64,000 nt of DNA. Origin: Actinocatenispora sera. Lineage in GTDB: Bacteria; Actinomycetota; Actinomycetes; Mycobacteriales; Micromonosporaceae. The notes beneath the pieces are model-generated. The model did no database searches. It worked only from the letters and a program-made list of their open reading frames with translations, and was not told the origin of the DNA. The stretch is taken from NCBI RefSeq assembly GCF_018324685.1, contig NZ_AP023354.1:1736001-1800000 (forward strand), written 5' to 3'. Every line of letters starts with the position of its first letter. The first letter of the stretch is position 1. Shown here in pieces: positions 1 to 64,000 of this stretch. The position numbers were made by a program, and so were the translations under genes.

Positions 1-677
1 TCGCCGAGCCCGGACCGGGTGCCCGGCGCGTCCCGCAGCCCGAGCAGCTCGTACGTCTCGACCGGCTCGCGCTTTCCCTTGAGCCGCAACGGCGGCAGCC
101 GTCGCCAGGCGGCCCGCTGCCGGGTCGCGTGGTAGGTGGTGGAGCCCGCGTACACGGTGCCGACCTGGGCGGCGTCCGCCAGCCGGGCGGCGGTGTTCAC
201 CGCGTCGCCGATCACCGTGTACTCGAGGTTGGCCTGCACGCCGGCGACCACCTGGCCGGTGTTGAGGCCGACCCGCAGCCCGAGCGGCACGCCGCCGCCC
301 TGCTCCGCGTCGAGCACCCGGCGCACGGCGCGCTGCATCGCGAGCGCCGCCCGTACCGCCCGGTCCGGGTCGTCCTCGTGCGCCACCGGCGCGCCGAACA
401 CCGCCATGATGCCGTCGCCGGTCAGCTTGTCCACGTGCCCGCCGAACGTGGTCACGGCGCCGGCGAAGGCGGCCAGCACCCGGTCGGTCACCGAGCTGAC
501 CCGCTCCGGGTCCAGGTCCTCCGACCAGGCGGTGAAGTCGGACAGGTCGCCGAACAGGATGGTGACCACGCGCCGCTCGGTCGCCGGGGCGGCCGCCACG
601 GTCGGCAGCCGGCTGCCGCAGTGATGGCAGTAGCGGGCGCCGGGTACGGCGACGGTTCCACACACCGGGCAGGTCAC
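1..677 (-). CDS. class III adenylate/guanylate cyclase (partial, runs off left edge)
   Basis: The protein should convert ATP or GTP to a cyclic nucleotide. It opens with a small zinc-ribbon (CPVCG and YCHHCG, about residues 3-19). The cyclase homology domain follows: the first metal Asp lies in LFGDLSDFT, the second in KLTGDGIMAVFG, and the Asn/Arg pair in IGDAVNTAARL. The active site therefore looks complete. The GTG start overlaps the stop codon of the upstream metallo-hydrolase gene (GTGA), which suggests translational coupling. I chose this start because the zinc-ribbon begins directly after it. At least 225 residues are present and the C-terminal part lies outside the window, so any further sensory or ATPase domain cannot be judged. 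Confidence 0.85.
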   Translation of the reverse strand, partial: MTCPVCGTVAVPGARYCHHCGSRLPTVAAAPATERRVVTILFGDLSDFTAWSEDLDPERVSSVTDRVLAAFAGAVTTFGGHVDKLTGDGIMAVFGAPVAHEDDPDRAVRAALAMQRAVRRVLDAEQGGGVPLGLRVGLNTGQVVAGVQANLEYTVIGDAVNTAARLADAAQVGTVYAGSTTYHATRQRAAWRRLPPLRLKGKREPVETYELLGLRDAPGTRSGLG

Positions 678-1555
678 GTGGTGTCCAACGGCTCGAAGGA
701 GGGATTGTGTTCCCGGTCACGGAGGTAGGCGAGCTGTGCACGCACCGTCAGCTCGGCGGCCGGTCGTACTTCGGGGGCGATGTCCGGATAGACCCGCGCC
801 AGCACGGTGTCCACGCCGGTTGCCCCGTCCGCGAGCGCCGCGCGCACCTGGCCGAGCCGGACCCGCCGGTGCGCCAGGTAGAACTCCGCCGCCGCCGCGC
901 AGTCGGCGAGCGCCGGCCCGTGCCCCGGCAGTACGGGCAGGCCGGCGCCGAGGTCGCGCAGCCGCGCCAGGCTCGCCAGGTACGCGCCGAGGTCGCCGTC
1001 CGGCCACATGACCACGGTGGTACCGGCGCCGAGCACGGTGTCGCCGGTCAGAATCACCCGCTCGTCGCCGCAGCTGACCAGGTAGCACGTCGAGTCGGTG
1101 GTGTGCCCCGGTGTCGGGACGATCTCGATCGTCAGCCCGGCCGCGCGCAGGACCTCGCCGTCGACGGTGCCGCGGGAAGGCTGGTGCAGGCGGGTGTCGG
1201 GGGCAAGCGCGCGCCACCGGTCGAGGCCCTCGACGTGGTCTGGGTGGTCGTGCGTGATCAGGGTCAGCCGGGGCCGCTCCCCGGCCAGCGCGGCCAGGTG
1301 CTCCTCGTCGGCGGGTCCCGGATCCACGACGACGCAGCCGTCCTGGCCGGGTGCGCCCAGCACCCAGGAGTTGGTCCCGGTGAGGGTCATCGGGCCGGGG
1401 TTGGGCGCCCGGAACAGCCGGACCCATCCGGGCAAGTCGACCAGTGGGGTCGTCGCCGAACCGGTCAACCGCACCCCCGCCCGGGGGCCGGCGAGCTGAT
1501 CCTCCGGCTCCGCGCTGCCCACGGCAGAGATCGTACGGCGTGCGAGCCCGATCAC
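674..1555 (-). CDS. MBL-fold metallo-hydrolase
   Basis: This is a 293-residue metallo-beta-lactamase-fold hydrolase. The di-metal motif THDHPDH is at residues 101-107. Further metal ligands are expected in PTPGHTTDS and ILTGDTVL, and a last His in VLPGHGPA. The spacing is that of glyoxalase-II-like or LACTB2-like enzymes, so the substrate is probably a thioester or phosphoester, but it is not known. Its position beside a RidA gene matches mycobacterial Rv3677c (recalled synteny). It overlaps the downstream cyclase gene by four bases. A 16-bp palindrome lies about 50 bp upstream and may control it. Confidence 0.88.
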   Translation of the reverse strand: MIGLARRTISAVGSAEPEDQLAGPRAGVRLTGSATTPLVDLPGWVRLFRAPNPGPMTLTGTNSWVLGAPGQDGCVVVDPGPADEEHLAALAGERPRLTLITHDHPDHVEGLDRWRALAPDTRLHQPSRGTVDGEVLRAAGLTIEIVPTPGHTTDSTCYLVSCGDERVILTGDTVLGAGTTVVMWPDGDLGAYLASLARLRDLGAGLPVLPGHGPALADCAAAAEFYLAHRRVRLGQVRAALADGATGVDTVLARVYPDIAPEVRPAAELTVRAQLAYLRDREHNPSFEPLDTT

Positions 1556-1608
1556 CCAGCCGGCCGTCGGAGATCCGTCATCACCACCCGATGGTGGCCT
1601 TGGATTCT

Positions 1609-1624
1609 TTCCGGAATTCCGGAA
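1609..1624. promoter_or_regulatory. perfect 16-bp palindrome upstream of the metallo-hydrolase
   Basis: TTCCGGAATTCCGGAA is a perfect dyad 54 bp upstream of the start at 1555. It is flanked by a second arm pair (GGATTC at 1602-1607 and GAATCC at 1622-1627). The location fits an operator. I do not recognise the cognate regulator. Confidence 0.4.
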
Positions 1625-1724
1625 TCCGCTGACGAATCCTCGCCAGCCGGGCGGCCGCTGCGTTGATCATCGGCCGCCCGTCCGGCATCACCGCCGGTAC
1701 CGGTCGGATCACCGTCTGGGCTGG

Positions 1725-2186
1725 TCAGGGCGCGATTCGGGCGATCACGTCGATCTCGACCGGGGAGCCCTTCGGCAGCTCGGCCACCCCGACCGCGCTG
1801 CGGGCGTGCTGGCCGGCCGGACCGAACACCGCACCGAACAGCTCGCTCGCGCCGTTGACGACCAGCGGCTGGTCGGTGAATCCCGGCGCCGAGGCGACGA
1901 ACCCGGTCACCTTGACGATCTGCCGCACCCGCTCGAGGTCGACCACCGAGGCGAGCGCGGCGATGCAGTTCACCGCGCAGGTACGGGCCAGCGCGGCGGC
2001 GGCGTCCGTGGACACCTCGGCGCCGACCTTGCCGGTCGCCACCAACTCGCCGGCGATCACCGGCAGCTGACCCGACACGTACACCAGATCGCCGTCCACC
2101 AGCGCCGGTACGTACGCCGCCACCGGCGCCGCGACCTCGGGCACGGTGAGCCCGAGCTCGGTCAGCCGGTCCGCGACCGTCCCCAT
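1725..2186 (-). CDS. RidA family (YjgF/YER057c/UK114) protein
   Basis: This 153-residue protein carries the RidA signature. RidA proteins hydrolyse reactive enamine/imine intermediates released by PLP enzymes. The catalytic Arg lies in ARSAVGVAELPKG and the conserved core reads LVYVSGQLP. The ATG start overlaps the stop of the small DUF4177 gene (TGATG), which fixes this start and implies coupled translation. An in-frame extension upstream would run through that gene and is rejected. Synteny with Rv3678c is recalled. The hydrolysed imine cannot be named from sequence. Confidence 0.88.
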   Translation of the reverse strand: MGTVADRLTELGLTVPEVAAPVAAYVPALVDGDLVYVSGQLPVIAGELVATGKVGAEVSTDAAAALARTCAVNCIAALASVVDLERVRQIVKVTGFVASAPGFTDQPLVVNGASELFGAVFGPAGQHARSAVGVAELPKGSPVEIDVIARIAP

Positions 2187-2347
2187 CAGGACTGCTCCAC
2201 GGGCCGCTTGAGGTACGCCACGAGGCTCTCCGGGTTCGGCCCCGGGATCACCGCGACGAGCTCCCAGCCGTCCGAACCCCAGTTGTCCAGGATCTGCTTG
2301 GTGGCGTGCACCAACAGCGGCACCGTCTGGTATTCCCACTTCTGCAT
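2186..2347 (-). CDS. DUF4177-like small protein
   Basis: A 53-residue ORF starts MQKWEYQTVPLL and contains DNWGSDGWELVAVIPG, the typical DUF4177 pattern of an N-terminal WEY strand followed by an NxxGxxGWELV turn. It overlaps ridA by one base of TGATG and starts 4 bp after the membrane-protein gene, so the three appear to form one transcript. In mycobacteria a similarly small gene (Rv3678A, recalled) sits beside the RidA gene. The function is unknown. The conserved motif and tight coupling make it very likely real despite its size. Confidence 0.82.
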   Translation of the reverse strand: MQKWEYQTVPLLVHATKQILDNWGSDGWELVAVIPGPNPESLVAYLKRPVEQS

Positions 2348-2351
2348 GGCG

Positions 2352-2834
2352 TCAGCTTAGGACGCGCTGCTCGGGGGCCTCGGCCGGCTCCGCGGATCCG
2401 GCCCGCCCCGCGCCGGGGCGCACCCGCCACCTCGCCCGCGGTACCAGCTGGGCGATCGCGAACGCGACCTCCACCAAGAGGAACGGCCACAGCACGGACG
2501 AGAACCCGTGCGCCAGCGCCCAGCCCTGCCAGAGCGCGAACAGCACCCGGGCGACCCCGTCGTACCCGCCGTAGCGGCGGCTCGGCCGGCGCAGCCGCAG
2601 CACCGACCAGACGACGACGATCGACCCCATCAGGTTCGCGTACAGCAGCTGGGCCGGTTCGAGGGCGGGCAGCGCGCCGAGGCCGAGCCGGTCGCCCAGC
2701 CCGGACAGCGCGGCGTGCACCAGCGCGTAGCTCCACGGCGTGGCGAAGCCGGCGGTGACGACCAGGTCGTAGCCGGCGCTCGCGCGCACGACGCGCCGGT
2801 ACCGGCGCTCGGCCGGTGCGGTGACAGCGGACAC
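2352..2834 (-). CDS. small integral membrane protein, probable MerR target
   Basis: This 160-residue protein has about four predicted hydrophobic helices (for example around YALVHAALSGL, LMGSIVVVWSVL and VLWPFLLVEVAFAIAQL). I chose the GTG at 2834 because GGAGGT lies just upstream. A longer ATG frame would run into the divergent merR promoter. I do not recognise the family. It starts 40 bp downstream of a promoter with the 19-bp spacer typical of MerR-activated genes, and merR is divergent, so it is probably the regulated gene. DUF4177 and ridA follow directly. Confidence 0.7.
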   Translation of the reverse strand: MSAVTAPAERRYRRVVRASAGYDLVVTAGFATPWSYALVHAALSGLGDRLGLGALPALEPAQLLYANLMGSIVVVWSVLRLRRPSRRYGGYDGVARVLFALWQGWALAHGFSSVLWPFLLVEVAFAIAQLVPRARWRVRPGAGRAGSAEPAEAPEQRVLS

Positions 2835-2872
2835 GGGTACCTCCGGGAACTCGGGGCGCGGAACGGGGCCGA

Positions 2873-2903
2873 CGCTAAGGGGCGGAGTACGGTCCAAGGT
2901 CAA
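2873..2903 (-). promoter_or_regulatory. MerR-type promoter with 19-bp spacer
   Basis: On the minus strand a TTGACC -35 box (2898-2903) and a TTAGCG -10 box (2873-2878) are separated by exactly 19 bp. The spacer contains an imperfect dyad around GGACCGTACTCC. MerR-family activators are known to untwist promoters with 19-20 bp spacers. The promoter points at the membrane-protein gene and lies beside divergent merR. Confidence 0.6.
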
Positions 2904-2925
2904 GTCCGGCGGCAGGGGGAGCGGC

Positions 2926-3351
2926 GTGCTGATCGGGGAGGTGGCCCGCCGGGCCGGCGTCAGCAAGGACACCGTGCGGCTCTACGAGCGACTCGGGCTG
3001 GTGCGCGGCCGGCGGCTGCCCAACGGGTACCGGGACTTCCCGGCCGAGGCGGTGACCTGGCTGGGCTACGTGCGCACCGCGCAGGCGCTGGGCTTCACCC
3101 TGGCCGAGATCGCCCAGCAGGCGGACACCCTGAGCCCGGCGCCGGCGGATGCACCGGCGGTGTCGGATCTGGTCGCGGCGAAGGTCCGGCTGATCGACGC
3201 CCGGATGGCGGAGCTGGCCGCGCTGCGGGCCGAACTCGCCGGCCGGGTCGGTACCGACTGCCCGATGCGCCCGCTGCCCCGACCTGCCGGTCCGCCGGCC
3301 CGCTCCCCGCGCGCGCCTCGGCGGCCGATGCCGCCTTGCCCGACGGCTTAG
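2926..3351 (+). CDS. MerR family transcriptional regulator
   Basis: This is a 141-residue regulator. The winged helix begins VLIGEVARRAGVSKDTVRLY and continues GLVRGRRLPNGYRDF, the classic MerR N-terminus. A dimerisation helix follows. The short C-terminus has only one central Cys (TDCPM) and a late one, so metal sensing is possible but not clear. I chose the GTG at 2926 because the HTH starts there, and an earlier ATG would place the coding region over the divergent promoter. It probably represses or activates the 19-bp-spacer promoter next to it. The following gene starts one base after the stop. Confidence 0.85.
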   Translation: MLIGEVARRAGVSKDTVRLYERLGLVRGRRLPNGYRDFPAEAVTWLGYVRTAQALGFTLAEIAQQADTLSPAPADAPAVSDLVAAKVRLIDARMAELAALRAELAGRVGTDCPMRPLPRPAGPPARSPRAPRRPMPPCPTA

Positions 3352-3352
3352 G

Positions 3353-3859
3353 GTGACGGGCATGACCGCGCCGTACCCCGCCCCGACCCCGCCGGCGCCG
3401 CCCGGGCCGACCCGGACCAGGGCCGGCACCGTGACGGTGTTCGTGCTGATCGGCGTGGTGCTGATCTGCCTCGGCCTGGGTACCACCGGCTACCTGCTGG
3501 TCGTGAAGGTCGCTCCGGGGGCGAAACAGCCGACCGCGGCGGCGTCCGGGCTGCTCAACGCGATCTTCGTGCAACAGGACGAGAAGGCCGCCGAGCGGTA
3601 CGTGTGCGCCAAGCAGCGGGACGCCAAGGCGGTGCAGCAGCTGCTCGACGAGGCCGCCCAGTACCAGCAGGCCGGCAGCAAGGTGACCTGGAGCGACCTG
3701 ACCGAGACCGCCCGGCACGGGGACGAGGCGACGGTCACCGCCGAGTTGCACCTGCGGCGGACGGTGGCCGGGCAGGCCCGTACCGACGACCAGAAGTGGC
3801 GGTTCGGGGTGACCGACGAGCACGGCTGGCGGGTCTGCGCCATCCGCACCGGTCGATGA
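3353..3859 (+). CDS. membrane-anchored protein, NTF2/lumazine-like extracellular domain possible
   Basis: The protein has 168 residues. A proline-rich cytoplasmic tail (about 25 residues) is followed by one transmembrane helix (VTVFVLIGVVLICLGLG) and an extracellular domain of about 115 residues. That domain contains two Cys (YVCAK and RVCAI) that could form a disulfide. The pattern of a short helix followed by mixed strands ending DEHGWRVCAI resembles small DUF4878/NTF2-like domains of actinobacterial surface proteins, but this is not certain. It starts one base after merR and was probably co-transcribed with it. An ATG at 3362 is an alternative start. Confidence 0.65.
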   Translation: MTGMTAPYPAPTPPAPPGPTRTRAGTVTVFVLIGVVLICLGLGTTGYLLVVKVAPGAKQPTAAASGLLNAIFVQQDEKAAERYVCAKQRDAKAVQQLLDEAAQYQQAGSKVTWSDLTETARHGDEATVTAELHLRRTVAGQARTDDQKWRFGVTDEHGWRVCAIRTGR

Positions 3860-3886
3860 GCCGCCGCTGACGGGTACGCTCGGAGC

Positions 3887-4948
3887 GTGCCGCGACCAGC
3901 CGACAACGCCGGGCCGGCCGATCCGTCGGCTGAGCCCCGGGCCCGACTGTCGTCGGCCTGGCCCCGGGCCCGACTGTCGTCGGCCTGGCCCCGGGCCCGA
4001 CTGCACGTCGTCACCGGCAAGGGCGGTACGGGCAAGACCACGGTCGCCGGGGCGCTCGCGCTGGCGCTCGCCGCGGACGGCCGCCGCACCCTGATCGTCG
4101 AGGTCGAGGGGCGCCAGGGCCTCGCCCAGCTGTTCGACACGCCCCCGCTGCCGTACGCGGAGCGTCGGGTCGCGGTCGCCCCCGGCGGCGGCGAGGTGCG
4201 CGCGCTCGCGGTGGACGCCGAGGAGGCGCTGCTCGACTACCTCGACATGTTCTACCGGCTGGGGACGGCCGGCCGGGCGCTGAAGCGGCTGGGCGCCATC
4301 GACTTCGCCACCACGATCGCCCCGGGCCTGCGCGACGTGCTGCTCACCGGCAAGGTCAAGGAGGCGGTCACCCGCACCGAGCAGGGCCGCCGGGCCCGCG
4401 GCCGGGTGTACGACGCGGTCGTGCTGGACGCCCCGCCCACCGGCCGGATCGCCCGGTTCCTCAACGTCACCGCGGAGACGGCGAAGCTCGCCAAGGTCGG
4501 CCCGATCAAGACCCAGAGCGAGGGCGTCGCGGCCATCCTGCGCTCGCCGCTGACCGCGGTGCACGTGGTCACGCTGCTGGAGGAGATGCCGGTCCAGGAG
4601 ACCGCGGACGCCACGGCGGAGCTGGCCGAGCTGGGCATGTCGGTCGGCGCGATCATCGTGAACGAGACCCGCCCGGCGCTGCTCGACGGCGGCAAGGTCA
4701 CCCAGGCGGAGCTGCGCCGTGGCCTGACCGCCGCCGGGCTGCCGGCGGACCGCGCCACCGTGGCCGGCCTGGCCGCCGAGGTGGCCGAGTACCGCGCCCG
4801 GCTCGACCTGGAGCACCGGCTGCGCGGGGAGCTGGACAAACTCGACCGGCTGATGCTGGAGCTGCCGCTGCTGCCCGAAGGCATCGACGTGTCCGCGCTG
4901 TACTCGCTGGCCGAGACGCTGACCAAGCAGGGGGTGGTGACCGCGTGA
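3887..4948 (+). CDS. ArsA/GET3-family ATPase, first of a pair (Rv3679/BagA-like)
   Basis: This 353-residue P-loop ATPase has a deviant Walker A (VTGKGGTGKTT) that includes the signature Lys of the ArsA/MinD class. It also has the segments EVEGRQGLAQLFDTPPLPY and APGLRDVLLTGKVKE that mark mycobacterial Rv3679. From memory, Rv3679/Rv3680 form an interacting pair (BagA/BagB) that protects against glycerol and nitric oxide toxicity. The N-terminus carries 2.6 copies of a 27-bp tandem repeat (nine residues each). The start is therefore uncertain and could be downstream of the repeat. The stop overlaps the GTG start of the second ATPase (GTGA). Anion transport is not implied. Confidence 0.88.
   Translation: MPRPADNAGPADPSAEPRARLSSAWPRARLSSAWPRARLHVVTGKGGTGKTTVAGALALALAADGRRTLIVEVEGRQGLAQLFDTPPLPYAERRVAVAPGGGEVRALAVDAEEALLDYLDMFYRLGTAGRALKRLGAIDFATTIAPGLRDVLLTGKVKEAVTRTEQGRRARGRVYDAVVLDAPPTGRIARFLNVTAETAKLAKVGPIKTQSEGVAAILRSPLTAVHVVTLLEEMPVQETADATAELAELGMSVGAIIVNETRPALLDGGKVTQAELRRGLTAAGLPADRATVAGLAAEVAEYRARLDLEHRLRGELDKLDRLMLELPLLPEGIDVSALYSLAETLTKQGVVTA
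3935..4003 (+). repeat. 27-bp tandem repeat in the N-terminal codons of the first ArsA-like gene
   Basis: Two identical 27-bp units (3935-3961 and 3962-3988) and a 15-bp partial third encode PRARLSSAW in tandem. The unit keeps the reading frame, and the repeat ends exactly where the conserved ATPase fold begins. Confidence 0.85.
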
Positions 4949-6114
4949 CCGGTGTCGACGACGTGCTGTCCGGCCGGCCGGCCGTCTCGCCCACCCTCGA
5001 CGTCGACGCGATCATCGGCGACCCGTCGGTCCGGATCGTGGTGTGCTGCGGCTCCGGCGGGGTCGGCAAGACGACGACCGCCGCCGCGCTCGGGCTGCGC
5101 GCTGCCGAGCAGGGGCGCCGCACCGTGGTCCTCACCATCGACCCGGCCCGCCGGCTGGCCCAGTCGATGGGGCTGACCGAGCTGGACAACACGCCCCGCG
5201 AGGTGGCCGGCGTCGACACCGGCAACGGCGGTGCGCTGTTCGCGATGATGCTGGACATGAAGCGCACCTTCGACGAGGTGGTGCTCGCGCACACCGACCC
5301 GGCGAAGGCCAAGGAGATCTTCGCGAACCCCTTCTACCAGGCCATGTCGTCGACCTTCGCCGGCACCCAGGAGTACATGGCGATGGAGAAGCTGGGGCAG
5401 CTGCGGGCCACCGACGAGTGGGACCTGATCGTGGTGGACACCCCGCCGTCGCGGTCCGCGCTGGACTTCCTGGACGCGCCGCAGCACCTGGCCAAGTTCC
5501 TGGACGGCCGGATGCTGCGGATGCTGCTGGTGCCGGCGCGCAACGGCGGCCGGTCGGTGCTGCGGCTGATGACCGCATCGTTCTCGCTGGTCGGCCGGGC
5601 GTTCATGAAGGTGCTCGGCACCGAGCTGGTCTCGGACGTGTCGACGTTCGTGTCCTCGCTCGACTCCACCTTCGGCGGGTTCCGCCAGCGCGCCGAGCGC
5701 ACCTACCGGGTACTCCAGCACCGCGAGACGGCGTTTCTGCTGGTCGCGGCGCCGGAACCGGACGCGATCCGGGAGGCGACGTACTTCGCGGAGCGGCTGT
5801 CCGCAGACCGGATGCCGCTGTCCGGCCTGGTGCTCAACCGGGTGCACCAGGTGGCCGCCGGCCAGCTGTCCACCGACCGCAGCCTCGGTGCCGCGGAGTC
5901 GCTGGCCGCCGCGGGCGAGTCGGCGCAGACCGCCGCCGCGCTGCGGATCCACGCCGGGCTGCGCCGCCGGGTGGCCCGGGAACGCTCGGTCGCCGAACGG
6001 TTCGCGCTGGCCCACCCGCAGGTACCGCTGTCCGCGGTGCCGGCGCAACCGGCGGACGTGCACGACCTCGCCGGGTTGCGGGCGGTCGGCGCCGCCCTCG
6101 GTGACGCGCACTGA
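4945..6114 (+). CDS. ArsA/GET3-family ATPase, second of the pair (Rv3680/BagB-like)
   Basis: This 389-residue partner ATPase has the P-loop CCGSGGVGKTTTAAA, the switch-like DTPPSRSALDFLDAP and the segment AGTQEYMAMEKLGQL shared with Rv3680. The signature Lys two residues before the GG of the deviant Walker A is Ser here. As I recall, Rv3680 has Ala there, so the loss is probably conserved in the family and may mark the non-signature member of a heterodimer. Translation is coupled to the first ATPase by a GTGA overlap. A 13-bp hairpin follows the gene. Confidence 0.88.
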   Translation: MTGVDDVLSGRPAVSPTLDVDAIIGDPSVRIVVCCGSGGVGKTTTAAALGLRAAEQGRRTVVLTIDPARRLAQSMGLTELDNTPREVAGVDTGNGGALFAMMLDMKRTFDEVVLAHTDPAKAKEIFANPFYQAMSSTFAGTQEYMAMEKLGQLRATDEWDLIVVDTPPSRSALDFLDAPQHLAKFLDGRMLRMLLVPARNGGRSVLRLMTASFSLVGRAFMKVLGTELVSDVSTFVSSLDSTFGGFRQRAERTYRVLQHRETAFLLVAAPEPDAIREATYFAERLSADRMPLSGLVLNRVHQVAAGQLSTDRSLGAAESLAAAGESAQTAAALRIHAGLRRRVARERSVAERFALAHPQVPLSAVPAQPADVHDLAGLRAVGAALGDAH

Positions 6115-6174
6115 CGGCCGCCAGCCGGCCACCCGCCCCGATGCCCGCGACCGACCTGCCGTGCAGGCAGCGGA

Positions 6175-6204
6175 AAGCGCCCGGCCCCGATGGGCCGGGC
6201 GCTT
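6175..6204. terminator. hairpin terminator after the ATPase pair
   Basis: A perfect 13-bp stem (AAGCGCCCGGCCC and its complement) closes a CGAT loop between the convergent ATPase and WhiB genes. There is no real T tract, as is usual in actinomycetes. Confidence 0.7.
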
Positions 6205-6367
6205 CTGCGTTGGACGTGTCGGACGCCGGGTGACAGCTCCGTGGCCCGTTCGTTTCCCCCCGTACGGGCCGATGATGTTCGCGTCCGGTACGACCTCCGG
6301 TTGTTCCCCCACCGCTCCGATCAGCGTCCGGGTCCCCCACCCGGTACGTCGATGCGGAACGGTCGTG

Positions 6368-6670
6368 TCAGCCGGCCAATGCCGCGGTGGCCGGCGTCCG
6401 CTGGTTCTTCAACGCCGTCTCGAAGACTGCCCGCCAGCTTCGGATCTGCGGGTGCCGACGCAGTAGCGCGCGCCGTTCCCGCTCCGTCATGCCGCCCCAC
6501 ACGCCGAACTCGATACGGTTGTCGAGCGCGTCTGCGAGGCACTCGAACCGGACCGGGCACGACCGACAAACTCGCTTGGCGATGTTCTGTTCCGCTCCCT
6601 GTACGAACAGTGCGTCCGGGTCCCCATCCCGGCACGCGGCACTTGTTGCCCATTCGGCGTTCAGCCCCAT
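6368..6670 (-). CDS. wblA: WhiB-family iron-sulfur regulator, WblA/WhiB4 type
   Basis: This 100-residue WhiB protein should bind a 4Fe-4S cluster through Cys13, Cys35, Cys38 and Cys44. The turn GVWGG is at residues 56-60, followed by the basic segment TERERRALLRRHP. The sequence DPDALFVQGA before the cluster and ALDNRIEFGVWGG after it point to WblA/WhiB4 rather than WhiB1 or WhiB2. The location between the ArsA-like pair and PonA2 matches whiB4 (Rv3681c, recalled). WblA controls development and antibiotic synthesis in Streptomyces, and WhiB4 controls redox responses in mycobacteria. I chose the ATG at 6670 because the family begins just before the first Cys; a longer frame adds unrelated sequence. 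Confidence 0.9.
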   Translation of the reverse strand: MGLNAEWATSAACRDGDPDALFVQGAEQNIAKRVCRSCPVRFECLADALDNRIEFGVWGGMTERERRALLRRHPQIRSWRAVFETALKNQRTPATAALAG

Positions 6671-7119
6671 AACCCAAGACCCCCCTCTTGGTCCCCCTGC
6701 CGAGCCACCGTCGTGGCCCGCGCTGGTGTGGGTTGGAGCTGCCCCCGTGCGCAGACTAGATACTGATCGCCCCAACCACAACAGCACGTACGGGCTTCGT
6801 CGCTCTCAAGCGTGAGAGATCGACACACCCGTCGCCTCGTCATGATCCTCTGTAATCACTTGATTACGCAATGTCGTCAGGGGATTTTTCTCCGCGAATC
6901 TGGGGTCGCCCGCGATGGTGACCTTCGCTACGCTCCCGGGCCGGTACGCAACCAACCAACGCCGCGCGCCGTCTGGTGTTACGGGGGTGCGTGCCGCGAT
7001 GCCCGACATCGCATCGGCCGCGCCCGCTGGGCCGACCGACCGGTGAACGGTCGGATCGGGCCCTCCTGGGCGCTCAACCGACCGCGGTTGGGCCAGTCGA
7101 CGTCACGTACCCTGGGACG
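6671..7119. other. divergent regulatory region between wblA and ponA2
   Basis: These 449 bp hold no convincing gene. They contain an AT-rich island for this genome with a palindrome at 6852-6867, and they must hold both promoters. I looked for a ydaO-type (c-di-AMP) riboswitch before ponA2 and could not make a convincing fold. Confidence 0.6.
6852..6867. promoter_or_regulatory. palindromic operator candidate between wblA and ponA2
   Basis: GTAATCA and TGATTAC are perfect 7-bp arms separated by CT, in an AT-rich patch about 180 bp upstream of wblA and 250 bp upstream of ponA2. The cognate factor is not known. Confidence 0.45.
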
Positions 7120-9447
7120 GTGATCCGGATGCGCGAACACTCCCTGCTGTCCAACGCCGCGTCATTGCTGATCTGTGGTCTGCTAGCTGGCGTTGTGGTG
7201 GCCGCCGCGGCATTTCCGGCGGTTGCCTTCGGCGGGCTCACCGCGAAGGCCGGCTCCGACTCGTTCGAGAACCTGCCGAGCGACCTCAAGATCGCGCCCT
7301 CCCAGCAGATCTCGTACCTGTACGCGAACGACGGCAAGACGCTGATCGCGCAGATGTACGACGAGAACCGCAAGGACGTGCCGCTCAGCCAGGTCTCCAA
7401 GAACATGCAGCGGGCGATCGTCGCGGCCGAGGACACCCGCTTCTACCACCACCACGGCGTCGACCTGAAGGGCGTCATGCGCGCCCTGGTCGCGAACGGG
7501 CAGAGCGGTGAGGTCCAGCAGGGCTCGTCCACGCTGACCATGCAGTACGTGCGGAACGTGCTCAAGAGCGACCCGAACCTGACGCCCGAGGAGCAGAAGG
7601 AGGCGCTCGCCGACACCCCGGCCCGCAAGCTCAAGGAGATGCGGTACGCGGTGGCGCTGGAGAAGAAGCTGACCAAGAAGCAGATCCTCGAGCGCTACCT
7701 CAACATCTCCTACTTCGGCCACGGCGCGTACGGGATCTACGCGGCGAGCAAGACCTACTTCTCCAAGCTGCCGAGCGAGCTGACGGTGTCCGAGGCGGCC
7801 ATGATCGCCGGCCTGGTGCAGTCGCCCGACCAGTACGACCCGACGAAGGACATGAAGGACGCCACCGCGCGGCGCGACTACGTGCTCGGCGCGATGGCGA
7901 AGATGGGCTACATCGGCACCGATACCGCGCACAAGGACCAGAAGCAGAAGATCGAGCTGCACGTCAGCCAGGCCGAGAACGGCTGCAGCAGCGTCCCGGA
8001 CAAGCACAACGACTGGGGCTTCTTCTGCGACTACGTGCAGAACTGGTGGTCGCATCAGAAGGCGTTCGGGGCCAACCCGGCCGAGCGGGTGAAGAACCTC
8101 AAGCAGGGCGGCTACAAGATCATCACCTCGCTGGACCCGAAGACCCAGCAGACCGCGATGGACCAGTCCACCAGCGTCTACGCCAAGAACAGCAACTTCG
8201 CGCTGCCGATCGCGGCCGTCGAGCCGGGCACCGGCCGGGTGCTCGCCCTCGCGGTCAACCGCAACTACAGCTACGCGAAGAACCCGAAGGGCCAGAACGG
8301 CTACCCGAACACGGTGAACCCGCTGATCACCGGCACCGGCGACTCGGTGCACGACGGCGGCTACCAGACCGGTTCGACGTACAAGATGTTCACCATGCTG
8401 GCGGCGCTGGCCGACGGCAAGCCGCTGGACACCGGCTACGTGGCACCGGTGCAGTTCAAGTCGCGCTACCCGACCGCGGCCGGTGACGGCGCCTGCTCGA
8501 ACGGCAACGGCGGCTACGTCTACTGCGTCAAGAACGACAGCGACACCAGCTACTTCTCCGGGTACCGCAACATGTGGACCGGCTTCGGGCACTCCGTCAA
8601 CACGTACTTCGTCTGGCTGGAGCAGGAGGTCGGACCGCAGAAGGCGGTCGCGATGGCCAAGAAGCTCGGGATCAAGTTCAAGGGCGACCCGAACCAGGGC
8701 TTCACCGAGAACCACGGAGCCAGCGACGCCTGGCTGTCCAACCACGCGGACGAGTGGGGTCCGTTCACCCTCGGCGTGACCAGCACGTACCCGCTGGAGC
8801 TGGCCAACGCGTACGCCACGATCGCCGCGGACGGGAAGTACTGCGCGCCGCTGCCGGTCATGAAGATCATCAACAACGAGGGCAAAGAGGTCTCGGCCGG
8901 CAAGCCCAACTGCCACCAGGCGATTCCCGCGGACATCGCCCGCGCCGCCACCGACGCCACCCGGTGCACCGTGAACCAGACCCCGTACTACGGGCAGTGC
9001 AGCGGCGGCACCGCCGGCGCCGTCGCCGGCTGGCTGGGCGACTGGCAGTTCGGTGGCAAGACCGGTTCGTCGCAGAACAACGCGACCGAGACGTTCGCCG
9101 GGATCACCACGGGGGTGGCCGCGGCGGGTACCGCGGTCGATCCCACCGACCAACGCAACTACGTCGGCGCCGTTGTCTCCAACCAGGTCGACCAGGCGGT
9201 CACCAAGACCATGCAGACGGCGCTGCGGCACAAGAAGCCGGTCGCATTCAAGAAGGAATCGAAGAAGATCGCCCTCGGCGACGACGGCTCCCTGACCCAG
9301 CCGCCGCCGACCAAGAAGAAGAAGGACGACCCGAAGCACCCCGGCGGTGACGATCACGGCGGGCGCGGGCATGGCGGCCACGGCGGGGGCACCTGGCCGT
9401 TCGGCGAGACGCCGCAGAGCTACGGCCCCACCGGCCGACGCTACTGA
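7120..9447 (+). CDS. ponA2: class A penicillin-binding protein (PonA2 type)
   Basis: This bifunctional peptidoglycan synthase has about 775 residues. A single N-terminal membrane helix is followed by the transglycosylase domain, with catalytic EDTRFYHHHG near residue 104 and GSSTLTMQYVRN. The transpeptidase domain has the SxxK motif STYK near 419, SVN near 491 and KTGSS at 647. All catalytic motifs are intact. The C-terminus has a Lys-rich then His/Gly-rich tail and no PASTA domain, unlike mycobacterial PonA2. Start choice lies between GTG 7120 and ATG 7129, both just before the helix. The neighbours are those of ponA2 (Rv3682, recalled). Confidence 0.92.
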   Translation: MIRMREHSLLSNAASLLICGLLAGVVVAAAAFPAVAFGGLTAKAGSDSFENLPSDLKIAPSQQISYLYANDGKTLIAQMYDENRKDVPLSQVSKNMQRAIVAAEDTRFYHHHGVDLKGVMRALVANGQSGEVQQGSSTLTMQYVRNVLKSDPNLTPEEQKEALADTPARKLKEMRYAVALEKKLTKKQILERYLNISYFGHGAYGIYAASKTYFSKLPSELTVSEAAMIAGLVQSPDQYDPTKDMKDATARRDYVLGAMAKMGYIGTDTAHKDQKQKIELHVSQAENGCSSVPDKHNDWGFFCDYVQNWWSHQKAFGANPAERVKNLKQGGYKIITSLDPKTQQTAMDQSTSVYAKNSNFALPIAAVEPGTGRVLALAVNRNYSYAKNPKGQNGYPNTVNPLITGTGDSVHDGGYQTGSTYKMFTMLAALADGKPLDTGYVAPVQFKSRYPTAAGDGACSNGNGGYVYCVKNDSDTSYFSGYRNMWTGFGHSVNTYFVWLEQEVGPQKAVAMAKKLGIKFKGDPNQGFTENHGASDAWLSNHADEWGPFTLGVTSTYPLELANAYATIAADGKYCAPLPVMKIINNEGKEVSAGKPNCHQAIPADIARAATDATRCTVNQTPYYGQCSGGTAGAVAGWLGDWQFGGKTGSSQNNATETFAGITTGVAAAGTAVDPTDQRNYVGAVVSNQVDQAVTKTMQTALRHKKPVAFKKESKKIALGDDGSLTQPPPTKKKKDDPKHPGGDDHGGRGHGGHGGGTWPFGETPQSYGPTGRRY

Positions 9448-9608
9448 CGACCGGGCCCGGGTGCCGACCATCGGCCGGTCCCCGGGCCGCCGGTCGGCCC
9501 GCCGTTCGTCGTACGTCCGGCCGCCGAGTCGCCGCTCGCCCGGCGTCCCGTTGCCGCCCGCTTGGCGTGCTCTGTCGTCGTTGTGCCGGCCGAAGGGGTG
9601 CCCGGCGA

Positions 9609-10064
9609 TCAGCCGGCGAGCTGGCGCTTCACCTCGGCGGCGACCCGCTTGCCGTCGGCCCGGCCGGCCACCTTCGGCTGGATCCGCTTCATCGCCTGGC
9701 CCATCTGCCGCGGCTCGGTGAACCCGCCGTCGGCGAGTTCGGCGGCGACCAGCTCGGTCAGCTCGGCGTCGGACAGCTCCGCCGGCAGGTAGCGGGCCAG
9801 CACCTTCGCCTCGTCCCGCTCCCGCTGCGCCGACTCGGTACGGCCCGCGCCGTCGAACGCCTCCGCCGCCTCCCGGCGCTTCTTCGCCTCCTTCGTCAGC
9901 ACCGCCATGACCTCGTCGTCGGACAGCTCGGTGGCCGTCGTCCCGGACGTCTCGGCCGTGCGTACCGCGGTGAGGGCCATCCGCAGCGTGTCCCGGGTCA
10001 ACCCGTCCTTGGCTTTCATCGCCGCGGTCATGTCGGCGCGCAACCGTTCGCTCAGAGAACTCAT
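9609..10064 (-). CDS. GatB/YqeY domain protein
   Basis: This 151-residue protein of the YqeY family starts LSERLRADMTAAMKAKD and has RDTLRMALTAVRTAE and the C-terminal GQAMKRIQPKVAGRADGKRV, all family hallmarks. YqeY resembles the tRNA-binding tail domain of GatB, so a role in amidotransferase or tRNA handling is possible but unproved. It is convergent with ponA2 and divergent from the metallophosphoesterase. The length and start (ATG at 10064) agree with the family. Confidence 0.9.
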   Translation of the reverse strand: MSSLSERLRADMTAAMKAKDGLTRDTLRMALTAVRTAETSGTTATELSDDEVMAVLTKEAKKRREAAEAFDGAGRTESAQRERDEAKVLARYLPAELSDAELTELVAAELADGGFTEPRQMGQAMKRIQPKVAGRADGKRVAAEVKRQLAG

Positions 10065-10143
10065 CGGTCCATGATCCTCCCGACCGGGCGCGGGCCCGGT
10101 GCCGCGTCGGAGGGGTCCCGGGCCGGATCACTACAGTGACGGC

Positions 10144-11034
10144 ATGCGGAGTCGGACCACGCTGCTGGCCGCCGGGGTGCTCACCGCCGGTGCGGCCACC
10201 CTCGCGTACGCCAGCCTGATCGAGCGCAACCGCTTCACCCTGCGCCGCTACGACGTGCCCGTGCTCGCGCCGGACGCCGAGCCGCTGCGCGTACTGCAGA
10301 TCTCCGACCTGCACATGATGCCCGACCAGCGGCGCAAGCAGGACTGGACGGCCGGGCTCGCCGCGCTCGACCCCGACCTGGTGCTGCTCACCGGCGACAA
10401 CATGGCCCACCCCGGCTCGCTGCCCGGCGTACTGCGGGCGCTGCAGCCGCTGCTGACCACCGCACCCGGCGCGTTCGTGTTCGGCTCGAACGACTACCAG
10501 GGCCCGATCCTGAAGAACCCGTTCACCTATTTCAACCCGAACCGGGTGTACCGGCAGGGCGTGCACCTGCCCGTCGAAGACCTGCGTGACGTGCTCGCCG
10601 CGCACGGCTGGGTCGACCTGAACAACGCCCGCAGCGTGCTCAAGGCCGGCGGGCGGACCGTCCAGCTCGTCGGCGTCGACGACCCGCACATCGAACGCGA
10701 CGACTACGCCGCGGTCGCCGGCAGCGTCGACCGGGTCGCCGACGTACACATCGGGCTGACCCACTCGCCGGAGCCGCGGGTGCTCGACCCGATGACCGAC
10801 GACGGTTTCGAGCTCATCGTCGCCGGCCACACCCACGGCGGCCAGGTCCGGATGCCCGGCTTCGGCGCCCTCGTCACCAACTGCGGCCTCGACCGCCGCC
10901 GCGCCCGCGGCCTGCACCGGTACGGCGCCGCCTGGCTGCACGTCTCCGCCGGTCTGGGCACCAGCCCGTACGCCCCGGTCCGGTTCGCCTGCCCACCGGA
11001 AGCGACCCTGCTCACCCTCGTACCCCGCTCCTGA
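10144..11034 (+). CDS. metallophosphoesterase (Rv3683-like), membrane anchored
   Basis: This 296-residue calcineurin-like phosphoesterase has an N-terminal hydrophobic helix ([18 protein letters not shown]). The metal motifs are ISDLHMM, LTGDN, the SND variant of GNHD in FGSNDYQ, and [13 protein letters not shown]. Such membrane-linked enzymes (YkuE-like) act on phosphoesters near the membrane, but the substrate is unknown. I chose the ATG at 10144 because it directly precedes the helix. Its place downstream of ponA2 matches Rv3683 by recalled synteny. Confidence 0.88.
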
Positions 11035-11120
11035 CCGCCGGCGCCCGCGGTCGGTCCGGGGCGGCGTACCCCGCGTTCGCGCCCACCCACGGCAGTCCGC
11101 TAGTATTGCGTCCGCACCAC

Positions 11121-11197
11121 CGGGGTGTGGCGCAGCTTGGCAGCGCGCTTCGTTCGGGACGAAGAGGCCGTGGGTTCAAATCCCGCCACCCCGACCA
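11121..11197 (+). tRNA. tRNA-Pro(CGG)
   Basis: A full cloverleaf is visible. The 7-bp acceptor stem is CGGGGTG/CACCCCG, and the anticodon stem CTTCG/CGAAG surrounds the loop TTCGGGA, giving anticodon CGG at 11155-11157 with G37 as expected for Pro. The T arm contains GGTTCAAAT, and CCA is encoded at 11195-11197. A TAGTAT -10-like box lies 15 bp upstream. It reads CCG codons, which are frequent in this genome. Confidence 0.97.
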
Positions 11198-11213
11198 GCC
11201 ATCACGGCAGCTC

Positions 11214-11237
11214 AGAGCCCATCTTCGGATGGGCTCT
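11214..11237 (+). terminator. tRNA terminator hairpin with TTCG loop
   Basis: A perfect 10-bp stem (AGAGCCCATC and its complement) closes a TTCG tetraloop 17 bp after the tRNA. Confidence 0.75.
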
Positions 11238-11408
11238 CGGCGTCTCCGGGGCCAAACTTGGCTCCCCGGTCAGCAGAAAGTCGGCACACACCTCCGTGGA
11301 CGGTCCGGCGACGCGTGCGTGGCCAGGCCCGGCGTGGTCACGGCTGGCCCGTGCCGCCATGATCCGCTGCACGTCGTTGATCGGAACGTCCGCCGGCACG
11401 AGCCCCGG

Positions 11409-12137
11409 TCAGGCCTGTTCGAAGTGGAAGGACTTGATGAAGCAGTCGCGCTGCTGGGCGACTGCGAACAGGATGCACTCCACGAGCGACTGTGCGGTGA
11501 GGGCGTTCGTGGCCTCCCGCGGCGTGGAGGTCCAGTCCGGCGAGAGTGGGTCGGAGTTGTCGAAGTCGGGTGGGTACAGCGAGATCACTCGCACCCCTTG
11601 GGGACGTAGCCGCCTGGAGAGGATCTCGGTGAACCCGGCCTGCGCGCTCTTGGCCGCGTAGAAGGCGTCGTGCGCGTCGGAGCGGTGATGCCCGGCGGTT
11701 CCGCAGGCGGAGACCATCGTCACCACATCCGGCTTGTCCGAGCTGAGTAGCAGCGGGAGGAAGTGCTTCACGGCCAGGATCGTGCCCGTGGCACCGGATG
11801 CGATCGTGTCGACGACATCGTCGTCGGACACCGACCGGAGATCCGGCCCGTCGAGGTAGCGCGAGCCGTTGTTGATGAGGATGTCCACCCGGTCGACGCG
11901 CTGGGCGACGCCCGATGCGAAATCCCGGATCGAGGCGGGATCCGTGAGGTCGCAAGCATAGGCGTGTACCCGTTGGTGGCCTCGGCCGCGGATCTCGTCA
12001 CGGACCCGCTCGGCGGCGGCGAGGCTGCGCGCGGACAGCAGGACCTCGGCGCCGAGCTCCGCGAACCGGATGGCCAGAGTTCGCCCGAAGTCCCGGCCGG
12101 CAGCAGTGACGACGACGCGATGGTTGTCGAATCTCAT
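11409..12137 (-). CDS. SDR-family oxidoreductase with altered active site
   Basis: This is a 242-residue Rossmann protein of the short-chain dehydrogenase family (ILINNG, VVTMVSACG, GVRVISLYPP). Two key motifs deviate. The nucleotide loop reads TAAGRDFG instead of TGxxxGxG. The catalytic YxxxK reads FYAAK, so Phe stands at the Tyr position with Tyr displaced by one residue. It may be a weak or non-enzymatic SDR, or use a shifted Tyr. I chose the ATG at 12137 (AAGGA upstream), because the Rossmann strand starts five residues later. It lies 31 bp after a lipoprotein gene in the same direction. Confidence 0.8.
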   Translation of the reverse strand: MRFDNHRVVVTAAGRDFGRTLAIRFAELGAEVLLSARSLAAAERVRDEIRGRGHQRVHAYACDLTDPASIRDFASGVAQRVDRVDILINNGSRYLDGPDLRSVSDDDVVDTIASGATGTILAVKHFLPLLLSSDKPDVVTMVSACGTAGHHRSDAHDAFYAAKSAQAGFTEILSRRLRPQGVRVISLYPPDFDNSDPLSPDWTSTPREATNALTAQSLVECILFAVAQQRDCFIKSFHFEQA

Positions 12138-12168
12138 GGCCTCGATCCTTGCGGACGAACCGGTCGGG

Positions 12169-12747
12169 TCAGGTGGCACAGTCCTCGTTGCCGATCATGG
12201 TGATGGCGAGGACCTTGCCGTCCGCGATGGCGAAGCGGTAGCGGGCTTGCGGGTTGCCGGGGACCGGGGCCAGCTTGGTGCCGTTGTAGGACTGGGCCAA
12301 CTGCGGGTACGCGGCCCGCACCTGCGCGAGCGTCGCGCCGCCGGCGATGTCTTGCGGGGTGGGCACGGTGGCGGGCGGCGCGATCTCGACCACCCCGCGG
12401 TCCGGCGAGATCAGGACGAACGCGTCCTGGACGGTGCCGCCGACGAGCGGGTACTGGGCGCAGCGGTTGGCTTCCGGGGCGCGGGTGGCCGGCGCGGCCA
12501 GCATCCCGGTGGCGTTGGCCTGCCTCGTGGTCATGCCGAATCGCAGCGGTCCCAGCCCCGTCGGGCCGAGCACCAGTCCGGACGGGAGCCCGTCCGCCGG
12601 CGGTGCGCTCGTCGGGCTGGTGGACGCGCTCGCCGGCGGCGTGCTGCGCGCATCGGTGGTGTGCTGGGTGCTCGCGGCGACCGAACCGCAGGCTGTCATC
12701 GTCAGGAGCGGCAGGATGAGTAGACCAACCAACGCTTTTCGCCGCAC
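12169..12747 (-). CDS. probable lipoprotein of unknown function
   Basis: This is a 192-residue secreted protein. A signal peptide (RRKALVGLLILPLLTMTAC) ends in a plausible lipobox with Cys20, followed by a Ser/Thr/Pro/Ala-rich linker to about residue 55. The globular part contains LGPLRFGMTTRQANATG, a pattern seen in small actinobacterial surface proteins of unknown role, and two more Cys (NRCAQY and EDCAT) that could pair. The start is a GTG. The downstream SDR gene is close enough to share the transcript. I do not recognise the family. Confidence 0.72.
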   Translation of the reverse strand: MRRKALVGLLILPLLTMTACGSVAASTQHTTDARSTPPASASTSPTSAPPADGLPSGLVLGPTGLGPLRFGMTTRQANATGMLAAPATRAPEANRCAQYPLVGGTVQDAFVLISPDRGVVEIAPPATVPTPQDIAGGATLAQVRAAYPQLAQSYNGTKLAPVPGNPQARYRFAIADGKVLAITMIGNEDCAT

Positions 12748-12837
12748 GCGAGCCTCCGGGTCGCCGAGCGGGCGACCCCGCCGAGGAAGATCACTTTATC
12801 GCTGGCCGAGTACGAGATCCGTCCGGGAGCGGGACGG

Positions 12838-13323
12838 TCAGGTACCGAGCCGGCGGGTGTACGTGAGGGCTGCCTTGCCGTTGAGCTCGGTCTCGGTGCC
12901 CGGGGTGAACGCGTTGCGGGTCAGCACGGTGCGCGAGGCGGCGTTGGCGAGCGTGGTGCGGGCGCGCAGCGTGGTCAGGCCGTACTCGGTGGCGGCGCGG
13001 ACGCACAGCTCGGCCACCGCGGCGGTGGCGAGGCCCCGGCCGGTGGCGTGCTCGGCCACCCGGTAGCCCAGTTCGGCCTCGCCGTCGGCGATGTCGACCA
13101 GGTTGAACCGCCCGAGCACCGAGCCGTCGTCGTTGACGAGCAGGTGGAACAGGCAGGCACCGGTGGCTTGTTCGGCGATCCGGTCGGCCAGCATCTCGTC
13201 GAACCGGGTGAAGAACTCGTCACCCCGGTCCGGGATGATCGCGGCGAAGAACGCGCGGTTCTCCCGTTCGAAGGCGAGCAGCGCCTTCGCATGGTCGGCG
13301 CGCAGCAGTTCCAGTGTGGGCAT
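12838..13323 (-). CDS. GNAT acetyltransferase (RimJ/RimL-like)
   Basis: This 161-residue acetyltransferase begins PTLELLRADHAKALLAFE and has the RimJ-like core DGEAELGYRVAEHATGRGLAT, with the acetyl-CoA pyrophosphate loop (HATGRGLAT), and ends TLANAASRTVLTRNAFTP. These features match enzymes that acetylate protein N-termini or small amines, but the substrate is not known. It is divergent from a hydrolase gene. ATG 13323 is the family start. Confidence 0.85.
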   Translation of the reverse strand: MPTLELLRADHAKALLAFERENRAFFAAIIPDRGDEFFTRFDEMLADRIAEQATGACLFHLLVNDDGSVLGRFNLVDIADGEAELGYRVAEHATGRGLATAAVAELCVRAATEYGLTTLRARTTLANAASRTVLTRNAFTPGTETELNGKAALTYTRRLGT

Positions 13324-13431
13324 CGCGCGAACGTAACCGACGTGGCCACGGCACCGCCGCCGATTTAAGTCCTGGAAGAAGGCGTCCGACGTCTGCCGCC
13401 GGGACCCCCTCGATCCGGCCACCCTCGTAGC

Positions 13432-14223
13432 GTGGCGGTCGTGGACGACAGGGTGGGGACGGGTGCGCGGGTGGCGCGGTGGGCGGCGGAGGTCGTGTCG
13501 GGCGGGGTGGTGGAGCGCGGGTTCCAGGTGGGTACGGTGCCCGGGGTGGTGTGGCTGCCGGCGCGGCCGGCGGCGCCGGTTCCGTTGGTACTGCTGGGAC
13601 ACGGCGGGAGCGGGCACAAGCGGGCGCCGCGGCAGCTGCGGCTCGGTCGCTGGTTCGCCGGTACGGCGGGGATCGCCGCGGCCGCGATCGACGGCCCGTA
13701 CCACGGGGACCGGGCCGTGCCGGCGTACCAGGAGCGGATCGCGGCGGCGGGGATCGAGCGCGTCGTCGACGGCATGGTCGGCGACTGGCGGGCGGCCCGG
13801 GACGTGCTGACCGCGCTGGACGAGATCGACGCCGTCCGGGTCGGCTACCTGGGCCTGTCGATGGGGACCCGGTTCGGCCTCCCGTTCGTGGCGGCCGCCG
13901 GCGACCTGCTCCGTTGTGCGGTGCTGGGCAAGTTCGGGCTGCGCCACCCGGACGAGCTGCCGGCCGGGATGGACATGGCGCCGCGACTCGCCGCGGATGC
14001 GGCCCGGGTACGCACGCCCGTGCTGTTCCACCTGCAGTGGGACGACGAGCTGTTCGGTCGCGCCGGCCAGTTCGAGCTGTTCGATCGGCTCGGCTCGGCG
14101 GACAAGCAACTGATCGCGTTCCCCGGCGGGCACGGTACGGCCGGCGAGGAGGCGATCGCCGCGTGGTGCGATTTCCTCGTCCGGCGGCTGACCGCGGTGC
14201 GGCCCGCGGGCGACGGCAGGTGA
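13432..14223 (+). CDS. alpha/beta hydrolase, dienelactone-hydrolase-like
   Basis: This 263-residue alpha/beta hydrolase has nucleophile elbow GLSMG (Ser near residue 144), a catalytic Asp in QWDDELF and His in GGHGT. The oxyanion region reads [10 protein letters not shown]. No signal peptide is present, so it should be cytoplasmic. The overall pattern fits dienelactone-hydrolase-like or acyl-ester enzymes; the substrate is unknown. The GTG at 13432 is the likely start. The next gene is convergent, with about 70 bp between. Confidence 0.82.
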
Positions 14224-14294
14224 GGATGCCGCCGGGGCGCGCGGCGCCGGGCCGGCCCGGACGGCGGCGCGGTGGCGCGGTGGCGGCGGTGGCG

Positions 14295-14735
14295 TCAGGT
14301 CGTGATGCGGTAGAGGTTGGTGGCGCGTTCGGTGAAGCCGAGGCGGCGGTAGAGCCGGTTCGCCGCCTCCCGGGACGGCCGTGAGGTCAGATCGACGGTA
14401 CGGGCGCCGGAGGTGCGGGCCAGCTCGACCGCCGCGGTGACCAGCGCCGCGCCGACCCCCTGGCCGCGGGCGGCGGAGTCCACGACGACGTCCTCGATCC
14501 AGGCCCGTACCCCGGTCGGGATGGGGAACGTGACGAGTGTCAGGGTGCCGAGGATCTCGCCGCCGGCGCGCGCGACGAGCAGCCGGTTCGCCGGATGGTC
14601 GGCGAGCGCCTGCAGTGCGTCGCCGTCCAGCGGTGCGGCCGAGCTGGACAGTTGCGGCAGCAGCCGGCGGAATGCCTCGGCGATGTCGCCGGAGACGGTA
14701 CGGACCACCTCGATTTCGACACCCATGCCCGGCAC
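14295..14735 (-). CDS. GNAT acetyltransferase
   Basis: This is a 146-residue GNAT fold protein. The acetyl-CoA site is VVDSAARGQGVGAALV, and SREAANRLYRRLGF is the typical C-terminal helix-strand. Nothing identifies the acceptor. The start could be ATG 14735 or 14726; both precede the first strand. It stands alone between a convergent hydrolase gene and a non-coding stretch. Confidence 0.85.
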   Translation of the reverse strand: MPGMGVEIEVVRTVSGDIAEAFRRLLPQLSSSAAPLDGDALQALADHPANRLLVARAGGEILGTLTLVTFPIPTGVRAWIEDVVVDSAARGQGVGAALVTAAVELARTSGARTVDLTSRPSREAANRLYRRLGFTERATNLYRITT

Positions 14736-14939
14736 TGTAGAGGTCGCGCCGCTCGACTGATGCGAGACGGCCAGGCATCGATCGATGCGGTTACACCCTT
14801 TGAGTGATCATGAATGTTCTGTCCGTGACCTACCGGCCGTTCCGCCGTTGGACTCCCCAGAACTCCAAGCAAGTTGCAGCGAGCGAGAACCGGTGCGTGT
14901 TGCCGGCTTTCCGCCCGCCTGACCGAGCAGGGAGGAACG

Positions 14940-15110
14940 ATGTTGGACCGGATCCGACGCCGGCTGCTGTCCTGGCCGCACCGTGGCGGGAGCGCCGTTG
15001 CGTCGGTCGCCGACCCGTACGAGGGCGCCCAGCGCCTGGCTCAGCGCCACCAGGCGATCCGCCGCACCCTGGCCGAGATCCGCGCGGAGCGGGTGACGGG
15101 CCAGCACTGA
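14940..15110 (+). CDS. small basic protein, hypothetical
   Basis: A 56-residue ORF (MLDRIRRRLLSWPHRGG at its start) follows a good ribosome site (GGGAGG, 6 bp before ATG) and ends before a strong 28-bp palindrome that would serve as terminator. The product is very Arg-rich with a predicted amphipathic helix (QRLAQRHQAIRRTLAEIRAE). No family is recognised. The ribosome site and terminator support it as a real gene, but the coding evidence is limited by its length. Confidence 0.5.
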   Translation: MLDRIRRRLLSWPHRGGSAVASVADPYEGAQRLAQRHQAIRRTLAEIRAERVTGQH

Positions 15111-15173
15111 TAGCCGCTGCAGAGCCGTCGGGGCGTCGACCACGCCCCCCGGTGGCACCATGACGATGTTTCC

Positions 15174-15201
15174 CTGACGGCCGGCAGCTGCCGGCCGTCA
15201 G
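15174..15201. terminator. 28-bp perfect palindrome after the small ORF
   Basis: CTGACGGCCGGCAG is followed directly by its exact complement, with no loop. It sits about 60 bp after the stop at 15110, as expected for a terminator. Confidence 0.65.
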
Positions 15202-15280
15202 TCGTGTCGGCACCGCGTGTCCACCGTGGATGGTCCACTCAGGACGATCGCTGGCTGACACCGTTGACAGGAAGTGCAGA

Positions 15281-15323
15281 ACGGACATGCCGTGACACCG
15301 CACCGGTGTCACGGCATGTCCGT
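15281..15323. repeat. long perfect hairpin, 20-bp stem with 3-nt loop
   Basis: The arm ACGGACATGCCGTGACACCG (15281-15300) is exactly complementary to 15304-15323, with CAC between. It lies between a plus-strand small gene and the 3' end of a minus-strand gene. It could terminate the latter, but the stem is unusually long and perfect. Confidence 0.75.
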
Positions 15324-15360
15324 GTGGTCCGCGGGGCCGCGCCGTACCCGCAGCCCCGCG

Positions 15361-15762
15361 TCAACGGCGGACCAGCAGGCCCGCCGCGTTCACCAGCACC
15401 GTGCGCTCGGTCCGGTGCCGCCGGTTGTGGTCGAGCTCCCATCCGGTCAGATAGAGCCAGCCCGCCCGGCCCGGCGACCGGCCCCTGCTGGCGTCCACAC
15501 TGGACGGCTCGACCTTGACGACCTGCAACAGGATCGATTCGCGCGCGAACTGCGGCGAGGCGCGTCCGGTCAGGTGCACGACCTCACCGGCCGACGGAAC
15601 CTGACCGGCCGGGAGTGTCTCGTAACGGGGGAGTGACTGCGATAGCAGAGTGTGTGCGGCGTTGGTCACCTCCGTCATCTTGCCGCTCGGGATGTGCAGG
15701 CGGGAGCCGACCACCCCCCGAACGGGTGTGTCCGGTTTCACTGGGTGGAGAGGATCGGACAT
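15361..15762 (-). CDS. hypothetical protein
   Basis: This 133-residue cytoplasmic-looking protein has no signal or membrane segment. It has a moderately hydrophobic, strand-rich middle (EVVHLTGRASPQFARESILLQVVKVEP) and a C-terminus with WLYLTGWELDHNRR. I do not recognise it. I chose the ATG at 15762 because upstream residues are Pro/Ala-rich and run toward the divergent cyclase promoter, although no strong ribosome site is present. It is divergent from the diguanylate cyclase gene. Confidence 0.6.
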   Translation of the reverse strand: MSDPLHPVKPDTPVRGVVGSRLHIPSGKMTEVTNAAHTLLSQSLPRYETLPAGQVPSAGEVVHLTGRASPQFARESILLQVVKVEPSSVDASRGRSPGRAGWLYLTGWELDHNRRHRTERTVLVNAAGLLVRR

Positions 15763-15905
15763 CGAGCCCGGAATCGGCGCAACGGGCGCGCGCGTCCCTG
15801 GCAATGGCTACTCAACGTACACTCGATAGAGACGGAGAGAGATCATCGCGCCGGCCAGCGCTCTGCTCGGCGTTGCGGTACGACAGAAAGGCTCGGCCCC
15901 GGCAC

Positions 15906-17375
15906 GTGAGCACCGACGGCATCGATCAGGGACGGCTCGTCGACGCGCTGGCGACCACGGTGACCATCGCGCCGTCGGTACCGGATGCCTGCCAGGCGGC
16001 GGTACGGGCGCTGGCCGAGCAACTGCCCGGCACCATCGCCGTACTGCTGGACCTGCGCGGCCGGCTGCGCTGCTTCGGCGCCGCCGGGGCCTGGCAGGTG
16101 TTCGACGGGGTGCCGTCCGACGCCGGCGTGATCGGCCGGGTCTTCCGCACCGGCAAGGCCGCCGAGGTCTGCGACGTGCGCGCCGACCCCGACTACATCC
16201 CGCTCGACCCGGACGTGCGTACCGAGGTCTGCACGCCGATCGTCGGCCCGCACGGCCCACCGTTCGGCGTCGTCAACATCGAGTCGGCCGAGAGCCCACC
16301 GCTCGAGCAGGTACGCGCCGCGCTGGAGCGGACGGCGCAGGTGCTCGGCGAGCGCATCGCCGGACTCGGCGGCCTGCCCGCCGAGAGCGCCGGGCAGCAG
16401 CTGCTGCGGCACGCCGTCGAACTGTCCGCCGCCGCCGACGAGCCCGCCGTCCTGCAACGCTGCCTCGCCGCGACGCAGGACATCTCGGGGCTGTCCTCGG
16501 CGGCGATCGCCGTCGGCACCGGCAGCGACACCCGGATCCAGGCGGCGCGCGGCCCGCTCGCCGGGCTGCTGGTGATGGCCGACCGGCCGGCGCTCGCACT
16601 GCTCGCCGCCCGTACCCGCCGGCACGGCTCCACCTACAGCCTCGGCGACCCGGAAAGCCTGGACGCCCGCGGGTTCGAGTCGCTCACCGAGGCCGGCATC
16701 CGGACCATGATCGCGGTACCGATCGGCGGCCGGCACGACGACGGCGGCGTGCTGCTCGCGGTCGACCACCGCGTCGACGTACCCGAGACCGTCACCGTCA
16801 GCCTGCTCGAACTGCTCGCCGCCCAGACCCTGGTCTGCCTGGAACGCGTCCGGCTGGTCGGCCAGCTGCGGCTGCGGGCCAGCTCCGACCCGCTCACCGG
16901 CCTCGGCCACCACGGCCGCTTCACCGAACGGCTCGCCCGCGCCCAACCCGCCCGAACCGCCGTACTGGCGCTCGACGTCGACCAGTTCAAGGCGGTCAAC
17001 GACACGTACGGGCACCAGGAGGGCGACCGGCTCCTGGTCGAACTGGTCCGCGCGCTGCAGGCCACCCTGCGCGCCGAGGACGACCTGTACCGGATCGGCG
17101 GGGACGAGTTCGCCGCCGTCGTCGAGGTGACCCACGAGACCGAGGCACAGGCCGTCGCCGAACGGCTCGTCGCCGCGGCTCGTCGGGTCGGCCGTACGAT
17201 CAGCGTCGGCGTCGCCCTGCGCGAGCCCGGCGAAACCGCCGAGAACACGCTGCGGCGGGCCGACGATGCGCTCTACGCCGTCAAGCGCTCCGGCCGGGAC
17301 GGGGCCAAGCTCGCCGAGTCCGGCGCCGTGTCCCGGCCCCTGATGGTGCTGCCGCCCACGGTCACCGAACCCTAG
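15906..17375 (+). CDS. GAF-GAF-GGDEF diguanylate cyclase
   Basis: This is a 489-residue soluble diguanylate cyclase that should make c-di-GMP from two GTP. Two GAF-like sensor domains (about residues 15-150 and 165-310) precede a GGDEF domain (about 325-475). The active site reads GGDEF at about 398-402. The allosteric I-site RAED lies exactly five residues before it, so product inhibition is expected. Other conserved elements are DPLTGLGHHGRF, DVDQFKAVNDTYGH and RADDALYAVK. I chose the GTG at 15906 because it precedes the first GAF helix; earlier in-frame sequence overlaps the divergent gene. A 7-bp-stem hairpin follows. Confidence 0.88.
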   Translation: MSTDGIDQGRLVDALATTVTIAPSVPDACQAAVRALAEQLPGTIAVLLDLRGRLRCFGAAGAWQVFDGVPSDAGVIGRVFRTGKAAEVCDVRADPDYIPLDPDVRTEVCTPIVGPHGPPFGVVNIESAESPPLEQVRAALERTAQVLGERIAGLGGLPAESAGQQLLRHAVELSAAADEPAVLQRCLAATQDISGLSSAAIAVGTGSDTRIQAARGPLAGLLVMADRPALALLAARTRRHGSTYSLGDPESLDARGFESLTEAGIRTMIAVPIGGRHDDGGVLLAVDHRVDVPETVTVSLLELLAAQTLVCLERVRLVGQLRLRASSDPLTGLGHHGRFTERLARAQPARTAVLALDVDQFKAVNDTYGHQEGDRLLVELVRALQATLRAEDDLYRIGGDEFAAVVEVTHETEAQAVAERLVAAARRVGRTISVGVALREPGETAENTLRRADDALYAVKRSGRDGAKLAESGAVSRPLMVLPPTVTEP

Positions 17376-17383
17376 CCCTGTAC

Positions 17384-17405
17384 GTACCTCTATGCGCTGA
17401 GGTAC
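17384..17405 (+). terminator. hairpin after the diguanylate cyclase
   Basis: GTACCTC and GAGGTAC form a 7-bp stem with an 8-nt loop, 9 bp after the stop codon. Confidence 0.55.
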
Positions 17406-17440
17406 ACCCGAAGCGCCGGTGCCCGGCTCGCGTGCGCGCG

Positions 17441-17963
17441 ATGTAAAGCCCACCCCCGTCGGCGCTGGCGCGCTGGTGCTGGCGGTGTAAAGCCCACCTC
17501 TGTTCCTTCTTTCACCCCTCGTGGGGGGACCGTGGGGAGCGGGCTTCGCCCCTCCCCACACCCCTCCCCGTCAAGGGGCAGTCGCCCCCTTGACAATCCC
17601 CCACCGGAAAACCAGAGACGAGATCCTGACCCCGCCTGGCCCGTTTCGGAACGACGGGGTGTCGGTGCGGCCTACCCATCGCCGCCGAGCCCGCCACGAC
17701 AAACCAAACCCCCCACCCGTCTGTGGGCCGCCGGGACACGAAGCGACGCGTTGCGAGGCGGGCGTTGGCGTGATGGACATGCCGGGCCGGGCCCCGGTCT
17801 TCTTCGACGGGCACTGGGCGTCGAGGGGCATCGTCACCGGGATGGGTAAGGGGATGGCCAAGGGGAATCCCCTTGGCGGGGAAGGAGCGCGAGGAGGGGG
17901 CGAAGCCCTCTCCTCGCATTCCCCCACGCGGGGTCAAAGCGTGAACAGAGGTGGCCTTTACAC
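17441..17963. repeat. inverted pair of diverged hairpin-rich repeats (structured non-coding element)
   Basis: This 643-bp gene-free gap holds two copies of a repeat of about 110 bp in opposite orientation: left arm 17485-17594 and right arm 17857-17963. Both outer ends read GTGTAAAG(C/G)CCACCTCTGTTC going inward, and about 35 of the first 41 bases agree. Each arm has three hairpins in the same order: 17515-17526 with 17922-17933, 17532-17559 with 17889-17917, and 17570-17594 with 17857-17877. Stem pairs differ between copies by compensatory changes. A third, truncated end (ATGTAAAGCCCACC) lies at 17441, 44 bp outside the left arm. About 260 bp between the arms show no gene. Confidence 0.75.
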
Positions 17964-18018
17964 CCGCACGCCGAGCGGCGCCGCGGCAGAGCGGGCGTTG
18001 GCGCCAGAAACCCGGGGG

Positions 18019-18672
18019 TCAGCGGGGGGAGGTGGTGATGCCGGTGGCGGTGGTCCAGATGATGAGCAGGGGGAGGGCGACGATGGCCGCCTGGGCGGGG
18101 AGGGGCAGGAGGAAGGCGTAGCCCACGGCGCAGACGGTCATGGAGACGGCGACGGCAGCGCCCAGCCAGGCGACCCAGCGGGGCAGGCCCCGGCCGGCAA
18201 GCGCGACGCCGATCGCGGCCATGACACCGAGCAGCGCCATCTTCACCCCGTCGACCCGGCTGATGGTGTCGAACAGGAGGCCGGCGGTGGCGGTGTTGCC
18301 GCGGGGCGCGTCCCAGAGGGTGAGGTGCAGGCCGAGCCCGCACATGACGAGGGAGAGCAGGGCGGCGACGAGGCCGGTACCGGCGAGGGCACGGCCGGTG
18401 CGGGAGCGGGCGCGCCGCGCGACGGCGACCGCGACGATCGCGATGCCGATCGCGGGCAGCCCCTCGGTCAGCAGGTACTGGGCGGTCTGCGCGACGGTGT
18501 GGCCGGACAGGTCGGCGATCACCTGGGTACCGGTGGCGTGCGGGTCGGTGGACACCGGCGACACGGACAGCCCGGCCACCCAGGACAGGGCGAAGCCGAT
18601 GCCGGCGAGGGCGGGCACCGTGCCGAGGCTGCGATACCAGGGACGGGCGACGGGAAGGGCGCGGCTGCTCAC
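18019..18672 (-). CDS. multi-spanning membrane protein (DUF998-like)
   Basis: This 217-residue protein has about six to seven predicted membrane helices (for example ALAGIGFALSWVAGLSV, GLVAALLSLVMCGLGLHL and AAIVALPLLIIWTTATG). The arrangement resembles DUF998 membrane proteins, whose function is unknown. I chose the GTG at 18672 because AAGGAG lies just upstream; a longer ATG frame would cross the operator. It lies directly downstream of a TetR gene, with a palindromic AT-rich operator between them, so it is probably controlled by that regulator. Confidence 0.72.
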   Translation of the reverse strand: MSSRALPVARPWYRSLGTVPALAGIGFALSWVAGLSVSPVSTDPHATGTQVIADLSGHTVAQTAQYLLTEGLPAIGIAIVAVAVARRARSRTGRALAGTGLVAALLSLVMCGLGLHLTLWDAPRGNTATAGLLFDTISRVDGVKMALLGVMAAIGVALAGRGLPRWVAWLGAAVAVSMTVCAVGYAFLLPLPAQAAIVALPLLIIWTTATGITTSPR

Positions 18673-18695
18673 GAGGACTCCTTGGTTAGTGTTGA

Positions 18696-18720
18696 TAGCT
18701 TTAAAGCTAATAGCATTAGC
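18696..18720. promoter_or_regulatory. overlapping palindromes, operator of the membrane-protein gene
   Basis: TAGCTTTAAAGCTA (18696-18709) is a perfect 14-bp palindrome. It overlaps a second one, GCTAAT-AGC-ATTAGC (18706-18720). The sequence is strikingly AT-rich for this DNA and lies 24 bp upstream of the GTG at 18672, between it and the tetR stop codon. Confidence 0.6.
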
Positions 18721-18738
18721 CAAGAAGGGCAAGAGGGT

Positions 18739-19269
18739 TCAGCGGACGAGGCGGGCGGCCACCCGGCGCGCCAGGGCGGTCGCGTCGTCCGGCTGATCGG
18801 GCAGCGCACCCGCGTTGTACAGCGAGGTGAGTCCGTGCACCAGCGCCCAGCCGGCCAGGCCGGTGGTCGCGGCGTCCGCGTCGACGGTGGCGGCGCCGGA
18901 GTAGAGCAGGTCGGAGGCGCGGTTCTGGGCGGCGACGAGGTCGGGGTCGTCTCCGTGGTACAGGTCGGGGCGGAACATCACCTCGAAGTGGCCGCGGTGC
19001 CGGGTGCCGAACCGTACGTAGGCCACGCCACGCTCCAGGAAGTTCTCGCCGGCATCGGTCAACGCCTCGGCCAGTAGCCGGAAGCCGTCCGTCGCGAGCG
19101 CGGTGAGCAGGCCGGCCCGGTCACCGAAGTGGTGGGCCGGCGCGGCGTGTGAGACGCCGGCTCGTCGGGCCAGGTCGCGCAGGCTCAGGGTGGCGAGGCC
19201 GCCGGCCTCGATCGTCTCGACGGCGGCGGCGAGGATCGCCTCCCGCAACTGTCCGTGGTGGTACGCCAT
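18739..19269 (-). CDS. TetR-family regulator (WHG C-terminal type)
   Basis: This 176-residue repressor has an N-terminal HTH with SLRDLARRAGVSHAAPAHHFGDRAGLL. The C-terminal ligand domain (FGTRHRGHFEVMFRPDLYHGD, shared with WHG-type TetR proteins) follows. It is divergent from the DoxX-like gene, with two direct operator-like repeats between them, and followed by the DUF998-like gene with another palindrome. It may therefore control both sides. I chose the ATG at 19269 over one three codons earlier, because MAYHHGQL is the usual start in this family. Confidence 0.87.
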   Translation of the reverse strand: MAYHHGQLREAILAAAVETIEAGGLATLSLRDLARRAGVSHAAPAHHFGDRAGLLTALATDGFRLLAEALTDAGENFLERGVAYVRFGTRHRGHFEVMFRPDLYHGDDPDLVAAQNRASDLLYSGAATVDADAATTGLAGWALVHGLTSLYNAGALPDQPDDATALARRVAARLVR

Positions 19270-19288
19270 GCGGCCCACTCTAGCCGCG

Positions 19289-19341
19289 ATCTAGCCATTG
19301 ACAAGATGCGGTCCTCCGGGCAATCTAGCCAGTGACAAGAT
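19289..19341. promoter_or_regulatory. two direct copies of a 19-bp operator between tetR and the DoxX-like gene
   Basis: ATCTAGCCATTGACAAGAT (19289-19307) recurs at 19323-19341 with one mismatch, 34 bp apart. Each copy is an imperfect dyad (ATCT ... AGAT). The first contains TTGACA, a perfect -35 box for the plus-strand gene. The pair fits repression by the divergent TetR. Confidence 0.65.
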
Positions 19342-19355
19342 TTCAGGAGGGCCAG

Positions 19356-19907
19356 ATGACCGCCATGACCGAACGACCCACGTCCGGCACCGAGCGACCC
19401 ACGTCCGGTACCCCGCGAGCAACGTCCGGGTCCGTCGCGGCGGGGCGGCCGCCGCGCGCGCTCCGGTTCGTGCTGGGCAACATCACGCTCACCGCGCTCG
19501 TCGTCGGCGCCTTCGGTACCGCCGCGCTCGGCCTCGCCGTGCCGGCTCTCGACGGCTGGCGCACCCCGGTACGGGCGGGGCTGGCACTGCTGTTCCTCGT
19601 CGCGGCGTCCGGCCGGCTGGGCCCGCCGCGCGCCGCGCTGGTCGCGATGGTCCCGCCGCGGCTGCCCCGGCCGGCCCTGCTCGTCGGGCTGACCGGCGTA
19701 CTGGAGGCGCTCGGTGCGGTCGGTCTGCTGGTGCCGTCGACCGACCGGCTCGCCGCGGCCTGCCTCGGCCTGCTGCTGCTCGCGGTGTTCCCGGCGAACG
19801 CGCACGCCGCCCGGCGCCGTGTCGGGCTGCACACCCCGCTGCTGCCCCGAACCCTCGAGCAGCTGCTCTACCTGGCCTGCTGCGTGGCCGTGGCGATCAT
19901 CGGCTAG
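19356..19907 (+). CDS. DoxX-like membrane protein
   Basis: This 183-residue protein starts with a Thr/Pro/Ser-rich stretch containing ERPTSGTERPTSGT, a small internal repeat. Four membrane helices then follow in DoxX order (LGNITLTALVVGAFGTAAL, AGLALLFLVAASGRLGP, LLVGLTGVLEALGAVGLL and LLYLACCVAVAIIG). DoxX-like proteins are poorly understood membrane components linked to redox or thiol stress. ATG 19356 has a CAGGAGG ribosome site. It is likely repressed by the divergent TetR through the two 19-bp boxes. Confidence 0.8.
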   Translation: MTAMTERPTSGTERPTSGTPRATSGSVAAGRPPRALRFVLGNITLTALVVGAFGTAALGLAVPALDGWRTPVRAGLALLFLVAASGRLGPPRAALVAMVPPRLPRPALLVGLTGVLEALGAVGLLVPSTDRLAAACLGLLLLAVFPANAHAARRRVGLHTPLLPRTLEQLLYLACCVAVAIIG

Positions 19908-19957
19908 ATTTTGGACTCGGTTTGTTTTTGCATCGAGTCTGATTTAGGCTTCGTGGC

Positions 19958-20608
19958 ATGACCGGGCTCCGAGAGCGGAAGAAGGCGCAGACGCGCCACC
20001 GTATCACCGAGGCCGCGCTCCGGCTGTTCGCCGAGCGCGGCTTCGACGCCGTCACCATGACCGAGATCGCCGCCGCCGCCGACGTCTCCCGGGCCAGCCT
20101 GTTCGGCTACTTCCCGACCAAGGAGTCGCTGGTCGTCCAGGATGTCGGCGACGACGACCTGGCCGCGGTGGTCCGCGACCGCCCGGCCGGGCAGGACCCG
20201 GTCGCCGCGCTCCGCGGCCACTACCGGGTCGTCGCGGCCGAGGCGCCGACCGGTGCCGAGATCGAGGGCCTGCTCGCCCGCATCCGGGTGATCGTCGACA
20301 ACCCGAAGCTCGGCGCCGCGGCGCACACCCTGCGCCACCGCCAGCGCGCCGCGCTGACCGCCGCTCTCGCCCCGGCGTACGGGGAGCGGGCCGCGGAGCT
20401 GGTCGCCGGGCAGATCGCCGCGGCAGCGCTGACGATCCAGGAGGCGTACTTCCGGCGGCTGGCCGACGGCGTCGCGCCGGGCGAGGCGGCGCGGGCCCTC
20501 GCCGCCGACGTCGAGCTCGCCTTCGACCTGCTCGCCCGTGGTACCCGCGCGCTCACCGACACCGACGCCCCGGTGCCGGGCGACGGACCGATCCGAGGAG
20601 GCGCGTGA
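19958..20608 (+). CDS. TetR-family regulator
   Basis: This 216-residue repressor begins TGLRERKKAQTRHRITEAAL and has the HTH TMTEIAAAADVSRASLFGYF. The rest is helical, as expected for ligand-binding and dimerisation. Its stop codon overlaps the start of the next gene (TGATG), so the two are translated together and the regulator probably controls its own operon. The region before it (19908-19957) is AT-rich for this genome and holds the likely promoter. Confidence 0.87.
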   Translation: MTGLRERKKAQTRHRITEAALRLFAERGFDAVTMTEIAAAADVSRASLFGYFPTKESLVVQDVGDDDLAAVVRDRPAGQDPVAALRGHYRVVAAEAPTGAEIEGLLARIRVIVDNPKLGAAAHTLRHRQRAALTAALAPAYGERAAELVAGQIAAAALTIQEAYFRRLADGVAPGEAARALAADVELAFDLLARGTRALTDTDAPVPGDGPIRGGA

Positions 20609-21543
20609 TGGACGGCCGGGGGATCAACTACGACACCGGGTTCCTGCCCGGGCTGGCCAGCCGTCCCGGGTACGACCGTGACGCGGTGCGGCGCGACATG
20701 GACACGATCGTCGATCGCCTGCACTGCGACACGGTGCGCATCTCCGGCGGTGACCTGGAACGGCTCGACGTCGCGGCCGAGGCGGCGGCCGAACGCGGCC
20801 TGCGGGTCTGGTACTGCCCGTTCCCGGTCGACCTGCCGCCGGAGCGGATGACGGAGCTGTTCGTCGACGGCGCGACCCGGGCCGAACGGCTGCGCCGGCG
20901 CGGCGCCGAGGTGGTGTACCTGACCGGCTGCGAGCTGAGCCTGTTCGCCACCGGCTTCCTGCCCGGCGACACCTACCGTGACCGGCTGGCCGCGATCGCC
21001 GCCGCCGACCTCGACTGGTGGCTGTCGCTCGGCCCGGTCACCGAGCGGGTCAACGAGTTCCTGGCGGCGACCGTCGCCCGGGTCCGGGCCGTCTTCGGGG
21101 GCGCGGTCAGCTACGCCTCCGGCCCGTGGGAGGCGGTCGACTGGGCGCCGTACGACCTCGTCGGGGTCGACGCCTACCGCGCCGCGCACAACGCCGAGAG
21201 CTACCGCGAGCTGCTCCAGGAGCAGTTCCGGCACGGCAAGCCGGTGGCGGTCACCGAGTTCGGCACCTGCCCGTACCGGGGCGCCGGGGATCGCGGCGGC
21301 ACCGCCTGGCAGGTACCCGACGGCGCGGAGCGCGACGAGCAGGAACAGGTGCGGTACCTCACCGAGCTGCTGGACGTGTTCGAGGCGGCGGGCGTGCACA
21401 CCGCGCTCTGGTTCACCTTCGCCGACTTCCTGCGCACCGGCGACGCCGACCTCGGCTCGTACGGCGTGGTCGGCGTCGGCCCCGACGGGGTGCGGACCCC
21501 GCGGGCGGTGTTCGCCGCGATGGCCGACCGCTACCGGCACTGA
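20608..21543 (+). CDS. TIM-barrel glycoside-hydrolase-like protein (often named abortive infection protein)
   Basis: This 311-residue protein begins RGINYDTGFLPG. It has barrel strands such as TVRISGGDLERL, LRVWYCPFP and VVYLTGCELSLF. The segment PVAVTEFGTCPYRG places a Glu where GH-clan A enzymes carry the catalytic nucleophile, and CELSLF may carry the acid/base Glu. Relatives in Streptomyces are labelled abortive infection protein, as I recall, without clear proof. Hydrolysis of a sugar chain is the best guess from fold. It overlaps the upstream tetR by one base of TGATG, so its expression is tied to that regulator. Confidence 0.7.
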   Translation: MDGRGINYDTGFLPGLASRPGYDRDAVRRDMDTIVDRLHCDTVRISGGDLERLDVAAEAAAERGLRVWYCPFPVDLPPERMTELFVDGATRAERLRRRGAEVVYLTGCELSLFATGFLPGDTYRDRLAAIAAADLDWWLSLGPVTERVNEFLAATVARVRAVFGGAVSYASGPWEAVDWAPYDLVGVDAYRAAHNAESYRELLQEQFRHGKPVAVTEFGTCPYRGAGDRGGTAWQVPDGAERDEQEQVRYLTELLDVFEAAGVHTALWFTFADFLRTGDADLGSYGVVGVGPDGVRTPRAVFAAMADRYRH

Positions 21544-21570
21544 CCGCCGCCGGGCGCCCGCGTCAGCCTG

Positions 21571-21600
21571 GCCCGCCGGCGGCACCGACCGCCGGCGGGC
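21571..21600. terminator. hairpin between convergent genes
   Basis: A perfect 12-bp stem (GCCCGCCGGCGG and its complement) closes a 6-nt loop, 28 bp after the TIM-barrel gene and about 90 bp before the end of asd. Confidence 0.7.
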
Positions 21601-21692
21601 GCCCGCGTCAGCGAGGTCCGGCGCGACGTGGCTGCCGGGGGTCGTGCGTCAGTCTGGCTCGGCGTGACGCCGGCTGCCGGCGGGTACGTGCG

Positions 21693-22775
21693 TCAGTGTG
21701 GTTCGGCGGCGATCAGTTCGGCGATCTGGACGGTGTTGAGCGCGGCGCCCTTGCGCAGGTTGTCGCCGACCAGGAACAGGTCGAGCGCGCGCGGGTCGTC
21801 CAGCGCCCGGCGGACCCGGCCGGCCCAGGTCGGGTCGGTACCGACGGCGTCGGCCGGGGTCGGGAACTCGCCCTCGGCCGGGTCGTCCACCAGCACCACA
21901 CCCGGCGCCTGTTTGATGATCTCCTGCGCGTCGTCGGCGGAGACCTCGGCGCCGAACACCGCGTGCACCGTGACCGAGTGCCCGGTCACCACCGGGACCC
22001 GGACGCAGGTGGCGGACACCTTCAGGTCGGGCAGGCCGAGGATCTTGCGGGACTCGTTGCGCAGCTTCAGCTCCTCCGACGACCAGCCGTGGTCGCGCAG
22101 CGAACCCGCCCACGGCACCACGTTCAGCGCCAGCGGCGCCGGGAACGGGCCGAGCTCGTCGCCGACGGTGCGCCGCACGTCGCCGGCCCGGGTCCCGACG
22201 GTACGGTCCCCGGACACCTTGGTGACCTGGTCGTGCAGCGTGTCGATGCCCGACTGGCCGGCGCCGGACGCGGCCTGGTAGGTGGAGATGATCAGCTCGC
22301 GCAGCCCGTACTCCCGGTGCAGTGCACCGATCGCCACGATCATCGCCAGCGTGGTGCAGTTCGGGTTCGCGACGATGTGCTTGCCGCGGTCCCGGATCCG
22401 CTCCGGGTTCACCTCCGGTACGACCAGCGGGACGTCCGCGTCGAGCCGGAACGCGGCGGAGTTGTCCACCACCGTCACGCCGTGCTCGACCGCGATCGGT
22501 ACCCATTCGGCGGCGACGTCGTCGGGCACGTCGAACAGCGCCACGTCGACGCCGTCGAACGCCTCCGGGGCGAGTTCTCGTACCGTCAGCTGCTCGCCGC
22601 GGACCGGCAGGGTCCGGCCGGCCGACCGCGCGGAGGCGATCAGCCGGATCTCACCCCAGACGTTCTTGCGCGACGACAGCAGCTCGCACACCACCCGGCC
22701 CACCGCGCCGGTGGCGCCGACGACCGCCAGGCACGGCGCCGGCGCGGCGCCTCTCGCCGGCTCGTTCGAGGCCAC
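21693..22775 (-). CDS. asd: aspartate-semialdehyde dehydrogenase
   Basis: This 360-residue enzyme reduces aspartyl phosphate to aspartate semialdehyde with NADPH, the second step toward Lys, Met, Thr and diaminopimelate. The NADP loop is VVGATGAVGRVV, the catalytic Cys is in VANPNCTTL and the catalytic His in VTGHSVTVHAVF. Substrate contacts appear in QAASGAGQSGI. It lies 6 bp after lysC, so the two form an operon. An N-terminal extension of about 15 residues precedes the Rossmann strand. Confidence 0.95.
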   Translation of the reverse strand: MASNEPARGAAPAPCLAVVGATGAVGRVVCELLSSRKNVWGEIRLIASARSAGRTLPVRGEQLTVRELAPEAFDGVDVALFDVPDDVAAEWVPIAVEHGVTVVDNSAAFRLDADVPLVVPEVNPERIRDRGKHIVANPNCTTLAMIVAIGALHREYGLRELIISTYQAASGAGQSGIDTLHDQVTKVSGDRTVGTRAGDVRRTVGDELGPFPAPLALNVVPWAGSLRDHGWSSEELKLRNESRKILGLPDLKVSATCVRVPVVTGHSVTVHAVFGAEVSADDAQEIIKQAPGVVLVDDPAEGEFPTPADAVGTDPTWAGRVRRALDDPRALDLFLVGDNLRKGAALNTVQIAELIAAEPH

Positions 22776-22781
22776 CGCCGA

Positions 22782-24047
22782 TCACCGACCGGTACCGGCG
22801 TAGACCACCGCTTCCTCGTCGCCGCCGAGGTCGAACGCCTCGTGCAGCGCGCGGACCGCCTCGTCCAGGTCGGTGTCGCGGCACACCACGGAGACCCGGA
22901 TCTCCGAGGTGGAGATCATCTCGATGTTGACGCCGGCCTCGGACAGCGCCCGGAAGAACGTCGCGGCGACGCCCGGGTTGGACCGCATCCCGGCGCCGAC
23001 CAGCGACACCTTGCCGATGTGGTCGTCGAACAGCAGGCCCTCGAAGCCGATCTCGCCCTGCGTCTTCTGCAGCGCGGTCATCGCGGCCGCGCCGTCGGTC
23101 TTCGGCAGCGTGAACGAGATGTCGGTGCGGCCGGTGGCCTTGGTCGACACGTTCTGCACGATCATGTCGATGTTGATCTCGGCGTCGGTGACGACCTGGA
23201 AGATCTTGGCCGCCCGGCCGGGCTCGTCCGGCACCGACAGGACGGTGATCTTGGCTTCGCTGCGGTCGTGCGCGACCCCTGAGATCAGTGCCTGTTCCAC
23301 GGGAAGATCCTCCATCGAGCCGGCGACGATCGTGCCGGGCTTGGTCGAGTACGACGAGCGGACATGGATCGGCATGTTGAACCGGCGGGCGTATTCCACG
23401 GCGCGCAGGTGCAGCACCTTCGCCCCGGACGCGGCCAGCTCCAGCATCTCCTCGTACGTCACGGTATCGAGCTTGTGCGCGGTCGGCACGATGCGCGGGT
23501 CGGCGGTGAACACGCCGTCCACGTCGGTGTAGATCTCGCACTGGTCGGCGTGCATCGCGGCGGCCAGCGCCACCGCGGTGGTGTCCGAACCGCCCCGGCC
23601 GAGGGTGGTGATGTCCTTGGTGTCCTGCGCGATGCCCTGGAACCCGGCCAGGATCGCGACCGCACCCTCGTCGATCGCGCTCTGCAGCCGGCCCGGGGTC
23701 ACGTCGATGATCCGCGCCTTGCCGTGCGACGAGGTGGTGATCACGCCGGCCTGGGAACCGGTGAACGAGCGCGCCTCGTACCCGAGGTTGTGGATCGCCA
23801 TCGCGAGCAGCGCCATCGAGATGCGCTCGCCGGAGGTGAGCAGCATGTCCAGCTCGCGGCCGGGCGGCAGCGGGGACACCTGGTGGGCCAGGTCGAGGAG
23901 GTCGTCGGTGGTGTCGCCCATCGCGGAGACCACGACCGCCACGTCGTCGCCGGCTTTGCGGGCCGAGACGATGCGCTCGGCTACCCGCTTGATCCGCTCC
24001 GCGTCGGCGACCGATGAGCCGCCGTACTTCTGGACGACGAGTGTCAC
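22782..24047 (-). CDS. lysC: aspartate kinase
   Basis: This 421-residue enzyme phosphorylates aspartate, the first committed step of the aspartate pathway. The kinase domain has [15 protein letters not shown] and [15 protein letters not shown], and two ACT domains follow from about residue 265. Actinobacterial lysC often encodes a shorter beta subunit from an internal start. An ATG here at 23315, reading [15 protein letters not shown], lies exactly where the beta start is in Corynebacterium. I chose the GTG at 24047 because AAGGGG precedes it and family alignments begin there. asd follows. Confidence 0.95.
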
Positions 24048-24269
24048 ACCTACCCCTTCTGCGAGGGTGCCCGGATGGCCCTCAGGTCGATCTGGCGCTG
24101 CCAGGGTACCGGCCGGGCAGGTTGCGGCCACCCCACGTCCCAGCATGCGATGAATCGCTCACACGCGGTACGGCCGGTGCAGGTTCCGGAATTCCGTGCT
24201 CCGGGTGACCGGGGACGCGCCCTGCGTGGCCTCCCCAAGATCCGTGCGCCGGCCACCCACAATGACCGG

Positions 24270-25064
24270 GTGCGTACTCGGACCGCAGCACTGATGCCCG
24301 TACTGCTCGTCGCCGCATCGGCGGCGCTGACCGGTTGCGGCGGCGGGGCGAAGGCACCGGCACCGACCGGGTCGCCGACCCCGGCCGCGCACGACGAGGG
24401 CAGCCCGGCCGACCGGCTCGCCGGCCTGGTCGCGGCCGCCGCCGACAAGCGGTACGTGGCCCGCTACGAGTACTCGCCGGGTGGCCGGAAGACGACCTCG
24501 ACGATCACCGTGACGCTGGCCACCAACGGTTCCTGGCGCTTCGACGTACCCGAGGGTGGGCTCGGCGGCGGCACCGACGTGGCGGTCGCCGGCAACGCCG
24601 CCGGGGTGTACCAGTGCGGGCTCGGCGACCCGAAGTCCTGCGCCCGGGTGGCCGGCAAGGGCGGTTCGGTGCCGGCGAAGTACGACCCGAAGATCGAGCG
24701 GCTCTGGCTGTCCTGGCTGGGGATCCTGGGCGACCGCAGCGAGGCGCTGTCGATCGACTCGGCGAAGAACCCGACCGGGGTGCCCGGCTCCTGCTTCTCG
24801 GTCGAGCCGACCGCGGCGTCGCTGTCCTCGCCGGTCCCGTCCGGCACGTACTGCCTGGCCGACGACGGTGTGGTCACCGGTGCCCGGTTGAGCATCGGCT
24901 CGCTGACGCTGGTCGGTTCGGCCGCCGCGGCGCCGAAGTCGGTCAGGCTGCCCGGCCCGGTGGCCGCCGGCGGTGCGGTCCCGACGACCTCCCCGTCCCC
25001 GTCTCGGACGCCCTCCGCCTCCGCGTCCGGTTCCGCCTCGGCCTCGCCGTCCGCAGCCCGCTGA
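24270..25064 (+). CDS. probable lipoprotein
   Basis: This 264-residue secreted protein begins with a signal peptide (VRTRTAALMPVLLVAASAALTGCG) whose lipobox LTGC gives a lipidated Cys. A Pro/Ala/Gly linker follows. The globular middle has four Cys (YQCGLG, KSCAR, GSCFS and TYCLA), which may form two disulfides. The C-terminus is a Pro/Ser/Ala-rich tail of about 45 residues, likely wall-spanning. No family is recognised, though LppX-like folds are possible. ATG 24294 is an alternative start. It is divergent from lysC. Confidence 0.75.
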   Translation: MRTRTAALMPVLLVAASAALTGCGGGAKAPAPTGSPTPAAHDEGSPADRLAGLVAAAADKRYVARYEYSPGGRKTTSTITVTLATNGSWRFDVPEGGLGGGTDVAVAGNAAGVYQCGLGDPKSCARVAGKGGSVPAKYDPKIERLWLSWLGILGDRSEALSIDSAKNPTGVPGSCFSVEPTAASLSSPVPSGTYCLADDGVVTGARLSIGSLTLVGSAAAAPKSVRLPGPVAAGGAVPTTSPSPSRTPSASASGSASASPSAAR

Positions 25065-25331
25065 TCCCCGCCCGGCACCGCCGCTGCACCACCACTCGCA
25101 CCGGCCAGCCGCTAGTACCGTGCCGTCCCACGCCGCGCCGGTAGCCCCACCGTCTCGCCGGTGGTCCCACCGTGCCGATCCTCTCCGTCTCGCCGGCAAT
25201 ACCGCGCCATCCCACCGTCTCACCAGCGCACCCAGGCGCCGGCCCGCGTCCAGCGGCCCGGCGCCGCTACGATGGGCCGCGGCAACGGGGCCGGCCGGCC
25301 CCGCACCGAACGCAGGGCCGAAGGAGATTTT

Positions 25332-26405
25332 GTGAGCGTCGCACTCGTGACCGGCTCGGCCGGCCTGATCGGTTCGGAGTCGGTACGGCACTTCGCCAAG
25401 CTGGGCCTGACCGTGGTCGGCATCGACAACGACATGCGCGGCTACTTCTTCGGCGCGGACGGCTCGACCGCCTGGCAGGTGGAGCAGCTGAAGTCCGAGC
25501 TGGGCGGCTCCTACGAGCACCACAGCATCGACATCCGGGACCGGGACGCGGTCGCGGCGCTGTTCACCCGGTACGGCAGGGACATCGCGGTGGTGATCCA
25601 CACCGCGGCGCAGCCCAGCCACGACTGGGCCGCGAAGGAGCCGTTCACCGACTTCGACGTGAACGCGGTCGGCACCCTGAACCTGCTGGAGAACACCCGG
25701 CTGCACGCACCCGAGGCACCGTTCATCTTCACCTCCACCAACAAGGTGTACGGCGACACCCCGAACCGGCTGCCGCTGGTCGAGCAGGAGACGCGGTACG
25801 AGCTGGATCCCGCGCACACCTACTACGAGGGCATCCGCGAGGACATGTCCATCGACCACTCGCTGCACTCGATCTTCGGCGTCTCCAAGGTCGCCGCGGA
25901 CGTGCTGGTGCAGGAGTACGGCCGCTACTTCGACCTGAAGACCGCGGCGTTCCGCGGCGGCACGTTGACCGGCCCGGCGCACTCCGCCGCCGAGCTGCAC
26001 GGCTTCCTCGCCTACCTGATGCGCTGCAACATGGAGCGCCGCGTCTACACGATCTACGGGTACAAGGGAAAGATGGTGCGGGACGCGATCCACAGCAACG
26101 ACGTGGTGACCGCGTTCGAGGCGTTCTTCCGCGCGCCGCGGGTCGGCGAGGTGTACAACCTGGGCGGCGGCCGGCAGTCCAACTGCTCGCACCTGGAAGC
26201 CTTCACGCTCGCCGAGGAGATCTCCGGCATCGAGATGCGGCACGTGTACGACGAGACCGCGCGTACCGGGGACCACCAGTGGTACGTCAGCGACATGGGC
26301 CGGTTCCGCGAGCACTACCCGGACTGGAAGCAGCAGTACGACGTGCCGGCGATCCTGCGCGAGATGTACGAGGCGAACGCCGAGCGTTGGACGCCGCAGG
26401 CGTGA
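25332..26405 (+). CDS. NAD-dependent sugar epimerase (CDP-paratose 2-epimerase-like)
   Basis: This is a 357-residue extended SDR. The nucleotide loop is [38 protein letters not shown] and [12 protein letters not shown] resemble CDP-tyvelose/paratose 2-epimerases. The active-site YxxxK is FGVSK, so Phe replaces Tyr. I believe close homologues share this, which suggests a conserved change in chemistry. AAGGAG lies 6 bp before the GTG at 25332. It is followed 30 bp later by a WecB/TagA/CpsF glycosyltransferase gene, so a role in a surface polysaccharide is likely. Confidence 0.8.
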
Positions 26406-26435
26406 CGCGGCGGTACCGGTGAGGGGCGGCAGGTC

Positions 26436-27242
26436 GTGATCGATCGGGGCAAGGGCAACGTGCTCGGCGTCTGCGTGGACGCCATGGACTACGAGGCCGC
26501 GACCGACAAGGTGCTTGCCGCGGCGCGCGAGGCGCGGCCGCTGGCGCTGACCGCGCTCGCCGTGCACGGCGTGATGACCGGGGTGCAGGACAAGGCGCAC
26601 GAGGCCCGGCTCAACTCGTTCGACGTGGTCACGCCGGACGGGCAGCCGGTGCGCTGGGCGCTGAACCTGCTGCACAAGGCGCAGCTGCCGGACCGCACGT
26701 ACGGCCCGACGCTGACCCTCAAGGTGGTCGAGCGGTGCGCCGCCGAGGGGTTGCCGATCTACCTGTACGGGTCGACCCAGCCGGTGCTGGACAGGCTGTC
26801 CGCGGCGCTGACCACGCAGTTTCCCGGGCTCAAGATCGCCGGCGCGGAGCCGTCCAAGTTCCGCTCCGCGCAGCCGGGTGAGCCGGCCGAGATCGCCCGC
26901 CGGATCGCCGATTCCGGCGCCCGCGTCGTTCTGGTCGGGCTGGGCTGCCCGCGCCAGGAGGTGTTCGTGCACGCGATGCGGCCGCTGCTGTCGATGCCGC
27001 TGCTCGCGGTCGGCGCCGCGTTCGACTACCACGCCGGCGACCTGCGCAAGCCGCCGCCGTGGATGCAGCAGCGCGGGCTGGAATGGTTGTGGCGCTTGGG
27101 GTTGGAGCCGAAGCGGCTGTGGCGCCGCTACCTGATCCTCAACCCCGCCTACCTGGCCCGGCTCGGCGCCCAGGCCAGCCACCTCTGGCGGGCCTGCCCG
27201 GCCGAACCCACCACCACCCCCGCCGACACCTTCGCCGTCTGA
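26436..27242 (+). CDS. WecB/TagA/CpsF-family glycosyltransferase
   Basis: This 268-residue GT26 enzyme would transfer a (N-acetyl-)hexosaminyl-type sugar onto a lipid-linked carrier at the cytoplasmic membrane. The hallmarks are the catalytic Asp in VTPDGQPVRWA, the sugar-nucleotide site LYGSTQPVLDRL, and VVLVGLGCPRQEVFVH near residue 170. The C-terminus PPPWMQQRGLEWLWRL is amphipathic and should contact the membrane. GTG 26436 follows the epimerase gene by 30 bp. No other polysaccharide genes lie nearby in the window. Confidence 0.87.
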   Translation: MIDRGKGNVLGVCVDAMDYEAATDKVLAAAREARPLALTALAVHGVMTGVQDKAHEARLNSFDVVTPDGQPVRWALNLLHKAQLPDRTYGPTLTLKVVERCAAEGLPIYLYGSTQPVLDRLSAALTTQFPGLKIAGAEPSKFRSAQPGEPAEIARRIADSGARVVLVGLGCPRQEVFVHAMRPLLSMPLLAVGAAFDYHAGDLRKPPPWMQQRGLEWLWRLGLEPKRLWRRYLILNPAYLARLGAQASHLWRACPAEPTTTPADTFAV

Positions 27243-27310
27243 CCCGCCGGCTTTCTCAGCCCAGGCCGAACGCGGACACGCTCGCGGTTTCCCCAGCCGG
27301 GCTGTCGCGA

Positions 27311-28216
27311 TCAGGCGGCCCACTGGGTACGGGCCAGGTCGAGCAGGGCGGTGAGGGCGGGGGTCGGGGAGCGGCGGGCGAGCCGGACCGCCTGGGTGTG
27401 CAGGACGGGTGCGTCCGCGTCCGGCTGCCAGGAGAGCGTGACGAGGTCGCCGCGGCGCAGCTCGCCGGCAACCGCGACGGCGGGCAGCATCGCCACGCCG
27501 AGGCCCGCGACCGCGCACTGCTTGACCGCCTCCAGGCTGACGAACTCGGCCAGTACCGGCGGGGCGACGCCGGCGGCGCGCAGCTGCCGGTCGAACACCT
27601 CCCGGTGCGCGCAGCCCTCCTCGACCTGGATCAACGGCTGGTCGGCGAGATCGGCCGGGGTCACCGAGGGCGCGCTGGCGAGCGCGTGGTCGGGGGCGGC
27701 GACCAGCAGCAGCGGCTCGGCCGCGAGCGGCTCCACGGCGAGCCCGGTGCCGGCGATCGGCTCCTCCAGCAGCAGCGCCGCATCCAGCCGGGCCGCGGAC
27801 AGGTCGGCGAGCAGCTCGGTCCGCGACGCGGGCCGGAACACCACCCGCAGCCGCGGATGCCGGTCGGCGAGGGCGCGCAGCACGTGCGGCAGCCGGTACG
27901 CGCAGAGGGTTTCGGCGGCGCCGATCCGCAGGGTGCCGACGAGCTCGCCGTCGCCGGCCGAGAGGGCGCGCAGCTCGGCGCCGGCGTCGTCGGCGAGCCG
28001 GAGGATGCGGTCCGCGTACTCGACCAGCCGGCGACCGGCGTCGGTGATCACGATGCGCCGGCCGAGCCGCTCGAACAGCGGCGCGCCGACCTCGTGTTCC
28101 AGCGTCTTGATCTGCGCGGTGACGTTGGACTGCACGTACCCGAGGTCGGCGGCGGCGCGGGTGAAGCTGCCGGTGGCGGCGACCGCCCGGAAGGTGCGTA
28201 GCAGGCGAAGCTCCAT
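27311..28216 (-). CDS. LysR-family regulator
   Basis: This 301-residue LysR protein has the N-terminal winged HTH ELRLLRTFRAVAATGSFTRAAADLGYVQSNVT, continuing into a linker helix and then the periplasmic-binding-like effector domain (GTLRIGAAETLCAY and ADQPLIQVEEG). It is divergent from an MFS transporter gene with a 75-bp shared region, the usual arrangement for regulator and target. The effector is unknown. Confidence 0.9.
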   Translation of the reverse strand: MELRLLRTFRAVAATGSFTRAAADLGYVQSNVTAQIKTLEHEVGAPLFERLGRRIVITDAGRRLVEYADRILRLADDAGAELRALSAGDGELVGTLRIGAAETLCAYRLPHVLRALADRHPRLRVVFRPASRTELLADLSAARLDAALLLEEPIAGTGLAVEPLAAEPLLLVAAPDHALASAPSVTPADLADQPLIQVEEGCAHREVFDRQLRAAGVAPPVLAEFVSLEAVKQCAVAGLGVAMLPAVAVAGELRRGDLVTLSWQPDADAPVLHTQAVRLARRSPTPALTALLDLARTQWAA

Positions 28217-28239
28217 GTATCAACAGTAGCGATGGGTCA

Positions 28240-28266
28240 CATCAGCAACATTCGTTTGACGTGATG
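28240..28266. promoter_or_regulatory. inverted repeat in the lysR/MFS intergenic region
   Basis: CATCA (28240-28244) and TGATG (28262-28266) form an inverted repeat 17 bp apart within the 75-bp divergent region. It is a candidate LysR binding site but the arms are short. Confidence 0.35.
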
Positions 28267-28291
28267 GATGCTGCGCCCTTAGACAGGAAGC

Positions 28292-29458
28292 GTGTCCGTC
28301 ACCTGCGAGCCCGTCGCCGCCCCCACCCGGAGCGGCTTCCCGGCCCTGCTCGTCGCCACCGTCGGCGCCTTCGCCAACTACGCGGTACTGCTGCCGGTGG
28401 TCACCGCGTGGGCCGCGCGCGGCGGCGCCAGCCCGGCCGGCGCCGGCGCCACCACCAGTGTGTTCATGCTCACCACCGTGCTCACCCAGGCGCTGGTACC
28501 GCTGCTCGGCCGGCGCGTCGGCTACCACGCCACGTTCGCCGCCGGCGTGGCGGTCATGGTGCCGCCGACCATCGGGTACGCGCTGACCGACGCGATGGCG
28601 CCGCTGATCGCGGTGTCCGCGCTGCGCGGCATCGGGTTCGGTTTGCTCACCGTCTCCGGCAGCGCGCTGGTCGCCGAACTCGCGCCACCCGGGCGCCGCG
28701 GCCGGGCCAGCGGTGCGTACGGGCTGGCCGTCGCGCTGCCCAACGTCGCGCTGGTGCCGGTCGCCGTCGCCGGGGTCGACCTGGTCGGCTACCCGGCGCT
28801 GTTCGTCGCGAGCACCGTCGTGCCGCTCGCCGCCGGTGCGGCGATCCTCGCCATCCGCCGCACCCAGGCGCCGCCACCACCCGCCGACACCGGCCGGCCG
28901 CCGCTCGCCGCGATCGCCGGGCCGGTCGCGGTGATGCTGCCGATCGCCGTCGTTGCCACCGGCATCATCACGTTCGCGCCGCTGTCGGTACCGGCGGCCT
29001 CCGCCGCGGTGCTCGCCGTCTTCGGCGCCGCCGCGCTGGCCGCCCGGTGGGGCGCCGGGCAACTCGCCGACCGCGTGCCCGGAACCGCCACCGTGCGGGC
29101 GATCCTGCCGGTCGCGGTGGTCACCGCCGCGGCCGGGCTGGCGCTCGTCGGCCTCGGCGGGCACGTCGGTACCGGCCCGGGTACCGCGGCGGCCCTGCTC
29201 GGCGCGCTGCTGCTCGGCGCCGGGTTCGGCGCCGCCCAGAACCAGACCCTGGTCCTGCTGTTCGACCGGGCCGGCGCCGGCCGGCACGGCACCGCCAGCG
29301 CCGTCTGGAACATGTCGCTGGACGCCGGTACCGGCGTCGGGGGCATCCTGCTCGGCGGCCTCGCCACCCACGCCGGCTTCGCCGTCGCCTTCGTGCTCAC
29401 CGCCGCGGCCCTGCTGGCCGGCTGCCTCCCGGTCGCCCTCCGCACCGCCGCCCGGTGA
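28292..29458 (+). CDS. MFS transporter
   Basis: This 388-residue protein has twelve predicted helices in the MFS pattern, with the loop 2-3 motif RRVGYHATF and RGIGFGLLTVSGSALVAE. A weak motif A (GQLADRVPGTA) lies at the start of the second half. It probably exports a small molecule (arabinose-efflux-like class), but no substrate can be named. GTG 28292 is chosen since the first helix starts about 20 residues later. It is likely controlled by the divergent LysR. Confidence 0.85.
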   Translation: MSVTCEPVAAPTRSGFPALLVATVGAFANYAVLLPVVTAWAARGGASPAGAGATTSVFMLTTVLTQALVPLLGRRVGYHATFAAGVAVMVPPTIGYALTDAMAPLIAVSALRGIGFGLLTVSGSALVAELAPPGRRGRASGAYGLAVALPNVALVPVAVAGVDLVGYPALFVASTVVPLAAGAAILAIRRTQAPPPPADTGRPPLAAIAGPVAVMLPIAVVATGIITFAPLSVPAASAAVLAVFGAAALAARWGAGQLADRVPGTATVRAILPVAVVTAAAGLALVGLGGHVGTGPGTAAALLGALLLGAGFGAAQNQTLVLLFDRAGAGRHGTASAVWNMSLDAGTGVGGILLGGLATHAGFAVAFVLTAAALLAGCLPVALRTAAR

Positions 29459-29493
29459 CCGCCGTCAGGGTCGGCCCAGCCGCCCGGGGTTCG

Positions 29494-29895
29494 TCAGGGT
29501 CGGACGAGCGGGACGGTGGCTGCGTGCCGGGCCTGCGTGTCGGCGTCCCAGTCGCCGGTGCAGTAGACCGACAGGGCGCTGATCGCGCCGCCGGTGACCT
29601 CGGCCCGGGCCATCTCCCGGCAGTACCAGTCCTGGCCGTCGGCGGTCCAGCGTTCCTCCCACTCGACCACGAAACCGGTCGGGGTCGGGTCGACCCGGTG
29701 CCGCGGCACGGTACCGGGGGACGGGTGCAGCCGCCGCCGCAACGCGACGAGCGTGTCGGCCCCGTCGGCCTGCTGCCGCCACTGCGGGACGCTGAGGTCG
29801 AGGAACGCGTCCGGGGCGAACAGCCCGGCCGGTGCCTGTCCGGTCGCGAAGAACCGCAGCAGGGCGCCGGCCAGGTCGGTGCCCGCGACGGTCAT
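29494..29895 (-). CDS. NTF2/SnoaL-like protein
   Basis: This 133-residue protein has the alpha+beta cone pattern of SnoaL-like domains: an N-terminal helix (GALLRFFATGQAP), the DAFLDLSVPQW segment, strands around GFVVEWEERWTADGQDWYC and a terminal sheet. Its ATG overlaps the stop of the upstream cupin gene (ATGA), so the two are translated together. The role is unknown; such pairs may handle small organic substrates. Confidence 0.75.
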   Translation of the reverse strand: MTVAGTDLAGALLRFFATGQAPAGLFAPDAFLDLSVPQWRQQADGADTLVALRRRLHPSPGTVPRHRVDPTPTGFVVEWEERWTADGQDWYCREMARAEVTGGAISALSVYCTGDWDADTQARHAATVPLVRP

Positions 29896-30275
29896 GACGA
29901 CGCCGCCCGGGACGCGGCCAGGTTCGCCTCGAGGACCCGCATCGTCGCGGCGAGGTCCGCCGTCGGCGTGAACTCGACGATCTCGGTGCCGGCGGTCAGC
30001 AGCGGCAGATGCCCCGGCGCGCCGTAGTACGCATCGCCCGCGCGGTAGGTCTCCTCGTGGTCGGGGTAGCGGAACACCAGGGAGCCGTGCAGCACCACAC
30101 CCCAGTGCGGTGCCTGGCACCGGTCGTCCGGCAGCCCGTGGAACAGCGGTGCCGGGTCCATGTCCTGCTTCATCGTCTCGAAGCCGACCGTGTACGGGCC
30201 GAGTTCGACGTACCGGCCCTCGATGACCGGTTCGTCCACCGACACGGGCGCCTCGTTCTTGTTCGTGCGTGGCAT
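29892..30275 (-). CDS. cupin-domain protein
   Basis: This 127-residue single-cupin protein has strands ending in HWGVVLHGSLVFRY and AGDAYYGAPGHLPL, the two cupin motifs. The metal ligands look reduced (one His in each motif), so enzyme or binding roles are both possible. ATG 30275 gives a compact cupin; a longer frame extends into Arg-rich sequence. It overlaps the NTF2-like gene by four bases. Confidence 0.78.
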   Translation of the reverse strand: MPRTNKNEAPVSVDEPVIEGRYVELGPYTVGFETMKQDMDPAPLFHGLPDDRCQAPHWGVVLHGSLVFRYPDHEETYRAGDAYYGAPGHLPLLTAGTEIVEFTPTADLAATMRVLEANLAASRAASS

Positions 30276-30380
30276 TGGTCTGGCCTCCTCGGATCGGGTC
30301 GGGTCGAAGCCCGCGGATCGGGACCTCGCCGAAGCCCGGAGTGCTGTCACCCGAAGGGCGTGAGATCCGGTCGCACGGTG

Positions 30381-33300
30381 TCAGAACCGGCGGGTGACCT
30401 GCCAGCGCACCGGATGCTCCGGCTCGTACACGCAGAACGTCCCGGTGTGCACGGCGCCCCGCAGGTGCCGGCCGAGTGGTGGATGGGCGGCCTCGATGTG
30501 CCGGATCGCGTCGCGGATCCGGCCGGTGACCGCCGTCCTGGCCCGTTCGGTCGGCGACCCCGGACGTCGCCGGCGGCCGCCCAGCCCGTACGCGGTGGTG
30601 AGCTGCTCGACCAGCGCGTCGCGCTCGGCCCGCTGCCGGGCGGCGCGTTCCGGGTCGGCCGGGTCGGCGAGTTCCTCCTCCAGCTCGGCCAACCGCTGCC
30701 GGTACGCCCGGCGGGCGGTGGCGTCGAGCGCCTCGCCCAGGTCGCCCTCGACCCCGCCCGGTGCGTCGCCGGTCGCCGGGCGGCGGGTGTACGCGGTGGC
30801 CAGGTCGAGCGCGGCGACCGGCCGGCCGGGCCGGGCGAGCAGTGTCGCCAGGTCGCGCAGGCCCTTGGCGTCCCGCAGCCGCACCTGCCGCCCCTCGTAC
30901 CCCAGGGTCCAGACCTCGCCGTCGGATCGGAACACCGGATCCGGCCCGGCACCTTCGGCCGCCAGCCCGAGTGCGCGGTACTGCCGGTCGGCGGCGGCGA
31001 GCCGGCCCCCGTCGCCGAGGGCCCGGCCGGCGTCCCGGCACACCTCGGCGGCCAGCAGCGTCGCGCCGACGTCCACGCAGGCCCGCTCGGCGGCGGCGAA
31101 GTGGGTCGCGGCACCGGCCCGGTCCCCGCGGGCGGCGGCGAGCAGGCCCAGGTGCCGATCGACCGGGCCACGCACCGCGGCGCCGATCCCCTCCACCACC
31201 CACATCCCCGCGTAGCCGGCGAGTGCCCGGTACGCCGGGTCGGCGACCGGGTGCGAACCGACCACGCCGACCGTCTCGGCGACCTGGGCCAGCATCGGCA
31301 ACCACTCCGAGTCCCGGGGCGCGGACGGCAGCCGCGGCGCCACCGCGTCCAGCCGGGCGCGCGCCGCGTCGACCCGGCCGGTCTGCGCGAGGATCAGCGC
31401 CAGCGTCACGTACGGCCAGACCGTGCCGAACTGGTCCGGGTCCAGGCCGGCGCCGAGTTCGGCCACCCCGTCCCGGTCGCCGGTCGCCGCGAGCAGGCAC
31501 CAGCGCTGGGTGCGGGTCAGGACGGCCGCGTTCCGGCTGCCGGCCCGGTCACCGAGCGCGCAGGCGTCCGCCAGCAGCGCGGCGCAGTCGGCGGTGCGGC
31601 CCTCCATCAGCGCCCGCATGCCACGCCACAGCGGCACGTACCACAGGTAGAGCGGTCGGCCGAGCCGTTCCGCCGTGGTGCGGAAGGCGAGCGCCTCGGC
31701 GTCGGCCGCGTCGACGTCCCCGCCCTCCAGGTACCCGACCAGGCGGAGCCGGCGGGCCAGCAGCTCCAGCGGCGGATCGCCGAGCTGTACCGCGAGTGCC
31801 AGCATCGCGGTCGCGTCGGCGATCCGGGCCACCCGGTGGTCCGGCCCGGCGTGCGCGTCGCACCGCGCCGACAGTGCGTACGCGCAGGCGCCGGCGTCGC
31901 CGCTCGCGCGGGCGTCCCGGACCGCCTCGGCGGCGAGCGCGGACCGTTCGGCGTCCCCGGCCAGTACCGACGAGGCGACCGACAGCCGCGCGGTCACCAG
32001 CGCGCGCAGCGGCGTTGCGGCGGGCAGCGCGGCGCGGGCCTCGGTGAGCAACTCCAGCTGCGTCCCGTCCAGCATCGTCACCTCGAACCCGGCCGTACCG
32101 GAGCCGAGACCGAGCGCCGCGGCTGCGAGCAGGTCGGGCCGGCGCAGCGCGCGGGCCCGCACCGCCGCGTCGAGGTACCCGGCCCGTGAGCCGTCCGGGT
32201 CACCCGCCGCGGCGCGGGCCTCGGCCCGGGCGAGCAGGATCGAGACCCGGTCCGTGTCGTCGCCGGACAGCGCCAGGGCCCGCTCGTACCAGCCCGTCGC
32301 GTCGGCGTATCCGAGGCGCCCGGCGGCGCGGTCGCCCGCCTGGCGGGCGAGTTCGGCGGCGCGCGCCCGGTACGCGGGGCCGGCACGCGCGAGGTGCCGC
32401 GCGGCCGCGGCGACGTCGGTACCGCGGTCGGCGAGCACCGTGCCGGCCCGGGCGTGCAGGACGGCCCGGTCGGCCGCGGGCACCCCGTCGTACACCGCAT
32501 CGCGGACGATCTCGTGCGCGAACCCGACCGTGCCGTCGGCCGCCTCGGTGAGCAGCCCGGCGTCGAGCACGGCGCCGAGACCACCCCGGAATCCCTCGGC
32601 GGGCGCGACGGCGGCGAGCACGTCGGTACCGATCGGCGTGCCGAGCACCGCCGCGGCCGCGACCACCGGCCGCGCCGCCGGCGGCAGGGCCGCGACCCGG
32701 TCGTCGACCAGCGCCCGTACCGACATCGGCAGCGTGTCGGTGCGTGGCGCGCGCAGCAGCTCGGTGACGAACAGGGCGTTCCCGGCGGTACGGGCCAGCA
32801 CGGCGGCGACGCGACCGTGGTCGTCGGCCGCCCCCGCGTACCGCAGCAGGGCCGCGATCGCGCCGCCGTCGAGCGGTTCGACCGGCACCGCGGTACCGGC
32901 GCGCAGCAGCCGGGCGCGCGCGGCCAGGTGCCCGTGCCAGTCGACGTCGGCCGGCCGCGCCGTCGCGATCACCAGTACCGGCAGCTCCGGGACCGTCAGC
33001 GCCAGCTCGGTGAGCAGCCGCAGCGACGGTTCGTCGGCGTCGGACACGTCGTCGAACACCAGCAGCAGCGGGCGCCGGGCGGCCCGCCGGCGTACCAGGG
33101 TGGTGACGTCCTCGGCGAGCTGGCGCCCGGCGGTGCCCGGATCGTCGTCCGCCGCCAGCACGAGGTCGGCACCGGAGCGCAGCGCCCGCAGGAACGCGCG
33201 GTCGACGCCGGCCGGTTCGGCGTCGTCGGCGGTCAGCGCGCGAACGGTCCGGGTCCACGGCCCGAGCGGTTCGGTACCGGTGCAGGAGACGACGACGGTG

Positions 33301-33473
33301 CGAAACGCGCGGGCGCCGCGCACGGCCTCCCGGGCGAGGCGGGTCTTCCCGGCGCCGGGCTCACCGGTGAGTACGACGAGACCGCCGTGCCCGGCCGCGG
33401 CCGCGTCCCGCGCGCGGTCCAGCCAGGCCCGCGCGGCATCCCGCCCCACCAGCGGAAACTCTCCGACCGGCAT
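30381..33473 (-). CDS. large STAND-type AAA ATPase with TPR-like region
   Basis: This 1030-residue signal-transduction ATPase has Walker A GEPGAGKT (residues 37-44), Walker B LLLVFDDVSDADEPS near 140, and a long helical, TPR-like middle (about 330-830). The architecture resembles LuxR/MalT-type regulators, but no LuxR HTH is present. The C-terminus instead has GEVWTLGYEGRQVRLRDAKG and a Glu-rich helix (RLAELEEELADPADPERAARQ) known from mycobacterial ATPases of this type. ATG 33473 precedes GEFPLVGRD, the usual start. Its partner and signal are unknown. Confidence 0.78.
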   Translation of the reverse strand: MPVGEFPLVGRDAARAWLDRARDAAAAGHGGLVVLTGEPGAGKTRLAREAVRGARAFRTVVVSCTGTEPLGPWTRTVRALTADDAEPAGVDRAFLRALRSGADLVLAADDDPGTAGRQLAEDVTTLVRRRAARRPLLLVFDDVSDADEPSLRLLTELALTVPELPVLVIATARPADVDWHGHLAARARLLRAGTAVPVEPLDGGAIAALLRYAGAADDHGRVAAVLARTAGNALFVTELLRAPRTDTLPMSVRALVDDRVAALPPAARPVVAAAAVLGTPIGTDVLAAVAPAEGFRGGLGAVLDAGLLTEAADGTVGFAHEIVRDAVYDGVPAADRAVLHARAGTVLADRGTDVAAAARHLARAGPAYRARAAELARQAGDRAAGRLGYADATGWYERALALSGDDTDRVSILLARAEARAAAGDPDGSRAGYLDAAVRARALRRPDLLAAAALGLGSGTAGFEVTMLDGTQLELLTEARAALPAATPLRALVTARLSVASSVLAGDAERSALAAEAVRDARASGDAGACAYALSARCDAHAGPDHRVARIADATAMLALAVQLGDPPLELLARRLRLVGYLEGGDVDAADAEALAFRTTAERLGRPLYLWYVPLWRGMRALMEGRTADCAALLADACALGDRAGSRNAAVLTRTQRWCLLAATGDRDGVAELGAGLDPDQFGTVWPYVTLALILAQTGRVDAARARLDAVAPRLPSAPRDSEWLPMLAQVAETVGVVGSHPVADPAYRALAGYAGMWVVEGIGAAVRGPVDRHLGLLAAARGDRAGAATHFAAAERACVDVGATLLAAEVCRDAGRALGDGGRLAAADRQYRALGLAAEGAGPDPVFRSDGEVWTLGYEGRQVRLRDAKGLRDLATLLARPGRPVAALDLATAYTRRPATGDAPGGVEGDLGEALDATARRAYRQRLAELEEELADPADPERAARQRAERDALVEQLTTAYGLGGRRRRPGSPTERARTAVTGRIRDAIRHIEAAHPPLGRHLRGAVHTGTFCVYEPEHPVRWQVTRRF

Positions 33474-33683
33474 ACCCCTCGATGGTGCCAGGAATCCGCA
33501 GCGCGCGGCTCGGTCGTCCGGTCGCCCGGCCAGGTACGCGCGGGCCGACCCGACCACCCGAGCGGCCGCAACGCCCAGCCCTGCCCCGAGGCGGAGACCC
33601 GGGCCCGAGGTCGCGAACGGGACGAATCGGTCGCGGGTCCACCCGGGAGTGCGCCGATCGTCGAGCACCGGGTCGGCGCCGGG

Positions 33684-34850
33684 TCAGACCTCGACGACGA
33701 CCGCGATGCCCTGGCCCACCCCGATGCAGGCGGCGGCAACGCCGAGGCCGCCGCCCCGGCGGCGGACCTCGCGGCACACGTCCACCATGACCCGGGCCGC
33801 GGACGCCCCCAGCGGATGGCCCATCGCGATCGCACCACCGTTCGGATTGACCCGGTCCCGCGGAATGCCCGGCAGCTCGTGCAGGCAGCTCAGCACCATC
33901 GCGGCGAACGCCTCGTTCAGCTCCCAGGCCACGATGTCCGAAGTGGACAGTCCGGTCCGGTCCAGCACGCGCCGGATCGCGGCGACCGGCGCGGTGGAGT
34001 ACCGGTTCGGTTCGACGCCGACGACGGCGGTCGCCACCAGCCGGCCGAGCGGCGTGACGCCCAGTTCCGCGGCCACCTCGGCGGTACCGACGAACGCGGC
34101 GAGCGCGCCGTCGTTGAGCGGCGAGGAGTTGCCGGCGGTGACCGGCCCGTCCGGGGTGAATGCCGGCTTCAGCTTCGCCAGCTTCGCCGCCGAGGTGTCG
34201 TCCCGGATGGACTCGTCCCGCCGTACCTGCTCGACCGGCAGCACGTAGTCGTCGTGCAGCCCGCGCTGCCAGGCCGCGGCGGCGAGCTGGTGGCTGCGCA
34301 GCGCCCACTCGTCCTGCTCGGCCCGGCCGATGCCGAGTTCGACGGCGACCTGCTCGGCGCAGGCGCCCAGCGACGCCGTCCAGGCGTCGGGGAACGCCGG
34401 GTTGACCATCCGCCAGCCGAGCCGGGTCGGGTGCAGCTGCATCGTCCGCGGCAGCGCCTCGTCCGGCGCCGGCAGCACGTACGGGGCGCGGCTCATGCTC
34501 TCGACCCCGCCGGCGACGACCAGCCGGGCGTCGCCGACCGCGACCGCGCGGCCGGCCTGCACGATCGCCTCGCCGCCGGAACCGCACAACCGGTTGACCG
34601 TACTGCCGGGCACGGTCACCGGCAGCCCGGCGAGCAGCGCCGCCATCCGGGCCACGTTGCGGTTGTCCTCGCCGGCGCCGTTCGCGTCGCCGAGGATCAC
34701 GTCGTCGATGGTCGCCGGGTCGAGGCCGCGATGGCGGCGGACCAGCTCGGCGAGGGGCAGGGCGGCAAGATCGTCGGTCCGGATCCCGGACAGGCCGCCG
34801 CGGTAGCGCCCGAACGGGGTGCGTACCGCGTCGATGAGGTAGGCATCCAC
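33684..34850 (-). CDS. acetyl-CoA acyltransferase (thiolase)
   Basis: This 388-residue thiolase makes or cleaves 3-ketoacyl-CoA. The nucleophilic Cys is in NRLCGSGGEA (near residue 89), the His in GGAIAMGHPLGASAAR, and the second Cys in AACIGVGQG. NEAFAAM is also present. The sequence is closest in feel to PcaF/FadA degradative thiolases. GTG 34850 begins VDAYLIDAVRTPFGRY, the normal start. It is divergent from an oxidoreductase gene with a 45-bp gap. Confidence 0.9.
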   Translation of the reverse strand: MDAYLIDAVRTPFGRYRGGLSGIRTDDLAALPLAELVRRHRGLDPATIDDVILGDANGAGEDNRNVARMAALLAGLPVTVPGSTVNRLCGSGGEAIVQAGRAVAVGDARLVVAGGVESMSRAPYVLPAPDEALPRTMQLHPTRLGWRMVNPAFPDAWTASLGACAEQVAVELGIGRAEQDEWALRSHQLAAAAWQRGLHDDYVLPVEQVRRDESIRDDTSAAKLAKLKPAFTPDGPVTAGNSSPLNDGALAAFVGTAEVAAELGVTPLGRLVATAVVGVEPNRYSTAPVAAIRRVLDRTGLSTSDIVAWELNEAFAAMVLSCLHELPGIPRDRVNPNGGAIAMGHPLGASAARVMVDVCREVRRRGGGLGVAAACIGVGQGIAVVVEV

Positions 34851-34895
34851 GCCGGCGAATCTACCGGCGCGGGCCGGGGCTGGCAGAGTGGGTGG

Positions 34896-35873
34896 ATGCG
34901 GAAGATCAGGTGGGGCATCCTCGCCACCGGCGGGATCGCGGCGACGTTCACCGAGGACCTGCTGACGATGCCGGACGCCGAGGTGCTGGCGGTCGGCTCG
35001 CGCAGCGTCGAGGCGGCCCGGCGCTTCGCCGACCGGTACGACATCCCCCGCGCGTACGGCAGCTGGGCGGAGCTGGCCGCGGACGCCGACCTGGACGTCG
35101 TGTACGTGGCGACGCCGCACAGCGCGCACCACGCCGCCGCGGCGGCCTGCCTGGACGCCGGCCGGGCGGTACTGGTGGAGAAGCCGGCGGCGCTGTCCGC
35201 TCCGCAGGCGGAGGACCTGGTGGCACGGGCGCGCTCGGCCGGCGTGCTGTTCGTCGAGGCGATGTGGACGCGCACGCTGCCGGCGGTACGGGAGCTGACC
35301 GCGCGGATCGCCGCCGGCGACATCGGTACCCCGCGGGTGGTGTCCGCCGACTTCGGCCTGACCGGGCAGTTCGCGCCGACGCACCGGCTGCGGGACCCGG
35401 CGCTGGGCGGCGGCGCGCTGCTCGACCTCGGCGTCTACCCGGTGGCGTTCGCGCAGCTGGTGCTCGGCGAGCCGGCGACGGTGACGGCGACCGGTACCCG
35501 TACCGCCGAGGGGGTGGACGAGACGGTCGGGCTGCTGCTGAGCCACGACTCGGGCGCGGTCGCGACGCTGACCTGCTCGATCGTCGCGGACACCCCGCGG
35601 GTGGCGGCGGTGTCCGGTGACGCCGGCCGGATCGAGCTGGACCGCGGTTTCTTCGCTCCGCACGGCTTCCGGTTGTACCGGGGTGACCAGGTCGAACAGG
35701 TCGCCGCCGCACCGTCCGGGCGCGGGTACGTGCACGAGGCGGCCGAGGTGATGCGCTGCCTGCGGACCGGGGAGACGGAGAGCGCGCTGCTGCCGCTCGC
35801 CGACACCCTCGCGGTACTGCGCACCCTGGATGCCGCCCGCGCCCAGCTCGGCGTCCGCTACCCGGCGGAGTGA
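34896..35873 (+). CDS. Gfo/Idh/MocA-family oxidoreductase
   Basis: This 325-residue NAD(P)-dependent oxidoreductase has the Rossmann loop ILATGGIAATF, the conserved VLVEKPAALS (Lys-Pro of the EKP motif) and GGGALLDLGVYPV of the C-terminal sheet. It is of the dihydrodiol-dehydrogenase or sugar-dehydrogenase kind; the substrate cannot be told. ATG 34896 begins MRKIRWGILATG. Tandem 45-bp repeats follow its stop codon. Confidence 0.88.
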   Translation: MRKIRWGILATGGIAATFTEDLLTMPDAEVLAVGSRSVEAARRFADRYDIPRAYGSWAELAADADLDVVYVATPHSAHHAAAAACLDAGRAVLVEKPAALSAPQAEDLVARARSAGVLFVEAMWTRTLPAVRELTARIAAGDIGTPRVVSADFGLTGQFAPTHRLRDPALGGGALLDLGVYPVAFAQLVLGEPATVTATGTRTAEGVDETVGLLLSHDSGAVATLTCSIVADTPRVAAVSGDAGRIELDRGFFAPHGFRLYRGDQVEQVAAAPSGRGYVHEAAEVMRCLRTGETESALLPLADTLAVLRTLDAARAQLGVRYPAE

Positions 35874-35881
35874 ACGTCCGG

Positions 35882-36017
35882 GCACCGGCTCGGTGTGCGG
35901 GCGGCGGCCCGCTTCTGCGGCTCAACGCACCGGCTGGGTGCGCGAGCGGCGGCGTGCCCCTGCGGCTCAGCGCACCGGCTCGGCGCGCGGCGCGGCGGCC
36001 CGCCGCTGCGGCTCAGT
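35882..36017. repeat. three tandem 45-bp repeats at the 3' end of the phosphate transporter gene
   Basis: Units start at 35882, 35927 and 35972 with GCACCGGCT and each ends TGCGGCTCA(A/G). A partial fourth start (GTGCACC) coincides with the last codons and stop of pit at 36013. The units contain TGAGCCGCAG when read on the minus strand. The copies are about 80% identical by eye. Confidence 0.75.
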
Positions 36018-37029
36018 GCACCACCAGGTAGCAGGCGTAGTACGTGATCAGCGAGAACAGCGCGGCGGCCGGCAGCGTGAGCACCCAGGCGGTGACGATG
36101 TTGCCGGCGACTCCCCAGCGGACCGCGGACAGCCGTTTCGTCGCGCCGACGCCCATGATCGCGGACGTGATCGTGTGCGTCGTGGAGATCGGCGCGCCGA
36201 AGCCGATCGCCGCGACGTACAGCACGCTGCTCGCGGTGATCTCGGCCGCGAAGCCCTGCGGCGGGTCGAGGTGGATGATCCGCCGGCCCAGGGTGCGGAT
36301 CACCCGCCAGCCGCCGGAGAACGTGCCGGCGGCGATGACGATCGCAGTGAGGAAGAACACCCACAGCGGGATCTGGTAGTCGGTCTGCCGGCCACCGACG
36401 ACGAGCGCGAGGACCACGATGCCCATCGTCTTCGCGGCGTCCTGCATGCCGTGCCCGAGCGACATCGCCGCCGCGGAGAACGGCTGGGCGTACCGGAAGC
36501 CCCGGTTCAGCTTGCCCGGCGGCTGGCGCCGGAAGATCCACATGATCCCGATCATCACGAAGTAGCCGAGAACCAGGCCGATCACCGGCGAGATGATCAT
36601 CGGCACGATGACCTTCTCCAGGATGCCGCCCCACTTGACGCTGCCGTCGATGCCGAGCGTGATCGCCGCCAGGGTGGCGCCGACCTGCCCACCGATCAGC
36701 GAGTGCGACGACGACGCGGGCAGGCCGAAGTACCAGGTGATCAGGTTCCAGACGATGGCGCCGATCAGGCCGGCGAACACGACGACCAGGCTGGCCGAGT
36801 TCGACGGCAGGCTGACGATGCCCTCGCCGACGGTCGCGGCGACCTTGGCGCCCAGGAACGAGCCGACCACGTTGCCCAGCGCGGCCATGCCGAGCGCGAC
36901 CCGGGGTCGCAGCGCGCGGGTCGACACGGAGGTCGCGATGGCGTTCGCGGCGTCGTGGAAACCGTTGGTGTAGTTGAAGATCATCGCCGTCACGATCACC
37001 ACGATCGTGCCGAGCAGTGCGGTGTCCAC
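36013..37029 (-). CDS. pit: low-affinity inorganic phosphate transporter (Pit)
   Basis: This 338-residue membrane carrier has both PiT signature segments, GFHDAANAIATSVSTRAL near residue 23 and SLGHGMQDAAKTMGI near 195, plus GLPASSSHSLIGG and GAPISTTHT. About ten helices are predicted. It should import phosphate, probably as a metal complex driven by protons. It starts 4 bp after the DUF47 gene, forming an operon with a PHO-box-like site upstream. Confidence 0.93.
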   Translation of the reverse strand: MDTALLGTIVVIVTAMIFNYTNGFHDAANAIATSVSTRALRPRVALGMAALGNVVGSFLGAKVAATVGEGIVSLPSNSASLVVVFAGLIGAIVWNLITWYFGLPASSSHSLIGGQVGATLAAITLGIDGSVKWGGILEKVIVPMIISPVIGLVLGYFVMIGIMWIFRRQPPGKLNRGFRYAQPFSAAAMSLGHGMQDAAKTMGIVVLALVVGGRQTDYQIPLWVFFLTAIVIAAGTFSGGWRVIRTLGRRIIHLDPPQGFAAEITASSVLYVAAIGFGAPISTTHTITSAIMGVGATKRLSAVRWGVAGNIVTAWVLTLPAAALFSLITYYACYLVVH

Positions 37030-37033
37030 CGGG

Positions 37034-37666
37034 TCAGGACTCCTTGGCCGCGATGGTCTCGACCGTGTTGGCGACGTGCTCGAACGCGTCGATCGCCTCT
37101 TCCAGGTCGTCCGCGACTTCCTTCATCTTCAGCACGTTGAGCGGCTCGTACTCGCCGGAGAACAGCCGCACGAGCAGCATCCGGTACTGGCGGTCGCCCT
37201 CGTTCTCCAGCCGGTTGACCTCGATCCAGTACGGTTCGAGGCCCTTCATGCCCTTGAGCTTCGGCATCGCCTCGGCGGTGAGCCGGGCCAGCTGGTTGAG
37301 CGTCTCGATCTGCTCGGCCATCTCCCGGGGCAGCGACGGGATCTCGGACAGCCCGTACAGGTAGACCAGGTTGCCGGCGGACTCCATCGCGTCCATCACG
37401 TCGTCCAGCCCGGACCCGAGCCGGTAGATGTCCTCCCGGTCGAACGGGGTGATGAACGTCGAGTTCACCTTGTTGTACAGCGCGTGGGTGACGTCGTCGT
37501 TGGCGTGTTCGACCTCCTGCAGGCCCTCCGAGATGGACTGGATCGTCTCGGCGCTGGCGACGACGGTCAGCCCGGTCAGCAGCTCGGCGCCGCGGACCAG
37601 GTTCTGGGCCGCCTGGTTGAAGAAGTCGTAGAAGGCGTCCTCGGACGGACGGAGCTTGAATCGCAC
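37034..37666 (-). CDS. DUF47/PhoU-like Pit accessory protein
   Basis: This 210-residue, all-helical protein of the DUF47 (PhoU-related) family begins RFKLRPSEDAFYDFFNQAAQN, and has HANDDVTHALYNKVNSTFITPFDREDIYRLG. Such proteins accompany Pit transporters and are thought to tune them. The GTG at 37666 directly precedes RFKLRP, the family start; the longer in-frame extension lies over the promoter. The gene is followed after 4 bp by pit. Confidence 0.9.
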   Translation of the reverse strand: MRFKLRPSEDAFYDFFNQAAQNLVRGAELLTGLTVVASAETIQSISEGLQEVEHANDDVTHALYNKVNSTFITPFDREDIYRLGSGLDDVMDAMESAGNLVYLYGLSEIPSLPREMAEQIETLNQLARLTAEAMPKLKGMKGLEPYWIEVNRLENEGDRQYRMLLVRLFSGEYEPLNVLKMKEVADDLEEAIDAFEHVANTVETIAAKES

Positions 37667-38138
37667 GGCAACCTCGTCGCGATCGCGGATGGTGTCACGG
37701 CGGATGCCGCGAGCCGGAGCCCCTGCCACCGTCGTCGCGACGGCACGCTCCGGCGCCCGGCCGGTCCGATGCTAGGCATGCCCCGAGCTGGCAAAACACC
37801 CGCCCACCCCTGGTCGAGACCGGTTCAGTCGGCGTTCACCTCCCGTTCATGTACGTCCCGCAATGCCTATACGACACGCACTTTCGTCGACACGGAAAGT
37901 ATTCGCGGCGTCCTCAATCGCATACTGCCGCACGAAACCCGTGCGGTCTCGACATTCCGCACACCGAACGAGAGTGGCCCGCGCCGGCGACACGGGGCCG
38001 AACACGGCGGCGCGGCGCGGGTTGTGCGACCCGCGCCGCGCCTGGCAACTCGGTTCCGTGTCCGCCGGAGCTGGCCCAGCCCCGGCGGTCGAGAGATCAC
38101 CCGGAACAGGCTGTACTCGGCCTCGCTCGGTGCGATCT
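37667..38138. other. regulatory region upstream of the DUF47-pit operon
   Basis: These 472 bp contain no supported gene. They hold a PHO-box-like triple repeat (37823-37855) and a TAGCAT -10-like box for the minus strand (37769-37774). Short open frames here have no ribosome site. The 3' end of the MFS gene lies just beyond. Confidence 0.6.
37823..37855. promoter_or_regulatory. PHO box, three 11-bp direct repeat units
   Basis: GTTCAGTCGGC (37823-37833), GTTCACCTCCC (37834-37844) and GTTCATGTACG (37845-37855) follow each other at exact 11-bp spacing. This is the layout of PhoP binding sites in Streptomyces (units of 11 bp starting GTTCA). It lies about 50 to 90 bp upstream of a candidate -10 box (TAGCAT) for the DUF47-pit operon. 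Confidence 0.65.
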
Positions 38139-39740
38139 CTAACTCAGCATGACGCCGGAATCGGTGCCGGGCGAGCGGTTTTCCGCCACGCTGGGCGACC
38201 TGGCCGGGACCGGCGGCGACCCCGGCGGCGCGACCGCGGCGCCGGCCGGGGCCGGCGGGTCGGTGGCCGCACCGCCGTGGTGGCGGGTCACGAGGGTCAG
38301 TACCAGGATCCCGGCGACCGCGGCGAGCAGGCCGGACACCACCAGGGTGCGGTTGATGCCGACCGCGAACGCGCCGCGCAGGGCGTGCGCCGCGGCGTCC
38401 CGGGTGGTCGCCGGTACGTGCGCCAGCACCGCCTGGCCCTGGCCGGCGGCGAGCGCCGCCGCCGTGCCGGCCGGCGCCTCCGCCGGCAGCCCCGCGGCCA
38501 GCCCGCCGGAGAACACCGCGCCCAGTACGGCGATGCCGAGCGCCTGGCCGAGCTGGCGGAACGTGTTCAGAGCCCCGCCGGCCAGGCCGGCCCGGTGCCG
38601 CGGTACCGCGGCCATCACCGCGCTGGACAGCGTCGGCAGCGCGAGCCCCATCCCGACCCCGGCGACCAGCAGCCCCGGGATCAGCCGGGTACCTGCCGCG
38701 TCGGCGGTCAGCCGCGCCTCCAGCAGGTCACCGGCGGCGAGGACCAGCAGCCCGACGCCGACCGGCAGCTTCGGCGAGACGCCGTGCAGCAGCCGGCCGG
38801 CCAGCGCGGACACCACGAACCCGGCCGCGGACAGCGCCAGCCCGCCGACCAACCCGGCCCGTACCGGGCCATCGCCGAGCATCGACTGCAGCCACAGCGA
38901 CGTGTACGGCAGGTACCCGAACGCCCCGGCCTGCAGCAGCAGCGCCGCGGCGAGCAGCGCGGTGACCGAGCGGTTCCGGAACAGCGACAGGTCCAGCATC
39001 GGTTGCCGCCGCCGCGACTCGACCACCAGGAACACCGCCAGCGACCCCGCCGCCAGCGCGAAGGGGACGAGCGTGCCGGCCGAGGTCCAGCCGTTGGCCG
39101 CGCCGCGGATCAGCGCGAACGTCACCGCGCCGGCCGCGACCGAGAAGCCGATCATGCCCGGTACGTCCAGCCGGCCGGCGTGCGGATTGCGCGACTCGGT
39201 GAGCAGCCGCGCCGACAGCGCCACCGCGACCACGCACACCGGCACGTTGACCAGGAAGATCGACTGCCAGTTCAGGTACTCGGTGAGCAGCCCGCCGGCG
39301 ATCGGGCCGGCCGCCGCGGACGCGCCGGACACCGCACCCCAGACGCCGAACGCGATCCCGCGGTCCTTGCCGGCGTAGCTGGCGGTCAGCAGCGCCATCG
39401 AGGTGGCGAGCATCGCCGCGCCGCCGACGCCCTGCACCGCGCGCGCCGCGATCAGTACCGGCGCGTTCGGCGCCAGCGCGCTGGCCAGCGACGCCGCGGC
39501 GAACACCACCAGGCCGGCCAGGTAGCTGCGGCGCCGCCCGTACCGGTCGGCCAGCGACCCGACCGTCAGCAGCAACGCCGCCAGCACCAGCGCGTACCCG
39601 TCGATCACCCACTGCAGTTCGCCGAACGAGGCGTCCAGGTGCTCGCCCATCGTCGGCAGCGCGACCACCACGATCGTCACGTCGATCATCAGCATCAGGT
39701 TGCCCAGGCAGACCGCGAGCAACGGCCCCCACTTCCGCAT
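38139..39740 (-). CDS. DHA2-family (14-TM) drug efflux MFS transporter
   Basis: This 533-residue exporter of the EmrB/QacA kind begins GPLLAVCLGNLMLMIDVTIV and has motif A in GSLADRYGRRRSYLAG and motif C-like GPIAGGLLTEYLNW. Fourteen helices are predicted. The C-terminal tail is Pro/Ala-rich. It probably exports drugs or metabolites using protons. ATG 39740 was chosen because the first helix follows. It is divergent from a double-HTH Lrp regulator. Confidence 0.9.
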   Translation of the reverse strand: MRKWGPLLAVCLGNLMLMIDVTIVVVALPTMGEHLDASFGELQWVIDGYALVLAALLLTVGSLADRYGRRRSYLAGLVVFAAASLASALAPNAPVLIAARAVQGVGGAAMLATSMALLTASYAGKDRGIAFGVWGAVSGASAAAGPIAGGLLTEYLNWQSIFLVNVPVCVVAVALSARLLTESRNPHAGRLDVPGMIGFSVAAGAVTFALIRGAANGWTSAGTLVPFALAAGSLAVFLVVESRRRQPMLDLSLFRNRSVTALLAAALLLQAGAFGYLPYTSLWLQSMLGDGPVRAGLVGGLALSAAGFVVSALAGRLLHGVSPKLPVGVGLLVLAAGDLLEARLTADAAGTRLIPGLLVAGVGMGLALPTLSSAVMAAVPRHRAGLAGGALNTFRQLGQALGIAVLGAVFSGGLAAGLPAEAPAGTAAALAAGQGQAVLAHVPATTRDAAAHALRGAFAVGINRTLVVSGLLAAVAGILVLTLVTRHHGGAATDPPAPAGAAVAPPGSPPVPARSPSVAENRSPGTDSGVMLS

Positions 39741-39829
39741 GATCGTTCCTCCCCTTGCGGATTCGTCTCGGCGGCCAGCCTGCGCGGACGGCGGCGGGAT
39801 TCCCAACCATGGCCGTACCGGTGGCGGAA

Positions 39830-39851
39830 TCCGACACGAACTATGGTCGGA
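39830..39851. promoter_or_regulatory. inverted repeat overlapping the -10 of the Lrp-type gene
   Basis: TCCGAC (39830-39835) and GTCGGA (39846-39851) are perfect arms 10 bp apart. TATGGT (39842-39847) is a plausible -10 box just 6 bp before the ATG at 39854, so the transcript may be leaderless. The site suits autoregulation and control of the divergent exporter gene. Confidence 0.5.
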
Positions 39852-39853
39852 CG

Positions 39854-40831
39854 ATGGAATCCGTCGCGCTCGATCGACTCGACCGGCGGCTCGTGCACGC
39901 GTTGAAGGTGGACGGCCGCGCCTCGTTCGCCCGGATCGGCGCGGTGCTCGGGGTCTCCGACCAGACCGTCGCCCGGCGGTACGCACGGCTGCGGTCGTCC
40001 GGCGGGCTGCGCGTCGTCGGCGTCCCGGAGTGGTACGGGATGGAGCAGTGGTTCTTCCGGCTGCGCTCCACCCCGGACGCGGCGGCGCCGATTGCCGACG
40101 CGCTCGCCCGCCGCACCGACACGTACTGGGTGCATCTGGTCTCCGGCGGCAGCGAGGTGCTGTGCTCCACCCGGCCGGACACCCGGGCCAGCCGGGACGC
40201 GCTGCTGCTCGGCAAGCTGCCGCGCACCCCGCGGATCACCGACTTCACCGCGTACCAGCTGCTGCGCGGCTACGAACCGGACCCGACCCTGTTCGTGCAC
40301 CGGCTCGGCGACGGGCTCGACCCGGCCGAGGTGGACGCGCTGCGGCAACCCGCGCCGACCGAACCGCCGCCGACGTCGCCGGACGACGCCGACCGCGCGA
40401 TCCTCGCCGTGCTCGGCCGGGACGGTCGGGCCGGTCACGCCGAGCTGGCGCGGGCGGCCGGGTGTTCGGAGTCGACCGCCCGGCGCCGGCTCGACACGCT
40501 GCGCTCGACCGGCCAGGTCCGGTTCGACATCGACCTGGTCAACAACCTGATCGACGTCGACACCACCGCGATGCTCTTCCTGTCCGTGCTGCCCAGCGAG
40601 CTGTTCGCGGCCGCCGAGCAGCTGATCCGGCAGGCCCCGGTGAACTTCGCCGCCGCGGTCACCGGGCCGAACAACCTGATCGCAAGCGTCAGCTGCCCGA
40701 GCGCCCGCGCGCTCTTCGAGTACCTCGGCGGCCCGATCGGGCGGCTCCCCGGCGTCACCGGGTACGAAACCGCCCCGTCCGTCCGGGTGCTCAAACGCCA
40801 CGGCCAACTGGATGCCGACCCCCGTCGTTGA
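39854..40831 (+). CDS. Lrp/AsnC-type regulator with two HTH domains
   Basis: This 325-residue protein holds two AsnC-type winged HTHs. The first is at about residues 3-60 (LDRRLVHALKVDGRASFARIG and GVSDQTVARRYARLRSSG) and the second at about 178-235 (DRAILAVLGRDGRAGHAELA and GCSESTARRRLDTLRSTG). A RAM-like ligand domain follows each, so the protein looks like a tandem duplication of a whole Lrp unit. It is divergent from the efflux gene and probably controls it. An 18-bp inverted repeat overlaps its stop codon. Confidence 0.85.
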   Translation: MESVALDRLDRRLVHALKVDGRASFARIGAVLGVSDQTVARRYARLRSSGGLRVVGVPEWYGMEQWFFRLRSTPDAAAPIADALARRTDTYWVHLVSGGSEVLCSTRPDTRASRDALLLGKLPRTPRITDFTAYQLLRGYEPDPTLFVHRLGDGLDPAEVDALRQPAPTEPPPTSPDDADRAILAVLGRDGRAGHAELARAAGCSESTARRRLDTLRSTGQVRFDIDLVNNLIDVDTTAMLFLSVLPSELFAAAEQLIRQAPVNFAAAVTGPNNLIASVSCPSARALFEYLGGPIGRLPGVTGYETAPSVRVLKRHGQLDADPRR

Positions 40832-40887
40832 TCAAGGGATCGGTACACATCGTGCCTGGAGCCGGTGCGCCGATCCCTTGATCAACG
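40826..40887. terminator. 18-bp inverted repeat overlapping the Lrp stop codon
   Basis: CGTTGATCAAGGGATCGG (40826-40843) is exactly complementary to 40870-40887, with a 26-bp loop. The Lrp stop codon lies in the left arm. It is a likely bidirectional terminator for the two convergent genes. Confidence 0.6.
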
Positions 40888-40906
40888 CTGCGGGGGCGGG
40901 CAGTGC

Positions 40907-41731
40907 TCAACGTTGCGGGGTGGAGTGGTGGGCGGGAGCATCGAGGTCCGCGGCGAGATCGGCGAGTTCGCGCAGGTGGTCGGCGCCGACGTAGTCGACG
41001 CCGGCGGTCGCCAGCGCGCGCCAGAACCGCCGGCGTACCCCGGAACGCCAGCTCGGGCCGCCCCAGAACCGCAGCGCCCGGCCGTCCGCGTGCACCCGCT
41101 CGACCAGCTCCACCAGCCGGCGCCGCTCCCGGTCCGGGAACGGCCCGTTGCCGCGCCACCGGAACATGCGCGTCCAGCGCTCGCTGACCAGCGGTACCAG
41201 CTGCGGCGGCAACCGCTTGCCGGACACCTCGGCGAGCGTGCCGTCGCAGCCCAGCAGGCGATCGTGCTGCGCACCGACGAACTCGTGCGGCGTACCCGCA
41301 CCGGTCACCACCACCGTGATCGGCCCACCGTGCAGGACATCGCCGGCGTACCGAGTGAACAGGCCCGGATACCGCCCCAGCTGCGCGGCGAGCAGCGTGC
41401 AGCACTCCACCGGCTCGTGCTTCGCCTCCACCAGCAGTTGCAGCCCGCGCGCCGCCCCCGGGTACACCGCGCCGAGCCGGCGCACCCGTTCGGCCAGCGG
41501 ATCCAGGTACAGCCGGGTCAGGGTGCGGTGCGGTGACAGCTCCCGCCGGCCGTGCCCGACGAGCAGTTCACCGCGCACCGGCCACACGTCGACCTCGATA
41601 CTCGCGTACCCGAAGTGCAGCGCGGCGAACAGCGGTCGCCGGTGCCGGTAGTCGTTGTGCGCGTGCCCGAACCGCAGGTACGGATAGTCCGGCTCGCAAT
41701 CCGCCACCCGCGCTGCGGTACCCCGAAACAT
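40907..41731 (-). CDS. AIM6/PI-PLC-like phosphodiesterase
   Basis: This 274-residue TIM-barrel protein contains FGHAHNDYRHRRPLFAAL and ASIEVDVWPVRGELLVGH, the N-terminal catalytic pattern of glycerophosphodiester- and PI-PLC-like enzymes, specifically the AIM6 subgroup (HAHNDY). His, Glu and Asp ligands appear intact. It should be cytoplasmic as no signal is seen; the substrate is unknown. ATG 41731 gives a start a few residues before the conserved strand. It is divergent from sigJ. Confidence 0.8.
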   Translation of the reverse strand: MFRGTAARVADCEPDYPYLRFGHAHNDYRHRRPLFAALHFGYASIEVDVWPVRGELLVGHGRRELSPHRTLTRLYLDPLAERVRRLGAVYPGAARGLQLLVEAKHEPVECCTLLAAQLGRYPGLFTRYAGDVLHGGPITVVVTGAGTPHEFVGAQHDRLLGCDGTLAEVSGKRLPPQLVPLVSERWTRMFRWRGNGPFPDRERRRLVELVERVHADGRALRFWGGPSWRSGVRRRFWRALATAGVDYVGADHLRELADLAADLDAPAHHSTPQR

Positions 41732-41808
41732 GGCTCCACGCTGGCACAACACGCCCGGATCCGGGGCCGGATCGGCACCCGCTCGGGTGCGGGGCGCAGA
41801 ATCGGGAG

Positions 41809-42705
41809 ATGGCCGACGAGTTCGAGCGTCACCGGGACCACCTCACCGGCGTTGCGTACCGCCTGCTCGGTGGCATCGCCGAGGCCGAGGACGCGGTGCA
41901 GGAGGCGTGGCTGCGCTGGCGCGACGTGGACCAGACCGCGATCGACGACCCGCGCGCCTGGCTGACCACCGTCACCGGGCGAATCTGCCTGGACGTGCTG
42001 CGCTCGGCGCGGGTGCGACGGGAGGCGTACGTCGGGTCCTGGTTACCGGAGCCGGTGGTGCGGCCGCTCGCCGACGTCGCCACGCTCGATCCGGGCGAGC
42101 GCGTGGCCCGCACCGACGAGGTGAGCATGGCGCTGCTCGCGCTGCTGGAGCGCCTCACCCCGGAGCAGCGGGTCGCGTTCGTCCTGCACGACGTGTTCGA
42201 CGTGCCGTTCGACCAGATCGCCGACACGCTGGGCATCCGTACCGACGCGGCGCGGGCGCTCGCCTCCCGCGGGCGGCGCGCGGTGCGTGATTCCGGTGTG
42301 CCCCGGCACAACGCCGAACTGGCCGAGCAGCGCCGGGTCGTCGCCGCGTTCCTGCGCGCCTGCCAGCAGGGCGACCTGGCGGGGCTGCTCGCCGTGCTGG
42401 CGCCGGACGTCACCCTGGTCGGTGACGGCGGTGGCCTCGCCCCGTCGGTCCGGGAGCCGGTCAGCGGTGCGGAACGGGTCGGCCGGTTCCTGTTCAACCT
42501 CGGCCGGCGGGCCAACGATCCGGACGTGGTGCTGGTGCCGGTGCTGGTCAACGGCGACCTCGGCCTGTACGGCGCGGGCGAGCTCGGCGGCAACCACACC
42601 GCGGTGGTGATGGCGTTCGGCATCGCCGACGGCCGGATCACCGCGGTGTTCAACCAGCTCAACCCGGACAAGCTCGGCCACCTCCCGCCGCTGGAACCGA
42701 ACTGA
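41809..42705 (+). CDS. sigJ: ECF41-type sigma factor SigJ
   Basis: This 298-residue sigma factor has region 2 (HLTGVAYRLLGGIAEAEDAVQ), region 4 (LTPEQRVAFVLHDVFDVPFDQIADTLG) and a C-terminal NTF2/SnoaL-like domain of about 110 residues. The C-terminal DGGG motif (LVGDGGGLAPS) and NGDLGLYGAGE are the marks of ECF41, in which the tail itself regulates activity. No anti-sigma gene is adjacent. Target promoters cannot be named. ATG 41809 was chosen because region 2 begins at once. Confidence 0.9.
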   Translation: MADEFERHRDHLTGVAYRLLGGIAEAEDAVQEAWLRWRDVDQTAIDDPRAWLTTVTGRICLDVLRSARVRREAYVGSWLPEPVVRPLADVATLDPGERVARTDEVSMALLALLERLTPEQRVAFVLHDVFDVPFDQIADTLGIRTDAARALASRGRRAVRDSGVPRHNAELAEQRRVVAAFLRACQQGDLAGLLAVLAPDVTLVGDGGGLAPSVREPVSGAERVGRFLFNLGRRANDPDVVLVPVLVNGDLGLYGAGELGGNHTAVVMAFGIADGRITAVFNQLNPDKLGHLPPLEPN

Positions 42706-42711
42706 CGCCGG

Positions 42712-43248
42712 TCAGCCCGTCGTTTCCCGCAGGGTGAGGGCGGCGGCCCGGGTCAGCCACGGGCGGAACTCGGTGGCGAACGGCTCGGCGCCGGCGGTGA
42801 TCGCCTCGAACACCTCGTCGGCGGCCGCCTCGGCGGCGGCGATCACGTCGGCGGGGTAGCCGTAGCGCACCCGGTGCTCGGCGAACTCGTCCTCGTCCAG
42901 CCGCTCGATCCGGCCGTCTCGCCGGCGCACCACGTCGAGATCGAGGTCGACGGCGTGCAACTCGTCGCCGTGCCAGCTCGGCACTGTGGTCATGTCGGAG
43001 TAGATCTCGGTCGGGTGCGGCGCCGCGTTGAAGTTGGCCGTCCACCACTTCTCGCCGTCGGCGACCAGCAGCACCTGCGCCACCTCCCAGGTCAGCGCCG
43101 GCTCGGCGCCGCGTTGCAGCGCGGTGCCGGCCGGCGCGCCCAGCCAGGTGCCGAACCGGTCGGAGCCGAGCCGGACCGCGTCGAAATGCCAGTGCAACGA
43201 CCCGTCGTACTTGAAATAGCGCACCTGCACCCAGTCATCCGCAACCAT
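42712..43248 (-). CDS. DUF402 protein
   Basis: This 178-residue protein of the DUF402 family (which includes FomD-like phosphohydrolases) has the core KWWTANFNAAPHPTEIYSDMTT and LHAVDLDLDVVRRRDG. Asp and His residues that bind metal in FomD-like enzymes appear to be present. It may hydrolyse a nucleotide or phosphonate, but this is not certain. It is convergent with sigJ (6-bp gap) and divergent from the helicase gene. Confidence 0.75.
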   Translation of the reverse strand: MVADDWVQVRYFKYDGSLHWHFDAVRLGSDRFGTWLGAPAGTALQRGAEPALTWEVAQVLLVADGEKWWTANFNAAPHPTEIYSDMTTVPSWHGDELHAVDLDLDVVRRRDGRIERLDEDEFAEHRVRYGYPADVIAAAEAAADEVFEAITAGAEPFATEFRPWLTRAAALTLRETTG

Positions 43249-43357
43249 GCCGCGACCGTACCCGCCGGGTCGGACGGCCGGCGTTGGCCTGTGGACAGCG
43301 CCGGCCCCTGTGGACAACCCGGGGGTGGACCGGCGGGGTCGGGTAGCGTCGGGCGGC

Positions 43358-45469
43358 GTGACGAGCACCGTGCCACAGACCCGGAGACCGTCCGTCCTCG
43401 ACCTGCTGGGCGCGGCGGTCGCCGCGGTGCCCGGCGGTGCGAGCCGGCCCGGTCAGGTGCGCATGGCCGAGGCGGTCGACGAGGCGATCAACAGCGGCGA
43501 GCACCTGCTCGTGCAGGCCGGCACCGGCACCGGCAAGTCGCTCGCCTACCTGGTCGGTGCGCTGCGCGAGCGCGGCCCGGTGGTGGTCTCCACCGCCACC
43601 CTCGCGTTGCAGGCGCAACTGATCGAGCACGACCTGCCGCGGCTGGCCGAGGCGGTGACCCCGCTGCTCGGCCGACCGCCGACGTTCGCGGTGCTCAAGG
43701 GCCGGCACCACTACGCCTGCCGGGCCCGGCTGGACGCCGGCGCCGAGGAGCCCGAGCCGGATCTGTTCGGCGAGTCCGGCGGCGGGTCGCAGTGGCTCGG
43801 CGCCGCCGGCCGGATCGGCAAGCAGGTGGTCCGGCTGCGCGAGTGGGCGGCCGACAGCGAGACCGGCGACCGGGACGAGCTCGATCCGGGCGTGGACGAC
43901 ATGGTCTGGCGCACGGTGTCCATGCCGGCGCGGGAATGCGTTGGCGCGCAACGCTGTCCGTTCGGCGACGAGTGCTTCGCCGAGGCGTCCCGGGTGCGTG
44001 CCCGGTCCGCCGACATCGTCGTCACCAACCACAGCCTGCTCGCCGTCGACATGATGTCCGGTCGGCACATCCTGCCGCCGCACGAGGTGCTGATCATCGA
44101 CGAGGCGCACGAGCTGGCCGACCGGATGACCTCGGCGGCCCGCGCCGAGCTGTCCGCGGAGGCGATCGACCGGGCCACCCGGCGTGCCCGCACCCTGCTC
44201 GACGGCGGGGTGCTCGACCGGCTCACCGAGGCGTCCGACGCGCTGGCCCTCGCGCTCGCCGGCGCGCCGCCGGGCCGGCTGGTCGAGCTGCCGGCCGCGG
44301 TGCGCGACGCGGTGAGTCTGGTGCAGGCGGCCGGCCGCGCCGCGGTGAACGCGTTCGGCGACGTGCGCGCCGACGATCCCGACCCGGTGCACAAGCAGCA
44401 GGCGAAGTCGACGGTGCAGACCATCGCCGAGGTCGCCGAGCGGCTGCTCGACTGCTCGCCACAGGACGTGATCTGGGTGGAGGGAGTCACCCAGGAACAT
44501 CCCGGGCTGCACGTGGCACCGCTGTCGGTCGCCGGGCTGCTGCGGTCGTTGCTCTACGCCGACCGGACGGTCGTGGCCACCTCGGCCACGCTCGCGCTGG
44601 GCGGCCGGTTCGACACCGTCGCCGCCGGCCTCGGGTTGCCTGCCGGCTACGGGCGCACCCCCGAGACGGGCGACGTCCGGCCCGACCCGCCGGCCGACGG
44701 CGCCGCCATCCCATCGCTGCGACCGACCAGATCGACCCAGCCGTTCCTGCTCGCCGGCGGCGAGCAGGACGGCGACGAGGAGCCGCCGGCCTGGCGCGCG
44801 CTGGACGTCGGTTCCCCGTTCGACTACGCCAAGCAGGGCATCCTCTACGTCGCGGCCCGGCTGCCCCGGCCGACCCAGTCCGGTCTGTCCGACCCGGCCG
44901 CGGACGAGCTGGTGCGGCTGGTCGAGGCGCTCGGCGGTCGCACCCTGGGGCTGTTCTCGTCCCGCCGGGCGGCCGACCGTGCCGCCGAGGTGGTGCGCGC
45001 CGCCACCGGCGTCGAGGTCTACCTGCAGGGCGACGAGGCGCTGCCGATCCTGGTCCGCAAGTTCCGGCAGGAGCAGTCGAGCTGCCTGTTCGGGGTGATG
45101 TCGCTGTGGCAGGGGGTGGACGTGCCGGGTGACTCCTGCCAGCTGGTGGTGATCGACCGGCTGCCGTTCCCGCGGCCGGACGAGCCGCTCTCGGCGGCCC
45201 GGAGCGCCGCCGTCGACGCGTCCGGCGGGTCCGGGTTCGCCGCGGTCAGCGTGCCGGCGGCGGCGGTCCGGCTGGCGCAGGGGGTGGGCCGGTTGGTGCG
45301 GGCCGACACCGACCGGGGCGTGGTCGCGGTGCTCGACTCGCGCCTGCACACCGCCCGGTCGTACGGCACGTTCCTGCGCAACTCGCTGCCGCCGTTCTGG
45401 TACACGACGAGTCCCGACGTCGTGCTCGGCGCGCTGCGACGACTCCGCGACACCGCGGCGACGTCCTGA
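43358..45469 (+). CDS. dinG: ATP-dependent helicase, DinG/XPD type
   Basis: This 703-residue SF2 helicase unwinds DNA 5' to 3'. Walker A is AGTGTGKSLAYL, the DEAH box IIDEAHELADRM. Four Cys for the 4Fe-4S domain are HYACR, ARECV, AQRCP and DECFA. The C-terminal motifs FGVMSLWQGVDVPG and QGVGRLVRADTDRG are typical of DinG. ATP and iron-sulfur parts all look intact. The role is probably in repair of R-loops or stalled forks. GTG 43358 precedes PSVLDLLGAAV, the family start. Confidence 0.92.
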   Translation: MTSTVPQTRRPSVLDLLGAAVAAVPGGASRPGQVRMAEAVDEAINSGEHLLVQAGTGTGKSLAYLVGALRERGPVVVSTATLALQAQLIEHDLPRLAEAVTPLLGRPPTFAVLKGRHHYACRARLDAGAEEPEPDLFGESGGGSQWLGAAGRIGKQVVRLREWAADSETGDRDELDPGVDDMVWRTVSMPARECVGAQRCPFGDECFAEASRVRARSADIVVTNHSLLAVDMMSGRHILPPHEVLIIDEAHELADRMTSAARAELSAEAIDRATRRARTLLDGGVLDRLTEASDALALALAGAPPGRLVELPAAVRDAVSLVQAAGRAAVNAFGDVRADDPDPVHKQQAKSTVQTIAEVAERLLDCSPQDVIWVEGVTQEHPGLHVAPLSVAGLLRSLLYADRTVVATSATLALGGRFDTVAAGLGLPAGYGRTPETGDVRPDPPADGAAIPSLRPTRSTQPFLLAGGEQDGDEEPPAWRALDVGSPFDYAKQGILYVAARLPRPTQSGLSDPAADELVRLVEALGGRTLGLFSSRRAADRAAEVVRAATGVEVYLQGDEALPILVRKFRQEQSSCLFGVMSLWQGVDVPGDSCQLVVIDRLPFPRPDEPLSAARSAAVDASGGSGFAAVSVPAAAVRLAQGVGRLVRADTDRGVVAVLDSRLHTARSYGTFLRNSLPPFWYTTSPDVVLGALRRLRDTAATS

Positions 45470-45579
45470 GACGCGTGGCAGGCACCGAGACACCGCGGCG
45501 TCACGCCGAGGCGCGTGGCGGGTTTCGCGGCGTCGGGTTGGGCCGCGTGGCGGGTTCGACGGGGTGGGCGGAGACGCGA

Positions 45580-45614
45580 GACCGGCCCCGGCCCCGGCGG
45601 TGCCGGGGCCGGTC
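45580..45614. terminator. 13-bp-stem hairpin between dinG and the FMN reductase gene
   Basis: GACCGGCCCCGGC and its exact complement flank a 9-nt loop. It lies between convergent genes and could terminate both. Confidence 0.7.
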
Positions 45615-45628
45615 GTGGATCGTGCGGC

Positions 45629-46264
45629 TCAGCTCGTGCCGTTGAGCAGGTCCTCGAAGGCGGTGGCGGTCGCGAACGGGTCGGCTTCGGCGGCCGGTTC
45701 GCGCGCGGCGACCAACGCGGCGAGCTCCCGGCCGGCCCGCTCGATCCGTTTCGCCAGGCCGGTTTCCGCGTCGGCGCTGCCCCACTCCTCGGTCGCGGCG
45801 TAGACGCCGGTCGGCGCCACGACCGCGTGCAGGTAGCTGAACAGCGGACGCAGCGCGTGGTCGAGCACCAGCGAGTGCCGGGCCGTACCGCCGGTCGCGC
45901 CGATCAGCACCGGCCGGTCGGCGAGCGTGCCCTCGTCGAGTACGTCGAAGAACGACTTGAACAGCCCGCTGTACGAGGCGTTGAACGTCGGTGTCACCGC
46001 GATCACCGCGTCCGCGTTGGCGACCGTGGACAGCAGCGGCCGCAGCTTCGAGTTGGCGAAGCCGGTGACGAAGTTGTCCGCGATGTCGTGCGCGGCCTCG
46101 CGCAGCTCGACGGTCTCGACGTCGGCCTCGATGCCCAGCTCGGCCAGCCCGCGCACGGTCGCCTCGGTGAGCCGGTCGGTGAGCAACCGGGTCGACGACG
46201 GCGCGCCGAGCCCGGCGCTGATCGCGACGATGCTGCGTCGCCCGAGCGGCGTGGCCCCGGTCAT
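45629..46264 (-). CDS. NAD(P)H-dependent FMN reductase
   Basis: This 211-residue flavodoxin-like reductase supplies reduced FMN. Motifs are ISAGLGAPSSTRLLTDRL (phosphate loop), AVTPTFNASYSGLFKSFFD and LIGATGGTARHSLV. It follows a luciferase-like monooxygenase gene within 25 bp and is probably its reductase partner. I chose the ATG at 46264 because GGGAGGAAG precedes it; an upstream GTG overlaps the previous stop codon. Confidence 0.88.
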   Translation of the reverse strand: MTGATPLGRRSIVAISAGLGAPSSTRLLTDRLTEATVRGLAELGIEADVETVELREAAHDIADNFVTGFANSKLRPLLSTVANADAVIAVTPTFNASYSGLFKSFFDVLDEGTLADRPVLIGATGGTARHSLVLDHALRPLFSYLHAVVAPTGVYAATEEWGSADAETGLAKRIERAGRELAALVAAREPAAEADPFATATAFEDLLNGTS

Positions 46265-46287
46265 CGTGTCTTCCTCCCTGTCGCGCG

Positions 46288-47376
46288 TCACTGGTCGATC
46301 GGCTGGCCGTTCGCGGCGAGCAGGCTCGCGTGTGTCGGCGCGTCCGGCACGTGCGCCGGCCGTACCGCGGCGAACTCCTTGCGCAGCACCGGAACGACCT
46401 CCTCGCCGAGCAGGTCGAGCTGCTCCAGCACGACCTTCTCCGGCAGCCCTGCGTGGTCCATCAGGAACAGCTGCCGCTGGTAGTCGCCCACGTAGTCCCG
46501 GAACCCGAGGGTAAGGTCGATGACCTGCTGCGGGCTGCCCACCGTGAGCGGCGTCTCGGCGGTGAACTCCTCCAGCGACGGCCCGTGCCCGTACACCGGG
46601 GCGTTGTCGAAGTACGGCCGGAACTCGCGCACCGCGTCCTGCGAGTTCTTGCGCATGAACACCTGCCCGCCGAGCCCGACGATGGCCTGGTCGGCGTCGC
46701 CGTGCCCGTAGTGCTCGAACCGCTTGCGGTAGAACTCGACCATCTTCCGGGTGTGCTCGGCCGGCCAGAAGATGTGGTTGGCGAAGAACCCGTCGCCGTA
46801 GTAGGCCGCCTGCTCGGCGATCTCCGGGCTACGGATCGACCCGTGCCAGACGAACGGCGGTACGCCGTCGAGCGGCCGCGGCGTGGCGGTGAAGCCGTGC
46901 AGCGGGGTGCGGTGCTTGCCCTCCCAGTCCACGACCTCCTCGGTCCACAACCGGTGCAGCAGGTGGTAGTTCTCGATCGCGAGGTCGATGCCGTCCCGGA
47001 TGTCCTTGCCGAACCACGGGTACACCGGCCCGGTGTTGCCGCGGCCGAGCGTCAGGTCGACCCGGCCGTCGGCGAGGTGCTGCAGCATCGCGTAGTCCTC
47101 GGCGATCTTCACCGGGTCGTTGGTGGTGATCAGCGTGGTCGCGGTGGACAGGATCAGCCGGCTGGTGCGGGCCGCGACGTACCCCAGCATGGTGGTGGGT
47201 GACGACGGTACGAACGGCGGGTTGTGGTGCTCGCCGAACGCGGCGACGTCCAGGCCGACCTCTTCGGCCTTCTGCGCGATCCGGACCATGCTCTTGATCC
47301 GCTCGCCTTCGGTGGGCGTGCGGCCGGTCGTCGGGTCCGGTGTCACGTCCCCCACGGTGAAGATCCCGAACTGCAT
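46288..47376 (-). CDS. LLM-class flavin-dependent monooxygenase
   Basis: This 362-residue luciferase-like enzyme begins QFGIFTVGDVTPDPTTGRT and contains EEVGLDVAAFGEHHNPPF, the LLM barrel core. GRGNTGPVYPWFG and the dehydrogenase-like loop are also present. It would use FMNH2 and O2 to oxygenate an organic compound. The companion FMN reductase gene follows. It is divergent from an SDR gene across a 190-bp region with two AT-rich palindromes. Confidence 0.9.
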   Translation of the reverse strand: MQFGIFTVGDVTPDPTTGRTPTEGERIKSMVRIAQKAEEVGLDVAAFGEHHNPPFVPSSPTTMLGYVAARTSRLILSTATTLITTNDPVKIAEDYAMLQHLADGRVDLTLGRGNTGPVYPWFGKDIRDGIDLAIENYHLLHRLWTEEVVDWEGKHRTPLHGFTATPRPLDGVPPFVWHGSIRSPEIAEQAAYYGDGFFANHIFWPAEHTRKMVEFYRKRFEHYGHGDADQAIVGLGGQVFMRKNSQDAVREFRPYFDNAPVYGHGPSLEEFTAETPLTVGSPQQVIDLTLGFRDYVGDYQRQLFLMDHAGLPEKVVLEQLDLLGEEVVPVLRKEFAAVRPAHVPDAPTHASLLAANGQPIDQ

Positions 47377-47407
47377 TGCCGCGCCACTCCTGTCAGTAGT
47401 TGACTTC

Positions 47408-47421
47408 GCAAATATATCTGC
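47408..47421. promoter_or_regulatory. palindromic operator candidate upstream of the LLM gene
   Basis: GCAAATATATCTGC is a 14-bp near-perfect palindrome (one mispair), about 30 bp before the LLM start. AT-rich DNA is rare here, which makes this a likely operator. Confidence 0.5.
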
Positions 47422-47519
47422 TTGAACGGCTGCCGGGCGCAGGTATTCCCGCGCGTGGCCGGGCGCCGTCGTGCTCGACCGGGCCAGTGCCCTGGATCAC
47501 CCTGGCGTCCGAGCCAAAA

Positions 47520-47538
47520 CTGTATCTAATATAAACAG
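47520..47538. promoter_or_regulatory. operator candidate upstream of the SDR gene
   Basis: CTGTATCTAATATAAACAG is an imperfect palindrome with perfect CTGT/ACAG ends, 30 bp before the SDR ATG at 47569. Together with the site at 47408 it may serve a shared regulator not present in this window. Confidence 0.4.
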
Positions 47539-47568
47539 CGTCTATGAGAAACAATTTGAGGAGCAGTC

Positions 47569-48354
47569 ATGACACGACTGACGAGCAGGACGGCACTGGT
47601 CACCGGTGGGTCGCGAGGGATCGGGCGGGCGATCGCCGAGCGGCTCGCCGCGGACGGCGCCCTGGTGGCCGTGCACTACGGCAGCGACGACACCGCGGCC
47701 AAGGACGCCGTCGCCGCGATCGAGGCGGCCGGCGGGCAGGCGTTCGCCGTCCGGGCCACCTTCGGTACCGACGGTGCGATCGAGCAGCTCGCCGGCGCGG
47801 TGGCCGCCGAACTGCACCGGTGCACCGGCAGCGACCGGCTCGACATCCTGGTCAACAACGCCGCGGTCAGCGAGTCCGACGGCGGCATCGAGGCCGAGAC
47901 GCCGGCCGCGTTCGACCGGCTCTTCGCGATCAACGTCCGGACGCCGTTCTTCCTGATCCAGCGGCTGCTGCGGCAGATGGGAGCGGGCGGCCGGATCGTC
48001 AACATCGGCTCCGCCGTCACCCGGATCGCGCTGCCCGGCGAACTCGGGTACGCGATGACCAAGGCGGCGCTCGCCACCCTGGGGCGCAACCTCGCCAACG
48101 AGGTGGGGCCGCGCGGCATCACCGTGAACACCGTGAACCCGGGACCGACCCGTACCGATCGGACCGCGTTCCTGTTCGACCAGCCGCAGGCGGCCGCCAT
48201 GGTGTCCGCCGGGCAGGCGATCGAACGGATCGGCCTGCCGTCCGACATCGCCGCCGTGGTGGCGTTCCTGGCCGGCGACGACGCCGGCTGGATCACTGCG
48301 AACACCATCGACGCGACCGGCGGCAGCTACCTCGGCCCGAAGACGCTCGGCTGA
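47569..48354 (+). CDS. SDR-family oxidoreductase
   Basis: This 261-residue classical SDR has VTGGSRGIGRAIAE (coenzyme loop), ILVNNAAV, Ser in NIGSAVTRI and YAMTK for the catalytic Tyr-Lys. TVNPGPTRTD and the terminal DATGGSYLG are typical of 3-oxoacyl-ACP-reductase-like SDRs. Its active site is intact, unlike the SDR at 11.4 kb. The ribosome site is GAGGAG. It is divergent from the LLM/FMN-reductase pair and probably belongs to the same oxidative or detoxification unit. Confidence 0.9.
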   Translation: MTRLTSRTALVTGGSRGIGRAIAERLAADGALVAVHYGSDDTAAKDAVAAIEAAGGQAFAVRATFGTDGAIEQLAGAVAAELHRCTGSDRLDILVNNAAVSESDGGIEAETPAAFDRLFAINVRTPFFLIQRLLRQMGAGGRIVNIGSAVTRIALPGELGYAMTKAALATLGRNLANEVGPRGITVNTVNPGPTRTDRTAFLFDQPQAAAMVSAGQAIERIGLPSDIAAVVAFLAGDDAGWITANTIDATGGSYLGPKTLG

Positions 48355-48363
48355 TGGACGACA

Positions 48364-48424
48364 CCTCGACGCGGTTCGCCGTGCCGGCCGGGCGGCGCTG
48401 CCGACCGGAGATGCCGCGTCGAGG
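48364..48424. terminator. 11-bp inverted repeat between SDR and nucleotidyltransferase genes
   Basis: CCTCGACGCGG (48364-48374) and CCGCGTCGAGG (48414-48424) pair perfectly across about 39 bp, between convergent genes. The loop is GC-rich and could fold further. Confidence 0.45.
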
Positions 48425-48439
48425 GGGCGGGCCGGGGTG

Positions 48440-49204
48440 TCAGGCGGAAGCGGCGTCGAGGGCGCCGCGGGCGAGGGTACGGGCGTCGTCGACGAGATGC
48501 TTCAGCGATGCCGGGGTCGGCCGGGCGACCGCGACCAGCTCGTCCAGCTCGGCCAGCCCGGCGCCGTCCAGCAGGGTCTTCTCGTTCGTGACCCACTCCC
48601 CGCGGGCGGCCAGGATCGCGTGCGCTGCCTGGCTCGCGGCCACCGTCACCAGCCCGGCGCAGGCCGCGAGCCGGCCGTGCCGGGCATGGTTCGCTCGGGC
48701 GTACTCGAAGACCCGCTCGGCGCTGCCCCACCAGACGGGTGGCGCCGACCGGCGCAGCGCCGCCGGGTAGTCCGGCCGGGGCAGCTCGCCCCGCAGTACC
48801 CGCGCGATCGCGAGCTCACCGACGACCAGGTAGCTGGGGATGCCGGCCAGGTGGAACAGCAGCGGTTCGATCCGGAACCGGCCGGCCTGCGCCTCGACCA
48901 GCTCGTGCTCCACCACGTTCAGGTCGCGGTAGTGCACGTCGACCGGCCGCCCGTCGATGCGCAGCCAGGCACCGCCGTTGAACACCCCGCCGCCCCAACC
49001 GCCCAGCGCGGACACCTCGCCCGGCCAGCCGATCGCCCGCAGCGCCTCCGGATCGAAGTCGCCGCGGTAGTAGATCGCCAGGTCCCAGTCGCTGTCGTGC
49101 CGGCAGGTGCCCTGCGCCCGCGAGCCACCGAGCGCCACCGCGGTGACACCGGGCAGCCCGGCCAGCGCGTCGGCCACGTCGTCCAGGAACGTCGCGTCGT
49201 CCAT
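48440..49204 (-). CDS. nucleotidyltransferase-domain protein
   Basis: This 254-residue protein of the polymerase-beta-like nucleotidyltransferase fold has GGSRAQGTCRHDSDWDL, the GS motif with the two catalytic Asp, followed by a third Asp in RPVDVHYRD. The C-terminal half is helical. Aminoglycoside- or tRNA-modifying activity is possible; many such proteins are of unknown role. I chose the ATG at 49204 because the extra upstream residues are not conserved in character. Confidence 0.82.
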   Translation of the reverse strand: MDDATFLDDVADALAGLPGVTAVALGGSRAQGTCRHDSDWDLAIYYRGDFDPEALRAIGWPGEVSALGGWGGGVFNGGAWLRIDGRPVDVHYRDLNVVEHELVEAQAGRFRIEPLLFHLAGIPSYLVVGELAIARVLRGELPRPDYPAALRRSAPPVWWGSAERVFEYARANHARHGRLAACAGLVTVAASQAAHAILAARGEWVTNEKTLLDGAGLAELDELVAVARPTPASLKHLVDDARTLARGALDAASA

Positions 49205-49367
49205 CGCCCACCCGCATCCATCGACCGCCACCCGTCCACGGTCTACCAGCGCCGCCCCCGCCCCGGTACCCGTTTCCCCGATGATGACCCCGCGCCCGCC
49301 CCGGCGCGCCGAGTGACCACCTGCGCCCGCCGGCCGGTGGGTACCGGCGCGGCCGGGGCGCGTGGGG

Positions 49368-49880
49368 TCAGCTGGCGAGATCGGTCGCCGGGTCCATGGC
49401 CCAGTGGTTGGTGCGCAGCGTCTGGCCGGCGTACTCGGTGTCGGTCGGGCCGAGCAGCCGGAACCCGACCGACCGGCAGACGCCGTTCGACGCGGCGTTG
49501 CCGACGCCGGGGAAGGCGTGCACCTTGCCCCACCGCCGCTCGTGCCGGGCCCGAGCGAGCAGCTGCCGCACCGCGCGCTTCGCGTACCCCCGACCCTGGT
49601 ACTCGGGCAGCACCATCCAGCCGATCTCGCTGATAGGCGTGCCGGCCAGCTCGTGCGCCCAGATCACCACGCTGCCGGCGACCTCCGCCGGGTCGGCCGG
49701 GTCGGGCACGATCATCTGGATCCAGGACAGGTCGGCCTCCGCCTCGGCGACGTCGCGGCGGACCTTGTCCGGCATCCGGTCGGCCGGCTGCGGGCCGCCC
49801 AGCTCGGCCATCATCGCCGGGTCGCACCGCATCCGCACGTAGGCGTCCACGTCGTCCAGCCGTACGTTGCGAAGTTCCAC
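49368..49880 (-). CDS. GNAT acetyltransferase
   Basis: This 170-residue RimJ/RimL-like acetyltransferase has acetyl-CoA loop MVLPEYQGRGYAKRAV and the C-terminal GVGNAASNGVCRSVGFRLLG. The acceptor is unknown. It lies just downstream of the ESX block in the same direction as eccC but with a 140-bp gap, so it is probably separate. Confidence 0.85.
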   Translation of the reverse strand: MELRNVRLDDVDAYVRMRCDPAMMAELGGPQPADRMPDKVRRDVAEAEADLSWIQMIVPDPADPAEVAGSVVIWAHELAGTPISEIGWMVLPEYQGRGYAKRAVRQLLARARHERRWGKVHAFPGVGNAASNGVCRSVGFRLLGPTDTEYAGQTLRTNHWAMDPATDLAS

Positions 49881-50022
49881 CTCTCCCGTCTACCACCCAC
49901 CCCCGACAACCCGCCGCCGATCACCCGGCCAGCCGCGATCCGGAGAGCCGGTACGTGTAGCGGGGGTACTGGGCATACATCGGAAAAACGTCGCGCACCA
50001 CGCACCCTCGGCTCTCCCCGGG

Positions 50023-53000
50023 TCAGTCGGTGGGGGGTTGGTACGCGAGCTGGACGAGCTGGGCGCCGTCGCGGCGGCGGACCAGCCAGCCGCGACCCGG
50101 CGGGAGCGGCTCGGGGCGGCGGTTGCCGTACAGGATGCCCTCGTCGCGCGGGCCGGACAGCATCATCGCGGGCATGTTGAGCTCGCGCAGCGACTGGACG
50201 ATCGGCTCGTACATGGCGCGGGACATCCCGCCGATGCGCCGGGTCAGGATCAGGTGCAGGCCGATGTCGCGGGACTGCGGGACGAGGTCGGCGAGGGCGC
50301 TCACCGGGTTGCCGCTGCCGGTGACGACCAGGTCGTAGTCGTCGATCAGCAGGTACAGTTCCGGGCCGCGCCACCAGGAGCGGGCGCGCAGTTGCTCGGC
50401 GGTGACGTCCGGGCCGGGCAGCCGCTTGCGCATCGCGTCGGCGACCGAGGCGAGCGCGTCCCGCAGCGCGTCCGACGACGGCGCGTACTCCAGCAGGTGC
50501 GACTCGGGTACCGCGCCGAGCAGGGTGCGGCGGTAGTCGCCGACGATGATCCGGGCCTGCTCCGGCCGGTACCGCCGGACGAGCTGGCCGGCGAGCATGC
50601 GCAGGAACGCGGTCTTGCCGGACTCGGTGTCGCCGACCAGCACCATGTGCGGTTCGGTGGTGAAGTCCAGCCGTACCGGGGCGAGGTCGGTCTCGGACAG
50701 CCCGATCGGGACGCCGGCCGGGTCGTCGGGTCGCGGCAGGTCGACCGCCTGGTACATCCGGGGTAGCAGCCGCACCTCGGGCGCCGGCGCGTGCTTCCAC
50801 GCGGTGGCGACCGCATCGACCAGCCCGGACACGCCGCTGGCCAGGTCCTCGACGCTGTTGATGCCGTCGATCCGGGGTGCCGCGACGAGGAACTGCTTGC
50901 CGTCGGCGGCGAGCCCGCGGCCGGGGGAGCGCTCCGGTACCGAGGCGGCCAGCCGGCGGTCCACTTCGGACTCGGCCGGGTCGCCGAGCCGCAGCTCGTA
51001 CCTGGTGCCGAGCAGATCGCGCAGGTTGAGCCGGATCTCGGCCCAGCGGGCGGCGGTGATCATCACGTGGATGCCGTAGCCGAGGCCGCGCGCGGCGAGG
51101 TCGGTGATCCGCTCCTCCAGCTCGGTGAACTCACTCCGCACGGTGCCCCAGCCGTCGACGACGAGCAGCACGTCGCCGAACCGCTCGTCCGGCAGCGTGC
51201 CGGCGGCGAGCCGGCGGCGGAACGTGGTCATCCCGTCGATGCCGGCCTCGGCGAACTGGGCCTCCCGCTCGGCCAGCAGCCCGGTCAGCTCCGCGACGGT
51301 ACGGCGGAGCAGCTCCGGGTCGCGCCGGGTGGCGACCGAACCGACGTGCGGTAGCCCGCGCAGCGACGACAGCGCGCCGCCGCCGAGATCCAGGCAGTAC
51401 ACCTGGATCTCGCGTGGGGTGTGGGTGAGCGCGAGGCCGCCGATCAGGGCCCGGGCCAGCGTCGACTTGCCGGACTGCGGGCCGCCGACCACGACGGCGT
51501 GGCCGCCGGCGCCGGCGAGTTCGGCCCACAGCACGTCGCGGCGCTGCTCGTACGGCCGGTCCACGACGCCGAGCGGCACCTGCAGCGTGCCACGCGGTGC
51601 CCAGTCGGTCGGGGCCAGGCCGAGCTGCGGGTCGCTGGACAGCGGCGGCAGCAGTTCGGACAGCGCCGGCGGGTCGCCGAGCGGCGGCAGCCACACCTGG
51701 TGTGCCGGCCGGCCGTGCCCGCGCAGCCGGGACACCATCACGTCGAGCACCGTCGACTGGTCCTTGGCGGCCGGCAGCGGGGCGGGCCGTTCGGCTGGTG
51801 GCGGAGTCGGGCCGACCGGAAGCTCGGCCGGCGCGGTGAGGTCGATGCGGAACGCCGCGATGCTGCGCCCGGCCCGCTGCTGGGCCGAATCGCCGGACCC
51901 GACCTGCCGGTACGGGCCGGACACGTACGCGGCGCGGAACCGCAGCATGGTCGACGTGTCGGTCTTCAGGTAGCCGTGCCCGGGCGCGTTGGGCAGTTCG
52001 TGCGCGGCGGAGTTGCCCAGCACGATCCGGGACTCCATCGCGGAGAACGTGCGCAGGCCGATCCGGTAGGACAGGTGGGTGTCCAGGCCGCGCAGCTTGC
52101 CCTCCTCCAACCGTTGGGAGGCAAGGAGAAGATGGACGCCGAGGGAGCGGCCGAGCCGGCCGATCATCACGAACAGGTCGATGAAGTCCGGTTTGGCGGA
52201 CAGCAGCTCGCTGAACTCGTCACAGATGATCATCAAGGCGGGCAACGGTTCCAGCGGTTCGCCGGCCCGCCGCGCCCGCTCGTAGTCGCGCTGGGAGACG
52301 TAGTTGCCGGCCGCCCGCAGCACCTCCTGGCGGCGCACCAGCTCGCCGGACAGCGCGTCCTTCATCCGGTCCACCAGCGGCAGCTCGTCGGACAGGTTGG
52401 TGATCACCGCGCTGGTGTGCGGCAACGCATCCAGCTTGGTGAACGTCGCGCCGCCCTTGAAGTCGACCAGGACGAAGTTCAGCTCCTCGGACGAATGGGT
52501 CGCCGCCAGCCCGAGTACCAGCGTGCGCAGCAGCTCGGACTTGCCCGAACCGGTGGCACCGATGATCAGGCCGTGCGGCCCCATGCCGCCCTGCGCCGCC
52601 TCCTTGACGTCCAGCTCGACCGGTGCGCCGTCCGGCCCGACCCCGATCGGGATGCGCAGCCGTTCGCGTTCCGGCCTGGTCCGCCAGCTCAGTGTCGGGT
52701 CGAGGGCCGCCGCGTCGCCCAGCCCCAGCAGATCGCTGAGCTCGAACGTGGTGGCGAGCGGCTCGTCCGACCCGCCGGACCCGCTCAGCCGGTACGGGGC
52801 GAGGCTTCGCGCGAACGCCGCCGCCTGCGTCTCGGTGAGCAGATCCGGGGTACCGAGGGTCTCGTGCTGCAGGCCGGCCAGATCGTCGTCGCTGGCCCGG
52901 TACGCGCTCTGCTCGCCGCGGAACAGCGTGACCGCCTGCGCCGACACGTCCAGTACGAGCAGCCAGTTGTCGGCGTCGCGCGGGATCTGGCCGGAGAGAT

Positions 53001-54012
53001 CGAGCAGCGTGGCGCCCTGCACGCCGGCCCCGTACAGCTGGGCGTCCGCGCTGACCTCGCCGCCGTCCAGGACGACGAGCAGGTGCGGGCGTTCGCTGAG
53101 CGGCTCGGCGGTCTTCGAGTGCCGGGGCCGGTTGGCGATCTCCTCGCCGAGGATCTCCTCCAGCTCCCGCAGTGAACCGGCGACGAGCAGCGTGCCGCCG
53201 CCCGGTGTCTCCGCGTGCGGCAACCACTTGACCCAGTCCCACCGGGCCCGCCGGTCGGGGCTCGCCACCACGGCGACGCGGGCGTCCTCCGGGGCGTGGA
53301 ACGCCGCGTACTGGCAGAGCATCGCCCGGACCAGCGCGAGCACGGTGGGATCGGCGCCGCGCAGGGTGATCCGGCTGAACGAGCGGATCGCGACGGCGAC
53401 CGGCACGTTGAGCGAGTTGGTGTGCGCGGTGGTGAAGCGGCGCAGCGCGATCGCGCTGAGCGGCTCCAGATCCTCCACCGGCTTGGTCTCCGGCGTGCTG
53501 AGGTGCACCGACATGCGCTGGGTGCCGACCGCGACGCGCAGCGCGCCGAAGTCGGCGTCGGTCTGCCGGCGCTCCCACAGCCTTCCGCCGGCGACGACCG
53601 ACCAGAGCGCATCCGGGGCGGGATGGGTCCAGATCAGCGACGCGCGCTGCTGGGCTGCGGCGCGACGGGCCCGGCGCCGCATCTGCGCCAGGTAGCGCAG
53701 GTAGTCGCGGCGCTCGGCGTCCAGTTGCGCGGTCTTGTCCTGGCCGAGGCCGGACATCGAGCCGAAGAACATGCCGAGCATCGACACCCCGAACAGGCCA
53801 CCGGCCACATAGGACAGTGTGCCGCCGCGCCCGGTGTACAGCATCGCCATCGCGCCGGCGCCGGCGAGCATCGGCAGCAGCATCAGCAACTGTCCGATGC
53901 CGCGCGGTAACTGCTCGGGCACTTCCGGTGGTGCCTCCAGGGTCAGCTCGCCGGAGGGAAGGGTCGGGCCGTGCCGTCGGGCCGGCCGGGACACCACGAT
54001 CGTGCTCGTCAC
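50023..54012 (-). CDS. eccC: type VII secretion ATPase EccC
   Basis: This 1329-residue FtsK/SpoIIIE-type motor powers substrate export. Two N-terminal membrane helices (near residues 35-85) are followed by three ATPase domains, with P-loops GATGSGKS near residue 485, GGPQSGKST near 839 and GDTESGKTA near 1124. Walker B of the first reads IICDEFSELL. EccCa and EccCb are fused, as in most actinobacterial ESX systems. The GTG at 54012 has GGAAGG upstream and precedes the first helices; the longer in-frame stretch is antisense to eccD. The divergent gene is eccD. Confidence 0.95.
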   Translation of the reverse strand: MTSTIVVSRPARRHGPTLPSGELTLEAPPEVPEQLPRGIGQLLMLLPMLAGAGAMAMLYTGRGGTLSYVAGGLFGVSMLGMFFGSMSGLGQDKTAQLDAERRDYLRYLAQMRRRARRAAAQQRASLIWTHPAPDALWSVVAGGRLWERRQTDADFGALRVAVGTQRMSVHLSTPETKPVEDLEPLSAIALRRFTTAHTNSLNVPVAVAIRSFSRITLRGADPTVLALVRAMLCQYAAFHAPEDARVAVVASPDRRARWDWVKWLPHAETPGGGTLLVAGSLRELEEILGEEIANRPRHSKTAEPLSERPHLLVVLDGGEVSADAQLYGAGVQGATLLDLSGQIPRDADNWLLVLDVSAQAVTLFRGEQSAYRASDDDLAGLQHETLGTPDLLTETQAAAFARSLAPYRLSGSGGSDEPLATTFELSDLLGLGDAAALDPTLSWRTRPERERLRIPIGVGPDGAPVELDVKEAAQGGMGPHGLIIGATGSGKSELLRTLVLGLAATHSSEELNFVLVDFKGGATFTKLDALPHTSAVITNLSDELPLVDRMKDALSGELVRRQEVLRAAGNYVSQRDYERARRAGEPLEPLPALMIICDEFSELLSAKPDFIDLFVMIGRLGRSLGVHLLLASQRLEEGKLRGLDTHLSYRIGLRTFSAMESRIVLGNSAAHELPNAPGHGYLKTDTSTMLRFRAAYVSGPYRQVGSGDSAQQRAGRSIAAFRIDLTAPAELPVGPTPPPAERPAPLPAAKDQSTVLDVMVSRLRGHGRPAHQVWLPPLGDPPALSELLPPLSSDPQLGLAPTDWAPRGTLQVPLGVVDRPYEQRRDVLWAELAGAGGHAVVVGGPQSGKSTLARALIGGLALTHTPREIQVYCLDLGGGALSSLRGLPHVGSVATRRDPELLRRTVAELTGLLAEREAQFAEAGIDGMTTFRRRLAAGTLPDERFGDVLLVVDGWGTVRSEFTELEERITDLAARGLGYGIHVMITAARWAEIRLNLRDLLGTRYELRLGDPAESEVDRRLAASVPERSPGRGLAADGKQFLVAAPRIDGINSVEDLASGVSGLVDAVATAWKHAPAPEVRLLPRMYQAVDLPRPDDPAGVPIGLSETDLAPVRLDFTTEPHMVLVGDTESGKTAFLRMLAGQLVRRYRPEQARIIVGDYRRTLLGAVPESHLLEYAPSSDALRDALASVADAMRKRLPGPDVTAEQLRARSWWRGPELYLLIDDYDLVVTGSGNPVSALADLVPQSRDIGLHLILTRRIGGMSRAMYEPIVQSLRELNMPAMMLSGPRDEGILYGNRRPEPLPPGRGWLVRRRDGAQLVQLAYQPPTD

Positions 54013-54129
54013 GCGCGATACCTTCCCACTTCCTACAGCCTGGTGTGCACCGGGATACCCAGCGTTGGCCATCGTAGGTACTCTGCACTGCGCACGGAAT
54101 GCCCTGCTGGCAACCGAAGGGACGGAAAG

Positions 54130-55535
54130 GTGACAGTAGCGACCGGTGCTGGGCTCACCCGCGTCACCGTGGTGGCGCCGAAGACGCGCGTCGATCTGTC
54201 CATCCCGGACGACCTGCCGCTCGCCGATCTGCTGCCCACCCTGCTGCGCTACGTGGGTGAGGACGTGGCCCGCGCCGGCGTGGTGCACGGCGGCTGGGCG
54301 CTCGCCCGGCTCGGCGGCGCGCCGCTCGCCACCGACCGCACCCCGGCCCAGCTCGCCATCAAGCACGGTGAGGAACTCCACTTCACCCCGCGCGAGCAGC
54401 TCGCGCCCGAGGTGGTGTTCGACGACGTGGTGGACGCGATCGCGGCCGGCGTCGACGGGCACAGCCGGCGCTGGTCGCCGACCACCACCCGGCGCTTCGG
54501 CCTCGGCGTGCTCGGCGGCGCCGCGCTGCTGGGGCCGCGCTGCTCGCGCTCGCCGCACCACCCGTCCCCGGCGGCGTGGCCGGTCTCGCCGTCGCCGCGC
54601 TGCTGCTGATGACCGCCACCGTACTGGCCCGCGCCGTCGGCGATGCCCGGGCCGGGCTGCTCGCCGCGACGCTCGCCGCCGGGTACGGGTTCGCCGGTGG
54701 GCTGCTGCTGCTCGCCCCCGCACCCGGCCGGTACGGTGCCGGCGCGCTGCTGCTCGGCGCCATGGTGACGTTGCTGTGCCTGGTGCTCGGCGCCATCGCG
54801 GTCGCGTACCAGGTGCCCGCGTTCGTCGGCGCCGGGCTCGCGGTGTTCGCGCTGTGCCTCGCCGCGTTCCCGGTGCTCGCGTTCGGCGTGCCGGCCGCGG
54901 CCGCGGCCTCGGTGCTGGCGGCGGTCGCGCTCGGTGCACTGCCGCTGCTGCCGATGTCGGCGTTCCGGTTGGCCCGGTTGCCGGTGCCGACGATCCCGGT
55001 GACCGTCGACGAGTTGAAGACCGACGCGGTCGAGGTGGCGGGCGCCGACGTGCTGGCGCGCACCGTCACCGCCGGCCACTACCTGACCGCCCTGCTCGCC
55101 GCCGCCTCCGCCGTACTGGTCGGCTGCGTGCCGGTGCTGGTGGCGGGCGGCGGGTGGGCCGGGCCGGCGCTGACGTTCGTGGCGAGCATCGTGCTGCTCT
55201 GCCGCTGCCGGGTGTTCCCGGTGCTGACGCAGCGGTTGCCGCTGCTGCTGGCCGGTCTGCTCGGCCTGGCGGTGCTGCTCGCCGGCGTGGTGCTGGTCGG
55301 TTCGTTCGGGCCCGTCGAGCCGTCCGCCGGGCTCCGGGTCACGGTGGCGGTGGCCGCGCTGCTGGTGATCGGCGCCGCCGGCGGCGGGTACGGGCTGGCC
55401 GCCGCCGGCCGCCGCGCCACCCCGGTCGGTGGCCGGGTGCTCGACATCATCGAGGTCGTCCTCGGCCTGTCGGTGGTGCCGCTGGTGCTCGCCGTCTGCG
55501 GCCTCTACACGGTCATCCGCGCCCTCAACGGCTGA
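54130..55535 (+). pseudogene. eccD: type VII secretion membrane protein EccD, apparent frameshift
   Basis: EccD forms the membrane core of ESX systems. The 5' part has the ubiquitin-like N-terminus (TRVTVVAPKTRVDLSIPDDL) and HGEELHFTPREQLAPEVVFD. The 3' part encodes about eleven membrane helices ending VLAVCGLYTVIRALNG. The two parts lie in different frames: at 54531-54534 the run GGGG sits between ALLG and AALLALAAPP, and one additional G would join them. So either the gene is broken or the sequence has an error in a homopolymer. As written, the 5' frame ends near 54609 and the second runs to 55535. Confidence 0.85.
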
Positions 55536-55574
55536 CGCCCGCCACCGTGAGCCGCGGATCACCGGGTCGGTGGG

Positions 55575-57485
55575 TCAGCGGGGTGGGGCGCCGAGGGCCG
55601 GCTGGTGACGCCGGGGCGGGGTGAGAATCTCGGTCTCCACCGCGGTCGGCGTGGGCCAGCAGAAGCGGACGCCGCCCGGCTCGACGATCGCCACCATGTC
55701 GTCGTACATCCGGCTCAGCAGGCCGAGCTGCTCGTCCGGGAGCCCGAACGCGGTACCGATCAGGTGCGCGTCGGCGGGCAGCAGCTTGCCGGTGAGGACC
55801 AGGTCCGCGCCGGACAGCAGCGCCGCGGACGGCCGGGTCGCGGTCGCCGCCACGGTCTGCCACGGCATCGGGGGCGGCGCCGTCGGCCCGGTCGGATCCA
55901 CGGCGACGAGCACGGGCGCGGCCGGGTGCGCCGCCGGTACCGGCGCCGCCGCCGGCAGTACCCAGTGGTCCGCGCCGGTCGCCCAGCGGCCCAGCGACAC
56001 CCAGTCCGGGGTACCGGCGGAGGCCCGGGCGCGGGCGCCGACGGCGAGGCAGCGCAGCAGTACCAGCCTGGTCGGCCAGATGGAACCGATCAGCAGGACC
56101 CGCCGCGGCCGGTCGCCGAACAGCGGTACGAGCACCGGTTGCCGGTCCGGGTCGCGGCCGAGCAGCAGCCCGCCGGCCGGTACCGCCGGGGCGAGCCGGT
56201 CGAGCGCCGCGACCGGCGCGGCGTGCACCGCCGTACCGGGCGACTCGGCGCCGGTGGGCGCGGTCGCGTACAGCGCGGTGTGCTGCTCGCCGTCGAGCCG
56301 GCGCAGCGTGACCCCGTGCAGGGTGGCCGCCTTTGCCAGCGACTCGGTGGCCGCGCCGAACGCGTCCGGCGGCGCCGCGATTCGCAGGTACCCGCGCAGC
56401 GGCAGCGCACCGTCGTCGGTCGTCCCGGTGCACGGCCCGAGGACCAGGGTCAGCGTGGTCCACGCGGTCGGTCCGGTGGCGAGCAGTGCATCCAGCCGTC
56501 CGGCCCGCGGCGGCCAGGCGGTGACCTGGTACGACGCCTGCCGGTAGCCGTCGACGTCGCAGCGGTCCCAGCCGGGCGCGATCCGCCGGCCCGGCATCGC
56601 CACCGGGGCGAGCCCGACCGAGGTGGTCAGGGCGGCGAGCAGCTCGTCCGCGCGCAGTGTGCGGTGCCGGGCGCCGGCCGCGGACAGCACCCGGTCGGCC
56701 CGGCGCAGCGCGGCGGCGAGCGCCCGCGACACCCCGGCGGTACCGCCACCGCGGCTGTCCGCCGCGGTCACCGCGTCCGCGGTGTCGAGTCGCAGGCACA
56801 GGTGGGTTGCCGCATCGCCGGGCGGTACCCGTCCGGCCAGCTTCGCCGAACCGTCCTGATAGGACATTGCCGCCGGCGCCCAGGCGGTCAGCCGCGGGGT
56901 CGGCGCGGCCCGGTAGCGGTAGCTGACGGTCAGCCGGGTCAGCCGGTCGTCCAGCAGCTCGGCCAGCGCCGACAGCGGGACCGCGGTACCGCGCAGCTCG
57001 ATCACCGCGAACCAGCCGGCACCGTCGTACCCCAGCCCGTAGGTGGCGTCGCGCTCGGTCACGTCGGTGGCGGACAGCCGCGGTGCCAGCTCCCGCAACG
57101 CACCGCGGCGCGGATCGACACTGCCGCGCGCCCGACGCCGGGCCCGCCGGAAGCTCAGCCGCAACGGAATCTGCTGGTACCACCAGCGGCCCCGCCAGCG
57201 CCCCAGCAACAGCAGCGTGACCAGCACCGCGAGGGCGACGACGACCGGCAGCAGCAGCCCGCGGCCGATGACCGCGGCGATGGCGAACGCGGCGACCTCG
57301 ACCGCGACCAGTTGCCCGACCGCCGGGCCGGGCAGCCGCCGCCGGCCGGCCGGCATCGCGCGCAGCGCCGGCAGTTCGGTACCGGCCGGGCCGCTGCGGC
57401 CGGCCAACCTGTCGTCCATGGTGGGGCGGGGTCCGGCGGCGCGCTGGCGCGGGGTGTCGCCGCCTGCCGTCCTGCCGGTGCTCAT
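55575..57485 (-). CDS. eccE: type VII secretion protein EccE
   Basis: This 636-residue EccE has two membrane helices (about residues 58-95, LVAVEVAAFAIAAVIG and LLLPVVVALAVLVTLLLLG), then a cytoplasmic domain with WYQQIPLRLSFRRARRRARG and the EccE core around TYGLGYDGAGWFAVIEL. It belongs to the inner-membrane complex with EccB, C and D. ATG 57485 is chosen because it precedes the helices. It is convergent with eccD and divergent from eccB. Confidence 0.88.
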   Translation of the reverse strand: MSTGRTAGGDTPRQRAAGPRPTMDDRLAGRSGPAGTELPALRAMPAGRRRLPGPAVGQLVAVEVAAFAIAAVIGRGLLLPVVVALAVLVTLLLLGRWRGRWWYQQIPLRLSFRRARRRARGSVDPRRGALRELAPRLSATDVTERDATYGLGYDGAGWFAVIELRGTAVPLSALAELLDDRLTRLTVSYRYRAAPTPRLTAWAPAAMSYQDGSAKLAGRVPPGDAATHLCLRLDTADAVTAADSRGGGTAGVSRALAAALRRADRVLSAAGARHRTLRADELLAALTTSVGLAPVAMPGRRIAPGWDRCDVDGYRQASYQVTAWPPRAGRLDALLATGPTAWTTLTLVLGPCTGTTDDGALPLRGYLRIAAPPDAFGAATESLAKAATLHGVTLRRLDGEQHTALYATAPTGAESPGTAVHAAPVAALDRLAPAVPAGGLLLGRDPDRQPVLVPLFGDRPRRVLLIGSIWPTRLVLLRCLAVGARARASAGTPDWVSLGRWATGADHWVLPAAAPVPAAHPAAPVLVAVDPTGPTAPPPMPWQTVAATATRPSAALLSGADLVLTGKLLPADAHLIGTAFGLPDEQLGLLSRMYDDMVAIVEPGGVRFCWPTPTAVETEILTPPRRHQPALGAPPR

Positions 57486-57757
57486 CGAGCCGTGATCCTC
57501 CGCTGTGACCGTACGGGTTGCTGCACGATAGCCCGCCGGGCAGCGGCTGCCCGGATCGCGCCCTGGCCCGAACATCCGTGACTCGCCGCTTGCGTTCGGT
57601 TGCGGCCGTCCGATACAACGCTCGTCGGTGCCTGTCGGCTTTCGCCGCACGTGCCACCGAAGGCCCCCGCCCGCCGGCGAGGCTCGGGCGGGCCTCATCG
57701 TATGTGCCGACGGGTCCGCGCACCGAGCGGGCACGCGGGTCGACTGGGAGGAGTGCG

Positions 57758-59194
57758 ATGCGGTCGCGTCGCGAGCAGATCCGGGCGTACCGGTTCGTCA
57801 CCCGGCGGATCGTCTCGGCACTGCTCGGTGGTGACCCGGAGACCGCCGACCCGCCGCTGCGCCGGGTCGGTCTCACCACGTTCGCCAGCGTCATGGTCGG
57901 TGCCCTGGTGCTCGCCGGCTTCGGCGTGTACGGGCTGGTCCGCCCGGGCGGCAACACGTCCTGGCGCAACGGTGACGTGCTCATCGTGGAGAAGGAGACG
58001 GGCACCAGGTTCGTCTACCGGTCGCGCCGGCTGCACCCGGTGTTGAACTACGCGTCCGCCCGGCTGGTACTGAAAGCGGCCGCGCCGACCACGATCACGG
58101 TGTCGGCGAGTTCGCTGGTCGGGGTGGCCCGGGGCCGGCCGGTCGGCATCGTCGATGCGCCGGATGCCTTGCCGTCGACCGATTCGTTGCACGCGCTGCC
58201 CTGGTCGGTCTGCTCGGCGAAGGCGGCCAGTGCCACCAGCGACGAGCCGCGGGTGACGGTCGCCGTGCACCGCGACTTCGGCGGTACCGACCTCGGCGAC
58301 CTCGGCGTGATCGTGACCGCCGCCGGCGAGAAGCCCGCACTGCTCTGGCACGGCCACCGGTTCCGGATCCCGAACCGCGAATCGCTCGCGGCGTTGGGCT
58401 GGACCATTGCGCGGCAGGTGCAGGTCGCGCCCGCCTTCCTGAACGCGGTTCCGGCCGGCCCGGATCTGGTCGCGCCGACGATCGACAACCTCGGCGAGCC
58501 GGGCCCGACGGTGGGCGCGGGCTCCGACCCGATCGGCACCGTCTACCGGCTGACCAGCGCGGCCCGTTCCGACCAGTACTTCGTGTTGCTCGACGACGGG
58601 CTGGCGCAGGTGTCCGATCTGGTCGAGTTGCTGCTGCTGGGCAAGGAGAATCGCAGCTCGGCGGAGCAGCTGAGTCCGGCCGACTACAAGGACGCTCCCG
58701 CGTCGAAGCAGGACCTCTCGGTACCCGACCTGCCGGACAAGCAACCGGTGCTGGCCACCAAGGACAACGGCGAGGTGGCGGCGCTGTGTGCGTCGCGCGA
58801 TGCGCACGGCCGCATCGGGATCCAGTGGTACGGGACGCCGCCGGCCGCGCTGACCCGGACCGATCCCAGCGCGGCGGGCGGCATCGACGACAAGGGCGGT
58901 CTCACCGCCGATGCGGTACTGGTGCCGGGCGGTGGCGGTGCGCTGGTGGCGCCGACCACGGCGTCGGGCGTGTCGACCGGGACGACTTACCTCGTCACCG
59001 ACCAGGGCGTCCGGTACGCGGTGCCGGACGACAAGGCGCGCACCGCGCTCGGCTACGGCGACATGACCCCGGTGCGGCTGCCGGAGAACCTGATCGACCT
59101 GGTACCGGCCGGCCCGGTGCTGGACGTGGAGAAGGCGAGTCGGTACCCGTCGACGACGAGCGCCTCGCCGTCCCCGTCGCCGAGCCGGAAGTAA
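57758..59194 (+). CDS. eccB: type VII secretion protein EccB
   Basis: This 478-residue EccB has a short cytoplasmic tail (RSRREQIRAYRFVTRRIVSALLGGDPE, typical of the family), one membrane helix (about 45-65) and a large periplasmic repeat domain. Two Cys (SVCSAK and ALCAS) may form a disulfide. The C-terminus is a Ser/Pro-rich tail. GGGAGGAG precedes ATG 57758. It should be the periplasmic part of the ESX core. Confidence 0.93.
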   Translation: MRSRREQIRAYRFVTRRIVSALLGGDPETADPPLRRVGLTTFASVMVGALVLAGFGVYGLVRPGGNTSWRNGDVLIVEKETGTRFVYRSRRLHPVLNYASARLVLKAAAPTTITVSASSLVGVARGRPVGIVDAPDALPSTDSLHALPWSVCSAKAASATSDEPRVTVAVHRDFGGTDLGDLGVIVTAAGEKPALLWHGHRFRIPNRESLAALGWTIARQVQVAPAFLNAVPAGPDLVAPTIDNLGEPGPTVGAGSDPIGTVYRLTSAARSDQYFVLLDDGLAQVSDLVELLLLGKENRSSAEQLSPADYKDAPASKQDLSVPDLPDKQPVLATKDNGEVAALCASRDAHGRIGIQWYGTPPAALTRTDPSAAGGIDDKGGLTADAVLVPGGGGALVAPTTASGVSTGTTYLVTDQGVRYAVPDDKARTALGYGDMTPVRLPENLIDLVPAGPVLDVEKASRYPSTTSASPSPSPSRK

Positions 59195-59324
59195 CGGCGG
59201 AAGTTCTCGTGACAGTTTGCTTCCTGGGTGCAGCGGAGCGTTGCATCGACCCGATAACGTATGCACCCGGTCGGGTCGTCACCAGTCGCCCGATTCGCAC
59301 CGCACCACCGTCTCGGAGGGATCG

Positions 59325-59627
59325 ATGAGTCTTCACGTCGACACCACGTCGCTGCGGCAGAGCGTGCGCACGCTCGACGATCGGGTGTCCGATCTGGCCG
59401 AGGCGATCGGCGGCCTGAGTGACCTCGGTTCCCCGCCACTCGGCACCTTCCCGCACGCGCAGGACGTGATCGCCTGGCACGACCAGGCCAAGCAGCAGGT
59501 GCTCGACCGGTTGACCCAGCTGCAGAACGCGCTGGTCGCGTTGCGGGACGGCAACGCCAGCATCGCCCAGGCGTACGAGGCGGTCGAGCGCGGCACGCAC
59601 CACGACGTCAACCAGCACACGGCCTGA
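59325..59627 (+). CDS. small helical ESX-associated protein
   Basis: This 100-residue, helical protein (DTTSLRQSVRTLDDRVSDLAEAIG and DQAKQQVLDRLTQLQNALVALRDG) has the size and helix-turn-helix arrangement of WXG100 substrates, but lacks the WXG turn (the turn region reads LSDLGSPPLG). It is 12 bp before the next gene, whose product does have WSG, so the two may form a pair like EsxA/EsxB. It lies in the eccB locus; secretion is inferred, not shown. GGAGGG precedes ATG 59325. Confidence 0.75.
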   Translation: MSLHVDTTSLRQSVRTLDDRVSDLAEAIGGLSDLGSPPLGTFPHAQDVIAWHDQAKQQVLDRLTQLQNALVALRDGNASIAQAYEAVERGTHHDVNQHTA

Positions 59628-59638
59628 GGGGCGCGGCG

Positions 59639-60682
59639 ATGGATCACGTAGGCGACCACAGCTACCAGCAGTACAGCCACGAGCAGCTGCGGGCCATGCT
59701 CGACGCCGCCAAGCCGAAGGAGGTCGAGAACACCCACGTGGTGGCCTGGCACCGGGTGTCGCGCGCGCTGGCCGACCTGACCTCGGCGCTGGACGCGACG
59801 ATCGACCGGGGCGACTGGTCCGGTCCGGCCGCGGACGAGTTCCACCGCCGGCTGTCCGCCACCAAGCGCTGCTCCAGCGACGCCGGTGACACCTCCGGCC
59901 GGCTGTCGCTCGGCCTGAACGCGGTGGCGCACCTGGTGGCGGACGCGCAGGCGCAGATGCCCGACGTGCCGACCAAGAACATCCTGAACGCGAACGCGGT
60001 CCAGCCGGACGGCACCGTCGGCGCGAGCCAGGGCTACCTGAACCAGATCCCGGTGCGCAAGCACGCGTCCGACGCGGCGCAGGTGGTGATGGCCTCGCTC
60101 GGCAGTCAGATGCAGGTGACCACGGAGTCGACGTTCCCGGCGCAGGTGGCACCGGCGCCGGCCGACCTGCCCGGCAGCGCCTCGACCAGTCAGGTGTCGC
60201 TGCGCCGGTCCGCGGGCGGCGCGAGCCCCTCGCCGGTGCCGCCGACCGGTCACGGCGACGTGAACGGTTCGACCACCACCGGTGGCCCGGCGTCGACCGT
60301 GCAGATCACCGCGCCGGACGTGCACGGCACCCAGCTCGCCGGGGCCGAGGTCAGCATGCCCGCCGGTGCCACCGGCGGCGCCGCCCCGGCCGGGCTGGCG
60401 CCCGGCGGTGTCGCCGCGGTGCCGGGCGCCGGTGCGGGCTCCCTGCCGGCAACGCCGGGGGTGGCCGTCGGTTCCGGCCTGGCCGCCGCCAACGGCGCCC
60501 CCGGCAACCGCCTCGCCCCCGGCGTCGCCGGGGAAGAGCCGTTGGCGGGCAGGGCCGGCAACCCGATGCTGGGGTCCTCTGCCGGCCGCCGGGTCGACGA
60601 CCCGGAGGAGCACACCACCTGGCTGACCGAGGACGACATGGTCTGGCAGGCCCGCCAGGCCACCCCCGGCCTGATCGAGTAG
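59639..60682 (+). CDS. WXG100-like ESX substrate with long C-terminal tail
   Basis: This 347-residue protein has a helical N-terminus with DRGDWSGPAADEFHRRLSAT, a WXG-type turn between helices. A long Ala/Gly/Pro/Ser/Thr tail (about 150-315) follows. It ends in PEEHTTWLTEDDMVW, a C-terminal motif that I recall from other actinobacterial proteins next to eccB/eccE. It is a likely secreted or structural partner of the ESX locus. It starts 11 bp after the small helical gene. Confidence 0.8.
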   Translation: MDHVGDHSYQQYSHEQLRAMLDAAKPKEVENTHVVAWHRVSRALADLTSALDATIDRGDWSGPAADEFHRRLSATKRCSSDAGDTSGRLSLGLNAVAHLVADAQAQMPDVPTKNILNANAVQPDGTVGASQGYLNQIPVRKHASDAAQVVMASLGSQMQVTTESTFPAQVAPAPADLPGSASTSQVSLRRSAGGASPSPVPPTGHGDVNGSTTTGGPASTVQITAPDVHGTQLAGAEVSMPAGATGGAAPAGLAPGGVAAVPGAGAGSLPATPGVAVGSGLAAANGAPGNRLAPGVAGEEPLAGRAGNPMLGSSAGRRVDDPEEHTTWLTEDDMVWQARQATPGLIE

Positions 60683-60771
60683 CCCGCCCTCGGCGCCGGT
60701 CGCCTCGCGCCACCGTGCCAGCGCCGACTGGCTCGCCCCCGTGGTCGGCACCGTCGTTTCGCCACGGTGCT

Positions 60772-60830
60772 GGCCCCGACCGGCTCGAGTAGCCATGGTC
60801 GGGGCCGCACCGGGTCGACCCGGTGCGGCC
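60772..60830. terminator. two competing hairpins between convergent genes
   Basis: GGCCCCGACC (60772-60781) pairs with 60797-60806. GGCCGCACCGGG (60803-60814) pairs with 60819-60830 around a TCGA loop. They share 60803-60806, so only one forms at a time. Confidence 0.6.
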
Positions 60831-60847
60831 CGGCCGGCCGAACCGGG

Positions 60848-62191
60848 TCAGCTCGCGTCGCTGTCGACCGGTGTGTCGGCGCCGCGGCTGGTGGGGCCGA
60901 CCGCCGGGGAGCCGGCCACCGAGATCCGGTTGCGCCCCGCTGCCTTCGCCGCGTACAGCGCGGTGTCGGCGACCCGCAGCAGCGAGTCGAGGGTGTCCGC
61001 GTGATCCGGGTACACGGCGGCGCCGATGGAGACGGTCAGCCCGCGCACCGGCTCGGCGTCCGGTACCTCGATCCGGCTCGGCACCTGGAGCGTCGCGATC
61101 CGGCCGCGCAGCCGTTCGGCGACCGCAGCGGCCCGGTCCGCGTCGGTGTCCGGCAACGCGAGCACGAACTCCTCGCCGCCGAACCGGCCGGCGAGATCCT
61201 TGCCCCGCACCCCGGCGGCGAACGCGTCGCCGACCGCGCGCAGCACCTCGTCGCCGACCAGGTGGCCGTACGCGTCGTTGATCCGCTTGAAGTGGTCCAG
61301 GTCGGCGACCAGGATCGCCAGGCTGGTACCTCGGGCCTGGGCCACGGCGAGTTCGCCGGTGGCACGCTCGTGCCACCAGCCGGCGACCGACAGCCCGGTC
61401 TTGGTGTCCGTCCGGGCCTCGGCGGCGAGCTGGTCGACCAGCAGTACCCGTTGCAGCAGCACCACGCCCGGCAGCGCGAGCAGCATCGCCCACGGCTCGT
61501 ACAGCGCGAGGATCGAGACCAGGCCGCCGAACGTGAGCGCCGCCGCGTCGATCGCCGCGGTGGTGCGGTCACCGAACGCCTCGACCCGGCTGGTGCCGGG
61601 GGACAGCAGCAGGATCAGCGCCCCGCACAGCGCCACGTCGACGATCTCGTACACCAGCGCCGCGGCGAGCACGCCGAGGGTGCTGGACAGGCCGCCGATG
61701 GCCGGCACGTCGCGCAGCCCGGACTCGGTGATCCGGTACACGGTGCCGGCGGCGAGCACCGCGAGCAACGTCATCGAGCAGCTGAACACCCAGGCGAACG
61801 GGCGGCACCGGCCGGCCCGGAACCGCCACCACGCGTACATCGCGACCGCGGCGACGACCGCGACACCGGCGGGCAGCAGCAGCGCCGCCGCGAGCGACCA
61901 GGCGCTCTGCAGATCCTTGTGCAGGGTTCCGGTGGAATGGCGGGCACGTTCCACCCGGCGGGCGCCCTCGATCGCGACGGCGGCGCAGATCAGCAGCGGC
62001 GCCAACACGATCTGCGGCCGGTCGAGCCGGAACGCGATGGCCGCGACGCCGAGGACCAGGGCGACCGCGTCCACGGTGAGTGCCATCGCGCGCGCCGGTG
62101 GCGGGGCGGACCAGATCGCCCAGCCGCGGATGCCGCGCTGCCGTACCTGCACCCGATTCGTCGCCGTGACGAACACACCCCTTCCACGCAT
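60848..62191 (-). CDS. membrane-anchored diguanylate cyclase
   Basis: This 447-residue protein has about seven to eight membrane helices (residues 30-265) and a C-terminal GGDEF domain. The active site is GGEEF (about 337-341), with the I-site RGKD five residues before. DLDHFKRINDAYGH and RVADTALYAAK are present, so the enzyme should be active. The sensor part is not of a type I recognise. ATG 62191 is chosen because the first helix follows. It is the second c-di-GMP enzyme in the window. Confidence 0.88.
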   Translation of the reverse strand: MRGRGVFVTATNRVQVRQRGIRGWAIWSAPPPARAMALTVDAVALVLGVAAIAFRLDRPQIVLAPLLICAAVAIEGARRVERARHSTGTLHKDLQSAWSLAAALLLPAGVAVVAAVAMYAWWRFRAGRCRPFAWVFSCSMTLLAVLAAGTVYRITESGLRDVPAIGGLSSTLGVLAAALVYEIVDVALCGALILLLSPGTSRVEAFGDRTTAAIDAAALTFGGLVSILALYEPWAMLLALPGVVLLQRVLLVDQLAAEARTDTKTGLSVAGWWHERATGELAVAQARGTSLAILVADLDHFKRINDAYGHLVGDEVLRAVGDAFAAGVRGKDLAGRFGGEEFVLALPDTDADRAAAVAERLRGRIATLQVPSRIEVPDAEPVRGLTVSIGAAVYPDHADTLDSLLRVADTALYAAKAAGRNRISVAGSPAVGPTSRGADTPVDSDAS

Positions 62192-62613
62192 CGTGGCGAT
62201 GCGCAGTTCGATGGTTCCGGGTCCAGATCGTCGCACGCGAATGCCAGCACGTCATGCCCCTTACGGCGTGTGGCGCCGGATCGTTTGGAGTGCTCGTCGG
62301 CGGTATCGCCGCATCTCGCATCGTGCAAGCTGTTGTCGGCCGGATGCACGGTTCGCCACTCCCGGGCATTGCGCGAACTCCCGGTTGTTTGTCAGGCTGG
62401 GCTGGGGAGGCCGACGGGGCCGGGCACGCGGGGAGCTCGGCCGATGCCCGGTACGGATGTGCCCCGGGGCGCTGGTGGCCCCGGGGCCGGGACGAAGCGG
62501 GACCCAATGGCGGGTCCTAGAGTGGGATCGCGGCGACGGGTTGGGGGAACTCGGCCCCGGCTGACCGTCGCTCCCGACCGGTCGGCCTCCGATGACGGCT
62601 CGGGAGGTATGGC
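62192..62613. other. non-coding region between the diguanylate cyclase and the FHA gene
   Basis: These 422 bp contain no supported gene. A GC palindrome pair (62461-62470 with 62480-62489) and a TAGAGT -10-like box (62518-62523) for the FHA gene are the only features I see. No promoter for the cyclase is obvious. Confidence 0.5.
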
Positions 62614-63039
62614 ATGAGTGAAGGCCTGCAACGGCACCCGGAGCTGGACGACGGGCTACGGCCGCTGGATGCGACGACCCGGCTGGAGCGCACCACGTTG
62701 CCGGGCGAGGCCATGGCGACGGCGGACACCGACCGACCGCCGGCCGGTACCGCGCTGCTGGTCACGGTGCGCGGGCCGGGCCTCGGAAACCGGTACCCGG
62801 TGGACGGCCCGACGGTGACGATCGGCCGGCATCCCGAGTCCGACATCCGGTTGGAGGACGTGACGGTGTCGCGGCGGCACGCCCAGCTGCGCGTCGTGGA
62901 CGGTTCGTACACGGTCGCCGACCTCGGCAGCCTCAACGGGACGTACGTGAACCAGGAACGGATCGAGTCGATCGCGCTGGAGGACGGCGACGAGATCCAG
63001 ATCGGCAAGTTCCGGCTGATGCTGCGCGTCGGTCACTGA
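62614..63039 (+). CDS. FHA-domain protein (GarA-like)
   Basis: This 141-residue protein has one C-terminal FHA domain (about 52-140), with TIGRHPESDIRLEDVTVSRRHAQL and GSLNGTYVN giving the phosphothreonine-binding residues (Arg, Ser, His, Asn). The N-terminus has DATTRLERTTLPGE, a Thr-Thr segment that could be a kinase site as in GarA/OdhI (ETTS/ETTT motif), but the match is loose. It could inhibit metabolic enzymes or serve a Ser/Thr kinase pathway. ATG 62614 fits the family. Confidence 0.85.
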   Translation: MSEGLQRHPELDDGLRPLDATTRLERTTLPGEAMATADTDRPPAGTALLVTVRGPGLGNRYPVDGPTVTIGRHPESDIRLEDVTVSRRHAQLRVVDGSYTVADLGSLNGTYVNQERIESIALEDGDEIQIGKFRLMLRVGH

Positions 63040-63059
63040 CCGCCGGCCGCTGCGCACGA

Positions 63060-63092
63060 CGGCGCCCCGCTCCCAGCGGGAACGGGGCGCCG
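63060..63092. terminator. hairpin between the FHA gene and the repeat-protein gene
   Basis: CGGCGCCCCG (63060-63069) pairs with 63083-63092 around a 13-nt loop. The two flanking genes are convergent. Confidence 0.7.
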
Positions 63093-63105
63093 GCCGTCGG
63101 CACGG

Positions 63106-63633
63106 TCAGCTGGCGAACGGGTTCGCCTCGTTGCTGGTGTAGTGCACCGTGTCGTAGTTGCCGTTGAAGTCCGAGTCGGTCGTCACCGTGTCCTCGGTAC
63201 CGTTGTAGTTGACGTCCTTGGCGTCGTAGTCGTCGCTGCCGTCCAGGTTGCGGTCCAGCACGACCTCGTCGACCTTGCCGTCCTCGTTGTGGTCGTACGC
63301 CTTCTCGTCGAAGTGGCCGTCCTGGTTGGTGTCCTGGCCTGCCTCGTCGACGGTGCCGTCCTTGTTGTTGTCGGACACCTCGGTGTTCTGCCAGCCGTCA
63401 CCGTTGGTGTCGCCGGTGTGCTGCTCGAAGTAGCCGTCGTGGTTGTTGTCGTACTCGGCGGCGTCGATGGTTCCGTTCGAGTCCTCGTCATGGCCGATGA
63501 AGTCGGCTTGACCGTCGCCGTTCATGTCGGCGTACACGTAGTGCCCACCGTGGCCGTCGGACTCGGTCCAGTGGTCGTCCCAGGTGCCGTTGCCGTCCAC
63601 GTCGACCGAGGTGTCGTAGCCGTCGTCGCTCAT
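63106..63633 (-). CDS. Asp/Asn-rich calcium-loop repeat protein
   Basis: This 175-residue, very acidic protein consists almost wholly of about eleven tandem units of 11-14 residues with the pattern D-x-(D/N)-x-(D/N)-G-x-x-(D/E), for example ADMNGDGQADF, HDEDSNGTID, SDNNKDGTVDE and YDHNEDGKVDE. The loops resemble EF-hand/dockerin calcium sites without the flanking helices. No signal peptide or membrane helix is seen. It probably binds several calcium ions. ATG 63633 has a GGGAGG upstream. It lies beside an FHA gene and a response regulator; function unknown. Confidence 0.75.
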   Translation of the reverse strand: MSDDGYDTSVDVDGNGTWDDHWTESDGHGGHYVYADMNGDGQADFIGHDEDSNGTIDAAEYDNNHDGYFEQHTGDTNGDGWQNTEVSDNNKDGTVDEAGQDTNQDGHFDEKAYDHNEDGKVDEVVLDRNLDGSDDYDAKDVNYNGTEDTVTTDSDFNGNYDTVHYTSNEANPFAS

Positions 63634-63830
63634 GATGTCGTTCCCTCCCGGAGCATCCCCTGTGTTGCGCTCAGCTTATGGGCGGGGCCCGGGTCGACGT
63701 CTCCCCCATCCATGCCACGAACCCCGGGGCGAGTGGCCGGTGATGACCGCTTTGTGGCTTAACAACCGGATGTACGCTCACAGGAACCGGCCAGACAGCG
63801 CCCATTGAACTGCTAGAACGGGACTCGACC

Positions 63831-63869
63831 ATGAGCGGATGGTGGACGACGTGTGTGCCGGCCCGGTGA
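63831..63869 (+). other. possible 12-residue leader ORF before the response regulator
   Basis: ATG at 63831 opens MSGWWTTCVPAR and stops at 63867-63869, 4 bp before the GTG of the response regulator gene. It has two adjacent Trp codons. Such short Trp-rich ORFs can be attenuation leaders, but this could also be chance. No ribosome site is clear. Confidence 0.3.
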
Positions 63870-63873
63870 CGCC

Positions 63874-64000
63874 GTGAGCGAACCGGAGCGGCTGGCGGCC
63901 GAACGCATCCTGGTCGTCGAGGACGAACGCGACATCCGCGAGCTGCTCGCCCGCAGCCTCGGTTTCTCCGGATTCGAGATCGCGACCGCGGACACCGGCG
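63874..64000 (+). CDS. response regulator (partial, runs off right edge)
   Basis: The 42 visible residues begin a receiver domain. ERILVVEDERDIRELLARSLG contains the acidic pair (Glu-Asp) that holds magnesium, and GFEIATADTG continues the fold. The phosphorylated Asp lies beyond the window, as does any DNA-binding or kinase partner. GTG 63874 was chosen because the first strand follows nine residues later and the stretch before it is the small possible leader ORF. Confidence 0.85.
   Translation, partial: MSEPERLAAERILVVEDERDIRELLARSLGFSGFEIATADTG

Follow-up and report, generated by a model that had tools for sequence, protein, structure and literature searches.

Multi-hairpin repeats in sense behind stop codons of Actinocatenispora: a candidate RNA 3'-end module

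Background

What is a pair of diverged, structured inverted repeats doing behind the stop codon of a gene in Actinocatenispora sera? The original prediction, made for a window of 64,000 nucleotides (the whole stretch analysed here, positions 1736001-1800000 of a chromosome of 7.04 Mb), described two facing arms with three hairpins each, and suggested that they might be a BIME/REP-like element, a MITE or an RNA family of its own. Most repeats known from the ends of bacterial genes are short, single palindromes.

Results

Architecture of the element

The element is located between a gene for a GAF-GGDEF protein and a convergent neighbour. Its features are listed below in window coordinates.

15615..17375, plus strand: upstream gene, GAF-GGDEF protein with a diguanylate cyclase domain (ORF list; Pfam GGDEF 6.8e-31, GAF_2 2.5e-13)
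17373-17375, plus strand: stop codon of the GAF-GGDEF gene
17384..17405, plus strand: hairpin 0, stem GTACCT/AGGTAC, directly 3' of the GGDEF stop and forming the left end of the element (sequence)
17432..17459, plus strand: extra copy of the 5' box, a direct repeat of 17476-17503 at 82% (repeat search)
17487..17600, plus strand: left arm (type L), 5' box GTAAAGSCCACCTCTGTT and three hairpins (R1 match 124.6 bits; fold z -4.48)
17515..17526, plus strand: left-arm hairpin 1, CCCC(TCGT)GGGG, almost invariant and without covariation support (alignment, sequence reading)
17532..17559, plus strand: left-arm hairpin 2, GTGGGGAG...CTCCCCAC (sequence; covariation)
17570..17594, plus strand: left-arm hairpin 3, GTCAAGGGG...CCCCTTGAC (sequence; covariation)
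17601..17850, no strand: element centre, an imperfect palindrome by eye, common to paired copies (full-length matches to 13 other copies)
17851..17961, minus strand: right arm (type R), in the reading direction of the convergent gene (R1 match 122.7 bits; fold z -4.66)
17857..17877, minus strand: right-arm hairpin 3, GCCAAGGGG...CCCCTTGGC (sequence)
17889..17917, minus strand: right-arm hairpin 2, GCGAGGAG...CTCCTCGC (sequence; covariation)
17922..17933, minus strand: right-arm hairpin 1 (sequence)
18019..18732, minus strand: convergent gene next to the element, without a Pfam family at E 0.001, stop (18019) 58 nt from the right arm (ORF list)

Each arm consists of a 5' box followed by three hairpins. 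The two facing arms, detected by covariance matches and recovered independently by a repeat search, carry these hairpins in the same order; the original prediction was right in this, and also in the stems that it quoted and in their compensatory differences. Since both window arms belonged to the building set of the covariance model R1 (together with 18 other arms), their matches to it follow by construction. The sequence ATGTAAAGCCCACC at 17441, which had been interpreted as the remnant of a lost arm, need not be one: it duplicates the 5' box, and additional boxes upstream of an arm were also seen by eye in other copies. With hairpin 0 as a fourth hairpin, the element extends further to the left than predicted. 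Of 61 hairpin 0 candidates lying upstream of arms, 56, 53 and 32 had complementary bases at the three positions next to the fixed stem on its outside. A recurring unit, about 40 bp long (around GACGCCGCCTGGCCGC...TCGGAAC...CGGGG) was noticed by eye 3' of the arms at loci L073 (in several tandem copies), L057 and L017, and at 17627-17660 of the window.

None of 200 shuffled sequences folded as well as either arm. The complementary strands fold equally well (z -4.28 and -5.04), and the strand that matters is therefore not told by the fold alone. No known Rfam family reached its gathering score in the element, the only one to do so in the window being tRNA-Pro (CGG) at 11121-11197. Nineteen sub-threshold matches at E up to 5, mostly to microRNA-type hairpins (the best with 25.1 bits against a cut-off of 100), were taken as chance hairpin similarity.

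A repeat dispersed in Actinocatenispora

The arms are members of a dispersed repeat, with 110 arms at 75 loci in four Actinocatenispora genomes (G000, 33; G001, 42; G003, 24; G002, 11), these counts being lower bounds because earlier matches had guided the choice of stretches. R1 gave 122 matches in 79 stretches (E up to 0.01), of which 110 were kept and 12 dropped (eleven at 21-23 bits, mostly opposite-strand reads of counted arms, and one arm cut by a contig end). With a further model, R2, 13 arms were found in G002, as against 11 with R1. In the window's own genome, a query of 125 bases gave 46 matches, most of which came in twos from the arms of one element, and 13 copies matched the whole window element at 86-97%. 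The element loci of this genome are confined to the part of the chromosome that runs from 6.60 Mb through the numbering origin to 3.82 Mb, and an arc of about 2.8 Mb is free of them.

Among genomes of the family, 4 of 150 were matched by R1 and 4 of 300 by R2. These were the same four, all Actinocatenispora, and no matches were found in the other genomes of either set under strict filters with at most 24 or 14 candidates scored per genome. Because of these settings the searches could miss distant relatives, and their per-genome counts are to be read as "at least". A sequence pattern scan of genome contigs revealed 23 stretches, 19 of them in Actinocatenispora comari; the other four came from one Nocardia and three MAGs of other groups, with about eight chance matches expected by our own estimate. 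A blastn search with 17380-17990 of the window gave no match in either the plasmid or the phage collection, and no description of this repeat was found among the results listed by our literature searches.

Covariation of the stems

The compensatory changes described for the window rested on one divergence, because two arms yield just one comparison; with more copies the claim holds. It was examined on an alignment (A6) of 20 arms, with the structure of hairpins 2 and 3 named by us. These 20 were picked for compatible length from 90 distinct trimmed arms (arms at L196, L200 and L201 being excluded from the 90), and type L arms of G000 and G001 were left out. Alignment A4 was discarded because it placed type L hairpin 3 in the wrong register, and A3 and A5 had similar faults in places.

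In A6, 96.3% of the cells of hairpins 2 and 3 were paired, compared with 89.9% in shuffles and at most 68.8% in slid controls. Both sides had changed in 24 cells (shuffle mean 4.7; none of 500 shuffles as high), counts that are inflated by related rows and refer to rows selected by length. Two-sided change affected six pairs, a number reached by 12 of 500 shuffles, further pair types were not above shuffles (370/500), and six G-U cells were retained. The smaller alignment A1 contained two-sided changes in 2 of 22 predicted pairs, both in hairpin 2. The stems of this hairpin diverge widely (type L, GTGGGGAG; type R, GCGAGGAG; G002, GCGAGAGAGGA), and those of hairpin 3 vary across arms (GTCAAGGGG, GCCAAGGGG, GCTAAGGGG, CCAAAGGGGG). 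The fourth species, G002, has stems quite unlike those of the other three. Hairpin 1 is almost invariant and gives no covariation evidence; its form differs in G002.

Selection on the fold, and not on a protein, had been proposed for the window, and the covariation of hairpins 2 and 3 supports it. A lack of further copies in related genomes, and of covarying stems, had been named as grounds for abandoning the proposal; both the copies and the covariation were found.

A third type of arm, with the stem GAGAGAAGAG and GCTCAAGGGG as hairpin 3, was observed at L161:2810-2920 and L199:2689-2799, one copy found each in G001 and G003, in a stem style near that of the G002 arms.

Placement relative to genes

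The position of the arms, about which the original prediction made no statement, was analysed with our own gene calls, made by a codon-usage model that had been trained on the DNA retrieved, and not with an annotation. Single arms stood in sense 3' of a gene in 41 of 44 cases (p 1.6e-9, with orthologues not independent) and antisense in three; counted per orthology group, the sense placement held for 31 of 34 (p 7.7e-7). A sense gene was present upstream of 89 of the 110 arms, at a median distance of 94 nt from its stop. In all 33 pairs the arms face inward. Fifteen pairs occupy convergent and 18 co-directional gaps (7 and 10 of the 17 pair groups), and in the co-directional gaps one arm is antisense to its neighbour and has no sense gene. 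None of the 110 arms lies between divergent genes, as against 68 of 175 ordinary gaps of at least 60 bp in the same DNA (the others being 85 co-directional and 22 convergent).

A scan for U-tract terminators found none in the arms and two on the minus strand of the element centre (shuffle mean 0.5). The best hairpin energies of the window genes had a median of -24.9 behind stops and -23.7 inside genes, and -25 kcal/mol was reached at 27 of 54 gene ends, in 22 of 55 gene interiors and in 16 of 55 upstream stretches. Because gene ends barely differ from interiors, hairpins at stops give no strong general signal by this energy measure.

Concerted evolution of paired copies

A comparison of flanks placed the 75 loci in 44 orthology groups, nine of which are represented in G000, G001 and G003. 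Many element sites are old, because 18 of the 44 groups span two or three of these three closer species; another group is linked to G002 through one of its two flanks. Identity was measured from hairpin 2 to the end for paired arms only, without those of G002 and of locus L161. Orthologous cores had a mean identity of 88.4% (L) and 92.6% (R), compared with 97.1% (L) and 99.6% (R) for paralogues of the same species, and in 37 of 38 comparisons the own-species paralogues were nearer than the orthologue. In G000 the paired R arms (14/14) end in one identical 36-nt sequence, and those of G001 (11/11) share another. Paired L arms have one 3' end in G001 (11/11) and nine variants among the 14 arms of G000, and the seven of G003 carry a terminal TTAGC stem, matched by GCTAA in four and by GCCAA, with one C-A mismatch, in three.

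To judge from these identities, the paired elements undergo concerted evolution, another feature beyond the original prediction. The likeness within species belongs to the paired elements and not to the whole family, since pooling the single arms blurs it: for pooled type L, the within-species means are 96.5 (G000), 90.7 (G001) and 77.7 (G003), with 94.2, 78.6 and 77.1 for orthologous arms, and the concerted pattern is lost in G001 and G003. The core of one single arm of G003 (L189) is identical to that of its G001 orthologue. Taken as a whole element, the window copy is 80% identical to its G001 orthologue, below the 82% of a non-orthologous G001 copy. Gene conversion is described as the usual cause of concerted evolution (PMC6053082), and we infer that it has homogenised the paired copies here.

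Sites without an arm

The site at L137, upstream of a gene which we take, from recall of its first residues, to be sucC, is vacant in G002, where the flanks lie about 110 bp apart compared with about 805. In G003 another gene stands in place of the element; at this pre-sucC site (L234, G003:C1:5793000-5794200) a small gene with cysteine motifs was seen by eye. The G003 site of L131 has no arm and retains boxes and hairpin 0, and that of L161 lacks the type L arm and keeps scraps; in G000 a solitary hairpin with the hairpin-2 core stands at the L161 site. The L164 flanks of G000 and G003 enclose other genes, which by eye lie behind different GC-rich hairpins. Two gene ends with an arm in G001 are followed in the G000 orthologue by a lone GC-rich hairpin (by eye), in one case on the hairpin-2 core. 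No arm follows the G002 orthologue of the window's upstream gene: a convergent frame of 279 codons ends about 10 bp beyond its stop, and a sense frame of 324 codons that overlaps it is also open.

The module is thus dispensable for an individual gene, as this orthologue and the G003 site of L131 demonstrate. The single cases of this section suggest that an arm may take the place of an ordinary gene-end hairpin or give way to one.

Discussion

An RNA-level role at the 3' ends of transcripts appears to be the best reading of the repeat, on the evidence of position, sense and paired changes, and it is the orientation of the arms relative to genes that points to RNA. Of the identities originally offered, an RNA family of its own fits best, given this orientation and the lack of any Rfam gathering score. 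The repeat is probably a genus-specific, multi-hairpin 3'-end RNA module without a U-tract, which serves as a terminator and/or a barrier to 3' exonucleases, has spread as a repeat and has been homogenised by gene conversion. Several observations speak against this reading: by the energy measure, hairpins show little general excess at stops; individual genes do without an arm; the complementary strands fold no worse than the arms; and three single arms, as well as one arm of each pair in a co-directional gap, are antisense to their neighbour.

The closest known function would be that of a U-lacking terminator or an exonuclease barrier. In Streptomyces clavuligerus, structured 3' ends lacking a U-tract are reported to make up 353 of 535 structured ends (the HS-U-lack class; PMC8269248). 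The Actinocatenispora arms resemble such U-lacking (I-shaped) terminators of GC-rich bacteria in that a stable hairpin lies behind the stop, in sense and without a U-tract. The S. clavuligerus ends are not described as members of a repeat in the available part of that report (PMC8269248), whereas the Actinocatenispora module has several hairpins and a 5' box and is alike within a species.

REP sequences and BIMEs are described as intergenic palindromes near 3' ends, often in inverted pairs and mostly in convergent or unidirectional gaps (PMC3733652). The arms share their placement at gene 3' ends, the inverted pairs and the absence from divergent gaps, so the proposed BIME/REP likeness stands as an analogy. 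It fails as membership: a REP is a single palindrome of 20-40 bp, whereas the unit here measures about 110 bp, has three ordered, unlike hairpins and occurs in tens of arms per genome. Of the REP tags, GTAG was present in 4 of 110 arms and CGTC in 54 of 110 (either strand); in type L the latter overlaps the foot of hairpin 3, and it is not a conserved tag, because other arms carry CATC, CGCC or CGCT. The REP-associated transposase Y1_Tnp (PF01797) is represented by one gene each in G000 (L203, G000:C1:1326102) and G001 (L204, G001:C55:139113), with no arm in 6.5 kb around either, and was not found in G002 or G003, though both carry the repeat. Size, lack of a conserved tag and the transposase together rule out REP membership.

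An unlikely alternative is that the repeat is a non-autonomous mobile element of MITE- or REP-like kind, whose palindromes would serve single-stranded DNA mobility and for which stop-proximal sites would be tolerated or targeted. Short non-coding composites (599-802 bp) with many copies per genome, inverted copies of hairpin 0 at both ends of 11 of 33 pairs (strict pattern), the CGTC motif in about half of the arms and the vacant L137 site in G002 would suit such an element, although a loss would look like that vacancy. It differs from MITEs in lacking a known autonomous partner (only Y1_Tnp was searched) and a target-site duplication beyond what chance gives: in the 11 complete pairs, shared flank words of 2, 3 and 4 nt numbered 8, 3 and 1 against 7.5, 2.5 and 0.9 expected, and none had 5 nt or more. 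The distribution of Y1_Tnp and the age of many sites also argue against it, and tolerance alone does not explain the sense placement of the single arms. With one vacant site and no target duplication, mobility, and with it the MITE identity, is unproven.

Placement behind genes and never in divergent gaps, palindromes that fold equally well on both strands and the uneven spread over the chromosome would also suit a site acting in DNA, bound by gyrase or a nucleoid protein or serving as a topological insulator at places behind genes where positive supercoils accumulate. Gyrase-binding BIMEs provide a parallel. A symmetric site, however, needs no fixed order of unlike hairpins in sense, and six G-U cells have been kept, which makes this explanation improbable. 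It is still harder to believe that the repeats are neutral, strong hairpins that easily arise in GC-rich DNA and were copied by recombination without having a function; the dispensability of the module per gene and the existence of decayed or solo-end sites agree with this, but compensatory changes and sense bias do not.

If the RNA module is the correct reading, the transcript of the upstream gene would pass the hairpin directly behind the stop and then the arm hairpins, without a U-tract. Together these hairpins would most likely form a compound terminator of the GC-rich, "I-shaped" kind that lacks a U-tract, and/or a barrier to 3' exonucleases; we infer termination or protection of this kind from the sequence. 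Convergent gaps would have two back-to-back arms, one for each gene, and the composite of 600-800 bp would spread by recombination or transposition.

Rather unlikely, in our opinion, is a scheme in which the arms are binding sites of a putative genus-specific, trans-acting RNA-binding factor. They would form a dispersed 3'-UTR regulon co-evolving with the factor, and gene conversion under selection would shift the stems of paired copies jointly within each species. Should this be true, it would represent concerted evolution of non-coding, terminator-like elements.

To conclude, a multi-hairpin module stands in sense behind stops in Actinocatenispora, with its paired copies kept alike across many fixed chromosomal sites. 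It offers one system for two testable questions: what makes gene ends without a U-tract work in actinobacteria of high GC content, and by what means non-coding copies at scattered sites stay alike.
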